Below, one piece after another: positions 1 to 64,000 of a stretch of DNA of 64,000 nucleotides. The stretch is from an uncultured Pseudomonadota bacterium (GTDB taxonomy: Bacteria; Pseudomonadota; Gammaproteobacteria; Burkholderiales; Thiobacillaceae): assembly GCA_903835655.1 (NCBI GenBank), contig CAILNT010000037.1, forward strand, positions 1 to 64,000. Reading direction: 5' to 3'. Made by a program: the position numbers and the translations under genes. Position 1 is the stretch's first letter. Every line of letters starts with the position of its first letter. The notes under the pieces are model-generated. The model saw nothing but the letters and a program-made list of their open reading frames with translations, did not search any database and had not been told where the DNA came from.

Positions 1-140
1 GCCGGGGACCTTCAAGCTGGACTTGGCCCTGCCATGCCTCCAATGGACTCCCCCCTTTACCAAAGGGCGGCCGGGGACCTTCAAGCTGGACTTGGCCCTG
101 CCATGCCTCCAATGGACTCCCCCCTTTACCAAAGGGGGGC
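1..140 (+). repeat. Tandem 69-bp palindromic repeat, in frame inside gshB
   Basis: Two near-identical 69-bp units (about 1-69 and 70-138) lie head to tail. Each contains a hairpin of the form CCCTTT-ACC-AAAGGG; in the second unit the stem extends to nine pairs (119-127 with 131-139). Because 69 is divisible by three, the repeat reads through in the gshB frame and encodes two 23-residue peptides beginning [11 protein letters not shown]. The array may continue left of the window. It looks like a mobile intergenic palindromic element captured by a gene. Confidence 0.85.
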
Positions 141-933
141 GGGGGGGGATTTGGCCGGGGCTGGCTGGTTCGAGCGTGGCGACACGGCCTGGCTGGATCT
201 GGCCTGGTTCGACGCGGTCATCATGCGCACCGACCCCCCCTTCGACCAAGCCTATCTCTACGCCACCTGGCTGCTGGAAATGGCCGAACGCCTGGGCGCG
301 CGGGTATTCAACCGACCCCGGGCACTACGCGATTTCAACGAAAAACTGGCGATCGCGCGCTTTCCCCAGTTCATCGCCCCCACACTGGTGACCTGCCACG
401 CCGATCTGATCCGGGCGTTCCTCGCCGAACAAGGCGACATCATCGTGAAACCCCTGAACGCGATGGGGGGCGCCTCGGTGTTCCGTTTGCGCCCCGAGGA
501 TGCCAACCTGGGCGCGATCCTGGAGACCATCACCCATTACGGCCATGAAACCGTGATGGCGCAACGCTATCTCCCCGAGATCAGGGAGGGCGACAAACGC
601 ATCCTGCTGATCGCCGGCGAGGCCGTGCCCCATTGTCTGGCGCGGATTCCGGCCGAAGGCGAAACCCGAGGCAACCTGGCTGCCGGCGGCACCGGCGTAG
701 CGCACCCCTTGTCGCCGCGCGACCGGGAAATCGCCAGCACCCTGGGGCCGGAACTGAAAGCCGCCGGCCTGCTGCTGGTCGGGCTGGACGTGATCGGCGA
801 CTGCCTCACCGAGGTGAACGTCACCAGCCCCACCTGTTTCCAGGAAATCACCCAGCAGACCGGCTTCGACGTGGCAGGAATGTTCATGGACGCGCTGGAG
901 CAAGAGGTCGGCCGTGCGCTGCGAATCGGGTAG
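1..933 (+). CDS. gshB: Glutathione synthetase, 3' part (5' end outside window)
   Basis: ATP-grasp ligase joining gamma-glutamylcysteine and glycine to make glutathione in the cytosol. From the WFERGDTAW region onward the protein aligns well from memory with E. coli Gsh[11 protein letters not shown], the glycine-rich loop [23 protein letters not shown] and the C-terminal [11 protein letters not shown]. The reading frame stays open to base 1, so the N-terminal domain is presumably upstream. The ORF-track start at 34 is an internal Met of the repeat and is unlikely to be the real start. The repeat-encoded residues fall just before the WF segment, roughly where E. coli GshB has a variable stretch between its N-terminal domain and the PPFD motif. 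Whether the upstream part is intact cannot be seen. Confidence 0.9.
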
Positions 934-1000
934 GGTGCTGGAACGTCGGGTTACGGCGCGAAATGATGCGCCTAAACCAGGCCACACATGGGTCCGGCAT

Positions 1001-2032
1001 ATGTTGCTGGCTGCTCTGGCGCTGTTCCTCCTTTCCGGCTGTGGCGAGCGCCTGCATAAACAGCAATCCTATGTGTTCGGCACCCTGGTGGAAATCACCA
1101 TCTACGGCGAGAGCGAGGACCATGCGCGGCAGGCGTCCGACCGGGTGCTGCGCGAATTCGACAGGATGCACCATGAACTCCACGCGTGGGAGCCGGGGCC
1201 GCTGAACAGCCTCAACGAGCGGATCGCAAAGGCGACACTGCACAAGCCCGCACGCGCGACCTTGAGCCCGGAGCTGGCCGCCATGCTGGTCGACGCCACT
1301 CGCTTGTCTGTGCGGGCCGAAGGCCTGTTCAATCCCGCGATCGGCAACCTGGTGCGGCTTTGGGGCTTCCATTCCGACACCTTCGTGCCGCGCAGGCCGG
1401 GTCCGCAGGACATCCAGCGCCTGGTGCAAGGGCATCCGAGCATGGAGGACCTGAAGATCGACGGGCTCCGAATGGAATGCGCCAATCCAGCGGTGCGGTT
1501 GGATCTGGGCGGCTATGCCAAGGGCTATGCCCTCGACGTGGCCGGGGCCATGTTGAAGCGCCAGGGGGTGAACAACGCCCTGATCAACATCGGCGGAAAC
1601 ATCCTGGCCCTGGGAAAGAAGGGCAGTTCGGCCTGGAGGGTGGGCATCCAGCATCCGCGCCACGCCGGCGCCCTGGCCTCCCTGGAACTGCATGACGGGG
1701 AAGCCATCGGCACCTCCGGAGACTATCAGCGTTACTTCGAGCTGGACGGCAAGCGATACTGCCACCTGATCGACCCGCGCACCGGCTGGCCGGCGAACCA
1801 GGCCGAGGCGGTGACGATCCTCGCCCACGGGCCTCGTGCCGGAACCTTGTCGGACGCGCCCAGCAAGCCCCTGTTCATCGCCGGCCCCGCCGGCTGGAGG
1901 CGCATGGCGGAAAAGATGGGCATCCGTGACGCCCTGTTCATCGCCGCCGACGGCCATGTCAGCGCCACCCGCGCCCTGGGTGAGCGCCTCCTCTGGGAGA
2001 CGCCCGCGCCCGCCGTGAGCCTGGTCGAGTAG
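1001..2032 (+). CDS. apbE: FAD:protein FMN transferase (ApbE), lipoprotein
   Basis: Transfers FMN from FAD onto a threonine of partner flavoproteins (for example NqrB/RnfG-type subunits) in the periplasm. The ATG at 1001 gives a compact lipoprotein signal, MLLAALALFLLSGC, with the lipobox Cys near residue 14. The ORF can also be opened at GTG 914 or 935, but that would put about 25 residues before the hydrophobic stretch. Family signatures follow: FGTLVEITIYG, FNPAIGNLVRLWGF, LDLGGYAKGYALD, INIGGNILALG and HLIDPRTGWPA. The usual DALSTALF segment reads DAPSKPLF, a small departure near the metal/FAD site. It follows gshB by 67 bases. No flavoprotein target gene is visible nearby. Confidence 0.93.
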   Translation: MLLAALALFLLSGCGERLHKQQSYVFGTLVEITIYGESEDHARQASDRVLREFDRMHHELHAWEPGPLNSLNERIAKATLHKPARATLSPELAAMLVDATRLSVRAEGLFNPAIGNLVRLWGFHSDTFVPRRPGPQDIQRLVQGHPSMEDLKIDGLRMECANPAVRLDLGGYAKGYALDVAGAMLKRQGVNNALINIGGNILALGKKGSSAWRVGIQHPRHAGALASLELHDGEAIGTSGDYQRYFELDGKRYCHLIDPRTGWPANQAEAVTILAHGPRAGTLSDAPSKPLFIAGPAGWRRMAEKMGIRDALFIAADGHVSATRALGERLLWETPAPAVSLVE

Positions 2033-2086
2033 GCTTGGCCTTTCCGCCTATAGTGGTTTGTATTCGTGTCGGAGGAAGGGGCCGGC

Positions 2087-2623
2087 ATGTATTCCTGGAA
2101 AACGCACTTCGTCGTCCTGGCCGACTACCAGCACTGGGCCAATGAAGCGCTGTTCGCCTGTCTGGATCGCCTTCGGGAAGAGGTCATCGCCAGCGATCAG
2201 TGCCTGCCTTACACGAGCATCCACCATACGCTCGACCACCTGCTCCTGGTCGGCCAGGTCTGGCATGCGCGCCTGCAAGGCCTGCACTGGGAAGCGAACT
2301 ACCGGGTGATCCACCACCCCGATTTCCGCGAGCTGAAACAAGCCTTGCGGCGCGAGGCGCGCCAACTGCAAGGCTGGCTGGAGGCGGCACCGGACACGCG
2401 CTTTCAGACGAAGATTCATTACGTCGGCGGCGGCTTGCCGAAAGACGTGTGGGTCCGGGACGCGCTGACGCATCTGTTCACCCGGTATGCCCACCACCGT
2501 GGCCAGGTTTCGGCGGTCGTCACCCGTCTGGGCGGCCCGGCTGCGGATATGGATTTCCTCCGCTACCGGCGCGAAATGGACAAGGTGCTGGCCGAGACAG
2601 GGAGCCCGTCGCGGGCCGATTGA
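2087..2623 (+). CDS. DinB/YfiT-fold putative metal-dependent protein
   Basis: About 178 residues, predicted to form the four-helix DinB bundle. The spaced histidines typical of the family metal site are present: HHTLDHLL near residue 50, and HLFTRYAHHRGQ near residue 138. DinB-fold proteins are often thiol-dependent S-transferases or of unknown activity, so no substrate is proposed. The ORF track opens at GTG 2066, but GGAGGAAGG (2071-2079) then lies inside the gene. That sequence is well placed to serve ATG 2087, which I chose. It is convergent with the thioredoxin-like gene to its right. Confidence 0.8.
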   Translation: MYSWKTHFVVLADYQHWANEALFACLDRLREEVIASDQCLPYTSIHHTLDHLLLVGQVWHARLQGLHWEANYRVIHHPDFRELKQALRREARQLQGWLEAAPDTRFQTKIHYVGGGLPKDVWVRDALTHLFTRYAHHRGQVSAVVTRLGGPAADMDFLRYRREMDKVLAETGSPSRAD

Positions 2624-2655
2624 TCCGGTCGAGAGGCCGCTGCGGGACGCCGCAC

Positions 2656-3192
2656 CTATCGGCGAGGCAGCGCTTCGTGCACGGCCAGCAAGGGTCCGAG
2701 CAGCGCTTCCAGTCGACCCGCATGCACTTGGCCGGCGATGCGCTCGCGAACCCGACCATCGCGATCGATCACGAAGGACAAAGGCATCCTGTTTACCCCG
2801 CCGAAGGCCTGTACTATGAGCGGCGTGGCTAACGGCGCCGGGAAGCTGTATCCCTGGGTGCGCATGAAATCGTCCACCTCGCCCTGGGTTTTATCCAGGC
2901 TGTAGGCGACAATCTCCAGTCCGCGCGCACGGTTGGCCTGGTAGTACGCCTGCATGGCCGGCATTTCGTGGCGGCAGTAAGGGCACCAGGTGGCCCAGAA
3001 GTTCACCAGGACCACCTTGCCGCGCAGGTCGGAAAGCAGTTTTCCAGACTGGATCGGGACCGCCGGCGCCGGCTGGTTCTGTTCCGTCACCCAGGCCGGG
3101 GGGCGGAACCACAGGTAAGCGATCAGCCCGAACAGGATCCATGTCGACGGGCTGGGTTGCAGTTTTTTGAGGAAGTCCCTTGTCATCATCAT
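2656..3192 (-). CDS. TlpA/ResA-type membrane-anchored thioredoxin
   Basis: 178 residues: one N-terminal transmembrane anchor (about residues 17-30, STWILFGLIAYLWF), then a thioredoxin fold facing the periplasm. The redox motif is WCPYC within VLVNFWATWCPYCRHEMP, and the cis-proline region is NRMPLSFVIDRDGRV. Such proteins reduce disulfides, for example in cytochrome c maturation or periplasmic protein repair; the partner here is not evident. The first three codons are consecutive ATGs, so the start is uncertain by a few residues. Its 5' end overlaps the divergent methyltransferase start by about 13 bases. Confidence 0.88.
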   Translation of the reverse strand: MMMTRDFLKKLQPSPSTWILFGLIAYLWFRPPAWVTEQNQPAPAVPIQSGKLLSDLRGKVVLVNFWATWCPYCRHEMPAMQAYYQANRARGLEIVAYSLDKTQGEVDDFMRTQGYSFPAPLATPLIVQAFGGVNRMPLSFVIDRDGRVRERIAGQVHAGRLEALLGPLLAVHEALPRR

Positions 3193-4592
3193 CCAACTCC
3201 GATCGTCCCAAAATCACGCTCAAACGGCCCGCCGAAGCCCCAGCACCCGACGCGGCCGCATCCAAGTTCCGGCCCAAGCTGGGCGACCGTCGCGCCGGCC
3301 GGCCGCGCCCGGTCGAACCCGTTTCCGGGCAGCAGGATAAACCGCCTGCGAAACCGCGCAAGCCGAGACCGCAAGCCGAGCCCTCGCACACCGACCGCCC
3401 GGAGCGTTCCGCGTCTGGCAAGCCGCGCCGTTCGCCCCCCCCCGTCACGACGACCCGGCACCGCTTTTTCGTCTCCTGCCCGCGCGGCATGGAAGAGCAA
3501 CTGGCGCGGGAACTGGCGGAAATCGGCGCAGGGGACCAGATGCCCGCGCACGGTGGAGTCACCTTCCTGGGCGACATGGTGTTGGCCTGGAAGGTGAACC
3601 TCTGGAGCCGCCTGGGGATACGCGTGCTCTGGCAGGTGATCGAAGGACGTTATCGCACGGAGGACGACCTCTTCGAAGCCGCGATGAGCGTCGACTGGCC
3701 CGGTTTGTTCGATGTCACGCGCAGCATCGCCGTGACCACCGTGGGCAAGTCCAGCCCGCTGAAGAGTCTCAACTTCGTCACCCTGCGCATCAAGGATGCG
3801 GTCTGTGACCGTTTCCGCGCCGTCTGCGGCGAACGCCCCAGCGTGGATACCCACGAACCACAAGTGCACCTCACGCTGTTCCTGGCCGAGGAGCGCTTCA
3901 CCCTCTACCTGGATCTTTCCGGGACTCCGCTCAACCGACGCGGATACCGCGTCGAAGCCGCCGCGGCCCCCCTCAACGAAAATCTCGCGGCTGGCCTCCT
4001 GAAACTGGCTGGCTGGACCCCGAATATCCCGCTCTATGACCCGATGATGGGGGGCGGCACCATCCTGCTCGAAGCCGCCCTGATTGCGCTCAACATCGCG
4101 CCCGGCCTGAAACGCCACTTCGCCTTCGAAAATCTGGCCAACTTCGACATGATCGAATGGCAACGCCTGCGCAAGAACGCCCAGGCGGAGGCGCGGGAGG
4201 CGCACCCGCTCCCCATTTTCGGCTCCGACAGCGATCCGCTGATGGTCCGCGCCGCCGGACTCAACCTGAAAGCCGCCGGCGTATTCGACTGCGTGCGCCT
4301 GATGGAAGCCGATTTCCTCAACGTCGACCCGCCCACCGAAACCGGCCTCATCGTCAGCAACCCGCCCTACGGCGTGCGCCTGGGTAGCGAGGACGATCTG
4401 GCCGCCTTCTACCATGCGATCGGTGACAACCTGAAGCAGCATTTTCCCGGCTGGACGGCGTGCTTCATTTCCGGCGATCCCGAGTTCGCGCGCGCCATCG
4501 GCCTCAAGGCCAGCCGCCGCACGCCCCTGTTCAACGGCCCGCTGGAGTGCCGACTGTTCGAATATCAACTGGTGGCCGGCAGCAATCGTTAA
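3180..4592 (+). CDS. rlmL: RlmL-like 23S rRNA (guanine-N2) methyltransferase
   Basis: 470 residues. The first ~95 are a basic, Pro/Arg/Ser-rich low-complexity tail. A THUMP-type RNA-binding region (from HRFFVSCPRGMEEQLARELAE) and a Rossmann SAM-dependent methyltransferase follow. Catalytic-domain signatures are DPMMGGGTILLEAALIAL (SAM binding) and NPPYG (base-flipping motif IV). It matches the N-terminal half of E. coli RlmL/YcbY, which makes m2G2445 in 23S rRNA. The C-terminal RlmK half is absent, as in many proteobacteria. The start is TTG at 3180, preceded by GAGGAA about six bases upstream. The extension could be trimmed if a later start is used, but no better-placed one is visible. Confidence 0.88.
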   Translation: MSSSSNSDRPKITLKRPAEAPAPDAAASKFRPKLGDRRAGRPRPVEPVSGQQDKPPAKPRKPRPQAEPSHTDRPERSASGKPRRSPPPVTTTRHRFFVSCPRGMEEQLARELAEIGAGDQMPAHGGVTFLGDMVLAWKVNLWSRLGIRVLWQVIEGRYRTEDDLFEAAMSVDWPGLFDVTRSIAVTTVGKSSPLKSLNFVTLRIKDAVCDRFRAVCGERPSVDTHEPQVHLTLFLAEERFTLYLDLSGTPLNRRGYRVEAAAAPLNENLAAGLLKLAGWTPNIPLYDPMMGGGTILLEAALIALNIAPGLKRHFAFENLANFDMIEWQRLRKNAQAEAREAHPLPIFGSDSDPLMVRAAGLNLKAAGVFDCVRLMEADFLNVDPPTETGLIVSNPPYGVRLGSEDDLAAFYHAIGDNLKQHFPGWTACFISGDPEFARAIGLKASRRTPLFNGPLECRLFEYQLVAGSNR

Positions 4593-4663
4593 CCCGCGGT
4601 TCCCCCCCGCCGCTTCGAAGCGCATGATGCGGGGGCCTCCCATGTATCCCGAGCTTCACCTCC

Positions 4664-5377
4664 ATGAACAGATTGCCGATCTCCCCTGCGCGCATATCCG
4701 AAACCCTGCACCGCCTGGCCTATTTTCAGTCCTGGCCCGATGCGGCCCTGGAACACCTGGCGGCCGGGTCCAAGATCATCACCTTGCCCAAACATGGCGC
4801 GATGGCGCAGAAGAATGAGCGCCTCGAGTTCCTGTATGTGGTGGTGAGCGGACTGATCCGGGTATTCATCCCGCTGCCGAACAACATGGAGCGCGTGGTT
4901 TCCCTGGTCGGGCCGGGGGAAAGCCTGGGCGAAGCCTGTCTGGTCCTCGACGAGGTCTGTCCCTACCACGCCGTCGCCGGCAAGGACAGCCACCTCCTGG
5001 CCATTGACGCCATGGTCTTCCGCCGCGAACTGGGCAAGGATATCGCGCTCACGCGGCAGGCGCTGGAAATGGTGTCGCGGCGCTTCATGGAGAACCTGCG
5101 CGACACCGAAATCTGCGCCCAGCGATCCAGTGTGCTGCGGGTGGCCAGCTATCTCCTGCTGCACCGTCCCACGCCGGAAGACATCAGCTTCACCTTCCAG
5201 TTGCCTGCCCGCAAGCAGGACGTCGCCGCCAAACTAGGATTGACCCAGGAAACCCTGTCGCGCGTGCTCGGGTTTCTCGACAAGCAAGGGCTGATCCAGG
5301 TGAATGCCGGCAAGATTCGAATCGAGGACGCACCCAGGCTGGCGCAAATCACGACGATGAAAAACTGCAACGACTAG
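4664..5377 (+). CDS. Crp/Fnr-family transcriptional regulator
   Basis: 237 residues: an N-terminal cyclic-nucleotide-binding-type beta-roll (about 20-140), a long dimerisation helix, and a C-terminal winged helix with recognition region DVAAKLGLTQETLSRVLGFLDKQGL. The N-terminal cysteine cluster that ligates the Fe-S centre in FNR is absent, and the cAMP-pocket signature of CRP is not obvious. The effector is therefore unknown; a Dnr/FixK-like role is possible. The ATG at 4664 has only a weak ribosome site (CACCTCC). It is a single gene followed by a repeat-rich gap. Confidence 0.85.
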   Translation: MNRLPISPARISETLHRLAYFQSWPDAALEHLAAGSKIITLPKHGAMAQKNERLEFLYVVVSGLIRVFIPLPNNMERVVSLVGPGESLGEACLVLDEVCPYHAVAGKDSHLLAIDAMVFRRELGKDIALTRQALEMVSRRFMENLRDTEICAQRSSVLRVASYLLLHRPTPEDISFTFQLPARKQDVAAKLGLTQETLSRVLGFLDKQGLIQVNAGKIRIEDAPRLAQITTMKNCND

Positions 5378-5395
5378 GGGACTGCTGAACGATTC

Positions 5396-5425
5396 GTATC
5401 GCGGGCAAGCCTGCTCCTACAAGCC
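5396..5425. repeat. REP-like intergenic repeat (GCGGGCAAGCCTGC core)
   Basis: The segment TCGCGGGCAAGCCTGCTCC resembles REP-type sequences common in proteobacterial intergenic DNA. The same core recurs at 25491, where both arms of the hairpin are present. Here only one arm is clear. Confidence 0.6.
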
Positions 5426-5525
5426 CTTGTTTTTGCGGGAGCGGGGGCCCGTGAGGACATCCACGCCGACAGCGACGTGGATGTCCTGGTCGGAAGCGTC
5501 CCCGACGCAGTACCCGATTTCACCG
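5426..5525 (+). pseudogene. Remnant of MNT-type nucleotidyltransferase
   Basis: In frame 2 this gap translates to LVFAGAGAREDIHADSDVDVLVG, followed by SVPDAVPDF. That is the core of minimal nucleotidyltransferases, whose usual pattern is LFGSRARGE...SDxDLLV; both catalytic-type aspartates are present (DSDVDVLV). There is no start codon in a suitable place, the GSRARG loop is degraded to AGAGAR, and the frame runs into a repeat on the right. It is best read as a decayed fragment of an antitoxin-like gene rather than a working one. Confidence 0.6.
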
Positions 5526-5532
5526 ACCATAT

Positions 5533-5570
5533 TCACCCCCTCCCCTTCAAGGGGCCGGGGTGGGGATGGC
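5533..5570. repeat. GC-rich palindromic intergenic repeat
   Basis: CCCCTCCCCTTCAAGGGG followed by CCGGGGTGGGGATGG is the widespread C-run/G-run intergenic palindrome. A related copy lies at 30863. It abuts the nucleotidyltransferase remnant on its right side. Confidence 0.55.
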
Positions 5571-5825
5571 GCTTTACCCGGCCCTCCCTCGGGCTCCGGT
5601 AATTTTGACTGACATCAACGAAGCACCAGGGTAATTCATTCCAGTCGATAGACCGGTATATCCTGCACGTCCAAGTCGTTCGTCGGCCCGTCCCAAGAAC
5701 GACCTGGGCATGACGACCGCCGTGGATAAGTGGGGGAGAACGCCACACCACAGCGATGGGCTGATCCACGGGTCACCCATGTTACGCAGCAAACCGGTTT
5801 CTGTATGGAGGAGACTTGGTTCCAA
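5571..5825. other. Intergenic DNA, no supported gene
   Basis: No ORF here has family resemblance or a convincing ribosome site. The 78-codon minus-strand ORF (5533-5769) runs into the repeat and is not supported. With the repeats and remnant to its left this makes a gap of about 480 bases between crp/fnr and phrB. Confidence 0.5.
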
Positions 5826-5852
5826 ACGCCCCGATTCATTCGGGGCGTTTTT
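5826..5852. terminator. Rho-independent terminator beside phrB
   Basis: Nine-pair stem ACGCCCCGA / TCGGGGCGT with loop TTCAT, followed on the plus strand by five T residues. It begins 8 bases beyond the phrB stop codon. On the minus strand the trailing T-run is only three long, so it is strongest for plus-strand transcription but probably also stops phrB. Confidence 0.75.
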
Positions 5853-5860
5853 CATGCCTG

Positions 5861-7255
5861 TCACCGCGCTTTGAACAGCGCCAACGTTTCCAGCCTCGCG
5901 TGGGCATGGTCGACGATCGGGAGCGGGTAGTCGCGGCCTATGCGCGTGCCACAAGCGGCCTGCTGCGCCGCGCTCATCTTCCAGGGCGCGTGGAGGAAAG
6001 GCAGAGGCACTTGCGCCAGTTCGGGGAGCTGGCTGCGGATGAAATCCCCTTGCGGGTCGTATCGTTGCGACTGGGTGACCGGGTTGAAGATGCGGAACCA
6101 GGGCTGCGCGTCCGTGCCCACGCCCGCGCTCCACTGCCAGCCGCCGACATTGGCGGCCTGATCGTAGTCGAGCAACTTCGCCGCGAAATGGCGTTCGCCC
6201 AGACGCCAGTCCACGAGCAGATCCTTCACCAGGAAGCTGGCGGCGATCATGCGCAGGCGGTTGTGCATGAAACCGGTCTGTTCGAGCTGGCGTAGCGCGG
6301 CATCGACCAGGGGATAACCGGTGCGCGCCTCGCACCAGGCGGTGAAATGGCCAGGCGGGTTGGGCCAGGCCAGGCCGGCGAATTTCTGCTGGAAGGCCAG
6401 CGTTGCAGTCTGTGGATGGTGCCACAACAGCGTCTGATAAAAATCGCGCCAGATCAGCTCGGACAGCCAGCTCGCCCCAGACTCGCCCTGGTCCCGGGCG
6501 TAGCGGACCAGCTCGCGCAGGGAAATCGTGCCGAACCGCAGATGTACGGAGAGGCCCGAGGTGGCGTCCCAAGCCGGATAGTCGCGGCGTTCGTGGTATT
6601 GGGTGATGCGCGGGCGAAACGCGGAGAACGCAACTCTGGCGCCGGACTCACCCGGGCGGATGCGCAGGCCGCCGGGATGGAAGCCGAGCGCTTCCAGGCT
6701 GGGCAGATCGGCGGGGCGGGGGACGGCCGCCAGCCCGGTTTCCTCCTGCCCCCAGGCAGCCAGATCGGCCCCGCCCACCTTCGCCAGCCAGGCTCGCTTG
6801 TATGGCGTGAATACGTGAAAGGGCCGGCCCGCGGCGTTGAGGAGTTCATCGCACTCGAAGATCACCTGGTCCTTCACCAGCACCAGGTCGCGGCCGTCCG
6901 CGCGCAAGGCCTCGGCCACCAGTGCGTCGCGGGTGCGGGCCAGGGGCTCGTAATCGCGCGCGGCGAAGACGGCGCCCACCTGCAAGCGCCTGGCGAGTTG
7001 CGGAATCAGCTCGCGCGCGCGGCCGTGCAACACATGCAGTCCGCCGCCGCGGCCTTCCAGGCTGGCGCGCAACTCGGCGACGCTGTGCCAGATGAATTCC
7101 ACACGCCGGTCGCTTCGATCCGCCAGGTCGTCGAGCAGATCGCGGTCGAAGACGAAGACGCAATGCACGCGCAGCGCCGCGGCCAGGGCCTGGTGCAAGG
7201 TGGCGTGATCGGTAATGCGCAGGTCACGGCGAAACCAGAGGAGAGCAGAGTCCAT
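5861..7255 (-). CDS. phrB: Deoxyribodipyrimidine photolyase (class I)
   Basis: 464 residues. Light-driven repair of cyclobutane pyrimidine dimers with FADH- as catalytic cofactor. The N-terminal antenna domain begins LLWFRRDLRITDH. The C-terminal FAD domain has SVHLRFGTISLRELV, WLSELIWRDFYQ, NRLRMIAASFLVKDLLVDWR and DYDQAANVGGWQW, the standard flavin- and lesion-pocket motifs. The ORF track extends to 7480, but homology begins at the ATG at 7255; the extra N-terminus is non-conserved antisense of the intergenic region. It is a single gene transcribed away from the pyrimidine operon. Confidence 0.95.
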   Translation of the reverse strand: MDSALLWFRRDLRITDHATLHQALAAALRVHCVFVFDRDLLDDLADRSDRRVEFIWHSVAELRASLEGRGGGLHVLHGRARELIPQLARRLQVGAVFAARDYEPLARTRDALVAEALRADGRDLVLVKDQVIFECDELLNAAGRPFHVFTPYKRAWLAKVGGADLAAWGQEETGLAAVPRPADLPSLEALGFHPGGLRIRPGESGARVAFSAFRPRITQYHERRDYPAWDATSGLSVHLRFGTISLRELVRYARDQGESGASWLSELIWRDFYQTLLWHHPQTATLAFQQKFAGLAWPNPPGHFTAWCEARTGYPLVDAALRQLEQTGFMHNRLRMIAASFLVKDLLVDWRLGERHFAAKLLDYDQAANVGGWQWSAGVGTDAQPWFRIFNPVTQSQRYDPQGDFIRSQLPELAQVPLPFLHAPWKMSAAQQAACGTRIGRDYPLPIVDHAHARLETLALFKAR

Positions 7256-7343
7256 CCCGCGATGATGGCGCAGAGGCTGGCGAATACCAACACCTGGTTC
7301 ACCAAGGGTAACGCCTACAAGTTCTGATATACGGCGAACCGTG

Positions 7344-7382
7344 ACGGCCCCTCCGGTGCCTGGCGGAGGGGCCGTTTCGCGT
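7344..7382. terminator. Strong hairpin, probable rho-independent terminator
   Basis: Twelve-pair stem ACGGCCCCTCCG / CGGAGGGGCCGT with an eight-base loop, followed on the plus strand by TTCGCGTTTT. No intact plus-strand gene ends just before it, so it may be left over from a lost gene, or it may insulate the divergent phrB and yqgE promoters. Confidence 0.65.
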
Positions 7383-7479
7383 TTTCCAGCCGCGGCGGCC
7401 GTTGCTCGAGCGAACCCAACGGCCCCCTCTGGCCGTCCTCGGGCAGGGTTACAATCCGCTGCAACAACCGGACGCCCCA

Positions 7480-8040
7480 ATGGACAACGCCAACTTCACA
7501 GACCATTTCCTGATCGCCATGCCCAAGATGATGGACCCCAATTTCGCAGGCACGCTGACCTACATCTGCGATCATGGCGAACAGGGCGCGCTGGGCGTGG
7601 TGGTGAATCGCCCCATCGAGCTCAACCTGGAGAGCCTGTTCAGCCAGATCGGGCTCGAACTCCAGGACGAACACCTGAAGCAAGAGCCGGTGTACTACGG
7701 CGGTCCGGTTCAGGTTGAACGCGGCTTCGTGCTGCACCGGCCGGTGGGCGCCTGGGGCTCCACCTTGTCGGTCAAGGACCGCGTCGGCCTGACCACCTCC
7801 AAGGACATCCTCGAGGCCACGGCCCGCTGCGACGGCCCTGCCGAGATCCTGGTGACCCTGGGCTATGCCGGCTGGGCGCCAGGCCAACTGGAGGACGAAA
7901 TCAAGCAAAACGCATGGCTGACCGTGGCCGCCGATCCTCAGGTGATCTTCGGCTACCCTCCTGCCGCGCGCCTGAACGCCGCCATGCAGCTCCTGGGCAT
8001 CAATTTGTCCATGCTCTCCGAAGAAGCCGGGCACGCATGA
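7480..8040 (+). CDS. yqgE: YqgE/AlgH family protein
   Basis: 186 residues, a soluble two-domain fold of unresolved biochemical function; AlgH was originally linked to alginate regulation in Pseudomonas. Signatures are [32 protein letters not shown] and [13 protein letters not shown] start at the ATG at 7480 rather than the track's upstream codon because conservation begins at [22 protein letters not shown] hexamer at 7450 could be the -10 element of the operon. Its stop overlaps the ruvX start (ATGA), the first link of a five-gene coupled operon. Confidence 0.94.
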
Positions 8041-8480
8041 ACGGCACCGTCCTGGCCTTCGACTTTGGCACCAAGAAGATCGGTGTCGCGGTCGGCGATT
8101 GGGAAACCCGAATGGCGCATCCCCTGGAAGTCATCCGCGGCGAAGCCAACGATCCACGTTTCGCGCGCATCCAGGCCCTCATCGGGGAATGGCGGCCATG
8201 CCAGCTGGTGGCCGGCCTGCCGCTGTCTCTGGAAGGCGAGGAGCACGACCTGACCCGGCGCGCGCGCCGTTTCGCGCAGCAACTGCACGGCCGCTTCCAT
8301 CTGCCCGTCACCCTGATCGACGAACGTCTCACCTCGGTGGAAGCCGACGCTCGTCTGCGCGAGGCCGGCCTCAACGCCGCCGGGCGCCGCCGGGTAGAGG
8401 ACAGCGTCGCCGCTCAACAAATCCTGCAGGACCACTTCGACCTTGCCGCCCACGACCATGCAACAACTCCCCTCTCCTGA
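8037..8480 (+). CDS. ruvX: RuvX/YqgF, RNase H-fold putative resolvase / rRNA processing factor
   Basis: 147 residues. RNase H-like fold with [13 protein letters not shown] (first acidic strand), [19 protein letters not shown] and DSVAAQQIL carrying the remaining acidic positions. Family members act in 16S rRNA 5'-end maturation and were also proposed as Holliday-junction resolvases. The ATG overlaps the yqgE stop by four bases, and its own 3' end overlaps pyrR by 23 bases. That points to translational coupling across yqgE-ruvX-pyrR. Confidence 0.94.
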
Positions 8481-8958
8481 CCAACTCATCGCCCGCCTGG
8501 CGGACCGGATTGCCCCCACACTGGGCCCCGATCTCGCCCTGGTCGGCATACACACCGGCGGCGTCTGGGTGATGGACGCCCTGCTCGCCCGCCTGGGACG
8601 CGATCTGCCCAGAGGCGTGCTGGACATCTCCTTCTACCGCGACGATTTCTCCCGCATCGGCCTGCACGCCCAGGTGAAGCCCTCGGGCATCCCCTTCGAC
8701 ATGGAGGGGCGCCGTGTCCTGCTGGTCGACGACGTGCTCCACACCGGCCGCACCATCCGCGCGGCCATGAACGTGCTGTTCGACTACGGTCGCCCGGCGT
8801 CGATCGGCCTGGCGGTGCTGCTCGACCGCGGCGGGCGCGAGATGCCCATCTGCCCGGACTTCGTCGGCGCCCAGATGGAGTTGGCGGAACACGAAAACAT
8901 CGCCCTCACCCGCGGCGAGGACGGCAAGCTCGGCTTCACGCTCGAGAAACGCCCATGA
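8458..8958 (+). CDS. pyrR: PyrR, bifunctional pyr regulator / uracil phosphoribosyltransferase
   Basis: 166 residues, a type I phosphoribosyltransferase fold. The PRPP-binding motif is [18 protein letters not shown], and [10 protein letters not shown] and DISFYRDD fit the PyrR subgroup. In Firmicutes PyrR binds pyr mRNA attenuators; in proteobacteria a role as UPRTase or regulator is less clear, and I see no obvious PyrR-binding attenuator in the leader. The start at ATG 8458 lies inside ruvX; the track's upstream codon at 8443 is less likely. Confidence 0.93.
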
Positions 8959-9905
8959 GAGACAACCTTCAGCTCACGCCCGACGGCCAACTCAAGCACC
9001 TGTTGACCCTGGATGGTCTGCCGGCGCGCATCCTCACGCAAATCCTGGATACCGCATCTTCCTTCGTCGCGGTGGGCGAGCGCGAGGTGAAGTCGGTGCC
9101 GCTGCTGCGCGGCAAGGCGGTGTTCAACATCTTCTTCGAGAACTCCACCCGCACCCGCACGACCTTCGAGATCGCCGCCAAGCGCCTGTCGGCGGACGTG
9201 GTCAACCTCAACGTCGGCGCCTCCTCGCAGAGCAAGGGCGAGACCCTGCTGGACACCGTGGCCAACCTCGCCGCCATGCACGCCGACATGTTCGTGGTGC
9301 GCCATGCCGCGTCCGGCGCCGCCCACCTGATCGCGCGCCATGTGGCGCCACACATCCACGTCGTGAATGCCGGAGACGGCCGCTGCTCCCACCCCACCCA
9401 GGGCCTGCTCGACATGTTCACCATCCGCCACTTCAAGGGTGGTTTTCATAACCTGCGGGTGGCCATCGTCGGTGACGTCCTGCATTCGCGGGTGGCGCGC
9501 TCGCAGATCCATGCGCTCACCACCCTGGGCTGTCCGCAGGTCCGCGTGATCGCGCCCAAGACCCTGCTGCCGCGCGACGTGAGCAATCTGGGCGTGCACG
9601 TCTATCACGACCTGGCGCAAGGACTGAAAGACGTCGACGTGGTGATGATGTTGCGTCTGCAAAATGAACGCATGCAGGGTGCGCGCCTGCCTTCCGCCGG
9701 CGAGTTTTACAAACATTGGGGCCTGACCGCGGAAAAATTGCGCCACGCCAAGCCCGACGCCATCGTCATGCACCCCGGACCGATGAACCGTGGCGTGGAA
9801 ATCGACTCCGAAGTGGCCGATGGCCCGCAATCGGTGATCCTGGCCCAGGTCACCTTCGGCATCGCCGTGCGCATGGCAGTGATGAGCCTGTTGGCGGGGA
9901 ATTGA
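8955..9905 (+). CDS. pyrB: Aspartate carbamoyltransferase catalytic subunit
   Basis: 316 residues. Condenses carbamoyl phosphate with aspartate in the second step of pyrimidine synthesis. Carbamoyl-phosphate site [13 protein letters not shown], then [20 protein letters not shown] and [11 protein letters not shown] are all intact. The start overlaps the pyrR stop as ATGA. No pyrI regulatory subunit follows. Instead it is paired with a pyrC' pseudo-dihydroorotase, the arrangement of class A ATCases in Pseudomonas, where PyrC' is needed to assemble the PyrB dodecamer. Confidence 0.97.
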
Positions 9906-9908
9906 ACC

Positions 9909-11192
9909 ATGAAAATCCACCTCAAGAACGGCCGCGTCATCGATCCCGCGAGCGGAATGGACGCGATCCAGGATATCTATCTCGCCGCCGGACACATCCA
10001 GGCCGTGGGTAGCGTCCCCGCCGATTTCCACGCCAACCAGGTGATCGATGCGGCCGGGCTGGTCGTCTGTCCCGGCCTGGTGGACCTGTCCTTGCGCCTG
10101 CGCGAGCCCGGGCTGGAGCACATCGCCGGACTGGAGTCGGAGATGCGCGCGGCGGCGGCGGGCGGAGTGACCAGCCTGGCCTGTCCGCCGGATACCCACC
10201 CGCCGCTGGACGAGCCCGGCCTGGTGGAGATGCTCAAGTTCCGTGCCCGCACCATGCCCGGTCCCCGCGTCTATCCCGTGGGGGCACTGACCCGCAACCT
10301 CAAGGGCGAACGCCTGACCGAGATGGCGGAATTGCATGAAGCCGGCTGCATCGCCTTCAGCCAGGCGGACGCGCCCCTGGTCGACACCCAGGTGTTGCTG
10401 CGCGCCATGGAATATGCCGCGACCTTCGGATTTTCGGTGTGGCTGCGCCCGCAAGACCCACACCTGGCGAAGAATGGCGTCGCCCATGACGGCGTGGTCG
10501 CCGCGCGTCTGGGGCTGCATCCGATTCCCGTGCCGGCGGAAACCGTGGCGCTGTCGACCATCCTCTTGCTGGTGCGGGAAACCGGTGCGCGCGTGCACCT
10601 GTGCCGCCTGTCCAGCCGCGCCGGCGTGGAAATGGTGCGTCAGGCGAAAAAAGACGGACTGCCTGTCACTTGCGACGTGAACATCCACCATGTGCACCTC
10701 TCCGAGATGGACGTCGCCGACTTCGATCCCAATTGCCACCTGGTGCCGCCGCTGCGCAGCCAGCGTGACCGCGACGCCTTGAGACAAGCGCTGGAGGAAG
10801 GGGTGATCGACGCGATCTGCTCCGACCACGCCCCGGTCGACGAAGACGCCAAGGAACTGCCGTTCCAGGAAGCCGAGCCGGGCGCCACCGGGGTCGAGCT
10901 GCTGCTGCCGCTGACTCTGAAGTGGGCGAACGAAGCCGGATTGCCTCTGGCCCGGGCCTTGGCTTACATCACCCATCGGCCCGCCGCAATCATGGGCGTC
11001 GATGCCGGCGTGATCGCCGCCGGCCGGCCTGCGGACCTGTGCGTGTTCGACCCCGATGCCGCCTGGCTGGTCACCCCCGCCAACCTCGCCAGCCTGGGGA
11101 AAAACAGTCCCTACCTGGGCCTGGAGATGATAGGGCGGGTCGCATACACGATCATCGACGGCCACATCGACTTCAAGCGCCGCGTCACCTGA
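9909..11192 (+). CDS. pyrC': Dihydroorotase-like PyrC' (probably catalytically inactive)
   Basis: 427 residues, amidohydrolase TIM-barrel fold. The metal-binding HxH that active dihydroorotases carry after PGLVD is replaced: the protein reads PGLVDLSLRLREPG, so both histidines are gone. Other barrel landmarks remain (NIHHVHLSE, ICSDHAPVDED, RPADLCVFDP). From the Pseudomonas precedent this is a structural partner of PyrB rather than an enzyme, and a separate active PyrC is expected elsewhere. It starts three bases after pyrB and is the last gene of the operon. Confidence 0.92.
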   Translation: MKIHLKNGRVIDPASGMDAIQDIYLAAGHIQAVGSVPADFHANQVIDAAGLVVCPGLVDLSLRLREPGLEHIAGLESEMRAAAAGGVTSLACPPDTHPPLDEPGLVEMLKFRARTMPGPRVYPVGALTRNLKGERLTEMAELHEAGCIAFSQADAPLVDTQVLLRAMEYAATFGFSVWLRPQDPHLAKNGVAHDGVVAARLGLHPIPVPAETVALSTILLLVRETGARVHLCRLSSRAGVEMVRQAKKDGLPVTCDVNIHHVHLSEMDVADFDPNCHLVPPLRSQRDRDALRQALEEGVIDAICSDHAPVDEDAKELPFQEAEPGATGVELLLPLTLKWANEAGLPLARALAYITHRPAAIMGVDAGVIAAGRPADLCVFDPDAAWLVTPANLASLGKNSPYLGLEMIGRVAYTIIDGHIDFKRRVT

Positions 11193-11584
11193 ACATCCCG
11201 GGTGGCCGCACCCGCCGGTGTTATCCGCCGAATGCCAAACGTCTGGCGGAAGGCGCGATCAAGCCGCTTTTCCACCCTCACAAGAAGCACACTTCGAGCC
11301 GTTACGGGGAAAAAAGGAGCGGTCAACTAAGGATTCAAGGTTCAAAGACGCCGGCAAGGATGCCAGTGCTACAGGAAAATCCTCGCCAGTGCCGCTTCAA
11401 CACGCCAGCCCTCCCGGGGTGGGTTACTACGCTACCTTGCTGGGGTTGCGCCCGGTACTCCACTCGAAAGAGGCGCGTACCGATGGCCATCTATTCATTA
11501 CCGTGCCTATCAGATTGTCCAACTACTACGAACACAATTAGGATGCCGGCATTCACGACTCCTGGAACAAGCTCCGGCAAACCC
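11193..11584. other. Convergent intergenic region, no supported gene
   Basis: 392 bases between pyrC' and the end of the polysaccharide operon. The two plus-strand ORFs (to 11541 and 11683) have no start signal or family resemblance. A weak CCGCC/GGCGG hairpin near 11227 might end the pyr transcript. Base composition is less GC-rich than the flanking genes. Confidence 0.5.
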
Positions 11585-12505
11585 TCAATTCCGTTTCGGT
11601 TGGAACTGTCCGCGCAGTTCACCCATTGTGGCGGCGAATCGCATGAGCCAGTAGAACCGTCTTCTACCATCCAGGCTCGATAATATATGCCACAGATGAG
11701 AGAGTAGCTTGCGCAGTATGGACAACGCGATGCCTTCGTGCTCACGAACGGATACCGACGAGTAAGACCTTAGATAACTTTTTTTCATCATGTAAAGGGT
11801 CTTCATGCGTTCATGTTCCAGCAAATGATACTGGCGCATCCTGGGCGAATACAGGATTCTGATGCCCGCAGCCCTGGCCCGGTCGATAAATTCAGCGTCT
11901 TCACCGCCCATCAGGTTATGTCCGACAGGGCCCAGTTTGGTGGAAAAGCCATCGATGGCCGCAAACACCTCGCGGCGGACGGCTATGTTCCCGCCACTCG
12001 GATTTTTCATCCCGGCGACGACCTCCATTTCCCTTTCCCCCAAATCGTATTCCGGAAACGGACGAACCGGAATCATGTATTCACCGCGTACGTGTACCCA
12101 TGGTGGTTCCGATCCGTCCCAGGCCGGATGCATCCATCCGCAATAGATGCCGAAGCAGGGTTCACGGGTCATCACGTCGGCCAAGGCTAGAAGATAATCG
12201 CGGGTAACGATCTGGTCGTCGTCGATGAAGCAGAGCATGCTGGAATGCGTCGCCTGGATGGCGGCGTTGAGCGCAAACGACTTTCCGGCTCGAGGCTCTT
12301 CCAGCCAGCGCAAAGCAAGCGCTTCAGCCGGCCACTGGACCGCCAGCGAAGCAAGCATCTCCGTGGTACGGTCACTGCATGCGTTGGCAACGACCAGTAT
12401 TTCCGCCTCGAGGCCCGTTTCCCACGCCACCGCGCGAAGCGACTCCAGCGTTTGAAGCAGCAACTGGGCACGGTTGTGGGTGCAGACGATGATGGACAGG
12501 TCCAT
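11585..12505 (-). CDS. Glycosyltransferase family 2 (last gene of polysaccharide operon)
   Basis: 306 residues, GT-A fold. The nucleotide-sugar site starts at SIIVCTHNRAQLL, and the DXD-type motif is FIDDDQIV near residue 95. A GGEDAEFIDRARAAG segment resembles the acceptor/catalytic ED motif of GT2 enzymes. No membrane segments are obvious, so it probably acts on the cytoplasmic face on a lipid-linked glycan. It follows the preceding GT2 gene by 18 bases. The sugar and linkage cannot be inferred. Confidence 0.88.
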   Translation of the reverse strand: MDLSIIVCTHNRAQLLLQTLESLRAVAWETGLEAEILVVANACSDRTTEMLASLAVQWPAEALALRWLEEPRAGKSFALNAAIQATHSSMLCFIDDDQIVTRDYLLALADVMTREPCFGIYCGWMHPAWDGSEPPWVHVRGEYMIPVRPFPEYDLGEREMEVVAGMKNPSGGNIAVRREVFAAIDGFSTKLGPVGHNLMGGEDAEFIDRARAAGIRILYSPRMRQYHLLEHERMKTLYMMKKSYLRSYSSVSVREHEGIALSILRKLLSHLWHILSSLDGRRRFYWLMRFAATMGELRGQFQPKRN

Positions 12506-12523
12506 GTAGGTACCGGTCCCGTC

Positions 12524-13447
12524 TCAGTGCAACGGCTTTGAGCGGCGGGATGTCCAGCCGATGAGGTAGCCGACAAAATAGGCCACGTTCATTTCCTGGC
12601 GCAAGGTGGCGTTGCGGCCGCTGCTGCGAAACGCCCGCCAGACCGCCAGGAGTGCTCGCCCGATCTGGCCTGCCAGATAAAACGGCGGCAACCGGGACGC
12701 GTAGCCGCGCAGGCGTATGGCCTCCATGCGGCCCTGGCGGTAATGCAGATCGATGAAATATCGCCGATCCAGCTTGACTGCCTGGATGCGGTGGTGAATC
12801 ACGGCATCGGGCGTCCACCAGACCTTGAATCCAGCGTTAAGCAATCGACGGTAAAAATCCACTTCCTCACCGCCGGTGTTGTCCTGGCCCTTGCGGCCAA
12901 GGTCGGCATCGAAGGCGCCAATGCGGCCGCACAGGTTGCTGCGAAAGCCGAAGTTGCCGCCGTAGAAGGACTCCCCGGGGCCGGTCAACTGCGCGATGGC
13001 TGCGTGGCGGTTGAGCTGCCCTAGAAAACCGAGCAATTCGTCGCGCAGCCAGACTGGCCGCCCGCCTTCGAACAGCACCTCGATGCGGCCACCAAAGGCA
13101 TCCGGGGCGTGCGCCTCGATCAACCGCTCGTAGGCACAAAGCCAGTCCGGGTCGGCCGTCTCGTCGTCGTCAAGAAAAATGATGTATTCGCCGCGGGCCT
13201 CGGCGATGGCGCGGTTGCGGGCATTGGATAGCCCAAGCTTGGCCTCTCGCACCACGCGCACCTTCCAGCCATCTGGCCAGGGATGGCGTGCAAGCAATTC
13301 CGGGGTGGAATCGCTGGACGCGTTGTCGACGATCAGAAACTCCCATTCTGCCTTGGGCAGCCTCAGCCGTGGAAGATCCGAGAGGGTACGCGGCAGGCGG
13401 TCGGCATGATTATGGGTGCACAGGGCGACGGTATAGGCACAAGTCAT
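12524..13447 (-). CDS. Glycosyltransferase family 2
   Basis: 307 residues, GT-A fold: YTVALCTHNHADRL at the N-terminus, FLIVDNASSDST, LDDDETADPDW (DXD) near residue 93 and GGEEVDFYRRLLNAG as the later acidic motif. Its C-terminal ~60 residues are basic and partly hydrophobic and may associate with the membrane. The start codon overlaps the deacetylase stop as ATGA, indicating translational coupling. The general layout resembles the downstream GT2, suggesting an old duplication. Confidence 0.88.
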   Translation of the reverse strand: MTCAYTVALCTHNHADRLPRTLSDLPRLRLPKAEWEFLIVDNASSDSTPELLARHPWPDGWKVRVVREAKLGLSNARNRAIAEARGEYIIFLDDDETADPDWLCAYERLIEAHAPDAFGGRIEVLFEGGRPVWLRDELLGFLGQLNRHAAIAQLTGPGESFYGGNFGFRSNLCGRIGAFDADLGRKGQDNTGGEEVDFYRRLLNAGFKVWWTPDAVIHHRIQAVKLDRRYFIDLHYRQGRMEAIRLRGYASRLPPFYLAGQIGRALLAVWRAFRSSGRNATLRQEMNVAYFVGYLIGWTSRRSKPLH

Positions 13448-14241
13448 CGTCCGACTCCGGGCAGGCGACTGGTCAGGCGATCGAGATAGTAGCGCGCGGC
13501 GTGAGTCAGACTGCCATCGTTGCTGCCCAGACGTATCTTGCGCAATAGCATGGTCGGGGTGTCAGTGCCCGCGATGTCCAGGCGACGAATACGGAAACGA
13601 TTCACGTCCTGGCGGTTGAAACCGGGCTGTGTGGCGAAGGCTGCGCGGTAGCCGGCGGCCCGGGTCGCGGCTTCTACCCGCGAGTCGAGATGGCCGTAGG
13701 GATAAGCGAGATAGCTCACCTCATGACCCAGCAACTCCGTCAGAAACGAGCGTGAGCCCTGCAACTGGTCGGCCAGTGCGGCATCGTCCAGCGTGGGTAG
13801 GCTGGCATGGCTGCGGCTATGGGAATGAAAAGTGCAACCTCGTTGCTGCATGTCGCGGATGTCATCGACGTTCAGCAGCGGATAAGTGACGCCGGCCGGG
13901 TTGCTGTTCCGGGTCCAGGCATCCTCGCCACCGATGAGATCGCTGACCAGGAAAACGGTGAACGGCCAACCCAGCTTTTCCAGTACCGGCAGGGCGTGGT
14001 CGCGCACACCGCAAAACCCATCATCGAAAGTGATCACGATCGCCTTCTCCGGCAGCCGTTCACCACCTTCCAGCCAGTCCACCAGCGCATCCACCGTAAC
14101 ACCCAGGAAACCGGCGCGGGAAAGCGCTCGCATGTGTGCCGCAAAATCCTTCGAACCGATGCAATAGCGCGCTTCCCAATCGTTACTGGCAACCCCTACC
14201 CGGTGGTACATGAGCACGGGAATGCGCGCCGCCTGATTCAT
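13444..14241 (-). CDS. NodB-domain polysaccharide deacetylase (CE4)
   Basis: 265 residues. It begins IPVLMYHRVG, typical of CE4 deacetylases. The catalytic/metal motifs are ITFDDGF (Asp-Asp) and HSRSHASL (HxxxH), and YLAYPYGHLD is a later conserved motif. Such enzymes remove N-acetyl groups from GlcNAc-containing glycans. There is no signal peptide, so a cytoplasmic glycolipid intermediate is the likely substrate. The track's start at 14631 runs through the neighbouring GT2 in another frame; the ATG at 14241 overlaps that gene's stop (ATGA) and is correct. Confidence 0.9.
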   Translation of the reverse strand: MNQAARIPVLMYHRVGVASNDWEARYCIGSKDFAAHMRALSRAGFLGVTVDALVDWLEGGERLPEKAIVITFDDGFCGVRDHALPVLEKLGWPFTVFLVSDLIGGEDAWTRNSNPAGVTYPLLNVDDIRDMQQRGCTFHSHSRSHASLPTLDDAALADQLQGSRSFLTELLGHEVSYLAYPYGHLDSRVEAATRAAGYRAAFATQPGFNRQDVNRFRIRRLDIAGTDTPTMLLRKIRLGSNDGSLTHAARYYLDRLTSRLPGVGR

Positions 14242-15197
14242 GCATGAATCCGATCGATCAGGATGACGAAGCTGCGATACCACGATGCGGGCAGCAAGGC
14301 GACCAGGACATGGCGCAGGTCCTTGAAAGAGAAGGTCAGATGCGCCGCGGCATGGCGAAACAGTCTTTGCGCCGACACTAGATCGCGTTTCCAGAAGGCG
14401 CGATAGGCTTGGCGCAAGGTCTGGCCCTCGGTCAGATCTTTCCTCCGCCTCACCGGGATATGCTGCACCAGACCAGGATTGGCCGCGATAAATGCCTTCT
14501 GCGCCTCCAGCGCGTCCAGCACCTGGCGCCACTTCACGGCGGAAACCTGACTCTGGCCATGCCAGCGATAGTATGCCAGGACCTCGGGCACGCGCGCGAT
14601 ACGCCGGGTATGCGCCAAAACACGCAACCAAAAATCGTAGTCCATGGAGGAAAAGCGGCGCTCGGAAAAGCCACCTATGCGCTGCACCACCGCGCGTTTC
14701 AGCAAGGCGGCGTGTATGGGCCAGGGACAGGAGCGCAGGAAGGCCTCTACCGGGTCGGCTTTTTCGTATTCAGGGGGCACGTAGGGCTCGGAGTTCACCC
14801 CGTCTCCGACGTTCTTCCAGCCGCAGTAGGCGAGATCCACCCCCTGTTCGGAGAGGAGGCGATACAGCTTCCCCAGGGTTTCCGGCGCCCACCAGTCATC
14901 GGCATCGAGGAAGGCGATGAACTCGCCGCGTGCCACGCGCAGCCCATGGTTGCGAGCCGGATAAGGACCCACCCGGCTGGTGTAGAGTTGGCGGATGCGG
15001 CCGGGATATCGCCGTGCCAGCTCGCCAACGATACGCACCGAATCATCAGTCGATCCATCATCCACCACGATGAGTTCGACTGCCGCATGGCTCTGCCCCA
15101 TCACCGATTCGATCGCCTGAGCGACGTAAGGCGCTGCGTTGAAGCAGGGCATGATCACCGAGATCAGGCCGGAGATGGGTAGGGTATCCAGGTTCAT
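14238..15197 (-). CDS. Glycosyltransferase family 2
   Basis: 319 residues. Canonical GT2 start ISVIMPCFNAAPYVAQAIESV, then LIVVDDGSTDDS, FLDADDWW (DXD) near residue 95 and the acceptor-side motif SSMDYDFWLRVL. The last ~100 residues are basic with aromatic stretches and could contact the inner membrane. It is coupled to the deacetylase gene by an ATGA overlap and lies 36 bases after the GT4 gene. Confidence 0.9.
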   Translation of the reverse strand: MNLDTLPISGLISVIMPCFNAAPYVAQAIESVMGQSHAAVELIVVDDGSTDDSVRIVGELARRYPGRIRQLYTSRVGPYPARNHGLRVARGEFIAFLDADDWWAPETLGKLYRLLSEQGVDLAYCGWKNVGDGVNSEPYVPPEYEKADPVEAFLRSCPWPIHAALLKRAVVQRIGGFSERRFSSMDYDFWLRVLAHTRRIARVPEVLAYYRWHGQSQVSAVKWRQVLDALEAQKAFIAANPGLVQHIPVRRRKDLTEGQTLRQAYRAFWKRDLVSAQRLFRHAAAHLTFSFKDLRHVLVALLPASWYRSFVILIDRIHA

Positions 15198-15233
15198 GTG
15201 ATCGGAAATCGGCTTCTCGGCAATATCAACAGT

Positions 15234-16376
15234 CTATTCCAGGGCTGTTCGGTAGGCATCCTCTGCCGCTTTCACCACGTTCGACCAGGTAAAGCGGCGG
15301 GCGAAGGCGCGGCAAGTCTCTGCTTCGAAGCGGATAGTACCGGATAGGAAAGCTTCCAGCGCCAGGCAAAGCGATTCCACGTCCGGCCTGTCGATGAAAT
15401 AGCCGGATTTTCCAGCACCTACCGCCTCCGCCGCCCCGGCTAGGCGCGCCGCCAGACTGGGAACGCCACTGGCAGCCGCCTCCAGATAGACGATGCCGAA
15501 CCCCTCATGGCTACCCGGCACGATCGAGGCGGCCAGAACGAACAGATCCGCTTCCCCATAGAGACGCATCAAATCGGCATCGGACACGCGGCCGACAAAC
15601 TGGACCCTGTCGCTCAATCCCATGTGCCGAGCCTGGCGTTCCAGATCGGCGCGCAAAAAACCGTCGCCGGCCACGATGTATTCGAATGCGTAACGATCCT
15701 TCAGGCGTTCCAGGGCCGCAAGCACCAGATCGATATTTTTGCGTGGTTCGGACAAGCGGCTCACGCTCAACAACCGGATCGGGCTCGTGCCACGTGCAGC
15801 GCGCTGCACGGAAAAAAAGCGTTCGCTCACGCCCACATAGGCCACCGAGGTCCTGCCGCGGCAATCGGGAAAGCGTTCGAGAAACACCGTTTCCGTATAT
15901 CGACTGTTGGCGAGGATATGCCGGGCCGCGGGGAGCGCGCGCGCCAACAACTTATGCCCACGGCGCAACCAGAGCGGGCGCAACAGTTCGCGTACGCGAT
16001 CCGAATGGCGCCAAAAAAACGGCAGGCGATCCAGCGAGAAGGGCGCACAGGGAACATAGGCGCGCAAAAAATCGTTGCCGTGAATGGATACCACCGTAGG
16101 GCGCCCACTCAGGGCAAGCCAGGCATAACCCGCATTGAGCACATGCCAGATATCGGCCTTGCAGGTGTCGAACAGACGCAGATCGAGGTCCTGCGCGAAC
16201 GTCAGGCCGGGAACGACTTCCAGTCCCGGCAGGTCGATCTCGCCCCCAGGATGGCGCAACGTGAACACGGTAACCGCGTGCCCGCGGCGCACCAGTTCGC
16301 GGCAGAACTCGAAGGCGTAGGTTTCGACACCGCCGATGTCGGGAGGGAACTCCGGACTGACGATGGCGACCTTCAC
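15234..16376 (-). CDS. Glycosyltransferase family 4 (GT-B)
   Basis: 380 residues. The N-terminal GT-B domain starts KVAIVSPEFPPDIGGVETYAFE. The C-terminal nucleotide-sugar domain has RLLSVSRLSEPRKNIDLVLAA, EYIVAGDGFLRADLE and the E-x7-E region HEGFGIVYLEAAASG. The track start at 16481 is upstream of homology. A GTG at 16376 overlaps the previous gene's TGA (GTGA) and precedes KVAIVSPEFPP exactly, so I use it. Retaining glycosyltransferase; donor unknown. Confidence 0.92.
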   Translation of the reverse strand: MKVAIVSPEFPPDIGGVETYAFEFCRELVRRGHAVTVFTLRHPGGEIDLPGLEVVPGLTFAQDLDLRLFDTCKADIWHVLNAGYAWLALSGRPTVVSIHGNDFLRAYVPCAPFSLDRLPFFWRHSDRVRELLRPLWLRRGHKLLARALPAARHILANSRYTETVFLERFPDCRGRTSVAYVGVSERFFSVQRAARGTSPIRLLSVSRLSEPRKNIDLVLAALERLKDRYAFEYIVAGDGFLRADLERQARHMGLSDRVQFVGRVSDADLMRLYGEADLFVLAASIVPGSHEGFGIVYLEAAASGVPSLAARLAGAAEAVGAGKSGYFIDRPDVESLCLALEAFLSGTIRFEAETCRAFARRFTWSNVVKAAEDAYRTALE

Positions 16377-18256
16377 GCGGCCGTACCCAGCCAGGCAGCG
16401 TGTGAGGCGATAGTATCCGCTTGCGCCAACTCGCCGCCCATCAGTGGGCGCCAGCCAAGTTTGCAGGGCACGGCGATCCATGTCAGCAAACTCGACTGTG
16501 GTCCGCAGTTGACCAGCAACACCTCGGGGCGCCCGGCGTCGCCGAGGTTCGCAACCAAAATGCCCGGCTCGCTGGGGGTCGGACAGGCCATCTGCCGATC
16601 CGCTGGCACCGCCTCGTCGTTGGCGCCCAGCAGCGAGGGGGGAAGTCCCAGGGCGAGGTCGGCCAGGTGCAGCATGGCCTGGGCGAGCAGGCGCCGGTAA
16701 TCCAGGTTATCGGGGTAAAGGCGGCATACGTGGTATAGCGCTTCGGCCCAGAAGCCGAGCGCGTATTTCTCGTATTTCAGTTCCTTCCAGCGCAAAACGA
16801 TCCCGCTGGCGGCCGCGAAGCGCAGGACATCATGGATGACTTGATCGGTCGCCGCATCGGGAAGACGGCGCTGGTGCCTGGCGAGATCCATCAGATTGAT
16901 GCTGAGATAATGGTGCGCCCAGGTCCGCACACAGAGTTCGCGGTCGACGTAACCGCCCGGCATGACCAGGCGCGGGAAGCGAACCTTGATATCGGGCAGG
17001 CGCGGAATCAGGTATTTCCAGGCGAGGCGCTTCAGGGCGCGCAGAGACAGCGGCAGGGCCGCTGCCTGGGCAGTAGGCAACATGGTCAGCGTAATCACCT
17101 TGAACAGTGGCCGGTAAAGCCATTCCGCTGGTCGGGCTGCGAGCACTTCACGGGTTGCCAGGCAGGCTGCATGCACGTGGTCCGCCAGGCGGACATCGCC
17201 GGTCAGTTCACGGAAGCGATCCAGGGCAACCGTAATGTCGAGCTGAGTGTTCAGCACCAACATATTGCTTTCCGCCTTGCCGAATGCGCGACTCTTCAGC
17301 CAGCGGAAAGGCCCTTTGTTGAGCCGTAGGATATCGTGTTCGAGTTCATCGTGCAGAAACCAGGCCCCCCCCGCCACGGGGTCGCGCTGGTCGGCGAGGA
17401 ACTCTGCCGCGAGCTGCATCGCCGTGCCGATGACCGGGTCATGACTTTCACTCCAGGCATCCATGAGCAGGTGCAGCGCACTGGTGTTTAGGCGGTAGTG
17501 CGCCTCCATGTCCTGCGTCCATTCACCATGGCGCCAACCACCATCGGGCGACTGCCGCGTCAGTAGCGATAACAGCAACTGCGCCTTGAGCAGGCCGTAA
17601 ATCCGCTTGCCGGTAGACCGTTGCAAGCCAGTCATGATCAGATGCAGCGCGTGGGCATCGTTTTCCGAACAGATCCGGCGCTTGAACGGCCAGGCGTAGC
17701 GGTCTTCGTATACCCAGCCGTGGACCAGATGACGGTAAACATCGGCGGGCCTGCCATAGCGCGTGTGCGACCCGAGTAGAAAATACCCCTGGGTCTCGAT
17801 GGGCGCGCAGCCTTGCAACTCATCGACGAGTGCGGCGTCTTCCAGCCGCCAGATCACCGCGTCCAGGGTCCATGGGTTCGGGATGGACCCGAAGGAAATA
17901 CTCACCCCGGATACGCCCAGATCGAACACCTCTAGTTCCGGCGCACGCTCCTCCAGAATATGACCTTGCTCATCGAGGCGACGCAGGTTTGCCGCTACCG
18001 GCAGCCAATAAGTGGGCGCAGTGACGTCACGCCCCAGGAACAGCCAACCACCGGCGACGCAGCGGACAAGCCGATAGCCCCCGGATAAGCTGAACCGGGC
18101 AAGTTCGGTAACACGCAGGAACAGGCAGCGTGCGTCGTGAAAGGAATCAAGAAGCCCTTGCACGTTCCCGGAGTCAAAAAGGCCACGCCGGCATTCCGTC
18201 ATATCAAGCAACGGTTTGCTATCGGAGAAAAGCGAGCACAAGTCAAAATTGGTCAA
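16373..18256 (-). CDS. Unrecognised 627-residue protein in polysaccharide operon
   Basis: I do not recognise a family. The sequence is soluble in character, rich in Leu, Ala, His and Trp, with no signal peptide or clear transmembrane segment. Repeated helical stretches such as LLSLLTRQSPDGGWRHGEWT and FWAEALYHVCRLYPDN suggest an alpha/alpha-toroid, as in glycan lyases, epimerases or terpenoid-cyclase-like proteins; this is inference only. The start is TTG at 18256, backed by a near-perfect Shine-Dalgarno, GAGGTGAT, six bases upstream; the next ATG (18202) has none. The TGA overlaps the following GT4 start. Placed among glycosyltransferases, it is likely to modify or sense the same glycan. Confidence 0.8.
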   Translation of the reverse strand: MTNFDLCSLFSDSKPLLDMTECRRGLFDSGNVQGLLDSFHDARCLFLRVTELARFSLSGGYRLVRCVAGGWLFLGRDVTAPTYWLPVAANLRRLDEQGHILEERAPELEVFDLGVSGVSISFGSIPNPWTLDAVIWRLEDAALVDELQGCAPIETQGYFLLGSHTRYGRPADVYRHLVHGWVYEDRYAWPFKRRICSENDAHALHLIMTGLQRSTGKRIYGLLKAQLLLSLLTRQSPDGGWRHGEWTQDMEAHYRLNTSALHLLMDAWSESHDPVIGTAMQLAAEFLADQRDPVAGGAWFLHDELEHDILRLNKGPFRWLKSRAFGKAESNMLVLNTQLDITVALDRFRELTGDVRLADHVHAACLATREVLAARPAEWLYRPLFKVITLTMLPTAQAAALPLSLRALKRLAWKYLIPRLPDIKVRFPRLVMPGGYVDRELCVRTWAHHYLSINLMDLARHQRRLPDAATDQVIHDVLRFAAASGIVLRWKELKYEKYALGFWAEALYHVCRLYPDNLDYRRLLAQAMLHLADLALGLPPSLLGANDEAVPADRQMACPTPSEPGILVANLGDAGRPEVLLVNCGPQSSLLTWIAVPCKLGWRPLMGGELAQADTIASHAAWLGTAA

Positions 18257-18371
18257 TACAGGATCACCTCGTCAGGAGCACCTTCAGGCACGATACCAGG
18301 CGCATCAACCGGAATACCCCCCCCTGACGTCGCTCGTGCAACCACACACTCAGAGTGGGCGGGTATTGTGA

Positions 18372-19391
18372 TCACGCCGCCCCTCTTTGTGCCCAGGCCT
18401 TGCTCCAGGCTCGAACCACTTCCGGGCAGTCGCCGAAGCGGCCATGCACGTAGTCCATGATCGCGCGTCGGGTCACCAGGTACTGCAGCCGGTTGCCGCG
18501 TCCCAACCAGGCGAGTGCGTAATCCCGCATGGCCCAGAACCAGCGCTTGTGCCAGGATTCGTTTCCCTGACCCAGCACGAAAACGGGCACCAGTTTTCGC
18601 AAACTCCTGGCCCCTAGACGTAGCCGTGCCGTAATCGCAGCGTGCCGCTGGAACCACAGCAACTGGTTGCGAACACTGAAATAGACGCGAAGCGGCGAAG
18701 ATTCGCTCCCGAAGGAGACACCAATCCTGTGCCAGATTTTCGCCGTGGGAACCACGAGATTGCGCCAGCCCGCCTCTCGGGCGCGGAAGCACCAGTCGAC
18801 TTCCTCCCAGACCAGAAAAAAGGCTTCATCCAGCAAGCCGATCTGCCTAGCCACCTCGGCGCGAAAAAAAAGCGCCGCGCCACAAGCGTAGTCGGTATCG
18901 TGATCTGACATGTCCAGGGTACGCGCTTCCGCGCCCTGCCCTGGCCACTCAAGTTGTAAAGCCGCAGAATTCCAGTGCGCCCCATCGAACCAGACCTTCT
19001 CGGGCTCATCGAAGTAATAGATTCGGGCACTGAACACCCCCGCGTCCGGGTTGCGCTGAGCAGCATCGAACAGACGTTCCAACAGGTCGGGAGCCACGAC
19101 GGTGTCGTTGTTGAGCACCAGCACAAACCCGGCCCCTAGTTCCAGCGCGCGGCGCGTACCGACGTTATTACCGCCGGCATAGCCCAGGTTGTGTCCGGTT
19201 TCGAGCAGGGTCAGTGGATAGGGCGCGACATAGGACCGCAGATGCACTAGGGAATCATCGCTCGACCCGTTGTCGACCACGATCACATCGAAGTTTGGAT
19301 AGGTCAACGCCTGTAGTGAATCCAGGCAGGCAAGGGTATCCGCGTACCCATTCCAGTTCAGGACGACGATGGAAATCCTGGGAGCATTCAT
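18372..19391 (-). CDS. Glycosyltransferase family 2 (rhamnosyltransferase-like)
   Basis: 339 residues. SIVVLNWNGYADTLACLDSL, VIVVDNGSSDDS, GYAGGNNVGTRRAL, LNNDTVVAPDLLE (DXD) and LVWEEVDWCFRAREAGW are the signatures of the WbbL/rhamnosyltransferase-like GT2 subgroup. The track begins at 19406, but the ATG at 19391 overlaps the previous gene's TGA (ATGA) and fits better. A gap of 115 bases separates it from the next gene, the only sizeable gap inside this operon. Confidence 0.9.
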   Translation of the reverse strand: MNAPRISIVVLNWNGYADTLACLDSLQALTYPNFDVIVVDNGSSDDSLVHLRSYVAPYPLTLLETGHNLGYAGGNNVGTRRALELGAGFVLVLNNDTVVAPDLLERLFDAAQRNPDAGVFSARIYYFDEPEKVWFDGAHWNSAALQLEWPGQGAEARTLDMSDHDTDYACGAALFFRAEVARQIGLLDEAFFLVWEEVDWCFRAREAGWRNLVVPTAKIWHRIGVSFGSESSPLRVYFSVRNQLLWFQRHAAITARLRLGARSLRKLVPVFVLGQGNESWHKRWFWAMRDYALAWLGRGNRLQYLVTRRAIMDYVHGRFGDCPEVVRAWSKAWAQRGAA

Positions 19392-20596
19392 CTTTGAAAT
19401 CGCCATTCTAGTTGCCGCCTATAGAGCGTCCGAAGCGGCGCGAGTACGCGCGATGTCCAGGAACGTCGTGGTAGCTCCGCGAGCTGTCGCAGGCAGGCAT
19501 CCAGCAGCCCTGCCACCACCGGCACGGAATAACACCGCTCGATAAAGTCGTAGCCGTTCTTCGCGATACGCGCATGCAGCTCAGCGTCATCAAGCAAACG
19601 GACGACCTGCGTCGCGAAATCCTCGGGGGTGTCGCCGATGAGCAAGTCATGCTCGGGCTCGAGCCCGAAACCTTCCGCGCCGAACCGAGTCGTGACCACG
19701 GGTATCCCATAGGACATCGCTTCGCCCACCTTGCCTTTCATGCCGCCACCGTAACGCAAAGGCGCAATGGAGATGAACGCACTTTCAAGATGCGGAGCCA
19801 TATTGGGCACATAACCCGCGACTGCGATGGCCGCACTCGCCAAGGTGAAGATTTCACGAGGCGGGTGACTACCGATGATCTTCAGGCAGGTTTGTGGCCG
19901 AATCGCAACGATGCGGGGCATGATCTCACGACAGAAATACAACACGGCATCGACATTCGGGTCGTGCTTGAAGCCGCCGACGAAAAGCAGTTCCCCTGGA
20001 TTCCGCTTGAGTGGATCGGGAAAAGCGGGGATGTCGTGAATATTGGGGACAACTGCCACACGCGTACGGGGAAGTTCCTCCAGGATCAGGCGACTATCCG
20101 CTACGGTGACCGCGATGACCATGTCCGCGCAGGCATAGGCCGCGAGTTCACGTACCTTCATTGCATTTGCTGCTTCCTGATCCTCGGCTTTTCCCGTCAG
20201 CCTGGCATGGGCTTCGAGCCGATTGAAATGCACGTCGACGGAATCCACCACGATCCGCGCCTTGGGGCAATGCCGCTCGATCAGGGAAAGGTAATCCCGG
20301 CGCACCTGATGATGGAACTCGAACCAGACGATATCCGGAGTGAACTGCCCGAGGGTATGTAGCAGGTCGACCTCGCCCAGGGTGATGCCGATCCGCTCCA
20401 GCCCCACCCCAGCCTGGTCGCGCGCCTTGACGGCGCCCTCCGCATTCAGCGCACAAAATACGACCTCGTACTCGCGCGCCATCAGCGAGAGCAGCGTAAA
20501 AAAACGCAGATCGCCCGAGGCCTGATCCGGGCGGGGATAGGAATCAGCAATGGTCAGTATTTTGCGCATGGGGCGTGCGATTCCAGGCTCTGCCAT
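19388..20596 (-). CDS. Glycosyltransferase family 4-like (GT-B)
   Basis: 402 residues, GT-B fold. The N-terminal domain starts RKILTIADSYPRPDQASGDLR. The linker and C-terminal domain carry VAVVPNIHDI, LLFVGGFKHDPNVDAVLYF and the glycine-rich APLRYGGGMKGKVGEAMSYG, typical of GT1/GT4 proteins found in O-antigen and capsule loci. The stop of the previous gene and this start abut as TGAATG, so the first Met is plausible, although Met10 is an alternative. Confidence 0.88.
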   Translation of the reverse strand: MAEPGIARPMRKILTIADSYPRPDQASGDLRFFTLLSLMAREYEVVFCALNAEGAVKARDQAGVGLERIGITLGEVDLLHTLGQFTPDIVWFEFHHQVRRDYLSLIERHCPKARIVVDSVDVHFNRLEAHARLTGKAEDQEAANAMKVRELAAYACADMVIAVTVADSRLILEELPRTRVAVVPNIHDIPAFPDPLKRNPGELLFVGGFKHDPNVDAVLYFCREIMPRIVAIRPQTCLKIIGSHPPREIFTLASAAIAVAGYVPNMAPHLESAFISIAPLRYGGGMKGKVGEAMSYGIPVVTTRFGAEGFGLEPEHDLLIGDTPEDFATQVVRLLDDAELHARIAKNGYDFIERCYSVPVVAGLLDACLRQLAELPRRSWTSRVLAPLRTLYRRQLEWRFQR

Positions 20597-21466
20597 TCAT
20601 TCCTTCACCCAGGGGGGTACGGCTTCGTTCCAGTATGCCCCCGGTTTCGCGAACCGCTTCACGATGGGCTGCATAATCCTGAGCAGGGGGTTTGCTACGA
20701 TCGCCTCATAATTCCTGCGATACCAGGAAAACTGGGTAATCATATCTTCCAACGTCTTGCGTACCACAGACTCGCCGCCATGCTTGATGATGACCAGGGC
20801 GCAATCCAGACGCATGAGATCCTCGAATGCCGTGGTTTTCGCGTTGGCATGGATCAACGCTTCGGCCAGGACATCTTCAGTAGTCACGAACCGGACACCG
20901 GATTTGGCCATGCGCAACCAGAGGTCCACGTCCAGGGCGATGTGGATTTCCTCATTGATCGGCCCGGCCGCCTCCCAGGCGCTGCGCGTAAACGCACTGG
21001 CCGGTTGCAGGAAATCTCCACCGCAGAGCCAGCCATAGAGCGACTCCAAGGTAATCTTCTCCGGGGGCGATATGAGTCGATCCACCTTGCCGCTTGGATG
21101 CAGCATCCGCCCCTTGCCAACCAGCATTCCGGCTTCAGGGTTTTCCACCAGAAGACTACTCATCCGTTGAAGCGCTCCCGGCAAATACCAGTCATCCGAA
21201 TTCAGCCAGGTCAGATAATCTCCGCTTGCGCGGGCCATGCCTTTGTTGATGGCGTGGCTCTGGCCCCGGTCCGGCTCGCTGACCCAATAAGCCAGATGGC
21301 GTTCGTATTTCCTGATGACCTCAACGGTATTGTCCTTGCTGCCGCCATCGATGATGATGAATTCCAGATTGGGGTAGCCTTGCGACAACACGGAGTCGAT
21401 GGTCCTTTCGATGTATGCGCCCTGGTTGTAGGTCGGTGTCACCACGCTGAACTTCTGAATACTCAT
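20597..21466 (-). CDS. Glycosyltransferase family 2
   Basis: 289 residues. FSVVTPTYNQGAYIERTIDSVL, FIIIDGGSKDNT, SEPDRGQSHAINKGM and WLNSDDWYLPGAL (DXD) identify the GT2 subgroup common in O-antigen and capsule clusters. LDVDLWLRMAKSG is the later acidic motif. It lies between the methyltransferase (83 bases upstream) and the TGAATG-coupled GT4. Confidence 0.9.
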   Translation of the reverse strand: MSIQKFSVVTPTYNQGAYIERTIDSVLSQGYPNLEFIIIDGGSKDNTVEVIRKYERHLAYWVSEPDRGQSHAINKGMARASGDYLTWLNSDDWYLPGALQRMSSLLVENPEAGMLVGKGRMLHPSGKVDRLISPPEKITLESLYGWLCGGDFLQPASAFTRSAWEAAGPINEEIHIALDVDLWLRMAKSGVRFVTTEDVLAEALIHANAKTTAFEDLMRLDCALVIIKHGGESVVRKTLEDMITQFSWYRRNYEAIVANPLLRIMQPIVKRFAKPGAYWNEAVPPWVKE

Positions 21467-21549
21467 GGGTGCAACTCCCTGTTTTTTTGAATGGGGACAG
21501 GTTTACTACAGGTTCGGCACGCGCCATAACCGCAAATCGGGGGCCATAC

Positions 21550-22215
21550 TCACTTCACGGCTTCTATATTCAGACTGATCTCGTACTCTCGCCCTTCCCA
21601 CGAAATCGTTTTCGAGGCCCAGTCCTCGAAATCATGGTGGTCGCAATCCTGTGGGTTCCATGCGCGCACCTCGCGAAACCCGCTATTTAACATCAATTTA
21701 CGCAGATGCCCATCGTTGAAGATCATATAGTGATAATTGAATGCGTAGTCCTGTGCGCCCATGAGCGGCTGCTCGATGGCACGAATGTCATGATCGGTGG
21801 CTTGGTAGAGTGTAAGGATGTGGTCAAAATCGGGTACGGACACCCTCAAGACGCCGCCCACCTTGAGGATGCGACGCAGTTCCCTCAGGGTCTCGGTCAC
21901 CTTGAGGTGGCTGACGTGCTCCAGAACGTGACTCATGTACACCAAGTCAAAAGCGTGTTCCGGGATCATCTCCAGGCGAAACAAGTCTTGCGTCACGATA
22001 TGGACGTGCGAGCCGGGTCGTGCATCCAGGTTGACATAGCCCGTGGCCTCGATTTCTCCGCAGCCGATATGCAGGAGGCGTCTACCATCCGCGGCAAGCG
22101 GCAAGTCTTGCAGGCGTGTGGCCCAGTTCCGCTTGATTTTCCGAGTTCGCGCGCACGCCCGCCGATCTCTCCAGAGATGCGCAATGCGCTTCAGCAACTG
22201 CTTCAACTTCCACAT
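21550..22215 (-). CDS. SAM-dependent methyltransferase (class I)
   Basis: 221 residues. After a basic N-terminal helix the Rossmann fold starts at LLHIGCGEIEATGYVNLDA (SAM motif I), followed by FDLVYMSHVLEHVSH and GGVLRVSVPDFDHILTLY. This pattern is frequent in polysaccharide loci, where such enzymes methylate sugars or the chain end. It sits next to wzt, and a terminal methyl group is a known recognition mark for Wzt carbohydrate-binding domains in ABC-dependent O-antigen export. I use the ATG at 22215, just after the wzt stop; the track's longer form would overlap wzt by 58 bases. Confidence 0.88.
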   Translation of the reverse strand: MWKLKQLLKRIAHLWRDRRACARTRKIKRNWATRLQDLPLAADGRRLLHIGCGEIEATGYVNLDARPGSHVHIVTQDLFRLEMIPEHAFDLVYMSHVLEHVSHLKVTETLRELRRILKVGGVLRVSVPDFDHILTLYQATDHDIRAIEQPLMGAQDYAFNYHYMIFNDGHLRKLMLNSGFREVRAWNPQDCDHHDFEDWASKTISWEGREYEISLNIEAVK

Positions 22216-22232
22216 GAGCCGGGCCTTTATTT

Positions 22233-23492
22233 CTAGTTGAGAGCGTGAACGCCAGCCGCCATCTCCGTATGTATTTTCCCGAACATCCAATCCCCCTGCA
22301 TTTCCACAAATCCTTCCTGCATACTCTGCGTGCGGTTGCGGCCGGTCGCCACAACCTGAAAGTGATGTAAGCCTTCCTGATAAAACACGTTCTTGGTCAC
22401 TTCCCCGGTATTGATACCCAGTCGTACCGAGTAGACCCCCGGAAGAAATGGAAATTTCCGGATGGCAAACCTCAATACATAGATTCCGGGTGCATGGACT
22501 TGACCGGAGAATTGGGTTTCGCTGATCTCGGTGCTGAGATACAGAAAATCCACGGTATGAATGCCGAAACCGAATATCGGATTGACCAGGGTCTGGTGCG
22601 TTCTGAGTGTCACATTCAATGTGACGTCGGAATGGTACTCGATATTTTCGAGTGGGTCGCCTGCCGAGTCCACGAAGGCGAGGTCGATCAACTCGACCTC
22701 GCCCGTCGTTTCGGCGCTTGCGGACCGGGAAGCGTTCAGTCTAACTTTTTCATCGTTTTGTGAATAAAAGAGATCACAGACTGTGCTGGACACCCCATCC
22801 GCTGCGACTCGACCGTGGTCCAGCAAGATCACGCGCGAACAAAGCCGCTCCACCTGACGTATATTGTGGGAGACCAGCAGTACGGTTCTCTGCTGCCTCT
22901 TGATCAAGTCCTCCATACGATCGAAGCATTTACGCTGGAATGCTAGATCCCCGACCGCAAGCACTTCGTCCACGATCAATATTTCTGCTTCGATGCTGGT
23001 GGCCACGGAAAAAGCGAGTTTGACCTGCATCCCGGAGCTGTAACGCTTCACCGGGGTGTCGATGAACTCCGCCATCTCCGCAAATTCCACGATCTCGTCG
23101 AATTTCCGGTCGATTTCTTTCTTCGACAGCCCGAGGATGGCTCCATTGAGGTAGACATTTTCCCTCCCAGTGAAATCCGGGACGAACCCAGCGCCGACCT
23201 CGATGAGCGGGGCGATGCGGCCATCGACCCGGATGGAGCCACGGGTGGGCGTACTGATTTTCGCCAGCATCTTGAGCAGGGTGGATTTGCCCGCGCCATT
23301 GTGGCCGATGATGCCGACAACTTCGCCTGGTTCAATGGAGAAACTGACGTCGTCCAGCGCCTTGAAGAGAGGAGGTTCTACTACCATTTTCCCAGCCAGA
23401 CGTGCTCCCGCATTCAACAGGGTCTGCTTCAGCCCTTGCAGGGCGCCCAGGCGATATTCCTTGGTGACATGATCGACTTCGATGATGGGCAT
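22233..23492 (-). CDS. wzt: ABC transporter ATPase of polysaccharide export (Wzt) with C-terminal glycan-binding domain
   Basis: 419 residues. The ATPase domain (about 1-240) has Walker A GHNGAGKST, signature YSSGMQVKLAFS and Walker B ILIVDEVLAVGD with the usual H-loop VSHN. The C-terminal domain (about 265-400) is an Ig-like beta fold, as in Wzt proteins that bind the modified non-reducing end of the glycan. This is the first gene of the operon. The permease partner Wzm is normally encoded immediately beside Wzt; no such gene exists in the window, so it must be elsewhere or be lost. Confidence 0.93.
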   Translation of the reverse strand: MPIIEVDHVTKEYRLGALQGLKQTLLNAGARLAGKMVVEPPLFKALDDVSFSIEPGEVVGIIGHNGAGKSTLLKMLAKISTPTRGSIRVDGRIAPLIEVGAGFVPDFTGRENVYLNGAILGLSKKEIDRKFDEIVEFAEMAEFIDTPVKRYSSGMQVKLAFSVATSIEAEILIVDEVLAVGDLAFQRKCFDRMEDLIKRQQRTVLLVSHNIRQVERLCSRVILLDHGRVAADGVSSTVCDLFYSQNDEKVRLNASRSASAETTGEVELIDLAFVDSAGDPLENIEYHSDVTLNVTLRTHQTLVNPIFGFGIHTVDFLYLSTEISETQFSGQVHAPGIYVLRFAIRKFPFLPGVYSVRLGINTGEVTKNVFYQEGLHHFQVVATGRNRTQSMQEGFVEMQGDWMFGKIHTEMAAGVHALN

Positions 23493-23530
23493 GGGTACGG
23501 ATCAGTTGTGCTTGAGAATGAGAGCCTGAG

Positions 23531-23998
23531 TCAGGTTCGGCGAACAGGATATGTATTTCCAAGTTCGCGAGCATAGGCCATGACCTTGGGTACCACGGCG
23601 AGCAGTGTTGGGGTGAGGGACGCGACAGCCGTATAAATTCCGCCCATCTTGTCGGCGGCGTACGCGTGAGCGATCAGATTACGAAGTTCGCGAATTTGTA
23701 TGAGTTGCATCGAGTCATCTACCCAGCCCCGCTTTTCGGCCCGATGTATGCGGTCCAACAGGGTATTCGTGGGTGTGAGTTCCAGGTCGTCCACCAGCCG
23801 CATGACGCGCTGCGTCAACAGGTCGGAGAGTCGGGCAAAGCGACTGGCCAGTGCTTCCAGTCGTTCCAGTTCGTCGGGCTGGAAGTTCTTGACCGGGAAC
23901 AGGCTTCGGGTTCGATCCAGAGAATGGCGCAGGTGTTCCGCCGCATTTTCCAGGTTCGACAATTCCTCCTGCAGCAGCAACAGTTTGTCTGCTGTCAT
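23531..23998 (-). CDS. hepT: HEPN-domain HepT-like toxin (putative RNase)
   Basis: 155 residues, mainly helical. The HEPN RNase motif R-x4-H-x-Y is present as RNLIAHAY near residue 105. In HepT/MntA modules the HEPN protein is an RNase toxin silenced when the MNT partner adds AMP to the motif tyrosine. The start overlaps the upstream MNT gene by four bases (ATGA), so the two are co-translated. It ends 38 bases before wzt and could share a transcript with the polysaccharide operon. Confidence 0.82.
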   Translation of the reverse strand: MTADKLLLLQEELSNLENAAEHLRHSLDRTRSLFPVKNFQPDELERLEALASRFARLSDLLTQRVMRLVDDLELTPTNTLLDRIHRAEKRGWVDDSMQLIQIRELRNLIAHAYAADKMGGIYTAVASLTPTLLAVVPKVMAYARELGNTYPVRRT

Positions 23999-24276
23999 AG
24001 ACGAATGCCCCCTTTGATGGCCAGTCGTGCGAAGGGAAGGGAAAGGTCGTTCTGGATGACCAGATCTATGCGTTGATCGCCGAGTTTCTCATGCAGGCGG
24101 GCGAGTATGGCAAGTTTCGCCATCAGATCGATACGCGATGTAAGTACCAGGAGATCGATATCGCCCCCCTTGGCATGGTCGTCGACACGAGAGCCGAAGA
24201 GGTAGACAGGCGCATCCCTGTCGACCGCGTGGATGGCCTCCGTGATGGCCCGCCGTTGGGCATCGCTTAGTCGCAT
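23995..24276 (-). CDS. mntA: MNT-domain nucleotidyltransferase antitoxin
   Basis: 93 residues from the ATG at 24276. The minimal nucleotidyltransferase core is VYLFGSRVDDHAKGGDIDLLV, with GSR and the Asp-x-Asp pair (DID), plus a later Asp in QRIDLVIQ. Such antitoxins AMPylate the HEPN toxin Tyr. The track's N-terminal extension to 24357 lies ahead of the family's normal start. A decayed relative lies at 5426-5525. The pair sits at the edge of the polysaccharide operon, a common kind of site for toxin-antitoxin insertion. Confidence 0.82.
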   Translation of the reverse strand: MRLSDAQRRAITEAIHAVDRDAPVYLFGSRVDDHAKGGDIDLLVLTSRIDLMAKLAILARLHEKLGDQRIDLVIQNDLSLPFARLAIKGGIRL

Positions 24277-24444
24277 GTGGCGGGTTTTGATGGCATCTCG
24301 AACATCCGAGCCCCTCGAAAGGTTACGTGCCCACATCCAACGGTGTCCATAGCTCAAACACGGGTGTGAACCATGCCCGACACAGTGCCTGATTTGAGCC
24401 CAATTGGGAAGCAGGCACGCGCCGGCGGTTCAAGTCACCGGGCA

Positions 24445-24471
24445 CAAAAAACGGGAGCCGCGGCTCCCGTT
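24445..24471 (-). terminator. Rho-independent terminator of PEP-CTERM gene
   Basis: Perfect palindrome AACGGGAGCCGCGGCTCCCGTT, followed on the minus strand by a run of T residues (TTTTTTG). It lies 24 bases after the PEP-CTERM stop codon. Confidence 0.9.
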
Positions 24472-24494
24472 CGTGGCGAACTGAATCGTGACGG

Positions 24495-25154
24495 TCAGGC
24501 CTGGTCGGCCCTGCGGCGACGGGCGACGAAGCCGATCAGACCCAGACCCGAGAGCATCAGGGCGTAGGTTTCGGGCTCGGGCACCGGCGCGGCGGTCATC
24601 ACGTAGACACTGTCGATCACCACATCTTTGGCCGGATAGCCACTCGTGTTGAAACTGAAAGCGATGTTGTACATCCCCGCCGCGGTGACCGTCTTTTGGC
24701 CGGAGAAGTCCAGCCAGGTCGTGCCGGGTTTCTGAGAAACAGAATAGTTTGCCAGCACGTCGCCGGCAATTGAACCCGAGAACGTCGCGTCATGCGCATT
24801 ACCGTAGCCATTGGCGGGGGCGTAGGCACTGAACCCGATCTGGTAGGTGCCAACACCCAGATACACTTGTTGCGTCAAGCTTTGGTTCGAGAAATCGCTG
24901 ACGAAATACGCACCGTGCGTGCCGGCTGCGGCATTTTCTGCGGCGACGGCCTCGCCAAACGCACTGGTTGGGTAAGCAGCCGTAGAACCATAGGTGATGA
25001 CGACTGCGGGATAGCTATCGGTGACCGCGCCACTGAGGGTCCAGCCGGCCAGTCCATTTTCGAAGCTGCCGTTGGTGACCAGGTTGGTGGCCGCCGAAGC
25101 GCTCAGCGGCGCAAACAGCGCGGCGGCGGCGATGATGATCAGATTTTTGCGCAT
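24495..25154 (-). CDS. PEP-CTERM sorting-domain surface protein
   Basis: 219 residues. Signal peptide about 1-21 (LIIIAAAALFAPLSASA). The mature part begins NLVTNGSFENGLAGW, typical of extracellular beta-sandwich domains, and continues as a Gly/Ala/Ser-rich secreted domain. The C-terminal tripartite sorting signal is VPEPETYALMLSGLGLIGF-VARRRR: PEP motif, transmembrane helix, arginine cluster. It is expected to be processed by an exosortase (EpsH type) and linked to exopolysaccharide or biofilm; no exosortase gene is in the window. GAAGGAAAC serves the ATG. It stands alone, with a sigma-54 promoter and its own terminator. Confidence 0.95.
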   Translation of the reverse strand: MRKNLIIIAAAALFAPLSASAATNLVTNGSFENGLAGWTLSGAVTDSYPAVVITYGSTAAYPTSAFGEAVAAENAAAGTHGAYFVSDFSNQSLTQQVYLGVGTYQIGFSAYAPANGYGNAHDATFSGSIAGDVLANYSVSQKPGTTWLDFSGQKTVTAAGMYNIAFSFNTSGYPAKDVVIDSVYVMTAAPVPEPETYALMLSGLGLIGFVARRRRADQA

Positions 25155-25254
25155 GATGTTTCCTTCGATGTAGGTGTTTGAAGAGTTTTCACGACGAGGA
25201 ACTCTCGCCGCCGGTGCCCCTGGTCCGAGGCATCTCGATCTATGACTCTATCAA

Positions 25255-25269
25255 GCAATAAATGCGCCA
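25255..25269 (-). promoter_or_regulatory. Sigma-54 (RpoN) promoter of PEP-CTERM gene
   Basis: On the minus strand TGGCGCATTTATTGC has GG and GC separated by exactly ten bases and differs from TGGCAC-N5-TTGC at one position. The predicted transcript start near 25243 leaves an ~88-base leader before the ATG. PEP-CTERM genes are known to be controlled through PrsK/PrsR and RpoN in related bacteria. Confidence 0.75.
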
Positions 25270-25490
25270 CATCCAGGAAACGTTCCAGGTCAACCACTTA
25301 CACGGGAAAGGCCATCGCCACCCCCTGTCGAAACGACGAATTTACGACGGCAGTAACGGCATATCGACACTACGCGCCATGGTAATTCCACCAACGGGTT
25401 TGTATGCATGGCAGATGTCCCGACGCGACCGCCTGGAAGGGGCGACCGCGGTGCGCCAGGACGAACGGCACCCTGTCGATCACGTGGTTA
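25270..25490. other. Intergenic DNA upstream of the sigma-54 promoter
   Basis: No supported gene. An imperfect dyad, CCAGGAAACGTTCCAGG, at about 25273-25289 is the only possible activator-binding site I notice near the promoter. The rest carries no recognisable signal. The whole gap between the PEP-CTERM gene and ssb is about 410 bases. Confidence 0.4.
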
Positions 25491-25542
25491 TCGCGGGCAA
25501 GCCTGCCCCACCAGGGGGTTGTGGGGGCAGGTTTGCCCTGGA
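25491..25542. repeat. REP-like hairpin element
   Basis: Fifteen-pair stem (one G-T) formed by GGGCAAGCCTGCCCC at 25495-25509 and GGGGCAGGTTTGCCC at 25524-25538. Its core is shared with 5396-5425. It lies just after the 3' end of ssb and may also stabilise or end that transcript. Confidence 0.75.
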
Positions 25543-25566
25543 TTTGTAGTGCCCGGCGATTCCGAA

Positions 25567-26058
25567 TCAGAACGGGATGTCGTCCTCGATGTCGCCGAAA
25601 CCGCCGCCAGAGCCCGCGGGTGCCGCGCCCGAACCGCTGCTCGCGGGTGGCCTGGAGCGCGGCGCGCTTTCCCGTGGAGAGCCTTCCATCGGTGGGGCGT
25701 CGTAGTCGGCCATGCCGCCGCCAGTGCCACGGCCGCCCAGCATCTGCATGCGGTCGCCGCGAATCTCCGTGGTGTAACGATCCTGGCCTTCCTTGTCCTG
25801 CCACTTGCGGGTGCGCAAGCTGCCCTCGACGTAGATCTGGCTACCTTTCTTCAGGTATTGGCCGCAGATTTCAGCGGTCTTGCCGAAGAACGCCACCGAA
25901 TGCCACTCGGTGACTTCCTGCATTTCACCGTTGCGATCCTTGAACTTGTCTGTGGTGGCGATGCGCAGATTGGCGATGGCGTCGCCACTGGGCATGTAAC
26001 GCATCTCGGGGTCTTTCCCGAGGTTGCCGATGATGATTACCTTGTTGACCGAAGCCAT
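25567..26058 (-). CDS. ssb: Single-stranded DNA-binding protein
   Basis: 163 residues. OB-fold domain about 1-108 ([56 protein letters not shown]), then a Gly/Ser/Pro-rich flexible linker and the acidic tip DIEDDIPF that recruits replication and repair partners. Full length for a proteobacterial SSB. The start abuts the MFS stop as TGAATG, so it is at least partly co-translated with the transporter. This MFS-ssb order is, from memory, common in beta- and gammaproteobacteria. Confidence 0.98.
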
Positions 26059-27441
26059 TCAATGTCCTCCTTGTAAAAGATTTCTCACGCCTTCTTCGTC
26101 CCAGCCGGTTTGTGCCACCTTGAGCAGGACCGCCCCCTCTTCGGGCAGCACGGTCACCGCTTCCACGCCGGCGAAGACCGTGAGCTTGCCCGCCAGGCGT
26201 TGCGCCTCCAGAGCGGAGAGCGCGCCGACATGGAACATCTGGGTCTTCACCCGCGGCGGCGTCCTCATCCGCGCGGCGAGCCACAACCAGATTCCCATCA
26301 GGCCGGCGCAAAAGGCAAACACGGCGGAATAGCCCGCGTGCTGCGCCAGCCATCCGCCTGCTGCCCCGCCGAAGAACAGACCGAGGGCTTGCGATGTGTT
26401 GTAGACACCCATCGCCGTGCCCTTGGATTCGGGCGGGGCGATCTTGGAAACCAGGGAGGGCAGACTGGCTTCGAGAATGTTGAAGGCCACGAAATAAGCG
26501 AACAGCGCCGCCACCACGCCCCAGAACGCATGCATGGATAGACTCATGCCGATCTGGGCCGCGAGCATCAAGGCGATGGCCAGGACAAACACCGGCTTCA
26601 GCGCGCCCCGCTTCTCGCCATAAATGATGACCGGCACCAGCAAGACGAGAGAGCCCAGCATGACCGGCAGATACACCTGCCAGTGATGCGCCGCATCCAG
26701 CCCGCCTTCGACCAGGGCGAAGGGCACCACCATGAACATGGCCATCTGCGCCGCGTGCAGACTGAAGATGCCCCAGTTCAGGCGCAGCAATTCGGCATTG
26801 CGCAGCACATCGCGCAGTCGGGCCGGATTCGCCTCGGCATCGGAGTGGAAGGCCGTCTTGCCCGGGTTCGGCGTGATGAACTGGACCACGAGGATCGCCA
26901 GCAAGGCCAGCACCCCGGTCATCGCGAACATGCCGGGCACCCCGATCCAGTGATAGAACACGGGGCCTGCGGCGAGCGAGAAGGCGAAGGCCAGGCCGAT
27001 CGTGCTGCCGATCAAGGCCATCGCCTGAGTGCGCTTCTCCTCGCGCGTCAGATCCGCCAGCAGCGCCGTGATGGCCGCCGAAATCGCGCCGGCCCCTTGC
27101 AGTGCGCGGCCCAACATCACCCCCCAGAGGTCGGTCGCACCCGCCGCGACGAAACTGCCCAGGGCGAAGATCACCAGGCCCGCGATGATGACCGGCTTGC
27201 GCCCGAAGCGGTCGGAGGCCATGCCGAAGGGAATCATCAGGATCGCCTGAGTGAGGCCGTACATACCCAGCGACAAGCCGATCAGGGTGTGGTCCGCACC
27301 GCCTGGCAGGGTTTTCGCATAGAGCACGAACACCGGCAGGATCAAGAACATGCCCAGCATGCGCAGCCCGAAGATGCCGGCCAGGGACAAGGCGGCGCGG
27401 CGCTCGGAGGAAGTCATCGGATTGGAATCGGATCGGGACAT
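26059..27441 (-). CDS. MFS transporter, YajR-like with C-terminal soluble domain
   Basis: 460 residues with about twelve transmembrane helices. The motif A loop between TM2 and TM3 is GMASDRFGRKPVI. After the last helix, about 70 residues (from VKTQMFHVGALSALEAQRL) form a small ferredoxin-like domain resembling the YAM domain of E. coli YajR. The family is annotated as drug or metabolite efflux, but substrates are unproven. It is directly upstream of ssb. Confidence 0.88.
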   Translation of the reverse strand: MSRSDSNPMTSSERRAALSLAGIFGLRMLGMFLILPVFVLYAKTLPGGADHTLIGLSLGMYGLTQAILMIPFGMASDRFGRKPVIIAGLVIFALGSFVAAGATDLWGVMLGRALQGAGAISAAITALLADLTREEKRTQAMALIGSTIGLAFAFSLAAGPVFYHWIGVPGMFAMTGVLALLAILVVQFITPNPGKTAFHSDAEANPARLRDVLRNAELLRLNWGIFSLHAAQMAMFMVVPFALVEGGLDAAHHWQVYLPVMLGSLVLLVPVIIYGEKRGALKPVFVLAIALMLAAQIGMSLSMHAFWGVVAALFAYFVAFNILEASLPSLVSKIAPPESKGTAMGVYNTSQALGLFFGGAAGGWLAQHAGYSAVFAFCAGLMGIWLWLAARMRTPPRVKTQMFHVGALSALEAQRLAGKLTVFAGVEAVTVLPEEGAVLLKVAQTGWDEEGVRNLLQGGH

Positions 27442-27522
27442 GGGGGCGGGTGGGCTCGCGCGGAGCCGGAAACGGCGGAAGTAGGGGCGACATTCTAGCA
27501 GCCTGTTCCGCCGCGGCTCGAT

Positions 27523-28116
27523 TCACCCCTCCAGGGCCGCCAGCTTCGCCGCCAGGGCCCGCAGCGCTTGACCGCGGTGGCTGATGTCGTTCTTGTCCTC
27601 CATGCTCATCTGCGCGCCGGTGAGGCCGAAGGCGGGCACCAGGAAATACGGGTCATAGCCGAAGCCCCCCTCCCCCAGGGGCGTATCGATGATTTCGCCG
27701 TGCCAGGCACCCTCGGCGATTATCGGCGTGGGGTCGTCCGCGTAGCGCACGTAGACCATCACGCAGTAGTAATGGGCGCGGCGATCGGCCTGGCCTTGCA
27801 AGGCCGCAATCAGCTTCTGGTTGTTGCGCTCGTCCGACCTGGGTTCGCCGGCATAGCGAGCAGAATAGACGCCGGGCGCGCCATTGAGTGCATCGACACA
27901 GATACCGGAGTCGTCCGCCAGAGCCGGCAAGCCGGTGTGGGCAGCAGCATGCCGGGCCTTGGCGATGCAGTTCTCGACAAAGGTGACATGGGGTTCCGGG
28001 CACTCTGGCACACCGAAGGCGGACTGAGGCATGGCTTCGAGGCCCATGGGTTCGAGAATGCGGGCAATTTCGCGCAACTTGCCGGCGTTGCCGGAGGCGA
28101 TGACGATTTTTTTCAT
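27523..28116 (-). CDS. rdgB: XTP/dITP diphosphatase (RdgB/HAM1)
   Basis: 197 residues. Hydrolyses non-canonical purine triphosphates (dITP, XTP) to prevent mutagenic incorporation. SGNAGKLREI (substrate loop), ADDSGICVDALNGAPGVYSARYAG (catalytic Asp pair), GGFGYDPYFLVP and DISHRGQALRAL are all present. The start at 28116 has AAGGA seven bases upstream. The track's start at 28131 would give an ATGA overlap with rph but five extra non-conserved residues. It pairs with rph, a frequent arrangement. Confidence 0.97.
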   Translation of the reverse strand: MKKIVIASGNAGKLREIARILEPMGLEAMPQSAFGVPECPEPHVTFVENCIAKARHAAAHTGLPALADDSGICVDALNGAPGVYSARYAGEPRSDERNNQKLIAALQGQADRRAHYYCVMVYVRYADDPTPIIAEGAWHGEIIDTPLGEGGFGYDPYFLVPAFGLTGAQMSMEDKNDISHRGQALRALAAKLAALEG

Positions 28117-28127
28117 GGAGCGTCCTT

Positions 28128-28853
28128 TCATTTCAACGCGGCGGCCTGCGCCGCCATCAATTCGCGGATGCCTTTCTCGGCCAGATCTAGCAGTTCACCC
28201 AGTTGCGCGCGGGTGAACGCCACGCCTTCCGCCGTGCCCTGCACCTCGATCAGGCCGGTGGCACCCAGCATCACCACATTCATGTCGGTATCGCAGTTCA
28301 CGTCTTCCGCATAGTCCAGGTCCAGCACCGGCACCCCGTTCCAGATGCCGACGGAGATGGCGGCGACCTGGTCGCGCATGATATTTTTTGCCAACTTGCC
28401 CTCGCGCACCAGCCAGTCCAGCGCGTCCTGCACCGCCACCCAGGCGCCGGTGATGCTGGCGGTGCGCGTGCCGCCGTCGGCCTGAAGCACGTCGCAGTCG
28501 ACATGAAGTGTGCGTTCACCGAGTTGTCCCAGGTCCACCGCCGCGCGCAAGCTGCGGCCGATCAGACGCTGGATTTCCTGGGTACGACCGGACTGCTTGC
28601 CGCGCGCGGCCTCGCGATCACTGCGAGTGTGGGTGGCGCGCGGCAGCATGCCGTATTCCGCGGTGAGCCAGCCCGCGCCGCTTCCTTTTACATGCGCTGG
28701 CACTTTTTCCAGCACGCTGACGGTGCACAGCACCTGGGTGTCGCCGCATTCCACCAGCACGCTGCCTTCTGCATGGCGGGTGTAATTGCGGGTCAGCCGC
28801 ACGCTGCGCAACTGATCGGCCGCGCGTCCGCTGGGACGTTGTAATTCGGACAT
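28128..28853 (-). CDS. rph: Ribonuclease PH
   Basis: 241 residues. Phosphate-dependent 3'-to-5' exonuclease trimming tRNA precursors. [73 protein letters not shown] and [16 protein letters not shown] are all characteristic. The ATG at 28853 has AAAGGAA in the right place; the longer track version lacks support. Full length, ending close to rdgB. Confidence 0.98.
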
Positions 28854-28916
28854 GAGATTCCTTTGTGGTGGGAGAGTGGGGTAAGCCACGTCAGGGTTAT
28901 TTCCTGCCGGGCGTTC

Positions 28917-28942
28917 CGTAGCGCAGGCTTCCAGCCTGCTCT
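28917..28942. repeat. REP-like intergenic hairpin
   Basis: GCAGGCT-TCC-AGCCTGC, a seven-pair stem with a three-base loop, inside GTAGCGCAGGCTTCCAGCC. This is a common bacterial intergenic palindrome, here between rph and the phosphatase gene. Confidence 0.6.
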
Positions 28943-28961
28943 TTCATGTTACGGCGCCGCG

Positions 28962-29870
28962 TCACAGTTTTTTTCTACCGAGCGCGCTCTGAATTTCCGC
29001 CAGGGCGCGTTCGAGTTCGTAATCGCTCCCGGCCAGATCTTCCATTTCCTTGTTGCCCAGGCGTTTCAACTGCGTCGTGAAACCGTCCAGTCCGAGATCG
29101 TCGGCCTGGACCAGCTCGTTGTCGTCGAAAACCTCCTCGCCGTAGCGCATGGCCACGACCGACAGGTTGTCGGCATACTGGCCGGCGCGAAATTCGGCGT
29201 GATCGAGCATCTGCCGCACCGCCCGTTCGAGCGGGTAGGCGCGCAAGGTGGGCAACATTTCTTGCACCGCGAGTTCGCTCCAGACCCCGTCGCTGCACAG
29301 ATAGAGCACATCGCCATCGCGCAGCTGGACCGGCTGCTCCAGCTCGATGTCCGGCAGCATGTAGCCGCCCACGGAGTTGTAGAGCTTGTTACGGTCCGGA
29401 TGCAGGCCCATCTGATCTTCGTCGAGCAGGCCGTCGTCCACCATCTGCTGCACGGCGGAGTGGTCGTGGGTGTGCGACTTCAGCGCGACTCGACTGAAAT
29501 GGTAGAGGCGGGAATCGCCTACGTGCGCCCAGCAGGCCATGCCTTTCTGTACCACGCAGACCACGCAGGTGGTGCGGGGCGGTTCCGGCAATTTATGGCG
29601 CATGGTGTATTCGTTGATGGCGTCGTGAGAAGCATAGATGCCATCCAGCAGGAAGGATGCCATGTCCGGCAAGAGCGGCTTGGCGCGCGCGTTGAACAGG
29701 CCCGTGACGATCTGTACTGTGAGTTGGGATGCGATCTCGCCGTGCGCATGCCCGCCCATGCCATCCGCCAGCACCATCAACAGGGACTCGGACGTATAGG
29801 CGTAGCCGACCCGGTCTTCGTTGTGGGGCCGGCCGCCGCGGCGGCTGGCCTGATAGACGACGTATTTCAC
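28962..29870 (-). CDS. PP2C-type Ser/Thr protein phosphatase
   Basis: 302 residues. The PP2C/PPM metal-binding motifs are in order: HNEDRVG, LADGMGGHAHGE, AHVGDSRLYHF, CSDGVWSEL and ADNLSVVAM. An extra C-terminal tail of about 60 acidic residues (from VFDDNELVQADD) has no known role. The start overlaps the kinase stop by four bases (ATGA), so kinase and phosphatase form an opposing pair like PppA/PpkA or Stp/Stk modules. No type VI secretion or FHA genes are nearby. Confidence 0.93.
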   Translation of the reverse strand: MKYVVYQASRRGGRPHNEDRVGYAYTSESLLMVLADGMGGHAHGEIASQLTVQIVTGLFNARAKPLLPDMASFLLDGIYASHDAINEYTMRHKLPEPPRTTCVVCVVQKGMACWAHVGDSRLYHFSRVALKSHTHDHSAVQQMVDDGLLDEDQMGLHPDRNKLYNSVGGYMLPDIELEQPVQLRDGDVLYLCSDGVWSELAVQEMLPTLRAYPLERAVRQMLDHAEFRAGQYADNLSVVAMRYGEEVFDDNELVQADDLGLDGFTTQLKRLGNKEMEDLAGSDYELERALAEIQSALGRKKL

Positions 29871-30802
29871 CGCTTCATGCGTGACCGGATCAGGGCCAGC
29901 AGGCTGGGCCTATGCTCGCGTGACGCCTGGGCCATCTCGACCAGGCGCTTCTGCACCGCAAACACGCTTTGCGGGCGCTCCGTGTAGTTGAGCCGGAGCA
30001 TGAAATCGGCCAATTCCAGCAAGTCGTTGGAGAACAAGCCCGCATGGCTCTTGCTGACCGGGATCAATTTATCCTTGTCCAGACGCTGATCGGCAGGTGG
30101 CGGTGGAACCCTGGCGATGCAGGCATAGAGCGTGGCGCCCACGCTATAGATATCGGTCCAGGGGCCCTGGCGCTCGCGCTGGTTGTATTGCTCGGGCGCG
30201 GCGAAGCCCGGCGTGTACATGGGCGTGCCCGCCTGGAAATCGTAGGTCAAGGCATGCCGCGCAGCGCCGAAGTCGATCAACACCGGCGAGCCATCCGCAT
30301 GGATGTAGATGTTGGAAGGCTTGATGTCGAGGTGCAGGATCTTGTGGGCATGGACCTCGCGTAGACCGTTGAGCAATTGCACGAACACGCTGCGAATGAA
30401 GCTCTCGCGCATGGGCTCCTTCAGGCTGGTGATATGACGTTGCAGGGTCTTGCCCCGTTCAAACTTCATCACCATGTAGACCGTGTCGTTGGCGCGAAAG
30501 AAGTTGGTCACACGCACCACATTCGGGTGATGGATGCCGGCCAGCGCCCGGCCCTCCTCAAAGAAACACTTCATACCGTAGCGGAACGAGGCTTCCTTGT
30601 CGTCCGAAATGGGGTGCACCGTACCCAGCTTGCCGCGACCCACCACCCCACCCGGCAGGTATTCCTTGATCGCCACCGGCTGGCCACGGTCGTCATACGC
30701 CAGGTAAACCAGGGAAAACCCGCCCCCGCCGATGCTGTGATCGATCACATACTCACCCAGCGGGTAATTCCGGGGCAGAGGTTCGGTGGATTGCAAGGCC
30801 AT
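29867..30802 (-). CDS. Hanks-type Ser/Thr protein kinase
   Basis: 311 residues, a complete cytoplasmic kinase domain: glycine loop IGGGGFSLVYLAYDD, lysine in VAIKEYLP, catalytic loop ILHLDIKPSNIYI (HLD instead of HRD), metal loop LIDFGAAR and FAAPEQYN as the APE motif. There is no transmembrane segment or PASTA domain, so it probably senses an intracellular signal or a partner protein. The missing Arg of HRD marks a non-RD kinase, less likely to depend on activation-loop phosphorylation. It is coupled to the phosphatase downstream. Confidence 0.94.
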   Translation of the reverse strand: MALQSTEPLPRNYPLGEYVIDHSIGGGGFSLVYLAYDDRGQPVAIKEYLPGGVVGRGKLGTVHPISDDKEASFRYGMKCFFEEGRALAGIHHPNVVRVTNFFRANDTVYMVMKFERGKTLQRHITSLKEPMRESFIRSVFVQLLNGLREVHAHKILHLDIKPSNIYIHADGSPVLIDFGAARHALTYDFQAGTPMYTPGFAAPEQYNQRERQGPWTDIYSVGATLYACIARVPPPPADQRLDKDKLIPVSKSHAGLFSNDLLELADFMLRLNYTERPQSVFAVQKRLVEMAQASREHRPSLLALIRSRMKR

Positions 30803-30862
30803 ATCGATCGGTCGGGGTAAGATGCACCAGAGTTAACGTGATCGTCGCGCGACGGCGTTCAA

Positions 30863-30900
30863 AGCCCCCTCTCCCCAGGGAGACGGGTTGGGGTGAGAAA
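30863..30900. repeat. GC-rich palindromic intergenic repeat
   Basis: CCCCCTCTCCCCAGGGAGACGGGTTGGGGTGAG belongs to the same general C-run/G-run palindrome type as 5533-5570. It sits between the divergent kinase and yicC genes. Confidence 0.5.
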
Positions 30901-30983
30901 AACGGGCAGGTTCACGATGCGCCCCCTCCGAGGCGATCTTGCGCGCAGCTCGACCATACATTCATTGAAGGATAACCAAGATC

Positions 30984-31880
30984 GTGGCCGCCAAGAAGGA
31001 AACTCTGCGCAGCATGACGGGCTACGCGGCCGAATCCGCGGACATCGCGGGCATCCACGTCACGCTGGAACTGCGTGCGGTCAACTCGCGCTTTCTCGAT
31101 CTCTCGTTCCGGATGAGTGAGGATTTTCGCGCACTGGAACCGGGTTTGCGTGAACGTATCGGCGAGCGGGTGAAGCGCGGTAAGCTGGAATGCCGACTGA
31201 ACCTGACCGCACGCGCGGATGCCGCGCTACCGCCGACCCTCAACGCGGCCCTGCTCGAACAACTCGGCGCCCTGTCGGCTTGCGCCCGCGCCACCTTTCC
31301 CGAGGCCTGTGGCCTGTCCGTGGCCGAGATCCTGCGCTGGCCCGGCATGCTGGGAGAGAGCGGCGTGGATGGCGAGGCCTTGCAAGCCGGCACGCAGACA
31401 CTGCTCGGTCGCGCCCTGGAGTCATTCAACGCCAGCCGCGCCCGCGAGGGCGACAAACTGAAAGCGCTCCTTCAGGAGCGAGTGCAAGCCATGCGCGAAC
31501 ACGTCGCCCGCATCCGCCCGCGCACCCCGGAAATCGTCGCCGGCTATCGGGAAAAGTTGAGCCGGCGCCTGGCGGAACTGCTGCCGAATTTGTCCGTCAC
31601 GCCGGACTACGACCGCCTCCACCAGGAAGTCGCCCTGTTTGCGCAGAAGATCGACGTGGACGAAGAACTTGACCGCCTGCTCACCCACCTGAGCGAAGTC
31701 GAGCGAGTGCTCGAAAACGGTGGCGCGGCGGGCAAGCGCCTGGATTTCCTGATGCAGGAACTCAACCGCGAAGCCAACACCCTGGGCTCCAAATCGGTCT
31801 CGCTGGAACTCACACAGACATCGGTCGAATTGAAAGTCCTGACCGATCAGATGCGCGAACAAATTCAGAACGTTGAATGA
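30984..31880 (+). CDS. yicC: YicC-family endoribonuclease
   Basis: 298 residues. LRSMTGYAAESADIAG matches the conserved YicC N-terminus. ELRAVNSRFLDLSFRM, EEHDR-like ELDRLLTHLSEVERVL, GKRLDFLMQELNREANTLGSKS and the C-terminal VELKVLTDQMREQIQNVE are diagnostic. E. coli YicC is an RNase acting in sRNA turnover. The GTG at 30984 is favoured because LRSMTGYA aligns just after it; GAAGGA precedes it at a slightly long spacing. gmk, its usual neighbour, is not next to it here. Confidence 0.92.
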   Translation: MAAKKETLRSMTGYAAESADIAGIHVTLELRAVNSRFLDLSFRMSEDFRALEPGLRERIGERVKRGKLECRLNLTARADAALPPTLNAALLEQLGALSACARATFPEACGLSVAEILRWPGMLGESGVDGEALQAGTQTLLGRALESFNASRAREGDKLKALLQERVQAMREHVARIRPRTPEIVAGYREKLSRRLAELLPNLSVTPDYDRLHQEVALFAQKIDVDEELDRLLTHLSEVERVLENGGAAGKRLDFLMQELNREANTLGSKSVSLELTQTSVELKVLTDQMREQIQNVE

Positions 31881-32145
31881 CCTTCCAGCGACTTCATCCC
31901 GTCGTACCCCCCTTGGGAGGCGGGTCTCTGCCGGGCGAATACGCCAAGTCCGGAGTAGCCCGCAACAACTACCCCGCCCCATGGATGAGCCTCGACGCTC
32001 CGTGCGGATACCGCTGGGGTATGGCTGGCTCTCTAGGGCCGATCCCGGGCGGGTCGATCAACAAGAGCCACCATGTATGCGCGTCATGGGACAGTCACAC
32101 GCGTGGACTATAGTCCGGGGTTCTCCCCAATAGCAGGATGCGAAG
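31881..32145. other. Intergenic region before sixA
   Basis: 265 bases without a supported gene. A perfect 12-base palindrome, GGACTATAGTCC, at 32105-32116 encloses a TATAGT hexamer. It lies 29 bases before sixA, where a -10 element or operator could be. Confidence 0.4.
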
Positions 32146-32598
32146 ATGGATCTGATTCTCTGGCGCCATGCAGACGCGCAGGACGGCGAGCAGGACATGG
32201 CACGGCCCTTGACCAACAAGGGCCGCAAGCAGGCCGAACGCATGGCGACCTGGCTGCACGGACACCTACCCAAGGGCACGCGCATCCTGGCAAGCCCGGC
32301 GCAACGCACCCGGGAAACCGCCGACGCCTTGGGACTGGCCTACGAGGTGGAGGCGAACCTGGCGCCAGGCGGCGATGCCGCTCACCTCTTGGCCGCCGTG
32401 GGCTGGCCCGAGGCCTCTGGCGCCGTGCTCGTGGTCGGACATCAACCCACGTTGGGGGAAGTGGCCAGCCTGTTGCTATTCGGCGAGAGCAGCGCCTTGA
32501 GCATCAAGAAAGGTGGCGTGATCTGGGTGACCAACCGGGTGCGGGGCGAGAGCCCACAAACCGTCATCAAGGCGGCGATGACCGCGGAGATGCTGTAG
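32146..32598 (+). CDS. sixA: SixA-type phosphohistidine phosphatase
   Basis: 150 residues, histidine-phosphatase (phosphoglycerate mutase) fold. The N-terminal RHG-type motif is LILWRHADA, with ARPLTNKGRKQAERMA, ILASPAQRTRETADAL and the second catalytic His in VVGHQPTLGEVASLLLFG. E. coli SixA dephosphorylates NPr of the nitrogen phosphotransferase system. It is preceded by an intergenic region with a palindromic TATAGT and stands alone. Confidence 0.92.
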   Translation: MDLILWRHADAQDGEQDMARPLTNKGRKQAERMATWLHGHLPKGTRILASPAQRTRETADALGLAYEVEANLAPGGDAAHLLAAVGWPEASGAVLVVGHQPTLGEVASLLLFGESSALSIKKGGVIWVTNRVRGESPQTVIKAAMTAEML

Positions 32599-32619
32599 AG
32601 CGGAAGCGTTCCCCCGGCG

Positions 32620-33837
32620 TCAGTCTATCCCCAACTGCTCGACCCAGGTGAGTGCGCGCAGGTGGGCTTCGTTGACGGTCCCGGCACTCAGCATGAGGAC
32701 GCCAGTGAGGTTCTCGATACGCTCCAGGTCGCCGCCTTCCACCGACACCACCAGGTCCAGGAACGGCCCATAGATGCCACTTCGATGCAGCAGGGCATCG
32801 GCGAAGGAGTCAGGAATCACCACCCGATCGAGCAATTGCTCCATGGTGATCTCCAGGAGAGCGGGCAGCAGAGAGAAGACACCGACGATGAACAAGTTGT
32901 CCTGGTCGGCGCGCGACAGACACTCCTTGCCCAGCAACTCGCACAACCGCCCGCGCGTGATCGCGGTACGCGCCAGGGTGGGGGACGTGGGGCCGGTGCC
33001 GGCAGTGACCAACAGCAAGGAGAGCCAGCGGTAGAGTGGCTGCATGCCGAGGATACTGACGGCGTGGCGAATCGACTGCACCTCGCAGGACAGACCGAAA
33101 CCGGCCGAATTGATGTAGCGCAGCAACTTGAAGGTGAGCGCCACGTCTTTTTTGAACAGGAGTTCCAATTGCTCGATGCCGGCGTCCTTGCGCACCTTTT
33201 CCATGAGTTGCAGGACGGTGGCATGGGTGGGGTTGATGACGCGGGTGACAATATTCTCCGGCCGCGCGAAGTAGTACCCCTGAAAGTAATCGAAATCGAG
33301 GGCGCGACAATGGCGGAACTGCTCCGGGGTTTCCACTTTTTCCGCCACCAGCTTGACTGGATACTTGCGGATGGCCCGTACCAGTTTGGCCAGATCCTCC
33401 GGCGTGTGCGCCAGTACATCCAGCTTGACGTAGGTCGCCAGCGGCAGCAGCGGCTCGGACTCCGGTAGATACTGAAAATCGTCGAGCGCGAAGCGGTAAC
33501 CGATTTCCTTGAGTTCTTGCAGGCGCGCCAGAATCTCCGGCGTGATCCGCACGGTCTCCAACACCTCGATCACCACGTTTTCCGGCGGCAGCAGGGTGGA
33601 AAAACTGCTCATCAGCATGGAGGCTTCCATGTTGACGAAGGCCAATTTTCCCCTGAGCAGCCATTCCGTGCCCATGTTGCACAGGGTATTGGAAATGACC
33701 GAGACGCCGGCATCCACGTCCGTATCGACCTGTGCGCTCTGAGCATAGGCCGAGTGGCGGAACAGCAGCTCGTAGGCGATCAGCCGATGTTCGCCGTCGA
33801 CGATGGGTTGCCGGGCGATGTAGGCATTGTTGCTCAT
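32620..33837 (-). CDS. EAL-HDOD signalling protein (YuxH/CdgJ type)
   Basis: 405 residues: an EAL domain (about 1-200) and an HDOD domain (about 205-400). The EAL domain keeps AYELLFR (ExLxR), VNMEAS, LDDF, VKLD, AEKVET and QGYYFARP, but loop 6 reads DDFQYLPES instead of DDFGTGYSS. Phosphodiesterase activity is therefore doubtful and it may only bind c-di-GMP or a partner. It begins 15 bases after cheA and is the last gene of the chemotaxis operon. Similar proteins influence motility and biofilm in Vibrio. Confidence 0.92.
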   Translation of the reverse strand: MSNNAYIARQPIVDGEHRLIAYELLFRHSAYAQSAQVDTDVDAGVSVISNTLCNMGTEWLLRGKLAFVNMEASMLMSSFSTLLPPENVVIEVLETVRITPEILARLQELKEIGYRFALDDFQYLPESEPLLPLATYVKLDVLAHTPEDLAKLVRAIRKYPVKLVAEKVETPEQFRHCRALDFDYFQGYYFARPENIVTRVINPTHATVLQLMEKVRKDAGIEQLELLFKKDVALTFKLLRYINSAGFGLSCEVQSIRHAVSILGMQPLYRWLSLLLVTAGTGPTSPTLARTAITRGRLCELLGKECLSRADQDNLFIVGVFSLLPALLEITMEQLLDRVVIPDSFADALLHRSGIYGPFLDLVVSVEGGDLERIENLTGVLMLSAGTVNEAHLRALTWVEQLGID

Positions 33838-33852
33838 GCGGGGTCGCTCACC

Positions 33853-35787
33853 TCACCCTTGAGTGAACAGACTCATGTGGGTGTCGGCGCCGACGTTGGA
33901 GAGCAGTTCCTCCATGTCCAACACCAGCACGATGGAACCGTCGCCGGAAAGGGTAGCACCGGCAATGCCGCGCGGCTTGATGTCGGACAGGGGCTTGATG
34001 ACCACGTCGTCGCGCCCGACGAAGCCATCGACCGCGAGGATGAATGTGGTCTCGGCCGCGTGCATGAGCACGCCGAAGGCCGGCGAATGCTGCGATTCCC
34101 AGCCTATCATCCGCGCGAGACTGCGGATCGGCAGGACTTCGTCGCGCACCACCATGGTCGCGCGCCCGGAAACGCGCTGCACTTCCTTCAGCTTGAGAGG
34201 AATGATTTCCCGCACCATCGACAGCGGCACGGCGAACGACTGGTTGTTGAGGCGAACCACCAGCACCGGCAGGATGGCCAGGGTGAGCGGCAACGAAATG
34301 GTGAAGGTGCTACCTTGCCCCGGCACCGAGATCACGTCGATCTTGCCGTTCAACTTGTTGATGTTGGTCTTCACCACGTCCATGCCGACGCCACGCCCTG
34401 AGACGCTGGAAATCTCGTCCTTGGTGGAGAAGCCGGGCAGGAACACCAGATGCAAGCTCTGGCGGTCGTCCAGGCCATTGGCGGTCTCGGCGTCGATCAC
34501 GCCCTTCTCCACCGCCTTGCGCCGCAGCACGTCCGGACGCATGCCGCGGCCGTCGTCGGAAATCTCGATGTAGATGTGGTCGCCCATCTGACTCGCCGAC
34601 AGGGTGACGATGGCCTTGGACGACTTGTGCGCGGCCTGGCGCTCTTCCGCGCCCTCGATGCCGTGATCCACGGCATTGCGCACCAGGTGGACCAGAGGAT
34701 CGTTGAGATCCTCGATCATGGTCTTGTCGAGCTCGGTTTCTTCGCCGGACAGCACCAGTTCCACATCCTTGCCCAGTTGCCGCGCCAGATCGCGTGCCAA
34801 GCGGGGATACTTCTGGAACAGTCGGCCGATGGGCTGCATGCGCGTCTTCATGACCGCGTTTTGCAAGTCGGAAACCAGCAGATCGAGCTGGCTGACGGCG
34901 ATATCCAGCGCCTTCAGGGTCTCCTGGTCGCTCTTGCCGTGCACGATCTGCGACTTCAGGTTGGCGATGCGGTTCTTGGTCAGGCCGATCTCGCCCGAGA
35001 GATTGAGCACCTGGTCCAGCCGCACCGTGTCGATGCGGATGGTCGTCTCCTTCTGCAGGTTCTGCGCCGGCGCCGACGGCGCGCCTCGCGAGGGCGTGGG
35101 CAGTTCCTGGATCGGATCGGCCACGTGGGCCGGGGATGGCGCGGGGGAATCGACAGGCGCGCCGTATCCGGGATGCACGCTGGGACGGGCCGCCTCGACC
35201 ACGGGAGCGAGCGGCGCGGCTACGGGCTGCGGCATGGGCACGCCGGTCAACACGGCATGCAGAGCATCCCAGTTGATGTCATCCGCGGCGGCAGGCTCGA
35301 CGGATACCGCGACCGGCTCGGGCAACACCGCCTTCGTGGGCGTGGGCGTGGGAGCGTGAGCGGAAGGCGGAGCGAGGCTGGGTGCTGCGGAGAGCTGCCC
35401 GTGCAAGGCGGCCTCGAGTCGATCGATCAGGGCGGGCGATGCGGCCTTGGGCTGTACGGCCTGGGAAAGGTCGCCGAACATCTCGCGCACGCTGCCGGTC
35501 GCCGCCATGATGATGTCCATCAACTCCGGCGAGAGCGTGAGCTCGGCGTTGCGCAACTTGGCGAACAGGTTTTCCGTGCGATGGCACAGCGCCACCAGAT
35601 TGTCGGCATTGAGAAAACCCGCCCCCCCCTTGATGGTGTGGAAGCCGCGAAAGATGTCGTTGAGCATCTCCTTGTCGCCAGGCCGTTTCTCCAGATCCAT
35701 CAGCTTGTTGTCCACCTGGGACAACAACTCCCCGGCCTCCATGAGGAAGTCCTGCAACAACTCTTCCATTCCGGCGAAGTCACTCAT
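33853..35787 (-). CDS. cheA: Chemotaxis histidine kinase CheA (short linker, no clear P2)
   Basis: 644 residues. The P1/HPt domain has the phospho-histidine in GFHTIKGGAGFLNA near residue 50. A Pro/Ala-rich linker spans about 130-245; no recognisable P2 CheY/CheB-docking domain is visible. P3 dimerisation starts at TIRIDTVRLDQVLNLSGE. The P4 ATPase carries LVHLVRNAVDHGIE (N box), SDDGRGM and SSVSGRGVGMDVV. The P5 CheW-like domain starts near LPLTLAILPVLVVRL. It autophosphorylates under receptor control and donates phosphate to CheY and CheV. It sits between cheZ and the EAL-HDOD gene. Confidence 0.97.
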   Translation of the reverse strand: MSDFAGMEELLQDFLMEAGELLSQVDNKLMDLEKRPGDKEMLNDIFRGFHTIKGGAGFLNADNLVALCHRTENLFAKLRNAELTLSPELMDIIMAATGSVREMFGDLSQAVQPKAASPALIDRLEAALHGQLSAAPSLAPPSAHAPTPTPTKAVLPEPVAVSVEPAAADDINWDALHAVLTGVPMPQPVAAPLAPVVEAARPSVHPGYGAPVDSPAPSPAHVADPIQELPTPSRGAPSAPAQNLQKETTIRIDTVRLDQVLNLSGEIGLTKNRIANLKSQIVHGKSDQETLKALDIAVSQLDLLVSDLQNAVMKTRMQPIGRLFQKYPRLARDLARQLGKDVELVLSGEETELDKTMIEDLNDPLVHLVRNAVDHGIEGAEERQAAHKSSKAIVTLSASQMGDHIYIEISDDGRGMRPDVLRRKAVEKGVIDAETANGLDDRQSLHLVFLPGFSTKDEISSVSGRGVGMDVVKTNINKLNGKIDVISVPGQGSTFTISLPLTLAILPVLVVRLNNQSFAVPLSMVREIIPLKLKEVQRVSGRATMVVRDEVLPIRSLARMIGWESQHSPAFGVLMHAAETTFILAVDGFVGRDDVVIKPLSDIKPRGIAGATLSGDGSIVLVLDMEELLSNVGADTHMSLFTQG

Positions 35788-35823
35788 CGTTCTCTCCTCA
35801 TACCCTGGCCCGTCATTTCCGCA

Positions 35824-35849
35824 TAGGCGCGGCCGAGTGGCCGCGCCTA
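35824..35849. repeat. Perfect GC-rich hairpin between cheZ and cheA
   Basis: TAGGCGCGGCC-GAGT-GGCCGCGCCTA, eleven perfect pairs with a four-base loop, in the 89-base gap between cheZ and cheA. It has no T-run, so it is more likely a REP-type element or mRNA-stability hairpin than a terminator. Confidence 0.7.
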
Positions 35850-35876
35850 CCGGTATGGTGCAAGCAATGCTTCACG

Positions 35877-36665
35877 TCAAAATCCCAGGCTCTCCAGCAA
35901 GTCGTCGACCTGCTCCTGGCTGGTCACCACGTCGTTGCGACCGGCCGCATTGATCACCGGGCCATTGAGCAGACCGGGCGCCACGCCCTGGCGCACGCCT
36001 TCCGGGGTCGTCTCGATCAGCAAAGAGAGCAATTGAGTCTCCAGGTTCTGCGCGGCTTCCAGGATGCGCTTGATGACCTGACCGGTGAGATCCTGAAAAT
36101 CCTGCGCCATGATGATTTCCATCAGCTGCGTATTGGTGGAATCGCACTGGGCCGGAGCCTCCTTCAGGTACGTGCGGGTGTCGCGCACCAGCGCCTTGAA
36201 TTCGTCCACGCCCAACTGCTTGTCGAACAATCGATCCCACTTGCCGGACAGGTCGCGAGCACCGCTGCTCATCTTCTCCTGGATCGGTTGCGCGATCTCC
36301 GCCGCATTGAGCGTGCGTTCCGCGGCTTGCGCGGTCATGGCCGCGATGTAGTTGAGGCGATCGCGGTTATTCGGCAGTTCCTGGGCCATCTGACCCAGCG
36401 CCTTGTCGTAACCGAGTTCACGCAGCAGATTGTGCAGCCCACGCGTCATCTGACCCAGTTGCGAGAACACGCGCTCGGGGCAGGTTCCTTCCTGGCCCTC
36501 GGCGCCATCGCGCGCCACGGCCTGGGCGATGCTGTCGAACAGGCTCTCCAGATCCGGGGTATCGGCGAGTTCAGCCTTGGGCGCCGGTTTTTTTTCCGGC
36601 TCGGGCTGGGCGGCGTAGGCGATGCTGTCGAACAGAGCTTCCAGTTCCGGGTTGTCGTCGCTCAT
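35877..36665 (-). CDS. cheZ: CheZ, CheY-P phosphatase
   Basis: 262 residues. The central long helical hairpin carries the catalytic segment AQDFQDLTGQVIKRI with the Asp and Gln that act on CheY-P. The C-terminal CheY-binding peptide is QVDDLLESLGF. Unusually, the N-terminal ~50 residues contain two copies of a related short motif, PELEALFDSIAYA and PDLESLFDSIAQA, separated by a Lys/Pro-rich linker and resembling the C-terminal DLLESLGF tail. The protein is longer than the ~214-residue E. coli form for that reason. Confidence 0.96.
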   Translation of the reverse strand: MSDDNPELEALFDSIAYAAQPEPEKKPAPKAELADTPDLESLFDSIAQAVARDGAEGQEGTCPERVFSQLGQMTRGLHNLLRELGYDKALGQMAQELPNNRDRLNYIAAMTAQAAERTLNAAEIAQPIQEKMSSGARDLSGKWDRLFDKQLGVDEFKALVRDTRTYLKEAPAQCDSTNTQLMEIIMAQDFQDLTGQVIKRILEAAQNLETQLLSLLIETTPEGVRQGVAPGLLNGPVINAAGRNDVVTSQEQVDDLLESLGF

Positions 36666-36689
36666 TTTGATTCCTTTAGTCGGCCCGGG

Positions 36690-37079
36690 TCACATGCCGT
36701 ATTTATCGAAAACCTTGCCCAACTTCTCTTCCAGCGTACCGGCGGTGAAGGGCTTGACGATGTAGCCTGAAGCGCCGCTCTGGGCCGCCACTATGATGTT
36801 TTCCTTCTTCGCCTCGGCGGTGATCATCAGCACCGGCAGGTGTTTCAGGCTGGGATCCGCGCGGACCGCCCTGAGCAGTTCGATGCCGGTCATGTTGGGC
36901 ATATTCCAGTCGGTGATGACGAACTGGAAATTGTTGCCCTTGAGCCGCTGCATGGCGACAACGCCGTCCTCGGCCTCATCCACGTTGGTGTAACCCAGTT
37001 CTTTCAACAAATTGCGCACGATCCTGCGCATGGTGGAGAAGTCGTCCACTACCAGGATTTTGAGATTCTTGTCTGCCAT
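36690..37079 (-). CDS. cheY: CheY, chemotaxis response regulator
   Basis: 129 residues, a single receiver domain. Acidic pocket [14 protein letters not shown], phospho-acceptor Asp in [11 protein letters not shown], Thr in [11 protein letters not shown] and Lys in [11 protein letters not shown]. When phosphorylated it binds the flagellar switch protein FliM. It closely matches enterobacterial CheY and has full-length spacing between tandem cheV and cheZ. Confidence 0.98.
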
Positions 37080-37112
37080 GGGTTGTCCTCGTTATGGGAT
37101 AGCCGCCCGATT

Positions 37113-38051
37113 CTAGCGTCTCAGGAAAGCCATCAAGGTGTCTGCCAATACCGCCGGGTCGAACTTGGCCACATAGGCATCCACGCCGACGCGCTGCCCC
37201 ATGGTGCGATTGGCCTCGGAAGATAGCGAGGAGTGCATGATCACCGGAATCCCGGCAAAACGATTGTCCGACTTGATGTTGCGGGTGAGCACATAGCCGT
37301 CCATCTCGGGCATCTCCGCATCCACCAGGATGAGCTGAATCTGGCTTTGCAGGCTGGAATGCTCGGCTGCGGCGCGTTTGGCCATGTTCACCAGCTTTTC
37401 CCAAGCCTCCAGTCCGTCGTTGGCCTGGATGTATTTCACGCCGATCTTGTCCAGCACGGAGACGATCTCCTTGCGCGCCACGATCGAGTCGTCGGCGAAG
37501 AAGACCGTGATCTCGCGCGAGGATTCGACGCGAGGCAGCACCGGCACCGGCTTTTCGCCCAGGACTTCCACCAGCACGCGCTCCACGTCGAGGATGGAGA
37601 CGAGGCGACCATCGTCCAGTTCGGTGATGGCGGTGATCATGCCTTCCTGACCAGCGAGCATGTTTTCCGGCGGCTTCACCTTGTCCCAATCGACCCGGAT
37701 GATGCGATCCACGCTATCCACCAGGAAACCCTGGGTATGGCGCGAGAACTCAGTGACGATCATGGTTTCGCCTATGCCCTGGGGTGCGCCTTCCAGCTTG
37801 ATGAAATACGCCAGGGTGATGACCGGAATGATGCTGCCCCGCAGGGAGATCACGCCTTCCACGCCAGCCGGCATGTTGGGTGTGAGGGTGATAGCGGGCG
37901 TCGGTGACACCTCGCGCACCTTGAACACGTTGATGCCAAAGGTTTCATGCGTGCCCAGGGAGAACAGCAGCAATTCCATCTTGTTCGAGCCCGCGAGCTT
38001 GGTGCGGGCATCGATGGCCTCGAGGAGCTTGTTCGGTTCCAGCGGATTCAT
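37113..38051 (-). CDS. cheV: CheV, CheW-receiver fusion (downstream copy)
   Basis: 312 residues: a CheW-like domain (about 20-170; FGINVFKVREVSPTPAITL, GVISLRGSIIPVITL, GFLVDSVDRIIRVDWDKV) and a receiver domain (about 185-310; TVFFADDSIVARKEI, LILVDAEMPEMDGYV, the conserved Lys in YVAKFDP). It couples receptors to CheA and can act as a phosphate sink for adaptation. It lies 15 bases after the first cheV copy and shares the unusual HSSLSSEANR segment with it, suggesting a tandem duplication. Confidence 0.96.
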   Translation of the reverse strand: MNPLEPNKLLEAIDARTKLAGSNKMELLLFSLGTHETFGINVFKVREVSPTPAITLTPNMPAGVEGVISLRGSIIPVITLAYFIKLEGAPQGIGETMIVTEFSRHTQGFLVDSVDRIIRVDWDKVKPPENMLAGQEGMITAITELDDGRLVSILDVERVLVEVLGEKPVPVLPRVESSREITVFFADDSIVARKEIVSVLDKIGVKYIQANDGLEAWEKLVNMAKRAAAEHSSLQSQIQLILVDAEMPEMDGYVLTRNIKSDNRFAGIPVIMHSSLSSEANRTMGQRVGVDAYVAKFDPAVLADTLMAFLRR

Positions 38052-38066
38052 GAGGGTCTTCCCGTG

Positions 38067-39008
38067 TTATTTGATCAACCGGCCCAGCACTTCGGCGAGG
38101 CGATGCGGCTCGAACTTGGGCACATATTCATCCACGCCCACGGAGATGCCCAGCTGCCGATTGGCCTCGGAGGACAAGGAGGAATGCATCAGCACCGGAA
38201 TTCCGGCGAAACGCGGATCCGACTTGATGTTCTTGGTCAGGACGTAGCCGTCCATCTCCGGCATTTCCACGTCGGTCAACACGATCTGGATGAAATCCGA
38301 CACCGGCCGCCCCGCCATCTCTGCCTGTGCGGCGATGCGGCGCAGCTCTTCCCAGCCCTGGCGGCCGTTGATGGAACTGATGCCTTGTATGCCCAGGGCT
38401 TCCAGAGTGCGTTCGATCTGCTTCCTCGCCACCGAGGAATCGTCGGCGAAGAACACGGTGCGGTTGGGTTTGTCGATCGGCTTGAGGCTGGCGAAAAGAT
38501 GACTGTCGTCGATCTGGGTGGTGTCGGCCAGGATTTTTTCCACATCCAGCATCATCACCAGGCGTCGATCCTTGAGTTCGGTCACCGCCGTCACCAAGCC
38601 ACCCATCTGCGCCGTGAGCATGGACGGCGGCACCTTCATCTCGGACCAGTCCAGGCGTAGGATGGTATCCACCTCGCCGACCAGGAAGCCCTGCGTATGG
38701 CCGTTGTATTCCGTGACGATCATGATCGCCGAGGGCGCTTCGGTGGTGATCCCGATATAGCGCGCCAGATCCACCACCGGCACCAGCACGCCGCGCAGTG
38801 AAACCATGCCCTCCACCGCCGAGGGCATGTCCGGCGCCCGCGTGATCTCGGGAATCCGCATCACCTCGCGCACCTTGAACACGTTGATGCCAAAGGTTTC
38901 CTTGCGCCGGGTGTTCATATCCGTACCCAGGGTGAACAGCAGGATTTCCAGCTTGTTCGCCCCCGCCAGCTTGGTGCGTGCGTCGATGCGTCTCAATAGA
39001 TCCGACAT
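38067..39008 (-). CDS. cheV: CheV, CheW-receiver fusion (upstream copy, first gene of operon)
   Basis: 313 residues from the ATG at 39008, which has GAGG five bases upstream; the track's longer form runs through the promoter. CheW-like domain with FGINVFKVREVMRIPEITR and MVSLRGVLVPVVDLARYIG. Receiver domain with TVFFADDSSVARKQIE, IVLTDVEMPEMDGYVL and YVPKFEP. Compared with the downstream copy it has an insert, TDMNTRRKE, before the first CheW strand. It heads the operon and is preceded by a sigma-28 promoter. Confidence 0.96.
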   Translation of the reverse strand: MSDLLRRIDARTKLAGANKLEILLFTLGTDMNTRRKETFGINVFKVREVMRIPEITRAPDMPSAVEGMVSLRGVLVPVVDLARYIGITTEAPSAIMIVTEYNGHTQGFLVGEVDTILRLDWSEMKVPPSMLTAQMGGLVTAVTELKDRRLVMMLDVEKILADTTQIDDSHLFASLKPIDKPNRTVFFADDSSVARKQIERTLEALGIQGISSINGRQGWEELRRIAAQAEMAGRPVSDFIQIVLTDVEMPEMDGYVLTKNIKSDPRFAGIPVLMHSSLSSEANRQLGISVGVDEYVPKFEPHRLAEVLGRLIK

Positions 39009-39058
39009 GGCAACCTCTTCCAGTATTCGGCCAGCCCCCACGGGCGTAGCAAGTGTGG

Positions 39059-39085
39059 GTATCGGCAGCCGCCGGGAAAACTTTA
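39059..39085 (-). promoter_or_regulatory. Sigma-28 (FliA) promoter of chemotaxis operon
   Basis: On the minus strand TAAAGTTT, exactly 11 bases, then GCCGATAC; the consensus is TAAAGTTT-N11-GCCGATAA, so 15 of 16 positions match. It ends about 50 bases before the first cheV. It implies late flagellar-class control of cheV-cheV-cheY-cheZ-cheA-EAL/HDOD. Confidence 0.88.
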
Positions 39086-39132
39086 ACCAGAGTGAATTAC
39101 ACTGCGCCGCGTCCAGTGCACGAGAGCCCACC

Positions 39133-40689
39133 ATGAGCGACACACCCTTCGCCTACCAGGGCCACGAAACCCTGTTTGGCGCTCTGCTCGCCGCAGCCAG
39201 CCGCTTCGGCCGCCGCACACCGCGCTGGGAGGACATGAAGCCGGGCAGTTATTCCTACGGCGATCTCATCAAGATGGCCCTCGCCCTCGGCCGCCTCGGC
39301 TGCAAGCTTACCTCACCGGGCGAACATGTCGGTGTGCTGATGCCCAATATGGCCGCCTCGGTGGCTCTGCTGATCGGCCTTTCCGCGTTTCGCCGCATTC
39401 CCTGCATGCTCAACTACACCGCAGGCACGGACGGCATGGAGAATGCCTGCCGCGCAGCGGGCGTGCGCACACTCCTCACCTCGCGCCTGTTCCTGGACAA
39501 GGCGGAACTGAAGGAGCAGGTGGCGGCCCTGCGCGGCGTGCGCCTGGTCTACCTGGAAGACCTGCGCCGCAACTTCAGCCTGACTGACAAGCTCTGGCTG
39601 ATCGCCTGGGCCCTGCCCTTCCCGCGCCTGGCGGTCCCCAAAGGCGACCCGGAAGCGCCCGCCGTGGTGATGTTCACCTCCGGCTCGGAGGGCAAGCCCA
39701 AGGGTGTGGTGTTATCGCACCGCGCCCTGCTCGCCAACGTGGCCCAGGTGATGCACATTTTCCCGTTCGGTCCGGGCGACACCGTATTCAACGCCCTCCC
39801 CATCTTCCATTCCTTCGGCCTCACCGCCGGCACCCTGATCCCCCTGGTGAGCGGTGCCCGCCTGGTGATCTACACCAGCCCGCTGCACTTCAAGACCATC
39901 CCGGAACTGGTGCGCAGCAAGGGGTGCAGCATCATGTTCGGCACCAGCACTTTCCTGCATCACTACGCCCGCCATGCCGGGGCGGGCGACTTCAAGACCA
40001 TGAAGATCGTCGTCGCCGGCGCCGAGCGGCTCGCCGACAGCGTGCGCCAGACCTGGCGGGAGCAATACGGTATCGAAATCATGGAAGGCTATGGCGCCAC
40101 GGAAACCGCGCCGGTGCTGGCGGTGAACTATCCCGGCCACCACCGCCCCGGCACGGTGGGACAACTGCTGCCCGGCATCGAAGCCCGGACCATCCCCGTG
40201 CCTGGCATCGACCGGGGAGGCGAGTTGCACGTGCGCGGCCCCAACCTCATGTCCGGCTACTACCGTTTCGACACGCCCGCGCTGCTCGAACCGCCGACTT
40301 CCGAGGCCGGCCCCGGCTGGCACGACACCGGTGATGTAGCCGAATTCGATGAAGAGGGCTATCTGACCATCCTGGGTCGCCTGAAGCGCTTTGCCAAGGT
40401 AGCCGGCGAAATGGTGTCGCTGGAACTCGTGGAAATCATCGCCCGCAGCGCCTCGAGCGCAGCCACCCACGCCGCCACCAGCGTCAGTGACCCCGCGCGG
40501 GGTGAAGCCATCGTCTTGTTCACCACCGACGCCGCGCTCACCCGCGAGCAACTCGCGACCGCCGCGAAAAACTACGGCTATCCAGAGATCGCCGTAGCGC
40601 GCCGCATCCGGGTAGTCGAACAACTTCCCCTGCTGGGCACCGGCAAGGTGGATTACCCGCGCCTCAAAGAGGAAGCACTGGCGGCTTGA
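39133..40689 (+). CDS. AMP-binding acyl-ACP/acyl-CoA synthetase, Aas-like C-terminal domain
   Basis: 518 residues, adenylate-forming family. P-loop-like VVMFTSGSEGKPKGVVLSH, then MEGYGATETAPVLAVN, HVRGPNLMSGYYRF, WHDTGDVAEFDEEGYLTILGRLKRFAKVAGEMVSL and the C-terminal catalytic Lys in LLGTGKVDYPRLK. It most resembles the synthetase half of Aas (2-acylglycerophosphoethanolamine acyltransferase/acyl-ACP synthetase), without the PlsC half. It probably re-activates fatty acids for membrane repair. The track extends far upstream in frame, but the ATG at 39133 begins the conserved sequence. It is divergent from the chemotaxis operon. Confidence 0.87.
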   Translation: MSDTPFAYQGHETLFGALLAAASRFGRRTPRWEDMKPGSYSYGDLIKMALALGRLGCKLTSPGEHVGVLMPNMAASVALLIGLSAFRRIPCMLNYTAGTDGMENACRAAGVRTLLTSRLFLDKAELKEQVAALRGVRLVYLEDLRRNFSLTDKLWLIAWALPFPRLAVPKGDPEAPAVVMFTSGSEGKPKGVVLSHRALLANVAQVMHIFPFGPGDTVFNALPIFHSFGLTAGTLIPLVSGARLVIYTSPLHFKTIPELVRSKGCSIMFGTSTFLHHYARHAGAGDFKTMKIVVAGAERLADSVRQTWREQYGIEIMEGYGATETAPVLAVNYPGHHRPGTVGQLLPGIEARTIPVPGIDRGGELHVRGPNLMSGYYRFDTPALLEPPTSEAGPGWHDTGDVAEFDEEGYLTILGRLKRFAKVAGEMVSLELVEIIARSASSAATHAATSVSDPARGEAIVLFTTDAALTREQLATAAKNYGYPEIAVARRIRVVEQLPLLGTGKVDYPRLKEEALAA

Positions 40690-40759
40690 AAGCCAAGGTG
40701 CCGCCTAAATATAAGACATCATTGATACAATCGACGGGATTCGCGTCCAGGAAACCACT

Positions 40760-41008
40760 ATGCCCATCTATGCTTATAAATGCTCTGCCTGCGGCCAGGA
40801 ACAGGATGTCATGCAGAAAATGAGCGATGCCCCGCTCCACACCTGCCCCGCCTGTGGCCAGGAGACTTTCGCCAAACAACTCACCGCCGCGGGCTTCCAC
40901 CTCAAGGGCAGCGGCTACTACGCCACCGACTTCAAGAACAGCGGCAGCAAGCCGGAAGCGCCTTCCCCCGCCTGCGGCACCGGTGCCTGCCCGGCCTGCG
41001 TCGGCTGA
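40760..41008 (+). CDS. FmdB-family zinc-ribbon protein
   Basis: 82 residues. MPIYAYKCSACGQEQDVMQKMSDAP with a second CPACGQE makes a four-Cys zinc ribbon, the FmdB/CxxC_CxxC_SSSS regulatory-protein family of unproven function. The tail has two more cysteine pairs (CGTGACPAC). AGGAAACC precedes the ATG. It leads into the DUF502 gene and aspS, its usual neighbourhood in betaproteobacteria. Confidence 0.93.
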   Translation: MPIYAYKCSACGQEQDVMQKMSDAPLHTCPACGQETFAKQLTAAGFHLKGSGYYATDFKNSGSKPEAPSPACGTGACPACVG

Positions 41009-41056
41009 GCGCGAATGCCGCGCGGCGCAGCCCGCCGCGCGCCAACCAGGAAGGCC

Positions 41057-41662
41057 ATGAAACGCTATTTCATAACCGGTCTGCTAATCTGGGTGCCGTT
41101 GGGCATCACGATCTGGGTCATCTCGTCGCTGATCGGAGCGATGGACCAGACCCTGTTGCTGTTGCCGGAATCGTGGCGCCCATACAACTGGCTGGGCATG
41201 CACATCCCCGGCCTGGGTGTGATCCTCACCGGCGTGGTGATCGTACTCACCGGACTGTTCGCCACCAACCTGATCGGCCTGCGCATGGTGCTGTTCTGGG
41301 AGAGCGTACTGCAGCGCATCCCGGTGGTGAAATCCATCTACGGCAGCGTCAAGCAGGTCTCCGACACCCTGCTCTCCGGCTCCGGCCTGGCCTTCAAGAA
41401 GGTGCTGCTGGTGCGCTACCCTCACCCCCAGGCCTGGTCGCTGGCATTTCAGACCAACATTCCCGACGAAGTCACCGGCCAGCTCGATGCGGAGCATGTG
41501 GCTGTATTCATCCCGACCACGCCCAGCCCGGTCAATGGCTTCTATTTCTACGTGCGCCGTGACGAAACCATCGAGCTCGACATGAATGTCGACGCCGCGC
41601 TCAAGGCCATCATTTCCATGGGCGTCGTCGCCCCCGCCATGAAAGCGGAACTCGCCCTCTAG
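41057..41662 (+). CDS. DUF502 inner-membrane protein
   Basis: 201 residues with two N-terminal transmembrane helices (about 4-25 and 50-75), then a conserved soluble domain. RYFITGLLIWVPLGITIWVI, GLFATNLIGLRMVLFWE, RIPVVKSIYGSVKQVSDTLL and FIPTTPSPVNGFYFYV mark the DUF502/COG2928 family, whose function is unknown. AGGAAGG precedes the ATG at 41057. It sits between fmdB and aspS, an arrangement conserved across many betaproteobacteria. Confidence 0.93.
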   Translation: MKRYFITGLLIWVPLGITIWVISSLIGAMDQTLLLLPESWRPYNWLGMHIPGLGVILTGVVIVLTGLFATNLIGLRMVLFWESVLQRIPVVKSIYGSVKQVSDTLLSGSGLAFKKVLLVRYPHPQAWSLAFQTNIPDEVTGQLDAEHVAVFIPTTPSPVNGFYFYVRRDETIELDMNVDAALKAIISMGVVAPAMKAELAL

Positions 41663-41758
41663 CGTTGGCGGCGCGCGGTTTGCGGGCGGCACAAGCCATC
41701 CCGCCGTGATCCGCGTGCCCCAGCGCAATCCGACTACTGCCAACCAGGAACTCGATCT

Positions 41759-43546
<1,788 letters not shown>

Positions 43547-43554
43547 CGGCCAGG

Positions 43555-43577
43555 CCCGCCTCGATGGCCGAGGCGGG
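43555..43577. terminator. Hairpin between convergent aspS and sedolisin genes
   Basis: CCCGCCTCG-ATGGC-CGAGGCGGG, nine perfect pairs with a five-base loop, between the convergent stop codons. T-runs are absent on both sides, so it is a probable bidirectional terminator of the weak type. Confidence 0.55.
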
Positions 43578-43587
43578 GGCTTGGTAC

Positions 43588-45960
43588 TTACTTCGCGGTG
43601 ATGCTGACGGGTACGGTCGCTTGCGCGGTCAGTTTGGCCGAGTCGACTACCGAGACCTTGAGACTGTAGCTCCCCAGAACCGGATTGGCCCAGTAGGCGA
43701 TGATGTTCATCCCGCTGACGGAGAACGTCATGCCCAGGGGCGCGCCGGAAATCGTGACGGACAGCGAGCTTGCACTGGCATCCGCCAGTCCGATCGTTCC
43801 ACTGACCGACTTGCCGACCACGCCCGTCATGGCCGAACTCGTGATGACCGGTCCCGCCACGGCAATCTTGAAGGTGTAGATGCCCTGGCTGGAGAGGCCA
43901 GTCTTGGTATCCTTGACGATCACGGTCACGGCATAGCTGCCCAGGACCGGTTTGGGCCAGCTGATCACACCGCTCGTGCCGATGCTCATTCCCGAGGGCG
44001 CGCCGCCCAGGGTGTAGGTGACGGGATTGGCGTTGCTGACCGCGACCGTATAAGTCAGGGCCACGCCGGGTTGACCACTGACGGTCGCGGAGCCAACGAC
44101 TGGCGGCGGCGGCGCGGCGATCGTGACGGTGTAGAGGCCCTGGCCGCTCAACCCGGTCTTGGCGTCGTAGGCGGTCACCTTGACCGAGTAGGTGCCTGCC
44201 ACGGGGGTCGTCCAGTTGACGATGCCGGCACTGCTGATGCTCATGCCGGAAGGCGCGCCAGCCAGGCTGTACGTCACCGGATTGGCATTGGTAACGGAAA
44301 CCGTGAATGACAGCGCCGTGCCGGCCGTACCGCCGATGCTGGCGGAGGTCACCACGGGGGCGGTGGCGGCCACTGCGACACCCGAAAGGGTGCCAAGGAG
44401 GCTGCTGACGTTGGGGGTACCCAGTCCTGTGGGCTGGTCATAGCCCCCCCTGGCGGAACAGGTGGCGCACGTACCGTCCGATCCCTTGGAGATATCGGCA
44501 AACTCGGCGGCGTAGTTGCCGGCCACGCTGGCGATCTGCCCATACAAGGCGGCGTGCACCTCGCCCAGAGCCGCCTTGGCTACGACGGCGCGCTGCGCGT
44601 TGGCCACGGCGATGATGCCGGCCCATTGGGGCGTGGACAGGCTGGTGCCGCCGACGCTATACCAACCCGCCGTGGTGCTTCCCGGCGTGATGACGGCCAG
44701 ATACTGGCCCGTGCTGGGGTCCGCATTGAAAGCCACGTCGGCCACGGAACGGTGTGCGACGCTGCCCATGCCGGGCACTGCGCTGTTCTGGTAGCCGGGT
44801 GTGGCCGTGTACTGGCTGATGCCGCCGCCCGTGCCCGACCAAACCACTTCCGAGCGCGTCGTTCCGGAATACGTGAGGCTGGTGCCGCTCACCGCCACCA
44901 CATTGCTGGAGACTGCCGGCCATTCGACGCCGGCGCCGGCATCGCCGGTCGCCGCCAGGTAGGTCATGTTGGCATGCGTAAAGTACGCATCCACCGAGGC
45001 GGTCCAGTTTCCTTCCGTCGCCCCAAAACTCATCGAGACGACGCCGGCCCCCATGGAATTGGCCAATTGAACTGCGCCGGTGAGGTTGGCGACCGATGCG
45101 CTCGGCGCTTCGATCAGGACGATGCGTGCCAGAGGCGCGGTCGCATGCGCCCACTGGACATCCAGCGCAATCTCCGTCGCCCAGCCCGAGTCGTAGGCCG
45201 GAGCGGTTCCGCTCATCGCTCCACTGGCGGTGCTGTAGACGACGGAAAACTGGCAACTATTGCCTGAGGCCGCCGCCAGGGGCAGGCTGGCATTCGTGGC
45301 GATCGCCGTGGTCGTACAGGCGGGCAACCCGAACTTCGTGTTGAAAGCGGCCAGCTCGGCGGCGATATTCGGGTCATGCAGCGCATCGACGATGTAGATC
45401 GTCTGCCCCGCGCCCAACTGCGCGGCTTGCGCCGCGGTGAGCGTCGTCCCGGTGGAGGGCAGGGCAGGCATGCTGTAGGCCGCGCGGATCTGGGCCGGCG
45501 TGTAGGTCGCGACGATGCCGCTGGAAGCCATCGGCGCCACGGTACCCGAGGCCGACAGGCCCTGATTCAGAAACTGCGTATGCCGTGCATGCAAGGACTG
45601 GGGTGTCAGGCGGCGGGTAGACATGCCGGCGAACTCGGCGGGAATCTGCTGACTGTGGGGATGTTGCCTGGCCGAGGTATCGCTATAGTCGCGATCGCTA
45701 TCGGCGGGCTCGGCCAGCGTCGCCGGAGCCAGGTGAAACGAAGGCTGGGCCACCTGGGCCGCGACGTCATCGGGCACACCGACCGCGTCCAGTTGCAGGG
45801 TGGTCGCACCGGTCGCGAGCGAATTGACGCTGGGCTGGCCACTGTCCGCCACACCCCCCACGCTCCCGCCACCACACCCGCTCAACAAGGTCGCCGCGCA
45901 CAACAGCAAGCCGCCAACGGGGACCGGGGCGAGCCCGGGTGTCTTCACAGAAAATTCCAT
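43588..45960 (-). CDS. Secreted S53 (sedolisin-type) peptidase-like lipoprotein with Ig-like repeats
   Basis: 790 residues. The lipoprotein signal ends LLLCAATLLSGC. After a propeptide-like region, the S53 domain shows the acidic pair of the catalytic triad in GWATEIALDVQWAHA (near residue 260), the oxyanion-type Asp in TGDAGAGVEWP and the nucleophile in GGTSLSTPQWAG (near residue 440). From about 535, three repeats of ~85 residues, each containing a GAPxGMxxS segment, form putative Ig-like domains. It probably cleaves or binds an extracellular target at the cell surface. The ATG at 45960 is the likely start. A c-di-GMP riboswitch lies in its leader. Confidence 0.9.
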   Translation of the reverse strand: MEFSVKTPGLAPVPVGGLLLCAATLLSGCGGGSVGGVADSGQPSVNSLATGATTLQLDAVGVPDDVAAQVAQPSFHLAPATLAEPADSDRDYSDTSARQHPHSQQIPAEFAGMSTRRLTPQSLHARHTQFLNQGLSASGTVAPMASSGIVATYTPAQIRAAYSMPALPSTGTTLTAAQAAQLGAGQTIYIVDALHDPNIAAELAAFNTKFGLPACTTTAIATNASLPLAAASGNSCQFSVVYSTASGAMSGTAPAYDSGWATEIALDVQWAHATAPLARIVLIEAPSASVANLTGAVQLANSMGAGVVSMSFGATEGNWTASVDAYFTHANMTYLAATGDAGAGVEWPAVSSNVVAVSGTSLTYSGTTRSEVVWSGTGGGISQYTATPGYQNSAVPGMGSVAHRSVADVAFNADPSTGQYLAVITPGSTTAGWYSVGGTSLSTPQWAGIIAVANAQRAVVAKAALGEVHAALYGQIASVAGNYAAEFADISKGSDGTCATCSARGGYDQPTGLGTPNVSSLLGTLSGVAVAATAPVVTSASIGGTAGTALSFTVSVTNANPVTYSLAGAPSGMSISSAGIVNWTTPVAGTYSVKVTAYDAKTGLSGQGLYTVTIAAPPPPVVGSATVSGQPGVALTYTVAVSNANPVTYTLGGAPSGMSIGTSGVISWPKPVLGSYAVTVIVKDTKTGLSSQGIYTFKIAVAGPVITSSAMTGVVGKSVSGTIGLADASASSLSVTISGAPLGMTFSVSGMNIIAYWANPVLGSYSLKVSVVDSAKLTAQATVPVSITAK

Positions 45961-46027
45961 GGTTGTCACGCTCCAAAATGGGCGAGAGCCACGCTCAGAC
46001 GACGCTCGCTGTTGCACTACCGCGCGA

Positions 46028-46113
46028 ACCATCGGCAACCCCGCCGCCGTAGCGCTCATGCGCGGTAGGCCGGTGATTTTGCGTCCCCGTCTTTCGACGA
46101 GTTTGCCCTCTGA
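46028..46113 (-). promoter_or_regulatory. Class I cyclic-di-GMP (GEMM-I) riboswitch
   Basis: Minus-strand leader of the sedolisin gene. It contains, in order, GAGGGCAAACTCGTCGAAAG (first arm with GAAA tetraloop), ACGGGGACGCAAAATCACCG (ligand-binding junction), GGCCTACC...GCTACGG (second arm) and CGGGGTTGCCGATGG (closing strand). These match the Vc2-type GEMM consensus closely, including the GNRA tetraloop and the GGACGCAAA core. The aptamer ends about 68 bases before the ATG. A possible expression-platform hairpin (GCGAG...CTCGC, then ATTTT) follows, so control could be by termination; whether c-di-GMP turns the gene on or off is unclear. Confidence 0.93.
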
Positions 46114-46258
46114 ATCAACTACATATACCCCGCCGCTGGCGGGAACCCTGCCCCATAACATTTCTGGCGGGCAGCTCCACGAACTGGGCGCAAGGCCAGC
46201 ACATTCCTTGTGGCGATTATGTTGATTTTATATGTTTACCTATTTTTACAGCGCAAGT
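46114..46258 (-). other. AT-rich leader/promoter region of riboswitch transcript
   Basis: Holds no gene. On the minus strand TTGCGC and TATAAA are 18 bases apart just beyond the parC stop, a weak sigma-70 promoter candidate for the riboswitch transcript. A perfect small hairpin CCCGCC-GCT-GGCGGG lies near 46129-46143. Confidence 0.4.
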
Positions 46259-48628
46259 TTAGGCCAGCTTCTCCACCTGCACGATCCGCTCCAGCGGCTG
46301 GCCCTTGCGGGCGCGGTGCAGGCGATGCCTCCCCAGGGCTTCGCCGCCGAGTGTCACGCTGGCGGAACGGCCGAGGCGGGTCTTGCCTTCCACGACCAGG
46401 CGCTGGCCATCGAAGGTGGTGAGCGCCACGATGCGGGCTTCACCCTCCAGCTTCATCAACTGCACGCCCTTGCCGGCGGAGAGGGACCTCATCTCCTCCA
46501 AGGGGAAGGCGAGTAGATGTCCGTTGTCCGCGGCCACGGCCACCCAGGCGCCGTTGAGGCGCACCGGGGGCAGAGGCTGCCAGCCGGCTTCCAGGGTGAG
46601 GAAGGCCCGGCCGGTGCGCTGCTTCGAAATCAGATCGGCGAGCTGGCAGAGAAAACCGTAACCGCCGTCACTGGCGATCAGCCAGCGACTGTCCGAGGCG
46701 GCGGAGAGGGCGTAAAGCAGGCGTTCGCCGCGGGGGAGATCGGCCAGGGTGGCCAGCGGCACACCGTCTCCGCGACCGGTGGGCAGATCGGGGATGCGCA
46801 GGGCGTAGCTGCGCCCGCAGGAGTCGAGCAGGAGCAGCGGCCAGGTGCTGCGGGTCTCCAGGACAGCCAGCGGGCCGTCGCCGGCTTTGTACTGGATCGT
46901 CGCCGCATCCAGGCCGTGGCCAACCCGTGCGCGCAGCCAACCGTTCTTCGAGACGATGACAGTCATGGGTTCATCGACGATGGCATCCTCCGTGTTGGCT
47001 GCGGTGACGGCGGCGGCGGCCTCGATCAGGGTACGGCGCGCATCGCCGTATTTCTTCGCATCGGCACGAATCTCGCCGATCACCAGGCGCTTGAGCTCAT
47101 CCGCGTCCCCCAGCAAGCGCAGCAGGCCGTCCCTTTCCTCGCGCAGCTCGGAGAGCTCCTTTTCGATCTTGATGCCTTCCAGGCGGGCCAACTGGCGCAG
47201 GCGGATTTCCAGGATGTCATCGGCCTGGATCTCGGAGAGGCCGAAGGCGGCCATGAGATCGGCTCTGGGGTCGTCCGCCTCGCGAATGACGCGGATGACG
47301 GCGTCGATGTTGAGCAAGACCGCCTGACGGCCTTCCAGGATATGGATGCGGCGATCCACCGCGTCGAGGCGGTGGGCCGTGCGCCGGCGCACGGTGTCGA
47401 CGCGGAAGCTGGCCCACTCCTGGATCAGCGCCACCAGCCCCTTCTGGCCGGGGCGGCCATCCCGCCCGACCACGGTGAGGTTCATCGGCGCGGTGGTTTC
47501 CAGGCTGGTCTGAGCCAGCAACAGGCGCATGAAACTGTCCGGGTCCTGGTTGCGCGATTGCGGCTCCAGGACGATGCGTACAGGCGCTTTTTCGTCGGAT
47601 TCGTCGCGCGCAGCCTCCAGTGCGGCGAGCAAGGCCGCCTTCAGGGTCTTCTGTTCCTGCGTGAGTTCCTTCCTGCCCGTCTTGATCTGCGGGTTGCTGA
47701 GGGCGTCGATCTGGGTCAGCACCTGGGCGGTGGACACCCCCGGCGGCAATTCCGTGACCACGACCCGCCACTGTCCGCGCGCCAGCGGCTCGACCCCCCA
47801 GCGCGCGCGCACGCGCAGGCTGCCGCGCCCGCCCTCGTAGGCGGCCTGGATGTCGGCCGGGCCGGAGATGATCTGACCGCCACCGGGGAAATCCGGGCCG
47901 GGCACGAGCTTGAGCAGGTCGGCGAGCAATTCCGGCGTGGCGGCATCGGGGTGCTGCAACACGTGCACGGCGGCCGCGGCCAGCTCGGTCAGGTTGTGTG
48001 ACGGGATTTCCGTGGCCATGCCCACGGCGATGCCGGAAGCGCCATTGGCCAGCAGCATGGGCAGGCGCGCCGGCAGCAGGACCGGCTCCTTGAAGGCGCC
48101 GTCGTAATTGGGCTTGAAGTCGACGGTGCCGGCGTCGATTTCGGAAAGCAGCAGTTCGGCGTAGGGCGTGAGCCGGCTTTCCGTGTAGCGCATGGCCGCG
48201 GCGCCATCGCCGTCGCGCGAGCCGAAATTGCCCTGGCCGTCGATCAGCGGATAGCGCAAGGTGAAGCCTTGCGCCATGCGCACCATGGCGTCATAGACGG
48301 ATTGATCGCCGTGCGGGTGCAACTTGCCGATGACGTCGCCCACCACGCGCGCCGATTTGACGTGCCGGGTTGCTGCGGTCAGGCCCATCTCGCGCATGGA
48401 ATAGAGGATGCGCCGCTGCACTGGCTTCATGCCGTCTTCCACGGAGGGCAGCGCCCGGCCCAGAACCACGCTCATGGCGTAGGACAGGTAGCAACGCTCG
48501 GCGAAGTCGGAGAGGGGCAGATAGTCTTTTCCCGACACCTCGTCCGAAGCCGGGGGAAGCAGCGGTGGTTCGCCCTTATCGGCTGGCGCGAACAAGTCGA
48601 GCGTGAGGGAATCGTCGTGCTGTGTCAT
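46259..48628 (-). CDS. parC: DNA topoisomerase IV subunit A
   Basis: 789 residues. The N-terminal breakage-reunion domain has [46 protein letters not shown] and the catalytic tyrosine in [12 protein letters not shown] long coiled-coil-containing tower region and a C-terminal beta-pinwheel follow. QVEKLA ends the protein. The sequence favours ParC over GyrA by length and by the neighbouring parE. It decatenates daughter chromosomes with ParE. It starts 18 bases after the small zinc-ribbon gene. Confidence 0.96.
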
Positions 48629-48646
48629 GGCTTACCCACGAGGAGG

Positions 48647-48856
48647 CTACGCCCCACCGATCTTGGTTGCCTGGTGCGCCTTCGATTTTGCGCGGCAATC
48701 CGCGCATTTCCAGCGTTTCGCGCCGTTGGCGCAGCGCACCAGAGCGCCGCCCAGGAGCGGTTTTGTACGCCCGCAACTGGAGCAAAAACGCCGTTCCTCC
48801 AGGTCGATCGCCGTTGTTTCCGCCGTTGTTTCCGCCGTTGTTTCTTCCGATTTCAT
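48647..48856 (-). CDS. Small zinc-ribbon protein between parE and parC
   Basis: 69 residues from the ATG at 48856, which overlaps the parE TGA as ATGA. The N-terminal part contains a 12-base tandem repeat encoding TAETTAETTA. The rest has CSSCG...RCANGAKRWKCADC, two Cys pairs plus one extra, a likely single zinc ribbon, and a basic C-terminus. I do not recognise a named family. Translational coupling and location suggest an accessory factor of topoisomerase IV or simple co-expression; neither is shown by the sequence. Confidence 0.8.
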   Translation of the reverse strand: MKSEETTAETTAETTAIDLEERRFCSSCGRTKPLLGGALVRCANGAKRWKCADCRAKSKAHQATKIGGA

Positions 48857-50820
48857 ATGTCCGCCTCTACCGTGTTGCCCTTTGCTTCCATCCATTCACG
48901 CCGCGCGCCGGCACAGCCTTTGCCCATAAGCATATCGAACATGGCGATCGCCGACGCCATTTCCTCACGCGACACCCGCACCGGCAGAACCCGGCGCGTC
49001 GCCGGGCTCATCGCCGTTTCCCGCAATTGTTCCGGATTCATCTCTCCCAGGCCCTTGAAGCGGCCTACTTCGATGGTGTCTCCCTTCACCCCTTCGCGTA
49101 CCAGGCGCTCGCGTATCGAGCCGAGTTCATCCTCGTCCAGGGCATAGAAGCGGCGCATCGGCTTCTTTCCCCGCGCCGGCACGTCCACCCGGTACAGCGG
49201 CGGCTGTGCGACACAAATCCGGCCCTGCTCCACCAGGCGCGGGAAGTGGCGGAAGAACAGGGTCAGCAGCAGGGTGTTGATGTGGGAGCCATCGACGTCC
49301 GCGTCCGCCATCAGGATCACTTTGCCATAGCGCAGGCCGGAGAGATCGGGATGATCGTCGATGGCGTGCCGCTCCACGCCCAGGGCAACGGCAATGTCAT
49401 GCACCTCGTTGTTGGCGTAGAGGCGTTCCGGCTCCACTTCCCAGGTATTCAGCACTTTGCCGCGCAGAGGCAGGATGGCCTGGGTCTCGCGATCGCGCGC
49501 CTGTTTCGCGGAGCCCCCGGCGGAGTCGCCCTCGACCAGGAACAGTTCGTTGCTCTGTGGGTCGCTGCCGCTGGCGTCGGACAACTTGCCCGGCAAGACC
49601 ACCACCGAGGATTGCTTGCGCTTCTCCACCTTCTGCGCCGATTTCAGCCGGGAAGCCGCCGCTTTCGCCGCGAGATCAGCCAAAGCGCGGCCAGCTTCAA
49701 CGTTGCCGTTGAGCCAGACCTCGAAGGGGTCGCGCACCATGGCGCCGACCAGTTTCACCGCCTCGCGCGAGTTCAGCTTTTCCTTCACCTGGCCCTGGAA
49801 CTGCGGATCGAGGATGCGCGCCGAGAGCACGAAACTCATGCGCCCGCAGACGTCCTCCTGGCGCAACTGCACGCCGCGCGGCAGCAAGCCATGGTGCTCG
49901 GCAAAGGCTTTCACGGCATCGAACACGCCGGCCTTGAGGCCAGCCTCATGGGTGCCGCCCTGGGAGGTGTGGATCAGGTTGACGAAGCTCTCCGCGGCCC
50001 CCGAGCCTTCCGTCCAGGTGAACACCCAGGCGGCCCCCTCGCCCCTGGCATAGCCGCTGCCACCCTCGCCGTCCGCATAACGCTCGCCGGAAAAGGCGGG
50101 CACCAGGGGCTCGGCATCGTTCAGCAATTCCGCCAGGTATTGCGGCAGGCCACCTGGATAGGACCAACTCTTTTCCTGGTCGCCCTCCTCGCGTTCGATG
50201 CCGAGTTTCACGGTGACGCCTGGCAGCAGCACCGCCTTGGCGCGCAGCAAGCGCTCCAGTTCGGCCAGCGAAATCCTGGGGCTGTCGAAGAAGGCCGGAT
50301 CGGGCCAGGCGCGCACCAGGGTACCGGTATCTTTTTTCGCGCACTTCCCGCTGATTTCCAGCGGCCGTACCAGCTTGCCGCCGTCGGAAAATTCGACCTG
50401 GTGGATCTCGCCGTCCCGCTTCACCGTGACGCTCAAGCGCGTCGACAGGGCATTGGTCACCGAAACCCCGACGCCATGCAAGCCGCCGGAAAAGGCATAA
50501 GCGCCGTCGCCGCTGGTCTTGTCGAACTTGCCGCCCGCGTGCAAGCGGGTGAACACCACGACGACGGTCGGCTCCTTCTCGGTGGGATGCGGCCCCACGG
50601 GGATGCCGCGGCCGTCGTCGGCCACCGACACCGAGCCGTCCAGATGCACCCACACGCTGAGGTTGCGGGCATAACCGGCCAGCGCCTCATCCGCGGCGTT
50701 ATCGATGATTTCCTGGATGATGTGGGTGGGCGTGTCGGTGCGCGTGTACATGCCCGGGCGGGCGCGCACGGGCTCCAGTCCCTTGAGTACCTTGATCGAA
50801 GATTCGTCGTAGAGCGTCAT
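48853..50820 (-). CDS. parE: DNA topoisomerase IV subunit B
   Basis: 655 residues. The GHKL ATPase domain has IIDNAADEALAGYA, DDGRGIPVGPHP and GGLHGVGVSVTNALS. The TOPRIM part has LFLVEGDSAGGSAKQARDR and LMADADVDGSHI. RFKGLGEMNPEQL is the C-terminal conserved motif. YTRTDTPTHIIQEIIDN is ParE-like. Conservation starts at MTLYDESSIKVLKGLEPV, so I use the ATG at 50820; the track's 28 extra residues are not conserved. It is followed, with overlap, by the zinc-ribbon gene. Confidence 0.96.
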   Translation of the reverse strand: MTLYDESSIKVLKGLEPVRARPGMYTRTDTPTHIIQEIIDNAADEALAGYARNLSVWVHLDGSVSVADDGRGIPVGPHPTEKEPTVVVVFTRLHAGGKFDKTSGDGAYAFSGGLHGVGVSVTNALSTRLSVTVKRDGEIHQVEFSDGGKLVRPLEISGKCAKKDTGTLVRAWPDPAFFDSPRISLAELERLLRAKAVLLPGVTVKLGIEREEGDQEKSWSYPGGLPQYLAELLNDAEPLVPAFSGERYADGEGGSGYARGEGAAWVFTWTEGSGAAESFVNLIHTSQGGTHEAGLKAGVFDAVKAFAEHHGLLPRGVQLRQEDVCGRMSFVLSARILDPQFQGQVKEKLNSREAVKLVGAMVRDPFEVWLNGNVEAGRALADLAAKAAASRLKSAQKVEKRKQSSVVVLPGKLSDASGSDPQSNELFLVEGDSAGGSAKQARDRETQAILPLRGKVLNTWEVEPERLYANNEVHDIAVALGVERHAIDDHPDLSGLRYGKVILMADADVDGSHINTLLLTLFFRHFPRLVEQGRICVAQPPLYRVDVPARGKKPMRRFYALDEDELGSIRERLVREGVKGDTIEVGRFKGLGEMNPEQLRETAMSPATRRVLPVRVSREEMASAIAMFDMLMGKGCAGARREWMEAKGNTVEADI

Positions 50821-50975
50821 GCGGAGGCGTAGGTGGGCGGGTAGCGGTACGGCAAAGGTGCAAGTAAACGGGCAAGTCGCGGCAGAAGCAAGCTTTCGCA
50901 TCACGCAGAGCCATCAATTGCGGCTTATTATCCCGCGCCGCCCCAAGGAAACCGCTTTTTGAGGAGCCCAGTCTC

Positions 50976-52049
50976 ATGCCCATCGTCGCCCATAACGACC
51001 TCCCCTCCCTGCAACGCCTGAGAGAGGCGGGAACGACCATCGTGCTTCCGCAGGAACGGGCGGCGCGGCAGGATATCCGCGAGTTGCACATCGGCCTTCT
51101 GAACATGATGCCGGACGCGGCGCTGGAGGCCACCGAACGCCAGTTCTTCCGCCTGATCGGCGAGAGCAACCCCATCGCCCAGTTCTATGTCCACCCCTTC
51201 ACGCTCGACGCCATTCCGCGCGGCGACAAGGCCGCGGCGCACATCGCCCGCTACTACGAGCCTTTCGAAAAAATTCGCGAAGGCGGCCTGGACGCGCTCA
51301 TCATCACCGGCGCCAACGTCAGCGGCGAGGATCTCTCCCGCGAACCGTTCTGGGAACCACTCTCCCAGGTGACCGCCTGGGCCTGGGACAACGTCACCAC
51401 GACCCTGCTTTCCTGCCTGGCCAGCCATGCCGTGCTGCACTTTCGCTACCAGCAGCCGCGCGTGCGGCAACTCCGCAAACGCTGGGGCGTGTACGCGCAC
51501 CGCGTGCTGGAACCACGCCACCCCCTGGTGGGCGATGTCAACACCCGCTTCGACGTGCCGCATTCCCGCTGGAACGACATTACACGCGCCCAGTTCGAAG
51601 CGGCCGGCCTGCGGGTGCTGGTCGCCAGCGAAGAAGTGGGCGTGCACCTGGCCACCAGCCACGACGGTCTCCGCATGGTGTTCTTCCAGGGCCATCCGGA
51701 ATACGACACAATTTCCCTGCTGAAGGAATACAAGCGCGACGCACTGCTGGCGGCGCGGGGCTTGTTGCCTGAGTACCCACCCTTCCCCGACAACTACCTG
51801 CGCCCGCACGAACAGGCCATCCTCACGGAATGGTCCGGGCGCGTCCAGGCCGCCCTGGCCGCGGGGCAAGGCCTGCCGGAATTTCCCGAAGCCGTGGTGG
51901 CGTGCAATCTCGACAACACCTGGCACGATACCGCCGAAGCCGTGATCGGCAACTGGATGGGCTGCATGTATCAGGTGACCCACCGCGACCGAAAAAAACC
52001 GTTCATGGACGGAATAAACCCGGATGACCCATTCGGCCTCTACCCGTAG
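50976..52049 (+). CDS. metA: MetA-type homoserine O-acyltransferase (divergent)
   Basis: 357 residues, class I glutamine-amidotransferase-like fold. HIGLLNMMPDAALEATERQFFRLI is the conserved N-terminal MetA motif. The nucleophilic Cys is in TLLSCLASHAVLHF, and the His/Glu pair in FFQGHPEYDTISLLKEY. It activates homoserine for methionine synthesis. The acyl-donor pocket reads TGANVSGED where classic enzymes have TGAPLG, so succinyl versus acetyl cannot be assigned. It is longer than E. coli MetA (~309). GAGGAG lies ten bases before the ATG. A rhodanese gene follows, hinting at a link to sulfur assimilation. Confidence 0.85.
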   Translation: MPIVAHNDLPSLQRLREAGTTIVLPQERAARQDIRELHIGLLNMMPDAALEATERQFFRLIGESNPIAQFYVHPFTLDAIPRGDKAAAHIARYYEPFEKIREGGLDALIITGANVSGEDLSREPFWEPLSQVTAWAWDNVTTTLLSCLASHAVLHFRYQQPRVRQLRKRWGVYAHRVLEPRHPLVGDVNTRFDVPHSRWNDITRAQFEAAGLRVLVASEEVGVHLATSHDGLRMVFFQGHPEYDTISLLKEYKRDALLAARGLLPEYPPFPDNYLRPHEQAILTEWSGRVQAALAAGQGLPEFPEAVVACNLDNTWHDTAEAVIGNWMGCMYQVTHRDRKKPFMDGINPDDPFGLYP

Positions 52050-52098
52050 TATTCGCCGCAACGACTGCCCACCCTCACCCTGCCCTTCTGGAGACACC

Positions 52099-52485
52099 AT
52101 GCAACATCTGACCCCGAAAGAAACCCAGGCTTTTCTCCAGGAACATGCGGACGCAGTGCTCATCGACTGCCGCTCCGAGTTCGAATTCCTCTTCGTCGGA
52201 CATCCTGTGGGCGCCATCCTCATCGCCTGGTACGAAGGCATCAACTGGGATCTGAACCCGCATTTCCTGGGCCAGGTGCGCATGGCCGCCTCGCACCACC
52301 GCCCGGTACTCCTGATCTGCCGCTCCGGCAACCGCTCCAAGGAGGCCGGCGAATTTCTGGAGAAAAACGGCTTCTCCGACGTCTACAACGTGCTCTACGG
52401 CTTCGAGGGCGAACTGGACGACAACCACCGGCGTTCCACCCAGAACGGCTGGCGTTTCGACGGACTGCCCTGGGAACAGTGCTGA
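52099..52485 (+). CDS. Single-domain rhodanese (sulfurtransferase)
   Basis: 128 residues, one rhodanese fold. The active-site Cys is in LLICRSGNRSKEAGEFL, and the N-terminal part has AVLIDCRSEFEFLFVGHPVGA. Single-domain rhodaneses carry persulfide sulfur between partners. The ATG at 52099 has TGGAGA upstream; the longer track start is not supported. It follows metA by 49 bases, which suggests a common transcript. Confidence 0.9.
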   Translation: MQHLTPKETQAFLQEHADAVLIDCRSEFEFLFVGHPVGAILIAWYEGINWDLNPHFLGQVRMAASHHRPVLLICRSGNRSKEAGEFLEKNGFSDVYNVLYGFEGELDDNHRRSTQNGWRFDGLPWEQC

Positions 52486-52503
52486 TCCTGAAGTGCATGC
52501 CCC

Positions 52504-53793
52504 ATGACCCACCCGATCGAAAACCTGCTGCTGAATTTCGTCCACAACCTGGGCAATCCCTCGCTACTGCTGGAGGCGGGTGTGTTCGCCTGCCTCGTGG
52601 CCGTATCCTGGCTGATGCTGACCGCCTTGCGCAGGCGTGCCGATGTCGCCGGGCAGATGCTGCTGAGCCCAGCGGAATGGTGGCGCCTGGTGCTGCCCGG
52701 ACTACTCCTGCCCTTGTTGCTGGTGGGCCGGGCGGTGCTGGGGCGCAGCCAGAACGTGGACCTGTTCAACCTGGCCCTGCCGTTACTCGCCTCGTTCTTC
52801 GCCATCCAGTCCACGCTCTATCTCCTGCGCCGGGTCTCCAAACAGGGGCGTGCGCCGCTCTCGCTGCAATACGGAATTTCCTGGCTGCTCTGGGGCATCG
52901 TCGCGCTGCACGTCACCGGCCACCTGAAAGCCGTCATCGCCGCCATGGATGGCATAGGCTTCAACATCGGCAACCAGCATCTCTCGCTCTATAGCGTCCT
53001 GGTCGGCCTGTTCTCGCTGGGCGCGCTGATCACCCTGGCGCTGTGGCTGTCGAAGCTGGCCGAGGGACGTCTGCTCCTGGCCATGCCAGGCAATGCCAAT
53101 CTGCGGCTGGCCCTGAGCAAGATGACGCGCGGCCTGCTGCTGCTGGTCGCGGTCCTGATCGCCCTGCCGCTGGTGGGCATCGACATCACCGTGCTTTCGG
53201 TTTTCGGCGGCGCGCTCGGCGTCGGTTTGGGCCTGGGTTTGCAGAAGATCGCCGCCAACTACGTCTCGGGCTTCACCTTGCTGCTGGAGCAGTCGATCCG
53301 CATCGGCGACATGGTGACTGTGGGAACGTGCTACGGCGAGATCACCCAGATCGCCACGCGCTACACGGTGATCCGCGGCCTGGACGGCAGCGAGAACATC
53401 ATTCCCAACGACACCCTGATTACCTCGACCGTAATCAACCACACGCTGGCCAATCGCGACAGCCAGGTCCGGCTCACGCTGCAAGTGGCCTACGACACGG
53501 ATCTGGCCGTCGCCAGGCAGCTCATGCTGGAGGCGCTGGATCAGGTGGGCATCGCCCTGCCCGAACCGGCACCCCAGGTGCAATTGAGCAATTTCGCCGA
53601 CAATGGCATCGCCCTGGAACTGGTGTTCTGGATCAACCACCCGGAGGCGGGCGAACGCAAGCTGCGTTCCGACATCCACTGGGGCATCTGGGAACGATTT
53701 TCACACGCAGGGATCGAAATCCCCTTTCCGCAGCGGGTCGTGCATTTGGCCGGCACACTCCCCGCATCTCCCGGCCAAGCGAGAACAGCATGA
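52504..53793 (+). CDS. MscS-family mechanosensitive channel
   Basis: 429 residues with about five N-terminal transmembrane helices. The pore-lining helix is rich in Gly/Ala: GGALGVGLGLGLQKIAANYVSG, followed by the beta-domain signature IRIGDMVTVG and EITQIATRYTVIRGLDGSENIIPN. The C-terminal vestibule domain is complete. It opens under membrane tension to release solutes. It follows the rhodanese gene by 18 bases and overlaps the desaturase start by four bases. Confidence 0.93.
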   Translation: MTHPIENLLLNFVHNLGNPSLLLEAGVFACLVAVSWLMLTALRRRADVAGQMLLSPAEWWRLVLPGLLLPLLLVGRAVLGRSQNVDLFNLALPLLASFFAIQSTLYLLRRVSKQGRAPLSLQYGISWLLWGIVALHVTGHLKAVIAAMDGIGFNIGNQHLSLYSVLVGLFSLGALITLALWLSKLAEGRLLLAMPGNANLRLALSKMTRGLLLLVAVLIALPLVGIDITVLSVFGGALGVGLGLGLQKIAANYVSGFTLLLEQSIRIGDMVTVGTCYGEITQIATRYTVIRGLDGSENIIPNDTLITSTVINHTLANRDSQVRLTLQVAYDTDLAVARQLMLEALDQVGIALPEPAPQVQLSNFADNGIALELVFWINHPEAGERKLRSDIHWGIWERFSHAGIEIPFPQRVVHLAGTLPASPGQARTA

Positions 53794-54965
53794 ACACTTC
53801 CATACAAGGTTTGATCGACCTGTCCTGGTGGGGCTATGTCGGAGTCACCCTCCTGCTCACCCACATCAGCATCGTCAGCATCACCCTCTACCTGCATCGC
53901 GCCCAGGCACACCGGGCGCTCGACCTCTCACCGGCCGCCAGCCACTTCTTCCGCTTCTGGCTCTGGCTCACCACCAGCGCCGTCACCCGCGAGTGGGTCA
54001 GTGTCCACCGCAAACACCACGCCCGCTGCGAAACCCCCGAAGACCCGCACAGCCCGGTGATTTACGGTATCCGCAAGGTACTCCTGGAAGGCGCGGAGTT
54101 GTACCGGGCCGAAGCCGCAAAAACCGACACCCTGGAGCGCTTCGGTCACGGCACTCCGGACGACTGGATCGAGCGTCATGTCTACACCGGGCGACGCAAC
54201 CTGGGCATCCTGTTCATGCTGGCGATCGATCTGCTGCTCTTCGGCGCCATCGGCCTGACCATCTGGGCGGTGCAGATGCTCTGGATGCCGGTGTTCGCCG
54301 CCGGCATCGTCAACGGCGCGGGACATTACTGGGGCTATCGCAACTTCGCCTGTGACGATGCCAGCACCAATATCCTGCCCTGGGGCATCCTCATCGGTGG
54401 CGAGGAACTCCACAACAACCACCACGCCTACGGCAGTTCCGCCAAGCTATCCAACCGCTGGTACGAATTCGACATCGGCTGGGGCTACATCCGTGTGCTG
54501 GAATTGATCGGCCTGGCCCGGGTGAAGAAGATCGCGCCCAAGGTGCGCTGGGGCGAGATCAAGCACTTCTGCGACGCCGATCTCCTGCACAGCGTGGTCA
54601 CCCACCGCTACGACGTGCTCACCCGCTACGCCCGCGGCATGAAACGCACCTACTCGGAAGAACTCGACAAGCTGCCCTCCTGCCTGCCGGAGGACATCAC
54701 CCTGAAACAGGTACGCGCCTGGTTCGGCCACAATCTCGCCGATCTGAAAAACGACGAACGGCGTCATCTACAAACGCTGCTGGCGCAAAGCCCGCGCCTG
54801 GAGACCCTCTACCGTATGCGCCAGGAACTCGTCGCCCTCTGGAGCCGCTCCACTGCTTCCAGCGATATCCTGGTGAGGCAGCTCCAGGACTGGTGCCAGC
54901 GCGCCGAAGACAGTGGCATCGAGGCCCTCTCCCAGTTCTCTTTCAGGCTGCGCCGATACGCCTGA
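53790..54965 (+). CDS. Acyl-CoA/acyl-lipid desaturase (delta-9 type)
   Basis: 391 residues, membrane di-iron enzyme. The three histidine boxes are HRAQAHR, HRKHH and HNNHHAYG, separated by hydrophobic membrane segments, the stearoyl-CoA desaturase pattern. The C-terminal ~120 residues are soluble and charged. It introduces a double bond into fatty acyl chains to keep membranes fluid. The ATG at 53790 overlaps the mscS stop (ATGA), so channel and desaturase are co-translated. Confidence 0.94.
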   Translation: MNTSIQGLIDLSWWGYVGVTLLLTHISIVSITLYLHRAQAHRALDLSPAASHFFRFWLWLTTSAVTREWVSVHRKHHARCETPEDPHSPVIYGIRKVLLEGAELYRAEAAKTDTLERFGHGTPDDWIERHVYTGRRNLGILFMLAIDLLLFGAIGLTIWAVQMLWMPVFAAGIVNGAGHYWGYRNFACDDASTNILPWGILIGGEELHNNHHAYGSSAKLSNRWYEFDIGWGYIRVLELIGLARVKKIAPKVRWGEIKHFCDADLLHSVVTHRYDVLTRYARGMKRTYSEELDKLPSCLPEDITLKQVRAWFGHNLADLKNDERRHLQTLLAQSPRLETLYRMRQELVALWSRSTASSDILVRQLQDWCQRAEDSGIEALSQFSFRLRRYA

Positions 54966-55072
54966 ACGCGACCGCTCCGACGTGGCCGTCATCATTTCTT
55001 CATCTTCCTGTCACGAGCGGGTAACCGTGGGTTTCTACCTTTGACACACTACCGTGATGAAAAGGATATCCC

Positions 55073-55837
55073 ATGCTCCAGGAAGGCATCGGCAAGGAAG
55101 GCAGACACAACAAGCAGTTTCACGTCAGCATGGCGCGCCATCAGGATGAAGTGCGCGAAGCGCAACGCCTGCGCTGGAAGGTCTTCGCCGACGAGATGGG
55201 TGCGCGCCTGTCCGGCCCGGAAGCCGGCGTGGACAGCGACTTCTACGATGCCCATTGCGAGCATCTCCTGGTACGCGACCCTGACAGCGGCGAAGTGGTC
55301 GGCACCTATCGCATCCTCAGCCCCGACGCCGCCAAACTCGTGGGCAGTTATTACTCGGAAAACGAATTCGACCTCACCCGCTTGCAGCACCTGCGCCCTC
55401 GCATGGTGGAACTCGGCCGCTCCTGCGTGCATGCCGACTACCGCAGCGGCGGCGTCATCACCCTGCTCTGGGCCGGCCTGGCCGGCTACATGCTGAAAAG
55501 CGGACATGAATACCTGATCGGCTGCGCCAGCATCGGCATGGCGGACGGCGGCCATAACGCTGCGGGCATCTGGCACGCGACCAAGGAACGGCATCTGGGT
55601 CCGATCGAATGGCGCGTCTTCCCGCGTTGCCCCTTGCCCCTGGATGCGCTGAAATCGGCCGCCGCTCCCGTCCTGCCGCCGCTGGTCAAGGGATATCTGC
55701 GCCTGGGTGCCCAGGTCTGCGGCGAACCGGCCTGGGATCCAGATTTCAATACAGCCGATCTGCCCATCCTGCTGTCCATGAAGAACCTCAATCCGGCCTA
55801 TGCGCGCCACTTCATGAAGCAGGAGCGAAATGGCTGA
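55073..55837 (+). CDS. olsB: OlsB-like ornithine N-acyltransferase (GNAT fold)
   Basis: 254 residues. EAQRLRWKVFADEMGARL, VGTYRILSPDAAKLVGSYYSENEFDL, VELGRSCVHADYRSGGVITLLWAGL and YLIGCASIGMADGG are the conserved blocks of the OlsB/hemolysin-like acyltransferase family. Such enzymes add a 3-hydroxy fatty acyl chain from ACP to the alpha-amino group of ornithine, giving lyso-ornithine lipid. It is followed 15 bases later by a PlsC-type acyltransferase, the expected second enzyme. Confidence 0.85.
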   Translation: MLQEGIGKEGRHNKQFHVSMARHQDEVREAQRLRWKVFADEMGARLSGPEAGVDSDFYDAHCEHLLVRDPDSGEVVGTYRILSPDAAKLVGSYYSENEFDLTRLQHLRPRMVELGRSCVHADYRSGGVITLLWAGLAGYMLKSGHEYLIGCASIGMADGGHNAAGIWHATKERHLGPIEWRVFPRCPLPLDALKSAAAPVLPPLVKGYLRLGAQVCGEPAWDPDFNTADLPILLSMKNLNPAYARHFMKQERNG

Positions 55838-55852
55838 ACCCAGCCGGACAGG

Positions 55853-56662
55853 ATGATGCCCGCCCTGAAACTCCTGCGCATGGCCGGCCACCTCCTGGTC
55901 GGCTCCGTCACCATCCTGTTGCTGTTCCCGCATCTGGACCGGTACGAACGCGGTCGCCGCGTGATGCTCTGGTCGACCCGATTCCTCAAGGTGCTGGGTG
56001 TGCGCCTCGAGGTGATCGGGCGCGGTCCCTCGGTACGCGCCGGTGGTGCCTTGCTGGCGGCCAATCATGTCTCCTGGCTGGATATCCACCTGCTGCACAG
56101 CCTGTTACCGGCGCGCTTCATTTCCAAGGCGGAGGTGCGCAACTGGCCGTTGTTCGGCTTCCTGGCGAGGGCCAGCGGCACGGTGTTCCTGGTGCGCGAG
56201 AAAAAATCGGATGCGGTTCGGGTGAACCAGATCATGGCGTCCCACCTGCGCGACGGGGATTGCCTGGCGCTGTTTCCGGAAGGCACCACGTCCTCCGGCA
56301 GCGGTCTCCTGCCCTTCTACCCCTCGCTGTTCCAGCCGGCGGTGGATGCGGCGGCACAGGTCTGGCCGGTGCGGATACGCTATCTTGCCGCGGACGGCGG
56401 CCCCTGCCTGGACGCGGCCTATTTCGGCGACATGACGCTGGGCGAGTCGGTGCTGAAAGTGCTGCGCCTGAAGGGCCTGCGCGCGCAGGTAACGTTCCTG
56501 CCACCCATCCCCAGCCCGGGGCTTGCCCGCCGCGAGCTGGCGCAGGCGACCGAGGCGGCGATCCGTGCGTCCTTCGTCGCGGAGGTGCCCGCGGCTATAC
56601 CTTCCGCCGCGCCGGACAGCGCACCTGGAAACACTGTTCGTCTTCCAGCCGGAAGGCGGTAA
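55853..56662 (+). CDS. olsA: PlsC-type acyltransferase, OlsA-like
   Basis: 269 residues, with an N-terminal hydrophobic helix (about 12-28). The catalytic HX4D motif is ANHVSWLDIHLLH; other acyltransferase blocks are FISKAEVRNWPLFG, GTVFLVREKK and LFPEGTTSSGSGLLPFYPSLF. With OlsB upstream it probably acylates lyso-ornithine lipid; a general 1-acylglycerol-3-phosphate acyltransferase role is also possible. The last ~22 codons overlap the convergent apaH gene by 68 bases, and the C-terminal tail is Ala/Pro-rich and not conserved. Confidence 0.85.
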   Translation: MMPALKLLRMAGHLLVGSVTILLLFPHLDRYERGRRVMLWSTRFLKVLGVRLEVIGRGPSVRAGGALLAANHVSWLDIHLLHSLLPARFISKAEVRNWPLFGFLARASGTVFLVREKKSDAVRVNQIMASHLRDGDCLALFPEGTTSSGSGLLPFYPSLFQPAVDAAAQVWPVRIRYLAADGGPCLDAAYFGDMTLGESVLKVLRLKGLRAQVTFLPPIPSPGLARRELAQATEAAIRASFVAEVPAAIPSAAPDSAPGNTVRLPAGRR

Positions 56663-57410
56663 GCGCGCCCCCCCAGAGACAGCCCGTATCCAGCGCCACC
56701 ACGTCTTCGCGCACCAGCAGGCCCAGCGTCGACCAGTGTCCGAACAGGATGCGCGCGTCACACCCGCGGCGATTGGGGAAATCGAACCAGGGAACCAGGT
56801 CCGGAGACACCGAGTCCAGGCCCAGTTTGTGCTGGTATTCCAGGCCGCCGTCGCTGTGTAGATAGCGGGTGCGGGTCAGCGCATTGGCGATGAAGCGCAG
56901 ACGATCCTGGCCGGTGAGCAGCGGACTCCAGCGCCTGGGTTCATTGCCATACATGTCTTTCAGGAAGTCGCGCCAGCGCGGCCCGCGCAGGGCGTGCTCG
57001 AGTTCGCCCGCATGGGTCTGGGCGGCGGCGGCATCCCATTGCGGCGGCAAGCCGGCATGGACCATGAGCCACTCGCCCTCCCGGTAGAGCATGGGGCGCT
57101 GCCGCAACCATTCCAGCAGATCCTCGCGATCGGGCGCTTGCAGGATCATCTCCAGGGTGTCCTTGCGATGCGGCGGCACGAACCCTTGCGCCACCGCGAG
57201 CAAGTGCAGGTCATGGTTACCCAGCACCGCCACCACGCAGTCGTCGTGCGCCCTGCACCAGCGCAGCACGCCCAACGAATCCTCGCCGCGATTGACCATA
57301 TCCCCGGTGATCCAGATGCGGTCACGGCTGCGATCGAACTCGAGGGCGGCAAGCAGCACTTCCAGTGCTTCGTTACAGCCCTGGATGTCGCCAATGACGT
57401 AAGTGCTCAT
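56595..57410 (-). CDS. apaH: Diadenosine tetraphosphatase (symmetrical)
   Basis: 271 residues, calcineurin-like metallophosphatase. STYVIGDIQGC (GDIxG), WITGDMVNRGEDS, VAVLGNHDLHLLAVAQG and MVHAGLPPQWD are the metal-binding motifs; FGHWSTLGLL and VALDTGCLWGGALTA are the C-terminal blocks. It hydrolyses Ap4A and also removes Np4-type RNA caps. The ATG at 57410 is right before STYVIGDIQG; the track's longer form is not conserved. Its 3' end overlaps olsA on the opposite strand. Confidence 0.96.
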   Translation of the reverse strand: MSTYVIGDIQGCNEALEVLLAALEFDRSRDRIWITGDMVNRGEDSLGVLRWCRAHDDCVVAVLGNHDLHLLAVAQGFVPPHRKDTLEMILQAPDREDLLEWLRQRPMLYREGEWLMVHAGLPPQWDAAAAQTHAGELEHALRGPRWRDFLKDMYGNEPRRWSPLLTGQDRLRFIANALTRTRYLHSDGGLEYQHKLGLDSVSPDLVPWFDFPNRRGCDARILFGHWSTLGLLVREDVVALDTGCLWGGALTAFRLEDEQCFQVRCPARRKV

Positions 57411-57569
57411 GGAATTCCTTGCTCGGCCGATGGATGACGGGTGCGGCATCCCGGTTCCAGCCAAAGGAGTGCGGGATAGCGTACGGAACGGGCCCCGGCC
57501 CGCACTCAACGCCACGAAACCCAGCGCAGTTTACGCTGCTCTGGATACTCCGGGTCGAGGCGCGCCGGG

Positions 57570-58964
57570 TCAGGCCCCTTCCCGCCAGCCGCCGCCCAGG
57601 GCGAGGAACAGGTCCACCGTCGCCGCCAGGCGCGCTTGCCGGTTGCGCAGCAGGGACAAGGTGGCGTCGTTCAGGCTGCGCTGGCTGTCCAGCACCTCCA
57701 GATAGGGCGAATAGCCCGCCTGGTAGCGGGCCTGGGCGAGTTTCAGGGCGCGGGCCGCGGCCGTCACCTGGGCATCCAGTTGCGTGTCCCTCTCCGCGCT
57801 CCGGCGCAGGACGACCAGGGCGTCGTTCACCTCCTTGAAGGCGCTTTGAACGGCCTTCTGGTAGGCCGCCAGAGCCTGCTTCTGCTGGGCGGATACCTGG
57901 TCCACCTGGGCGTCGAGGCGACCGGCGTCGAAGAGGGGCAGGTTGAGGCCGACCCCCAAACTCCATATCCGGGAAGGCGCGCCCAACAGCCCGGCCAGTT
58001 GGGCGCTCTCGCCCCCGAGGAGGCCGGTGAGCGAGATGGAGGGGAACAGGGCGGCACGGGCCACGCCGATGCGGGCGTTCGCCGCCACCAGTTGCGCCTC
58101 GGCCTGGCGCACATCCGGCCGGGCTTCCAGCAGCGTGGCAGGCAGTCCAGCGGGCGGGCGCGGTGGCAGCGGCAAGTGTTCCAGATCGCCGGCGGCGAGC
58201 TTGAGATCCATGCGGCCCACCAGCAGGGCGAGCTGGTGTTCGGCCAGGGCGCGCTGCTGCATCAGGTCGACCCGTTGAGCCGCGGCCGCGGCCTGGGCCC
58301 CTTCGGCCTGACGCAGATCCAGCTCCGAGGCAAGACCGCTGGCCAAGCGAATCTGGACGATGGCCAGGGCGGACGCGCGGGTTTCCAGCGTCGCCGTCGC
58401 CACCTTCACCTGGGCATCCAGGGCGCGCAGGCCGACATAGCTCTGAGTGACCAGACCGGCCAGCGTCAGGGCGAGGGTATCCCGCCCGTAACGGCTGGCC
58501 AGGGCCGAGGCGCGCGCGGATTCGGACGCGCGCCGCAGCTTGCCCCAGAAATCCAGTTCGAAGCTGGTGCCCGCGGCCAGGTGCAACTTCTCCTGCACCG
58601 CGGGTACAGTGTTCAGGGGGACCGCATCGGTGGCACTGGAACGGGAACGCACGTCGCCTGCGCCCAAATCGACTTCCGGGAACAGGGCGGCGCCGGTCTG
58701 GCGCAGCACGGCATCCGCCTCCTCGACCCGGGCGGCGGCCAGGCTCTGGTCGGCATTGCCGGTCAGTGCCTCGGCCACCAGAGCGTCGAGCACCGGGTCA
58801 CGGAACAATTTCCACCATTCCCGGTTCACGGCCGCCGCCTGGTTGTCCGTGGCCTCGGTGTACTGGGCCGGCACGCCGCTGGCGGGCCTATGGTAATCCG
58901 GGCCGAGCACGCTACAGCCGGATACGGCCAGAGCGAGGATCAGGGGAGACTTGAGGAACTTCAT
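57570..58964 (-). CDS. oprM: RND efflux outer-membrane lipoprotein (OprM/NodT family)
   Basis: 464 residues. The lipobox LALAVSGC marks Cys17. The mature sequence begins SVLGPDYHRP, then EWWKLFRDPVLDALVAEAL. Two internally related halves (ARVEEADAVLRQTGAALFPEVDL and AEAQLVAANARIGVARAALFPSISL) form the TolC-type alpha-barrel. It is the exit duct of the tripartite pump. The ATG at 58964 overlaps the RND gene stop (ATGA). The track ORF runs far upstream in another frame of the RND gene and is not real there. Confidence 0.95.
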   Translation of the reverse strand: MKFLKSPLILALAVSGCSVLGPDYHRPASGVPAQYTEATDNQAAAVNREWWKLFRDPVLDALVAEALTGNADQSLAAARVEEADAVLRQTGAALFPEVDLGAGDVRSRSSATDAVPLNTVPAVQEKLHLAAGTSFELDFWGKLRRASESARASALASRYGRDTLALTLAGLVTQSYVGLRALDAQVKVATATLETRASALAIVQIRLASGLASELDLRQAEGAQAAAAAQRVDLMQQRALAEHQLALLVGRMDLKLAAGDLEHLPLPPRPPAGLPATLLEARPDVRQAEAQLVAANARIGVARAALFPSISLTGLLGGESAQLAGLLGAPSRIWSLGVGLNLPLFDAGRLDAQVDQVSAQQKQALAAYQKAVQSAFKEVNDALVVLRRSAERDTQLDAQVTAAARALKLAQARYQAGYSPYLEVLDSQRSLNDATLSLLRNRQARLAATVDLFLALGGGWREGA

Positions 58965-61900
58965 GGCTGCTTCTCCTCGTGGGGCAAGTCGCCCACCGGC
59001 ACCACCACCTTGCCGCGGCTGAGCCAGACGAAGAACAAGGGGATGAACAAGGTAGCGATGAAGGTGGCGGCGAGCATGCCGCCGAACACCCCGGTGCCCA
59101 TGGAACGACGCGCGGCGGCGCCGGCGCCGGTGGCCGCCACCAGGGGCACCACACCCAGAACGAAGGCCAGGGAGGTCATGATGATGGGGCGGAAACGCAG
59201 CCGCGCGGCCTCCACCGCCGCGTCCAGCAGGTCCATGCCTTCGGCCCGCTTCTGGGCGGCGAACTCCACGATCAGGATGGCGTTTTTCGAGGCCAGGCCG
59301 ATCAGTGTCACCAGGCCGATCTGGAAATAGATGTCGTTGGGCATGGCGCGAAACGTCACCGCCAACAGGGCGCCCAACAGGGCGAAGGGCACCGCCATGA
59401 TCACCGCCAGGGGCAATGACCACTTCTCGTACTGGGCCGCCAGGATCAGGAAAACCATGAGGATGGCGAACCCGAAGGCCTGCACCGAGGAGCTGCCGGT
59501 GCGTTTTTCCTGGAAGGCCTGGCCGGACCAGGAGATGGTGTAGCCCTCCGGCAGCACGGCGGTGGCGGTCTCCTCGACGATGCGGATGGCGTCGCCGGAA
59601 CTCACGCCCGGCGCGCCGCTGCCCATGACCTTGGCGGCGAGGAAGCCGTTGAAACGTTCCACCTGCTCCGGCCCGACCACCGGTTTCACCTTGATCATGG
59701 CGGACAGGGGTACCAGGCTGCCGCTGCTGCTGCGGACATAGACCTTGCCCATATCCTCGGGCCGGGAGCGGTACGCCTGGTCCGCCTGGATCTGTACACG
59801 ATAGGTACGGCCCGCCTTATTGAAGTCGTTCACGTACAGGCTACCCATGGTGCCTTGCAGGGCGTCATAGATGTCCGTCAGCGGAATGCCCATGGCCAGA
59901 ACCTTGGCCTCGTCCACCTCGACGAACAGTTGCGGCACCGTGGGGCGGAAGAAGGTGTTGATGCCGGTGAGTTCCTTGCGCTGTTTCAGCGCCTCGATGA
60001 AGGCCTTGACCACCTCGTTCAGGCGCCGGGTCTCGCCGTCGGCGCGGTTCTGCACATAGACCTCGAAACCGCCGGCACTGCCCAGGCCGCGGATCGGTGG
60101 TGGGTTGAACACCAAGGCCATGCCGTCGGCCAGGCCCATGCCACGACCCATGAACAGCTTGGCCAGGTCCGGCGCCTGGTCGTGTCGCTCGTCCCAGGGT
60201 TTCAGGTTGATGAACATGGAGCCGGCGTTGGTCTTGTTGCTGCCGCCGATGAAGTCGAAGCCGCCGATGAGGAAGGCGTGCTCCACCGCGGGATGCTTGA
60301 GGATGGCGTCGCGGAACTCCCCGCCGGACTTGGCTGTGCGGGCCAGCGTGGCATTGTCCGGCAACTGGATGCTGCCGATCAAATAGCCCTGGTCTTCCGC
60401 CGGCACGAAGCTGCCCGGCACCGCGCGCAGCAGCAACCCGCTGGCCACGAGCACCAGGCCGAACACCACGGTGCCGATGAGCTTGTGGTGCAGGATGCGG
60501 GTGACGGTACGAATGTAGAAGCGGGTCAGGCTGGCGAAAGCGCGGTTGAACGGGCGAAACAGGCGGTGTTCCTGATGGCTGGGCTTGAGCAGCAGGGAGC
60601 ACAGCGCCGGGGTGAGCGTCAGCGCCACCACGCCGGAGATCACCACCGACACCGCCACGGTCACGGCGAACTGCTTATAGAGCTGCCCGGCGATGCCGCC
60701 CAGGAAGGCCACCGGAATGAACACTGCGCACAGCACCAGAACGATGGCCACCACCGCGGAAGACACCTCGCGCATGGCTTCGATGGCCGCCGCGTGCGGG
60801 GAAAGTTGCTGCTCCACCATCAGCCGCTCCACGTTTTCCAGCACGACGATGGCGTCGTCCACCACGATGCCGATGGCCAACACCATGGCGAACAGGGTCA
60901 GGGTGTTGATGGAGAACCCGAACAACCACAGGCCGGCGAAGGTGCCGATCAGCGACACCGGCACCGCCACCATGGGAATCAGGGTGGCGCGCCAGCTTTG
61001 CAGGAACACGAACACCACCAGCACCACCAGCAAAGCCGCTTCGCCCAGGGTATGCATCACTTCATGGATCGAGGCCTTGACGAAGCGGGTGGTGTCGAAG
61101 GGAATCAGATACTCCACCCCCTTGGGAAATTTTTTCTTCAGCTCGTCCATCTTGGCGCGCACCCGGTCGGCGGTCTCCAGCGCGTTGGCGCCGGTCTGCA
61201 ACATCACCCGGATGCCGACCGCCGGACGCCCGTCCAGGTTGACGAAGGCGTCGTAAGCCTGGGCGCCCAACTCGATGCGCGCCACGTCCTTCAGGCGCAG
61301 GACGCCGCCCGGACCGTCGGAGCGCAAGACGATGTTGCCGAATTCCTCCGTCTGCACCAGACGGCCACGGGCGACCACCGTATAGACCAGTTGCTGATCG
61401 GCCGCGGTGGGTTCCTGGCCGATCTTGCCGGCCGCGAACTGGGCGTTCTGGGCGCGGATGGCGTTGGCCACGTCGCTGGTGGTGATCCCCAGCTGCGCCA
61501 TGCGTTCAGGCTTCAGCCAGATCCGCATGGAATAATCCTGGGCGGCAAAGATGCCGGCATCGCCCACGCCGGGCAGGCGCTTCAATTCGTCGACGAGATT
61601 GATGGTGGCGTAGTTGGACAGGAACAGGCGGTCCACCGAGCCGTCCGGCGACATCAGGCCCACGGCCAGGAGGATGTCCACCGAGCGTTTCTGCACCACC
61701 ACCCCGTTGCGCCGGACGTCGTCGGGCAGGCGCGGCTCCGCGGCCTTCACCCGGTTGCTGACGTTCACCGTGGCCATGTCGGCGTTGGTGCCCACTTCAA
61801 AGGTGACGGTGATGGTCAGAGAGCCGTCGGCCGCGGCCGAGGAGTTGAAGAACGCCATGCCTTCCACCCCGTTCAGCTGCTCCTCGATGGGCGCCGCCAC

Positions 61901-62083
61901 GGTCTTGGCCAGAGTCTCGGCGCTGGCACCCGGATAATTGGCGCTGATGATGACTGTGGGCGGTGAAATCTCCGGGTACTGGGCCACCGGCAGGATGCGG
62001 GAAGCCAGGACGCCGGCGATGACGATGACGATGGAGATGACCGAGGAGAAGATCGGCCGGTCGATGAAAAATCGCGAGTTCAT
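58961..62083 (-). CDS. acrB: RND multidrug efflux inner-membrane transporter (AcrB/MexB-like, HAE1)
   Basis: 1040 residues, full length. MNSRFFIDRPIFSSVISIVI is the typical start. Proton-relay residues are in AIGIVVDDAIVVLENVERL (Asp-Asp on TM4) and GLASKNAILIVEFAA (Lys on TM10). Two large periplasmic loops with porter and docking domains flank each half. It is proton-driven export of hydrophobic compounds, drugs or solvents. It is between acrA and oprM in one operon, likely repressed by the divergent TetR regulator. Confidence 0.97.
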   Translation of the reverse strand: MNSRFFIDRPIFSSVISIVIVIAGVLASRILPVAQYPEISPPTVIISANYPGASAETLAKTVAAPIEEQLNGVEGMAFFNSSAAADGSLTITVTFEVGTNADMATVNVSNRVKAAEPRLPDDVRRNGVVVQKRSVDILLAVGLMSPDGSVDRLFLSNYATINLVDELKRLPGVGDAGIFAAQDYSMRIWLKPERMAQLGITTSDVANAIRAQNAQFAAGKIGQEPTAADQQLVYTVVARGRLVQTEEFGNIVLRSDGPGGVLRLKDVARIELGAQAYDAFVNLDGRPAVGIRVMLQTGANALETADRVRAKMDELKKKFPKGVEYLIPFDTTRFVKASIHEVMHTLGEAALLVVLVVFVFLQSWRATLIPMVAVPVSLIGTFAGLWLFGFSINTLTLFAMVLAIGIVVDDAIVVLENVERLMVEQQLSPHAAAIEAMREVSSAVVAIVLVLCAVFIPVAFLGGIAGQLYKQFAVTVAVSVVISGVVALTLTPALCSLLLKPSHQEHRLFRPFNRAFASLTRFYIRTVTRILHHKLIGTVVFGLVLVASGLLLRAVPGSFVPAEDQGYLIGSIQLPDNATLARTAKSGGEFRDAILKHPAVEHAFLIGGFDFIGGSNKTNAGSMFINLKPWDERHDQAPDLAKLFMGRGMGLADGMALVFNPPPIRGLGSAGGFEVYVQNRADGETRRLNEVVKAFIEALKQRKELTGINTFFRPTVPQLFVEVDEAKVLAMGIPLTDIYDALQGTMGSLYVNDFNKAGRTYRVQIQADQAYRSRPEDMGKVYVRSSSGSLVPLSAMIKVKPVVGPEQVERFNGFLAAKVMGSGAPGVSSGDAIRIVEETATAVLPEGYTISWSGQAFQEKRTGSSSVQAFGFAILMVFLILAAQYEKWSLPLAVIMAVPFALLGALLAVTFRAMPNDIYFQIGLVTLIGLASKNAILIVEFAAQKRAEGMDLLDAAVEAARLRFRPIIMTSLAFVLGVVPLVAATGAGAAARRSMGTGVFGGMLAATFIATLFIPLFFVWLSRGKVVVPVGDLPHEEKQP

Positions 62084-62096
62084 GCCATGCCCGCCT

Positions 62097-63278
62097 TCAG
62101 AACTTGGCGGCGGGGGTGCCGGCCGGCTTCGGCTTCACGGCGGCGCCGGGACGGACCTTGATCAGGTTGTCGACGATGATACGGTCGCCGGCGACCAGGC
62201 CCTTGAGCACCACCCAGTCCTTGCCCTGCCACTCGCCCACGGTGACCGGCCGCGGTTCGGCGTGGCCGGCGGCGTTCATGACGAAGACGAAACGACCAGC
62301 GTCCGACTGCATCACCGCCGTCTGCGGCACCAGGAACACGCCGTCGCGGTTGCCGGCGATGACCCGGACCCGCGCGAACTGGCCCGGCAACAGCCGGCCT
62401 TCGGGATTGTCGAACTCGGCGCGCAGGGCCACCGTCCCCAGCTTGGGGTCCACCGTGCTGGCAGCGAAGTTCAAACGTCCCTTGTTGCCATAGGTGGCAC
62501 CGTCCGGCAACACCAGCTCCACCGACTTCACCGTACCGGGGCCCAGACGGCCGCCGGGCAGGCTGGCGATTTCGCTCTCCGAGAGGCTGAACCGCACCCA
62601 TAGGGGATTGAGTTGCACGATGCTGGTGAGCAGGCTGTCGCTGCCAGCGCTCACCAGGGAGCCTTCGGAACGCGAGGCGCGCCCGGAAATGCCCGATACC
62701 GGCGCGGCAACCAGCGTATAGGAGAGATTCAGCTCCGCGTCACGCACCCTGGCCTGGGCCGCCTGCAAGGCGGCTTGGCCGACTGCCGCGTTGGAACTGG
62801 CGTCGTCGAACTCCTTGCGGCTGATGGCCTGCTGGGCCACCAAGCCCTGGAGGCGATCCTTTTCCCGCACAGCTTGCTCGGCCCGGGCCTGGGCATCCGC
62901 CAAGCTGGCCCTCGCCTGGGCCAGGGCGATTTCGAAGGGCGCGCGGTCGATCCGGAACAAGGCTTGTCCCGCCTTGACTGCGGAACCTTCCTCGTACAGG
63001 CGCTTCTCCAGGATGCCGCCGACCCGCGCGCGGACTTCCACTTCACGCGAACCTTCGGTCTGGGCGGTCACTTCGACGCTGCTGGGCACACGCGTCGGCT
63101 GTGCTTCCAGCAGGGTCACTGGCAACGTCGGCGGCGCGGTGGCGGCCTGCTGCGCGTCGCCCTTGCCGCAGCCCGCGAGCACGGCCAGGAGCAGCATACC
63201 GGCCGGTACGACCAGCCGGGAAAGCTGCGCAGGTGGGAGAGGGCTTTGCCGGGAAGGAGAGAACGAGGAGGGGGCCAT
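62097..63278 (-). CDS. acrA: RND efflux periplasmic adaptor (AcrA/MexA-like)
   Basis: 393 residues. Lipobox MLLLAVLAGC. VEVRARVGGILEKRLYEEGSAVKAGQALFRID is the first lipoyl half; a coiled-coil hairpin (about 100-170), the second lipoyl half YTLVAAPVSGISGRA and beta-barrel and membrane-proximal domains (LPGQFARVRVI, LVPQTAVMQSDAGRFVFVM) follow. The ATG at 63278 has GGAG upstream; the track's longer start would run across the operator. It links AcrB to the OprM duct. First gene of the pump operon. Confidence 0.96.
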   Translation of the reverse strand: MAPSSFSPSRQSPLPPAQLSRLVVPAGMLLLAVLAGCGKGDAQQAATAPPTLPVTLLEAQPTRVPSSVEVTAQTEGSREVEVRARVGGILEKRLYEEGSAVKAGQALFRIDRAPFEIALAQARASLADAQARAEQAVREKDRLQGLVAQQAISRKEFDDASSNAAVGQAALQAAQARVRDAELNLSYTLVAAPVSGISGRASRSEGSLVSAGSDSLLTSIVQLNPLWVRFSLSESEIASLPGGRLGPGTVKSVELVLPDGATYGNKGRLNFAASTVDPKLGTVALRAEFDNPEGRLLPGQFARVRVIAGNRDGVFLVPQTAVMQSDAGRFVFVMNAAGHAEPRPVTVGEWQGKDWVVLKGLVAGDRIIVDNLIKVRPGAAVKPKPAGTPAAKF

Positions 63279-63310
63279 GTGAAGCTCCAGGGCTTGGGAT
63301 TTTCGGGCAT

Positions 63311-63334
63311 TATATACAGCCACGACTGTATGTA
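63311..63334. promoter_or_regulatory. AcrR-like TetR operator between acrA and tetR
   Basis: TATATACAGCCACGACTGTATGTA is an inverted repeat: the right half reversed is TACATACAG and the left half is TATATACAG (8 of 9 matching), around a six-base centre. It closely resembles the AcrR box (TACATACA...TGTATGTA). It is centred in the 76-base divergent promoter region. Confidence 0.8.
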
Positions 63335-63354
63335 TCTCTTACTATCCAAGCTCC

Positions 63355-63969
63355 ATGCGCAGAACCAAAGCCGATACCGAGAAGACCCGGCAGCAGATCC
63401 TCGATGCGGCCCGCAAGGTCTTTGCCGAACGCGGCGTCAGCCGTACCTCGCTGGAACAGGTGGCCGAGGCCGCCCGTCTCAGCCGGGGCGCGATCTACTG
63501 GCATTTCGCCAACAAGATCGAGCTCTTTTCCGCCATGCGCGAACAAGTCGCCATGGATATGTTCGAGCGCATGGGCGCGGCACAGCTGGGGGAGGATGTG
63601 GAAGACCCGCTGGGCGCGGTAAGGGACAGCATCCTGGAAATTCTGCGTGGCCTGGAAAGCGATGAACGGGTACGCGAGGCCTTCGACATCCTCATCCTGA
63701 AGTGTGAATACGTCGGCGAATTCGCCGAGGTTCTGGCGCGCATACTCCAAAGCGCGGACGCATGGACCGACAAGCTGACCTTGTCCTACGCCCACGCCCA
63801 GCGGCGCGGGCAGCTGCGCGCCGGCCTGAACCCGCAACTGCTGGCCGTGGAGAGCCGCTCCTTCATCTTCGGACTGGTGCGCCTGTGGCTGATGGATGTC
63901 GGCAGCGCCACGGTGCGGCCGCAGGCCTGGGACATGATAGACACCCACGTGGCGATGCGGCGGGCCTGA
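63355..63969 (+). CDS. TetR-family repressor of the RND pump (AcrR/TtgR-like)
   Basis: 204 residues. The N-terminal helix-turn-helix is ARKVFAERGVSRTSLEQVAEAARLSRGAIYWHFANKIELF, diagnostic of the AcrR/TtgR/MexZ group. The C-terminal helical ligand pocket (FDILILKCEYVGEFAEV, FIFGLVRLWL) is typical of the subgroup that binds drugs or aromatic compounds. It is divergent from the pump operon over an AcrR-like palindrome, so it most likely represses both acrAB-oprM and itself until a ligand binds. Confidence 0.95.
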   Translation: MRRTKADTEKTRQQILDAARKVFAERGVSRTSLEQVAEAARLSRGAIYWHFANKIELFSAMREQVAMDMFERMGAAQLGEDVEDPLGAVRDSILEILRGLESDERVREAFDILILKCEYVGEFAEVLARILQSADAWTDKLTLSYAHAQRRGQLRAGLNPQLLAVESRSFIFGLVRLWLMDVGSATVRPQAWDMIDTHVAMRRA

Positions 63970-64000
63970 GCGTCTGTCGGCCCCCACGCAGGGCGCCGGC

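Follow-up and report, generated by a model that had tools for sequence, protein, structure and literature searches.

The S53 lipoprotein gene and its leader

On the minus strand of the window, the 64,000-nucleotide stretch of DNA analysed here, lies a gene for a sedolisin-like lipoprotein that is preceded by a complete class I c-di-GMP (GEMM-I) aptamer (Table 1). The upstream gene, which ends at 46259 on the same strand, we take to be parC-like, whilst the gene that the lipoprotein gene faces is presumably aspS-like: given these neighbours, the lipoprotein gene is probably a single-gene unit.

Table 1. Features of the lipoprotein gene and its leader, in window positions.
Feature	Position	Strand	Basis
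S53 sedolisin-like lipoprotein gene, 790 aa	43588..45960, stop codon included	-	translation; PDB profile search
Three Ig-like repeats, residues ~533-790	43591..44364	-	He_PIG in 25/37 members; beta-sandwich repeats in AlphaFold2 model, pLDDT ~80-90
S53 catalytic region, residues ~150-530: E263, D267, D340, S440	44371..45513	-	alignment, PDB profile search
Lipobox cysteine codon (Cys29)	45874..45876	-	invariant in 37/37 homologues
Candidate hairpin over Shine-Dalgarno and start codon	45958..45992	-	78.1% of cells paired; predicted in leader fold
Shine-Dalgarno GGAG	45971..45974	-	sequence; conserved in leaders
Platform switching strand GCUCUC (GCCCUC in most relatives)	45984..45989	-	pairs 12-18 x 163-169 of alignment A5
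c-di-GMP class I (GEMM-I) aptamer, complete	46031..46117	-	RF01051, 78.6 bits, E 8.8e-14
Aptamer 5' strand GAGGGC; base 46107 = equivalent of Vc2 G20	46105..46110	-	complementary to platform strand in most homologous leaders; contact residues from PMC4744006

By sequence criteria the gene product is an S53 (sedolisin/kumamolisin-type) peptidase: the four catalytic residues, amongst them the oxyanion aspartate D340, are invariant in 37/37 aligned homologues, a PDB search with the profile of these 37 homologues retrieved kumamolisin-As (E 1.5e-28) and sedolisin (E ~1e-17), with the single protein giving TPP1 (E 3.6e-10), and the E..LD, GD.G and GGTS blocks are in register with kumamolisin-As. 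The lipobox LSGC, as read from the sequence, comprises residues 26–29, ending in the invariant cysteine. An earlier note on this DNA had described a secreted sedolisin-type lipoprotein with Ig-like repeats, of which the lipoprotein character and the protease type are both upheld; the repeats are found at the level of the family, where He_PIG (Ig-like) matches at E≤0.01, but the window protein itself gave no Pfam match at this threshold (best match Big_9, E 0.012). The peptidase part was left unnamed by Pfam and NCBIfam searches, and Pfam returned no match to Peptidase_C93 (LapG) in the window protein. The AlphaFold2 model has a mean pLDDT of 65, with good values confined to the repeats and some of the core and poor ones in the catalytic core; the best 50 listed Foldseek matches were to Ig/cadherin-like or other repeats alone. 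That the protein is a non-catalytic surface protein, in which the S53 fold serves adhesion, appears highly improbable: the Ig-like repeats make up about one third of it, but E263, D267, D340 and S440 are retained in every homologue and align with kumamolisin-As.

In an Rfam scan of the whole window, RF01051 (c-di-GMP-I) was the sole match above gathering score, covering model positions 1–87 of 87 with 78.6 bits, where the cut-off of the covariance model is 35 bits. The GEMM-I aptamer that the earlier note had recognised, and for which it proposed a covariance search, is therefore confirmed at full length; the spacing of 68 bases to the ATG given there is correct when counted from the end of the last landmark, but becomes 70 nt when counted from the last aptamer base to the ATG at 45960. 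A look for other GEMM copies, also proposed there, found no second class I aptamer in the genome to which the window belongs (3.67 Mb searched). Across the leader set described below, 98.2% of the aptamer pair cells are paired, in an alignment fitted to that structure, and 83 cells are changed on both sides, which 0/500 shuffles matched. Since the same genome contains 37 GGDEF matches, the ligand is very likely made in the host. Judged from its sequence, the leader RNA belongs to the class I c-di-GMP riboswitches and would bind c-di-GMP.

Conservation of the pairing between aptamer and protease

Of 121 related genomes, 83 have class I aptamers and five have an S53 protein, these five being four genus members and the distant relative G069. 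The aptamer lies directly upstream of the S53 gene in 4/4 genus members with the gene; none was found at the second S53 copy of G005 (L045, L046) or in G069 (L035, L048). Loci L045 (G005:C372) and L046 (G005:C102) hold pieces of this second lipoprotein copy and adjoin another lipoprotein-like ORF. For more distant relatives, contigs of named genomes were scanned with a three-sequence alignment, the best 80 of 151 loci being used, and aptamers were sought with a model built from 30 aptamers: the aptamer is present just upstream and on the same strand in 66/80 of these homologous betaproteobacterial loci, and one of the 14 loci without it (L087) sits on a contig that starts 146 nt before the protein match. 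A chance match or a lone oddity is ruled out by this count together with the 78.6-bit match in the window.

Because the 80 loci were ranked by similarity to aptamer-bearing genus members, an even sample of the order was also taken. Amongst its 399 genomes 16 showed any match and five matched the S53 region at ≥49% identity, with the aptamer in four of these five (window, L142, L143 and L144, with L142 and L144 probably duplicating the records L070 and L104) and absent in L145. The homologue at L145 (G158:C7; 49% identity, one internal TGA) is perhaps a decaying copy. At six more distant S53 loci (L146, L147, L148, L150, L151 and L035/L048) no aptamer was found. On a tree of 74 proteins, for which ORFs were parsed at 72/80 loci with eight loci omitted and which has the cut L087 as one of its aptamer-less rows, the aptamer label needs 4 changes compared with 13.0 in shuffles, and at least three of these four are forced by well supported branches. 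The aptamer-less proteins fall into clusters, one of Duganella with some Rugamonas and related strains and one of Paraburkholderia with Ideonella. Several aptamer-less S53 genes (L072, L076, L078, L082, L084) have a common short motif like GTGCGATAATTTCCGTGTGGATAC near the ATG, which may be a promoter that outlasted the aptamer.

The 29 genomes behind the loci include 20 with a switched S53 gene. In 15 of these 20, all three Janthinobacterium genomes searched (G133, G135, G141) included, no class I aptamer besides that of the S53 gene was found, the match positions having been compared manually with those of the loci; the other five have 2–4 aptamers. The nine genomes whose S53 gene is without an aptamer comprise eight with no class I aptamer found anywhere and one with a single match elsewhere. 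Clustering of flanking ORFs showed little conservation of the neighbouring genes above the level of the genus. The idea of a conserved operon, or of a conserved neighbouring gene that might encode the substrate, was rejected: the flanking-ORF clusters are common to at most 12 loci, the large ones lie almost wholly within Janthinobacterium and some are probably wrong-frame ORFs.

A strand with two exclusive partners

The leader set comprised 70 sequences (66 loci together with the window, G005, G002 and G008), with L129 and L043 (G002) sharing one leader and probably representing one genome counted twice. Most of these leaders carry the strand CGUGGCCCUCGCC some 25–40 nt upstream of the start codon, and by complementarity this strand has two mutually exclusive partners: the Shine-Dalgarno (SD)/AUG region or the aptamer 5' strand GAGGGC. 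After six leaders with other platforms (L075, L139, L080, L124, L081, L118) had been left out of the alignment, the alternative helix of (C)GAGGGC with the platform had 90.0% of its cells paired, compared with 32.4–55.1% when slid (63 distinct rows of 64), and five pairs and eight cells changed on both sides, with 2 and 0 of 500 shuffles as high. Three independent compensated changes can be recognised by eye: the Rugamonas leaders L089 and L119 pair CGAAGGC with GCCUUCG, G008 pairs CGAGAGC with GCUCUCG and L077 pairs CCUGGGC with GCCCGGG. Within the genus of the window, one position of the helix is G-C in G005, G-U in the window and A-U in G008.

A Watson-Crick 6-mer complement within 100 nt is present in 46/70 leaders but only in 1/28 aptamers of other genes, figures that become 58/70 and 6/28 when two G-U pairs are allowed. 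Permutation of the platforms among the leaders gave a mean of 44.2 compared with 53 observed (0/5000 as high), and a mean of 2.0 compared with 5 observed amongst the 19 leaders with a 6-mer other than GAGGGC (179/5000 as high), where these permutations, as well as the shuffles, treat related sequences as independent. For the second partner, the SD/AUG hairpin, the proportion of paired cells given in Table 1 drops to 25.1–49.4% when the helix is slid, and 16 cells are changed on both sides (24/500 shuffles as high); its covariation is modest, since slid versions reach similar counts.

The CGUGGCCCUCGCC strand could also be the site of a protein or small RNA, with its match to the aptamer incidental, and it is indeed more conserved than a simple hairpin needs, GGCCCUCGCCC being identical in many leaders. 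We nevertheless consider this very unlikely: where the strand changes, the change is matched in the aptamer 5' strand (GAAGGC/GCCUUC in L089 and L119, GAGAGC/GCUCUC in G008, CUGGGC/GCCCGG in L077), and none of the 5000 platform permutations reached the observed count.

Two other possible switching pairs gave way to the one with the 5' strand, which covaries: the aptamer 3' strand GCGGGG with CCCUCGC and a 9-bp helix of the window's own. The latter, formed by CUACCGCGC with GCGCGGUAG in the region 46070–46010 of the minus strand, disrupts the aptamer in the minimum-energy fold and is absent in the G008 leader. The Curvibacter aptamers at L080, L081 and L124 form a divergent type (AAAGGCACAC), whose leader is longer (129 nt) and has a complementary strand of its own, TGTGCCT; L080 and L124, which lie outside the standard group, show AGGCACA/UGUGCCU pairing. 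Janthinobacterium leaders (L095, L102, L108, L109 and others) contain a further ATG in frame, 33 nt upstream of the assigned start, which could extend the protein by MWPSPNSESFA and overlaps the switching strand.

Proposed direction and level of control

As the strand has two exclusive partners, the SD/AUG region or the aptamer 5' strand, a translational OFF switch is predicted. In the state free of ligand, the aptamer 5' strand GAGGGC, which contains base 20, would pair with the platform GCCCUC/GCUCUC and keep it off the ribosome-binding site, so that the protease would be translated. Binding of c-di-GMP would hold base 20 and its neighbours in the aptamer and release the platform strand, which would then fold over GGAG and AUG and stop translation. 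From the family evidence, we consider it likely, with a probability of about 0.7, that the riboswitch is a translational OFF switch on a lipid-anchored S53 protease.

Energy calculations on the leader set point in the same direction. With the aptamer forced, opening of SD and AUG is dearer than in the free ensemble in 60/70 leaders (mean 1.7 kcal/mol). For forced folds of the alternative helix, the leaders with a 6-bp partner were kept (55 of 70), and opening cost 7.8 kcal/mol with the aptamer compared with 3.7 with the alternative helix, being higher with the aptamer in 52/55; part of this difference is built in, because the platform strand is already taken up in the alternative helix. Shuffling of the flanks gave a difference of 1.7 compared with 4.1 for the real leaders, the real value being larger in 43/55, or in 36/40 without close relatives. 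The window leader is a weak example: its forced-fold difference is 1.3 kcal/mol compared with 0.9 for its own shuffles, its alternative helix contains one G-U and, with the aptamer, the SD by itself opens slightly more easily (3.4 compared with 4.0).

Control could instead be exerted on transcription or RNA decay, through the access of Rho or RNase, and not on the initiation of translation. Masking at the translational level frequently entails Rho action or decay as well, and some members of the family have other platforms: in Curvibacter sp. HBC61 (L075:3769-3800) the same gene is preceded by a different platform, with a terminator-like hairpin and T run right after the aptamer, and as a result transcriptional control may operate in some family members. 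In the leader of the window no terminator-like site was found, however, and SD and AUG are a pairing partner of the conserved strand, so that we consider this alternative unlikely. The opposite sign, an ON switch in which c-di-GMP would expose the ribosome-binding site and the protease would serve biofilm growth, is less probable still and in our opinion quite unlikely: both ON and OFF switches are known amongst class I c-di-GMP riboswitches according to PMC6366702, and the window-alone energies are nearly equal between the two states, but the higher cost of opening SD and AUG with the aptamer, in 60/70 leaders against the free ensemble and 52/55 against the alternative helix, argues against it.

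The predicted OFF switch implies that the protease is made at low c-di-GMP. Protease output when c-di-GMP falls would fit a role in freeing or reshaping proteins of the surface or matrix on biofilm exit, a hypothesis that lends itself to testing in cultured bacteria from soil and water, Janthinobacterium for example.

The ligand-contact base within the alternative helix

The contact residues G20, A47 and C92 of Vc2 are given as the equivalents of G12, A39 and C104 of Vc1 in PMC4744006. With contacts at 20 and 47 in Vc2, the spacing between G20 and A47 is 27 nt. By hand mapping, we take A47 of the window to be the first A after GACGC, at aptamer position 38, with which the presence of the interhelical C three bases before it agrees. 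From this position and the spacing of 27 it follows that base 20 of the window is aptamer position 11, at 46107. The bases found there, G at 46107 and A at 46080 (positions 20 and 47 by the published spacing), are of the c-di-GMP type, which has G at position 20, A20 favouring cGAMP.

Base 46107 is the fourth letter of the aptamer 5' strand, and since base 20 sits inside GAGGGC, the alternative helix would bury the very base that reads the ligand; being a switching base as well, it would oblige ligand choice and switching to evolve together. The aptamer of genus member G008 (L044:284-370; G008:C414) has an A, the cGAMP-type base, at the position equivalent to Vc2 G20, and its platform has a compensating U opposite A20, by which the alternative helix is kept. 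A class I aptamer on a different gene (L017:1501-1586, G042) also has A at the G20 position (ACTAGCAAAC). The structure of a G20A class I aptamer with 3',3'-cGAMP bound is reported in PMC6274999. It is conceivable, though doubtful, that the G008 copy answers 3',3'-cGAMP (or both ligands) whilst still switching the protease, and that the module acts as a dispersal circuit of a single gene, with no other class I RNA target of cyclic dinucleotides in many Burkholderiales.

Comparison with known systems

The view of the earlier note that a sedolisin-type protease is a non-standard target agrees with the open-licence literature searched, in which we found no report of an S53 peptidase as riboswitch target; the sole match joining c-di-GMP, riboswitch and sedolisin appears to concern bacteriocin export. 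A biofilm messenger would here be tied directly to a class of surface protease unreported under such control in the literature searched. Class I OFF switches and protease targets both have precedents, in Vc2/tfoY and zmpI/PPEP-1, so that each element is known; what we did not find described are the enzyme class of the target, the breadth of conservation and the switching strand. The latter offers a natural set of compensatory variants for class I translational control, one of them with an altered ligand-contact base.

Vc2 of Vibrio cholerae tfoY is described as a class I translational OFF switch (PMC7371385, PMC9262584). The system described here has a class I c-di-GMP aptamer too, with translational OFF control as a prediction, and differs in its target, a protease rather than a regulator of motility and T6SS. 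The competition between 5' strand and platform may or may not be the same in Vc2; the title of Inuzuka et al. 2018 reportedly speaks of a distant ribosome-binding site being masked.

The nearest precedent, absent from the earlier note, is zmpI/PPEP-1 of C. difficile, an adhesin-cleaving protease reported to be under the class I riboswitch Cdi-1-12, an OFF switch in which elevated c-di-GMP triggers transcription termination, with the adhesin substrates under opposite class II ON switches (PMC6366702, PMC6200980). A class I c-di-GMP riboswitch that lowers the output of a secreted protease is common to both (here as a prediction), the zmpI protease freeing surface adhesins. PPEP-1, however, is a zinc metalloprotease from a Firmicute regulated through transcription termination, whereas the present protein is a serine-carboxyl peptidase under predicted translational control. 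Compared with kumamolisin, sedolisin and TPP1 (MEROPS S53), it has the catalytic residues and a profile match over the catalytic region, but is a lipoprotein with C-terminal Ig-like repeats and a peptidase part that has no Pfam match.

In the LapG/LapD system, protease output is expected at low c-di-GMP and LapG is controlled at the protein level. The same output logic is predicted here for an enzyme of another class than LapG (Peptidase_C93), with control acting on the RNA. The earlier note had proposed a LapG-like release by another enzyme class: the predicted OFF switch has the direction that this needs, but a simple replacement of LapG by the S53 protease was rejected, since C93 (LapG-type) matches are present in 14/24 genomes with a switched S53 gene, compared with 0/9 without the switch. 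The S53 protease thus does not simply stand in for LapG, and the two systems often coexist.
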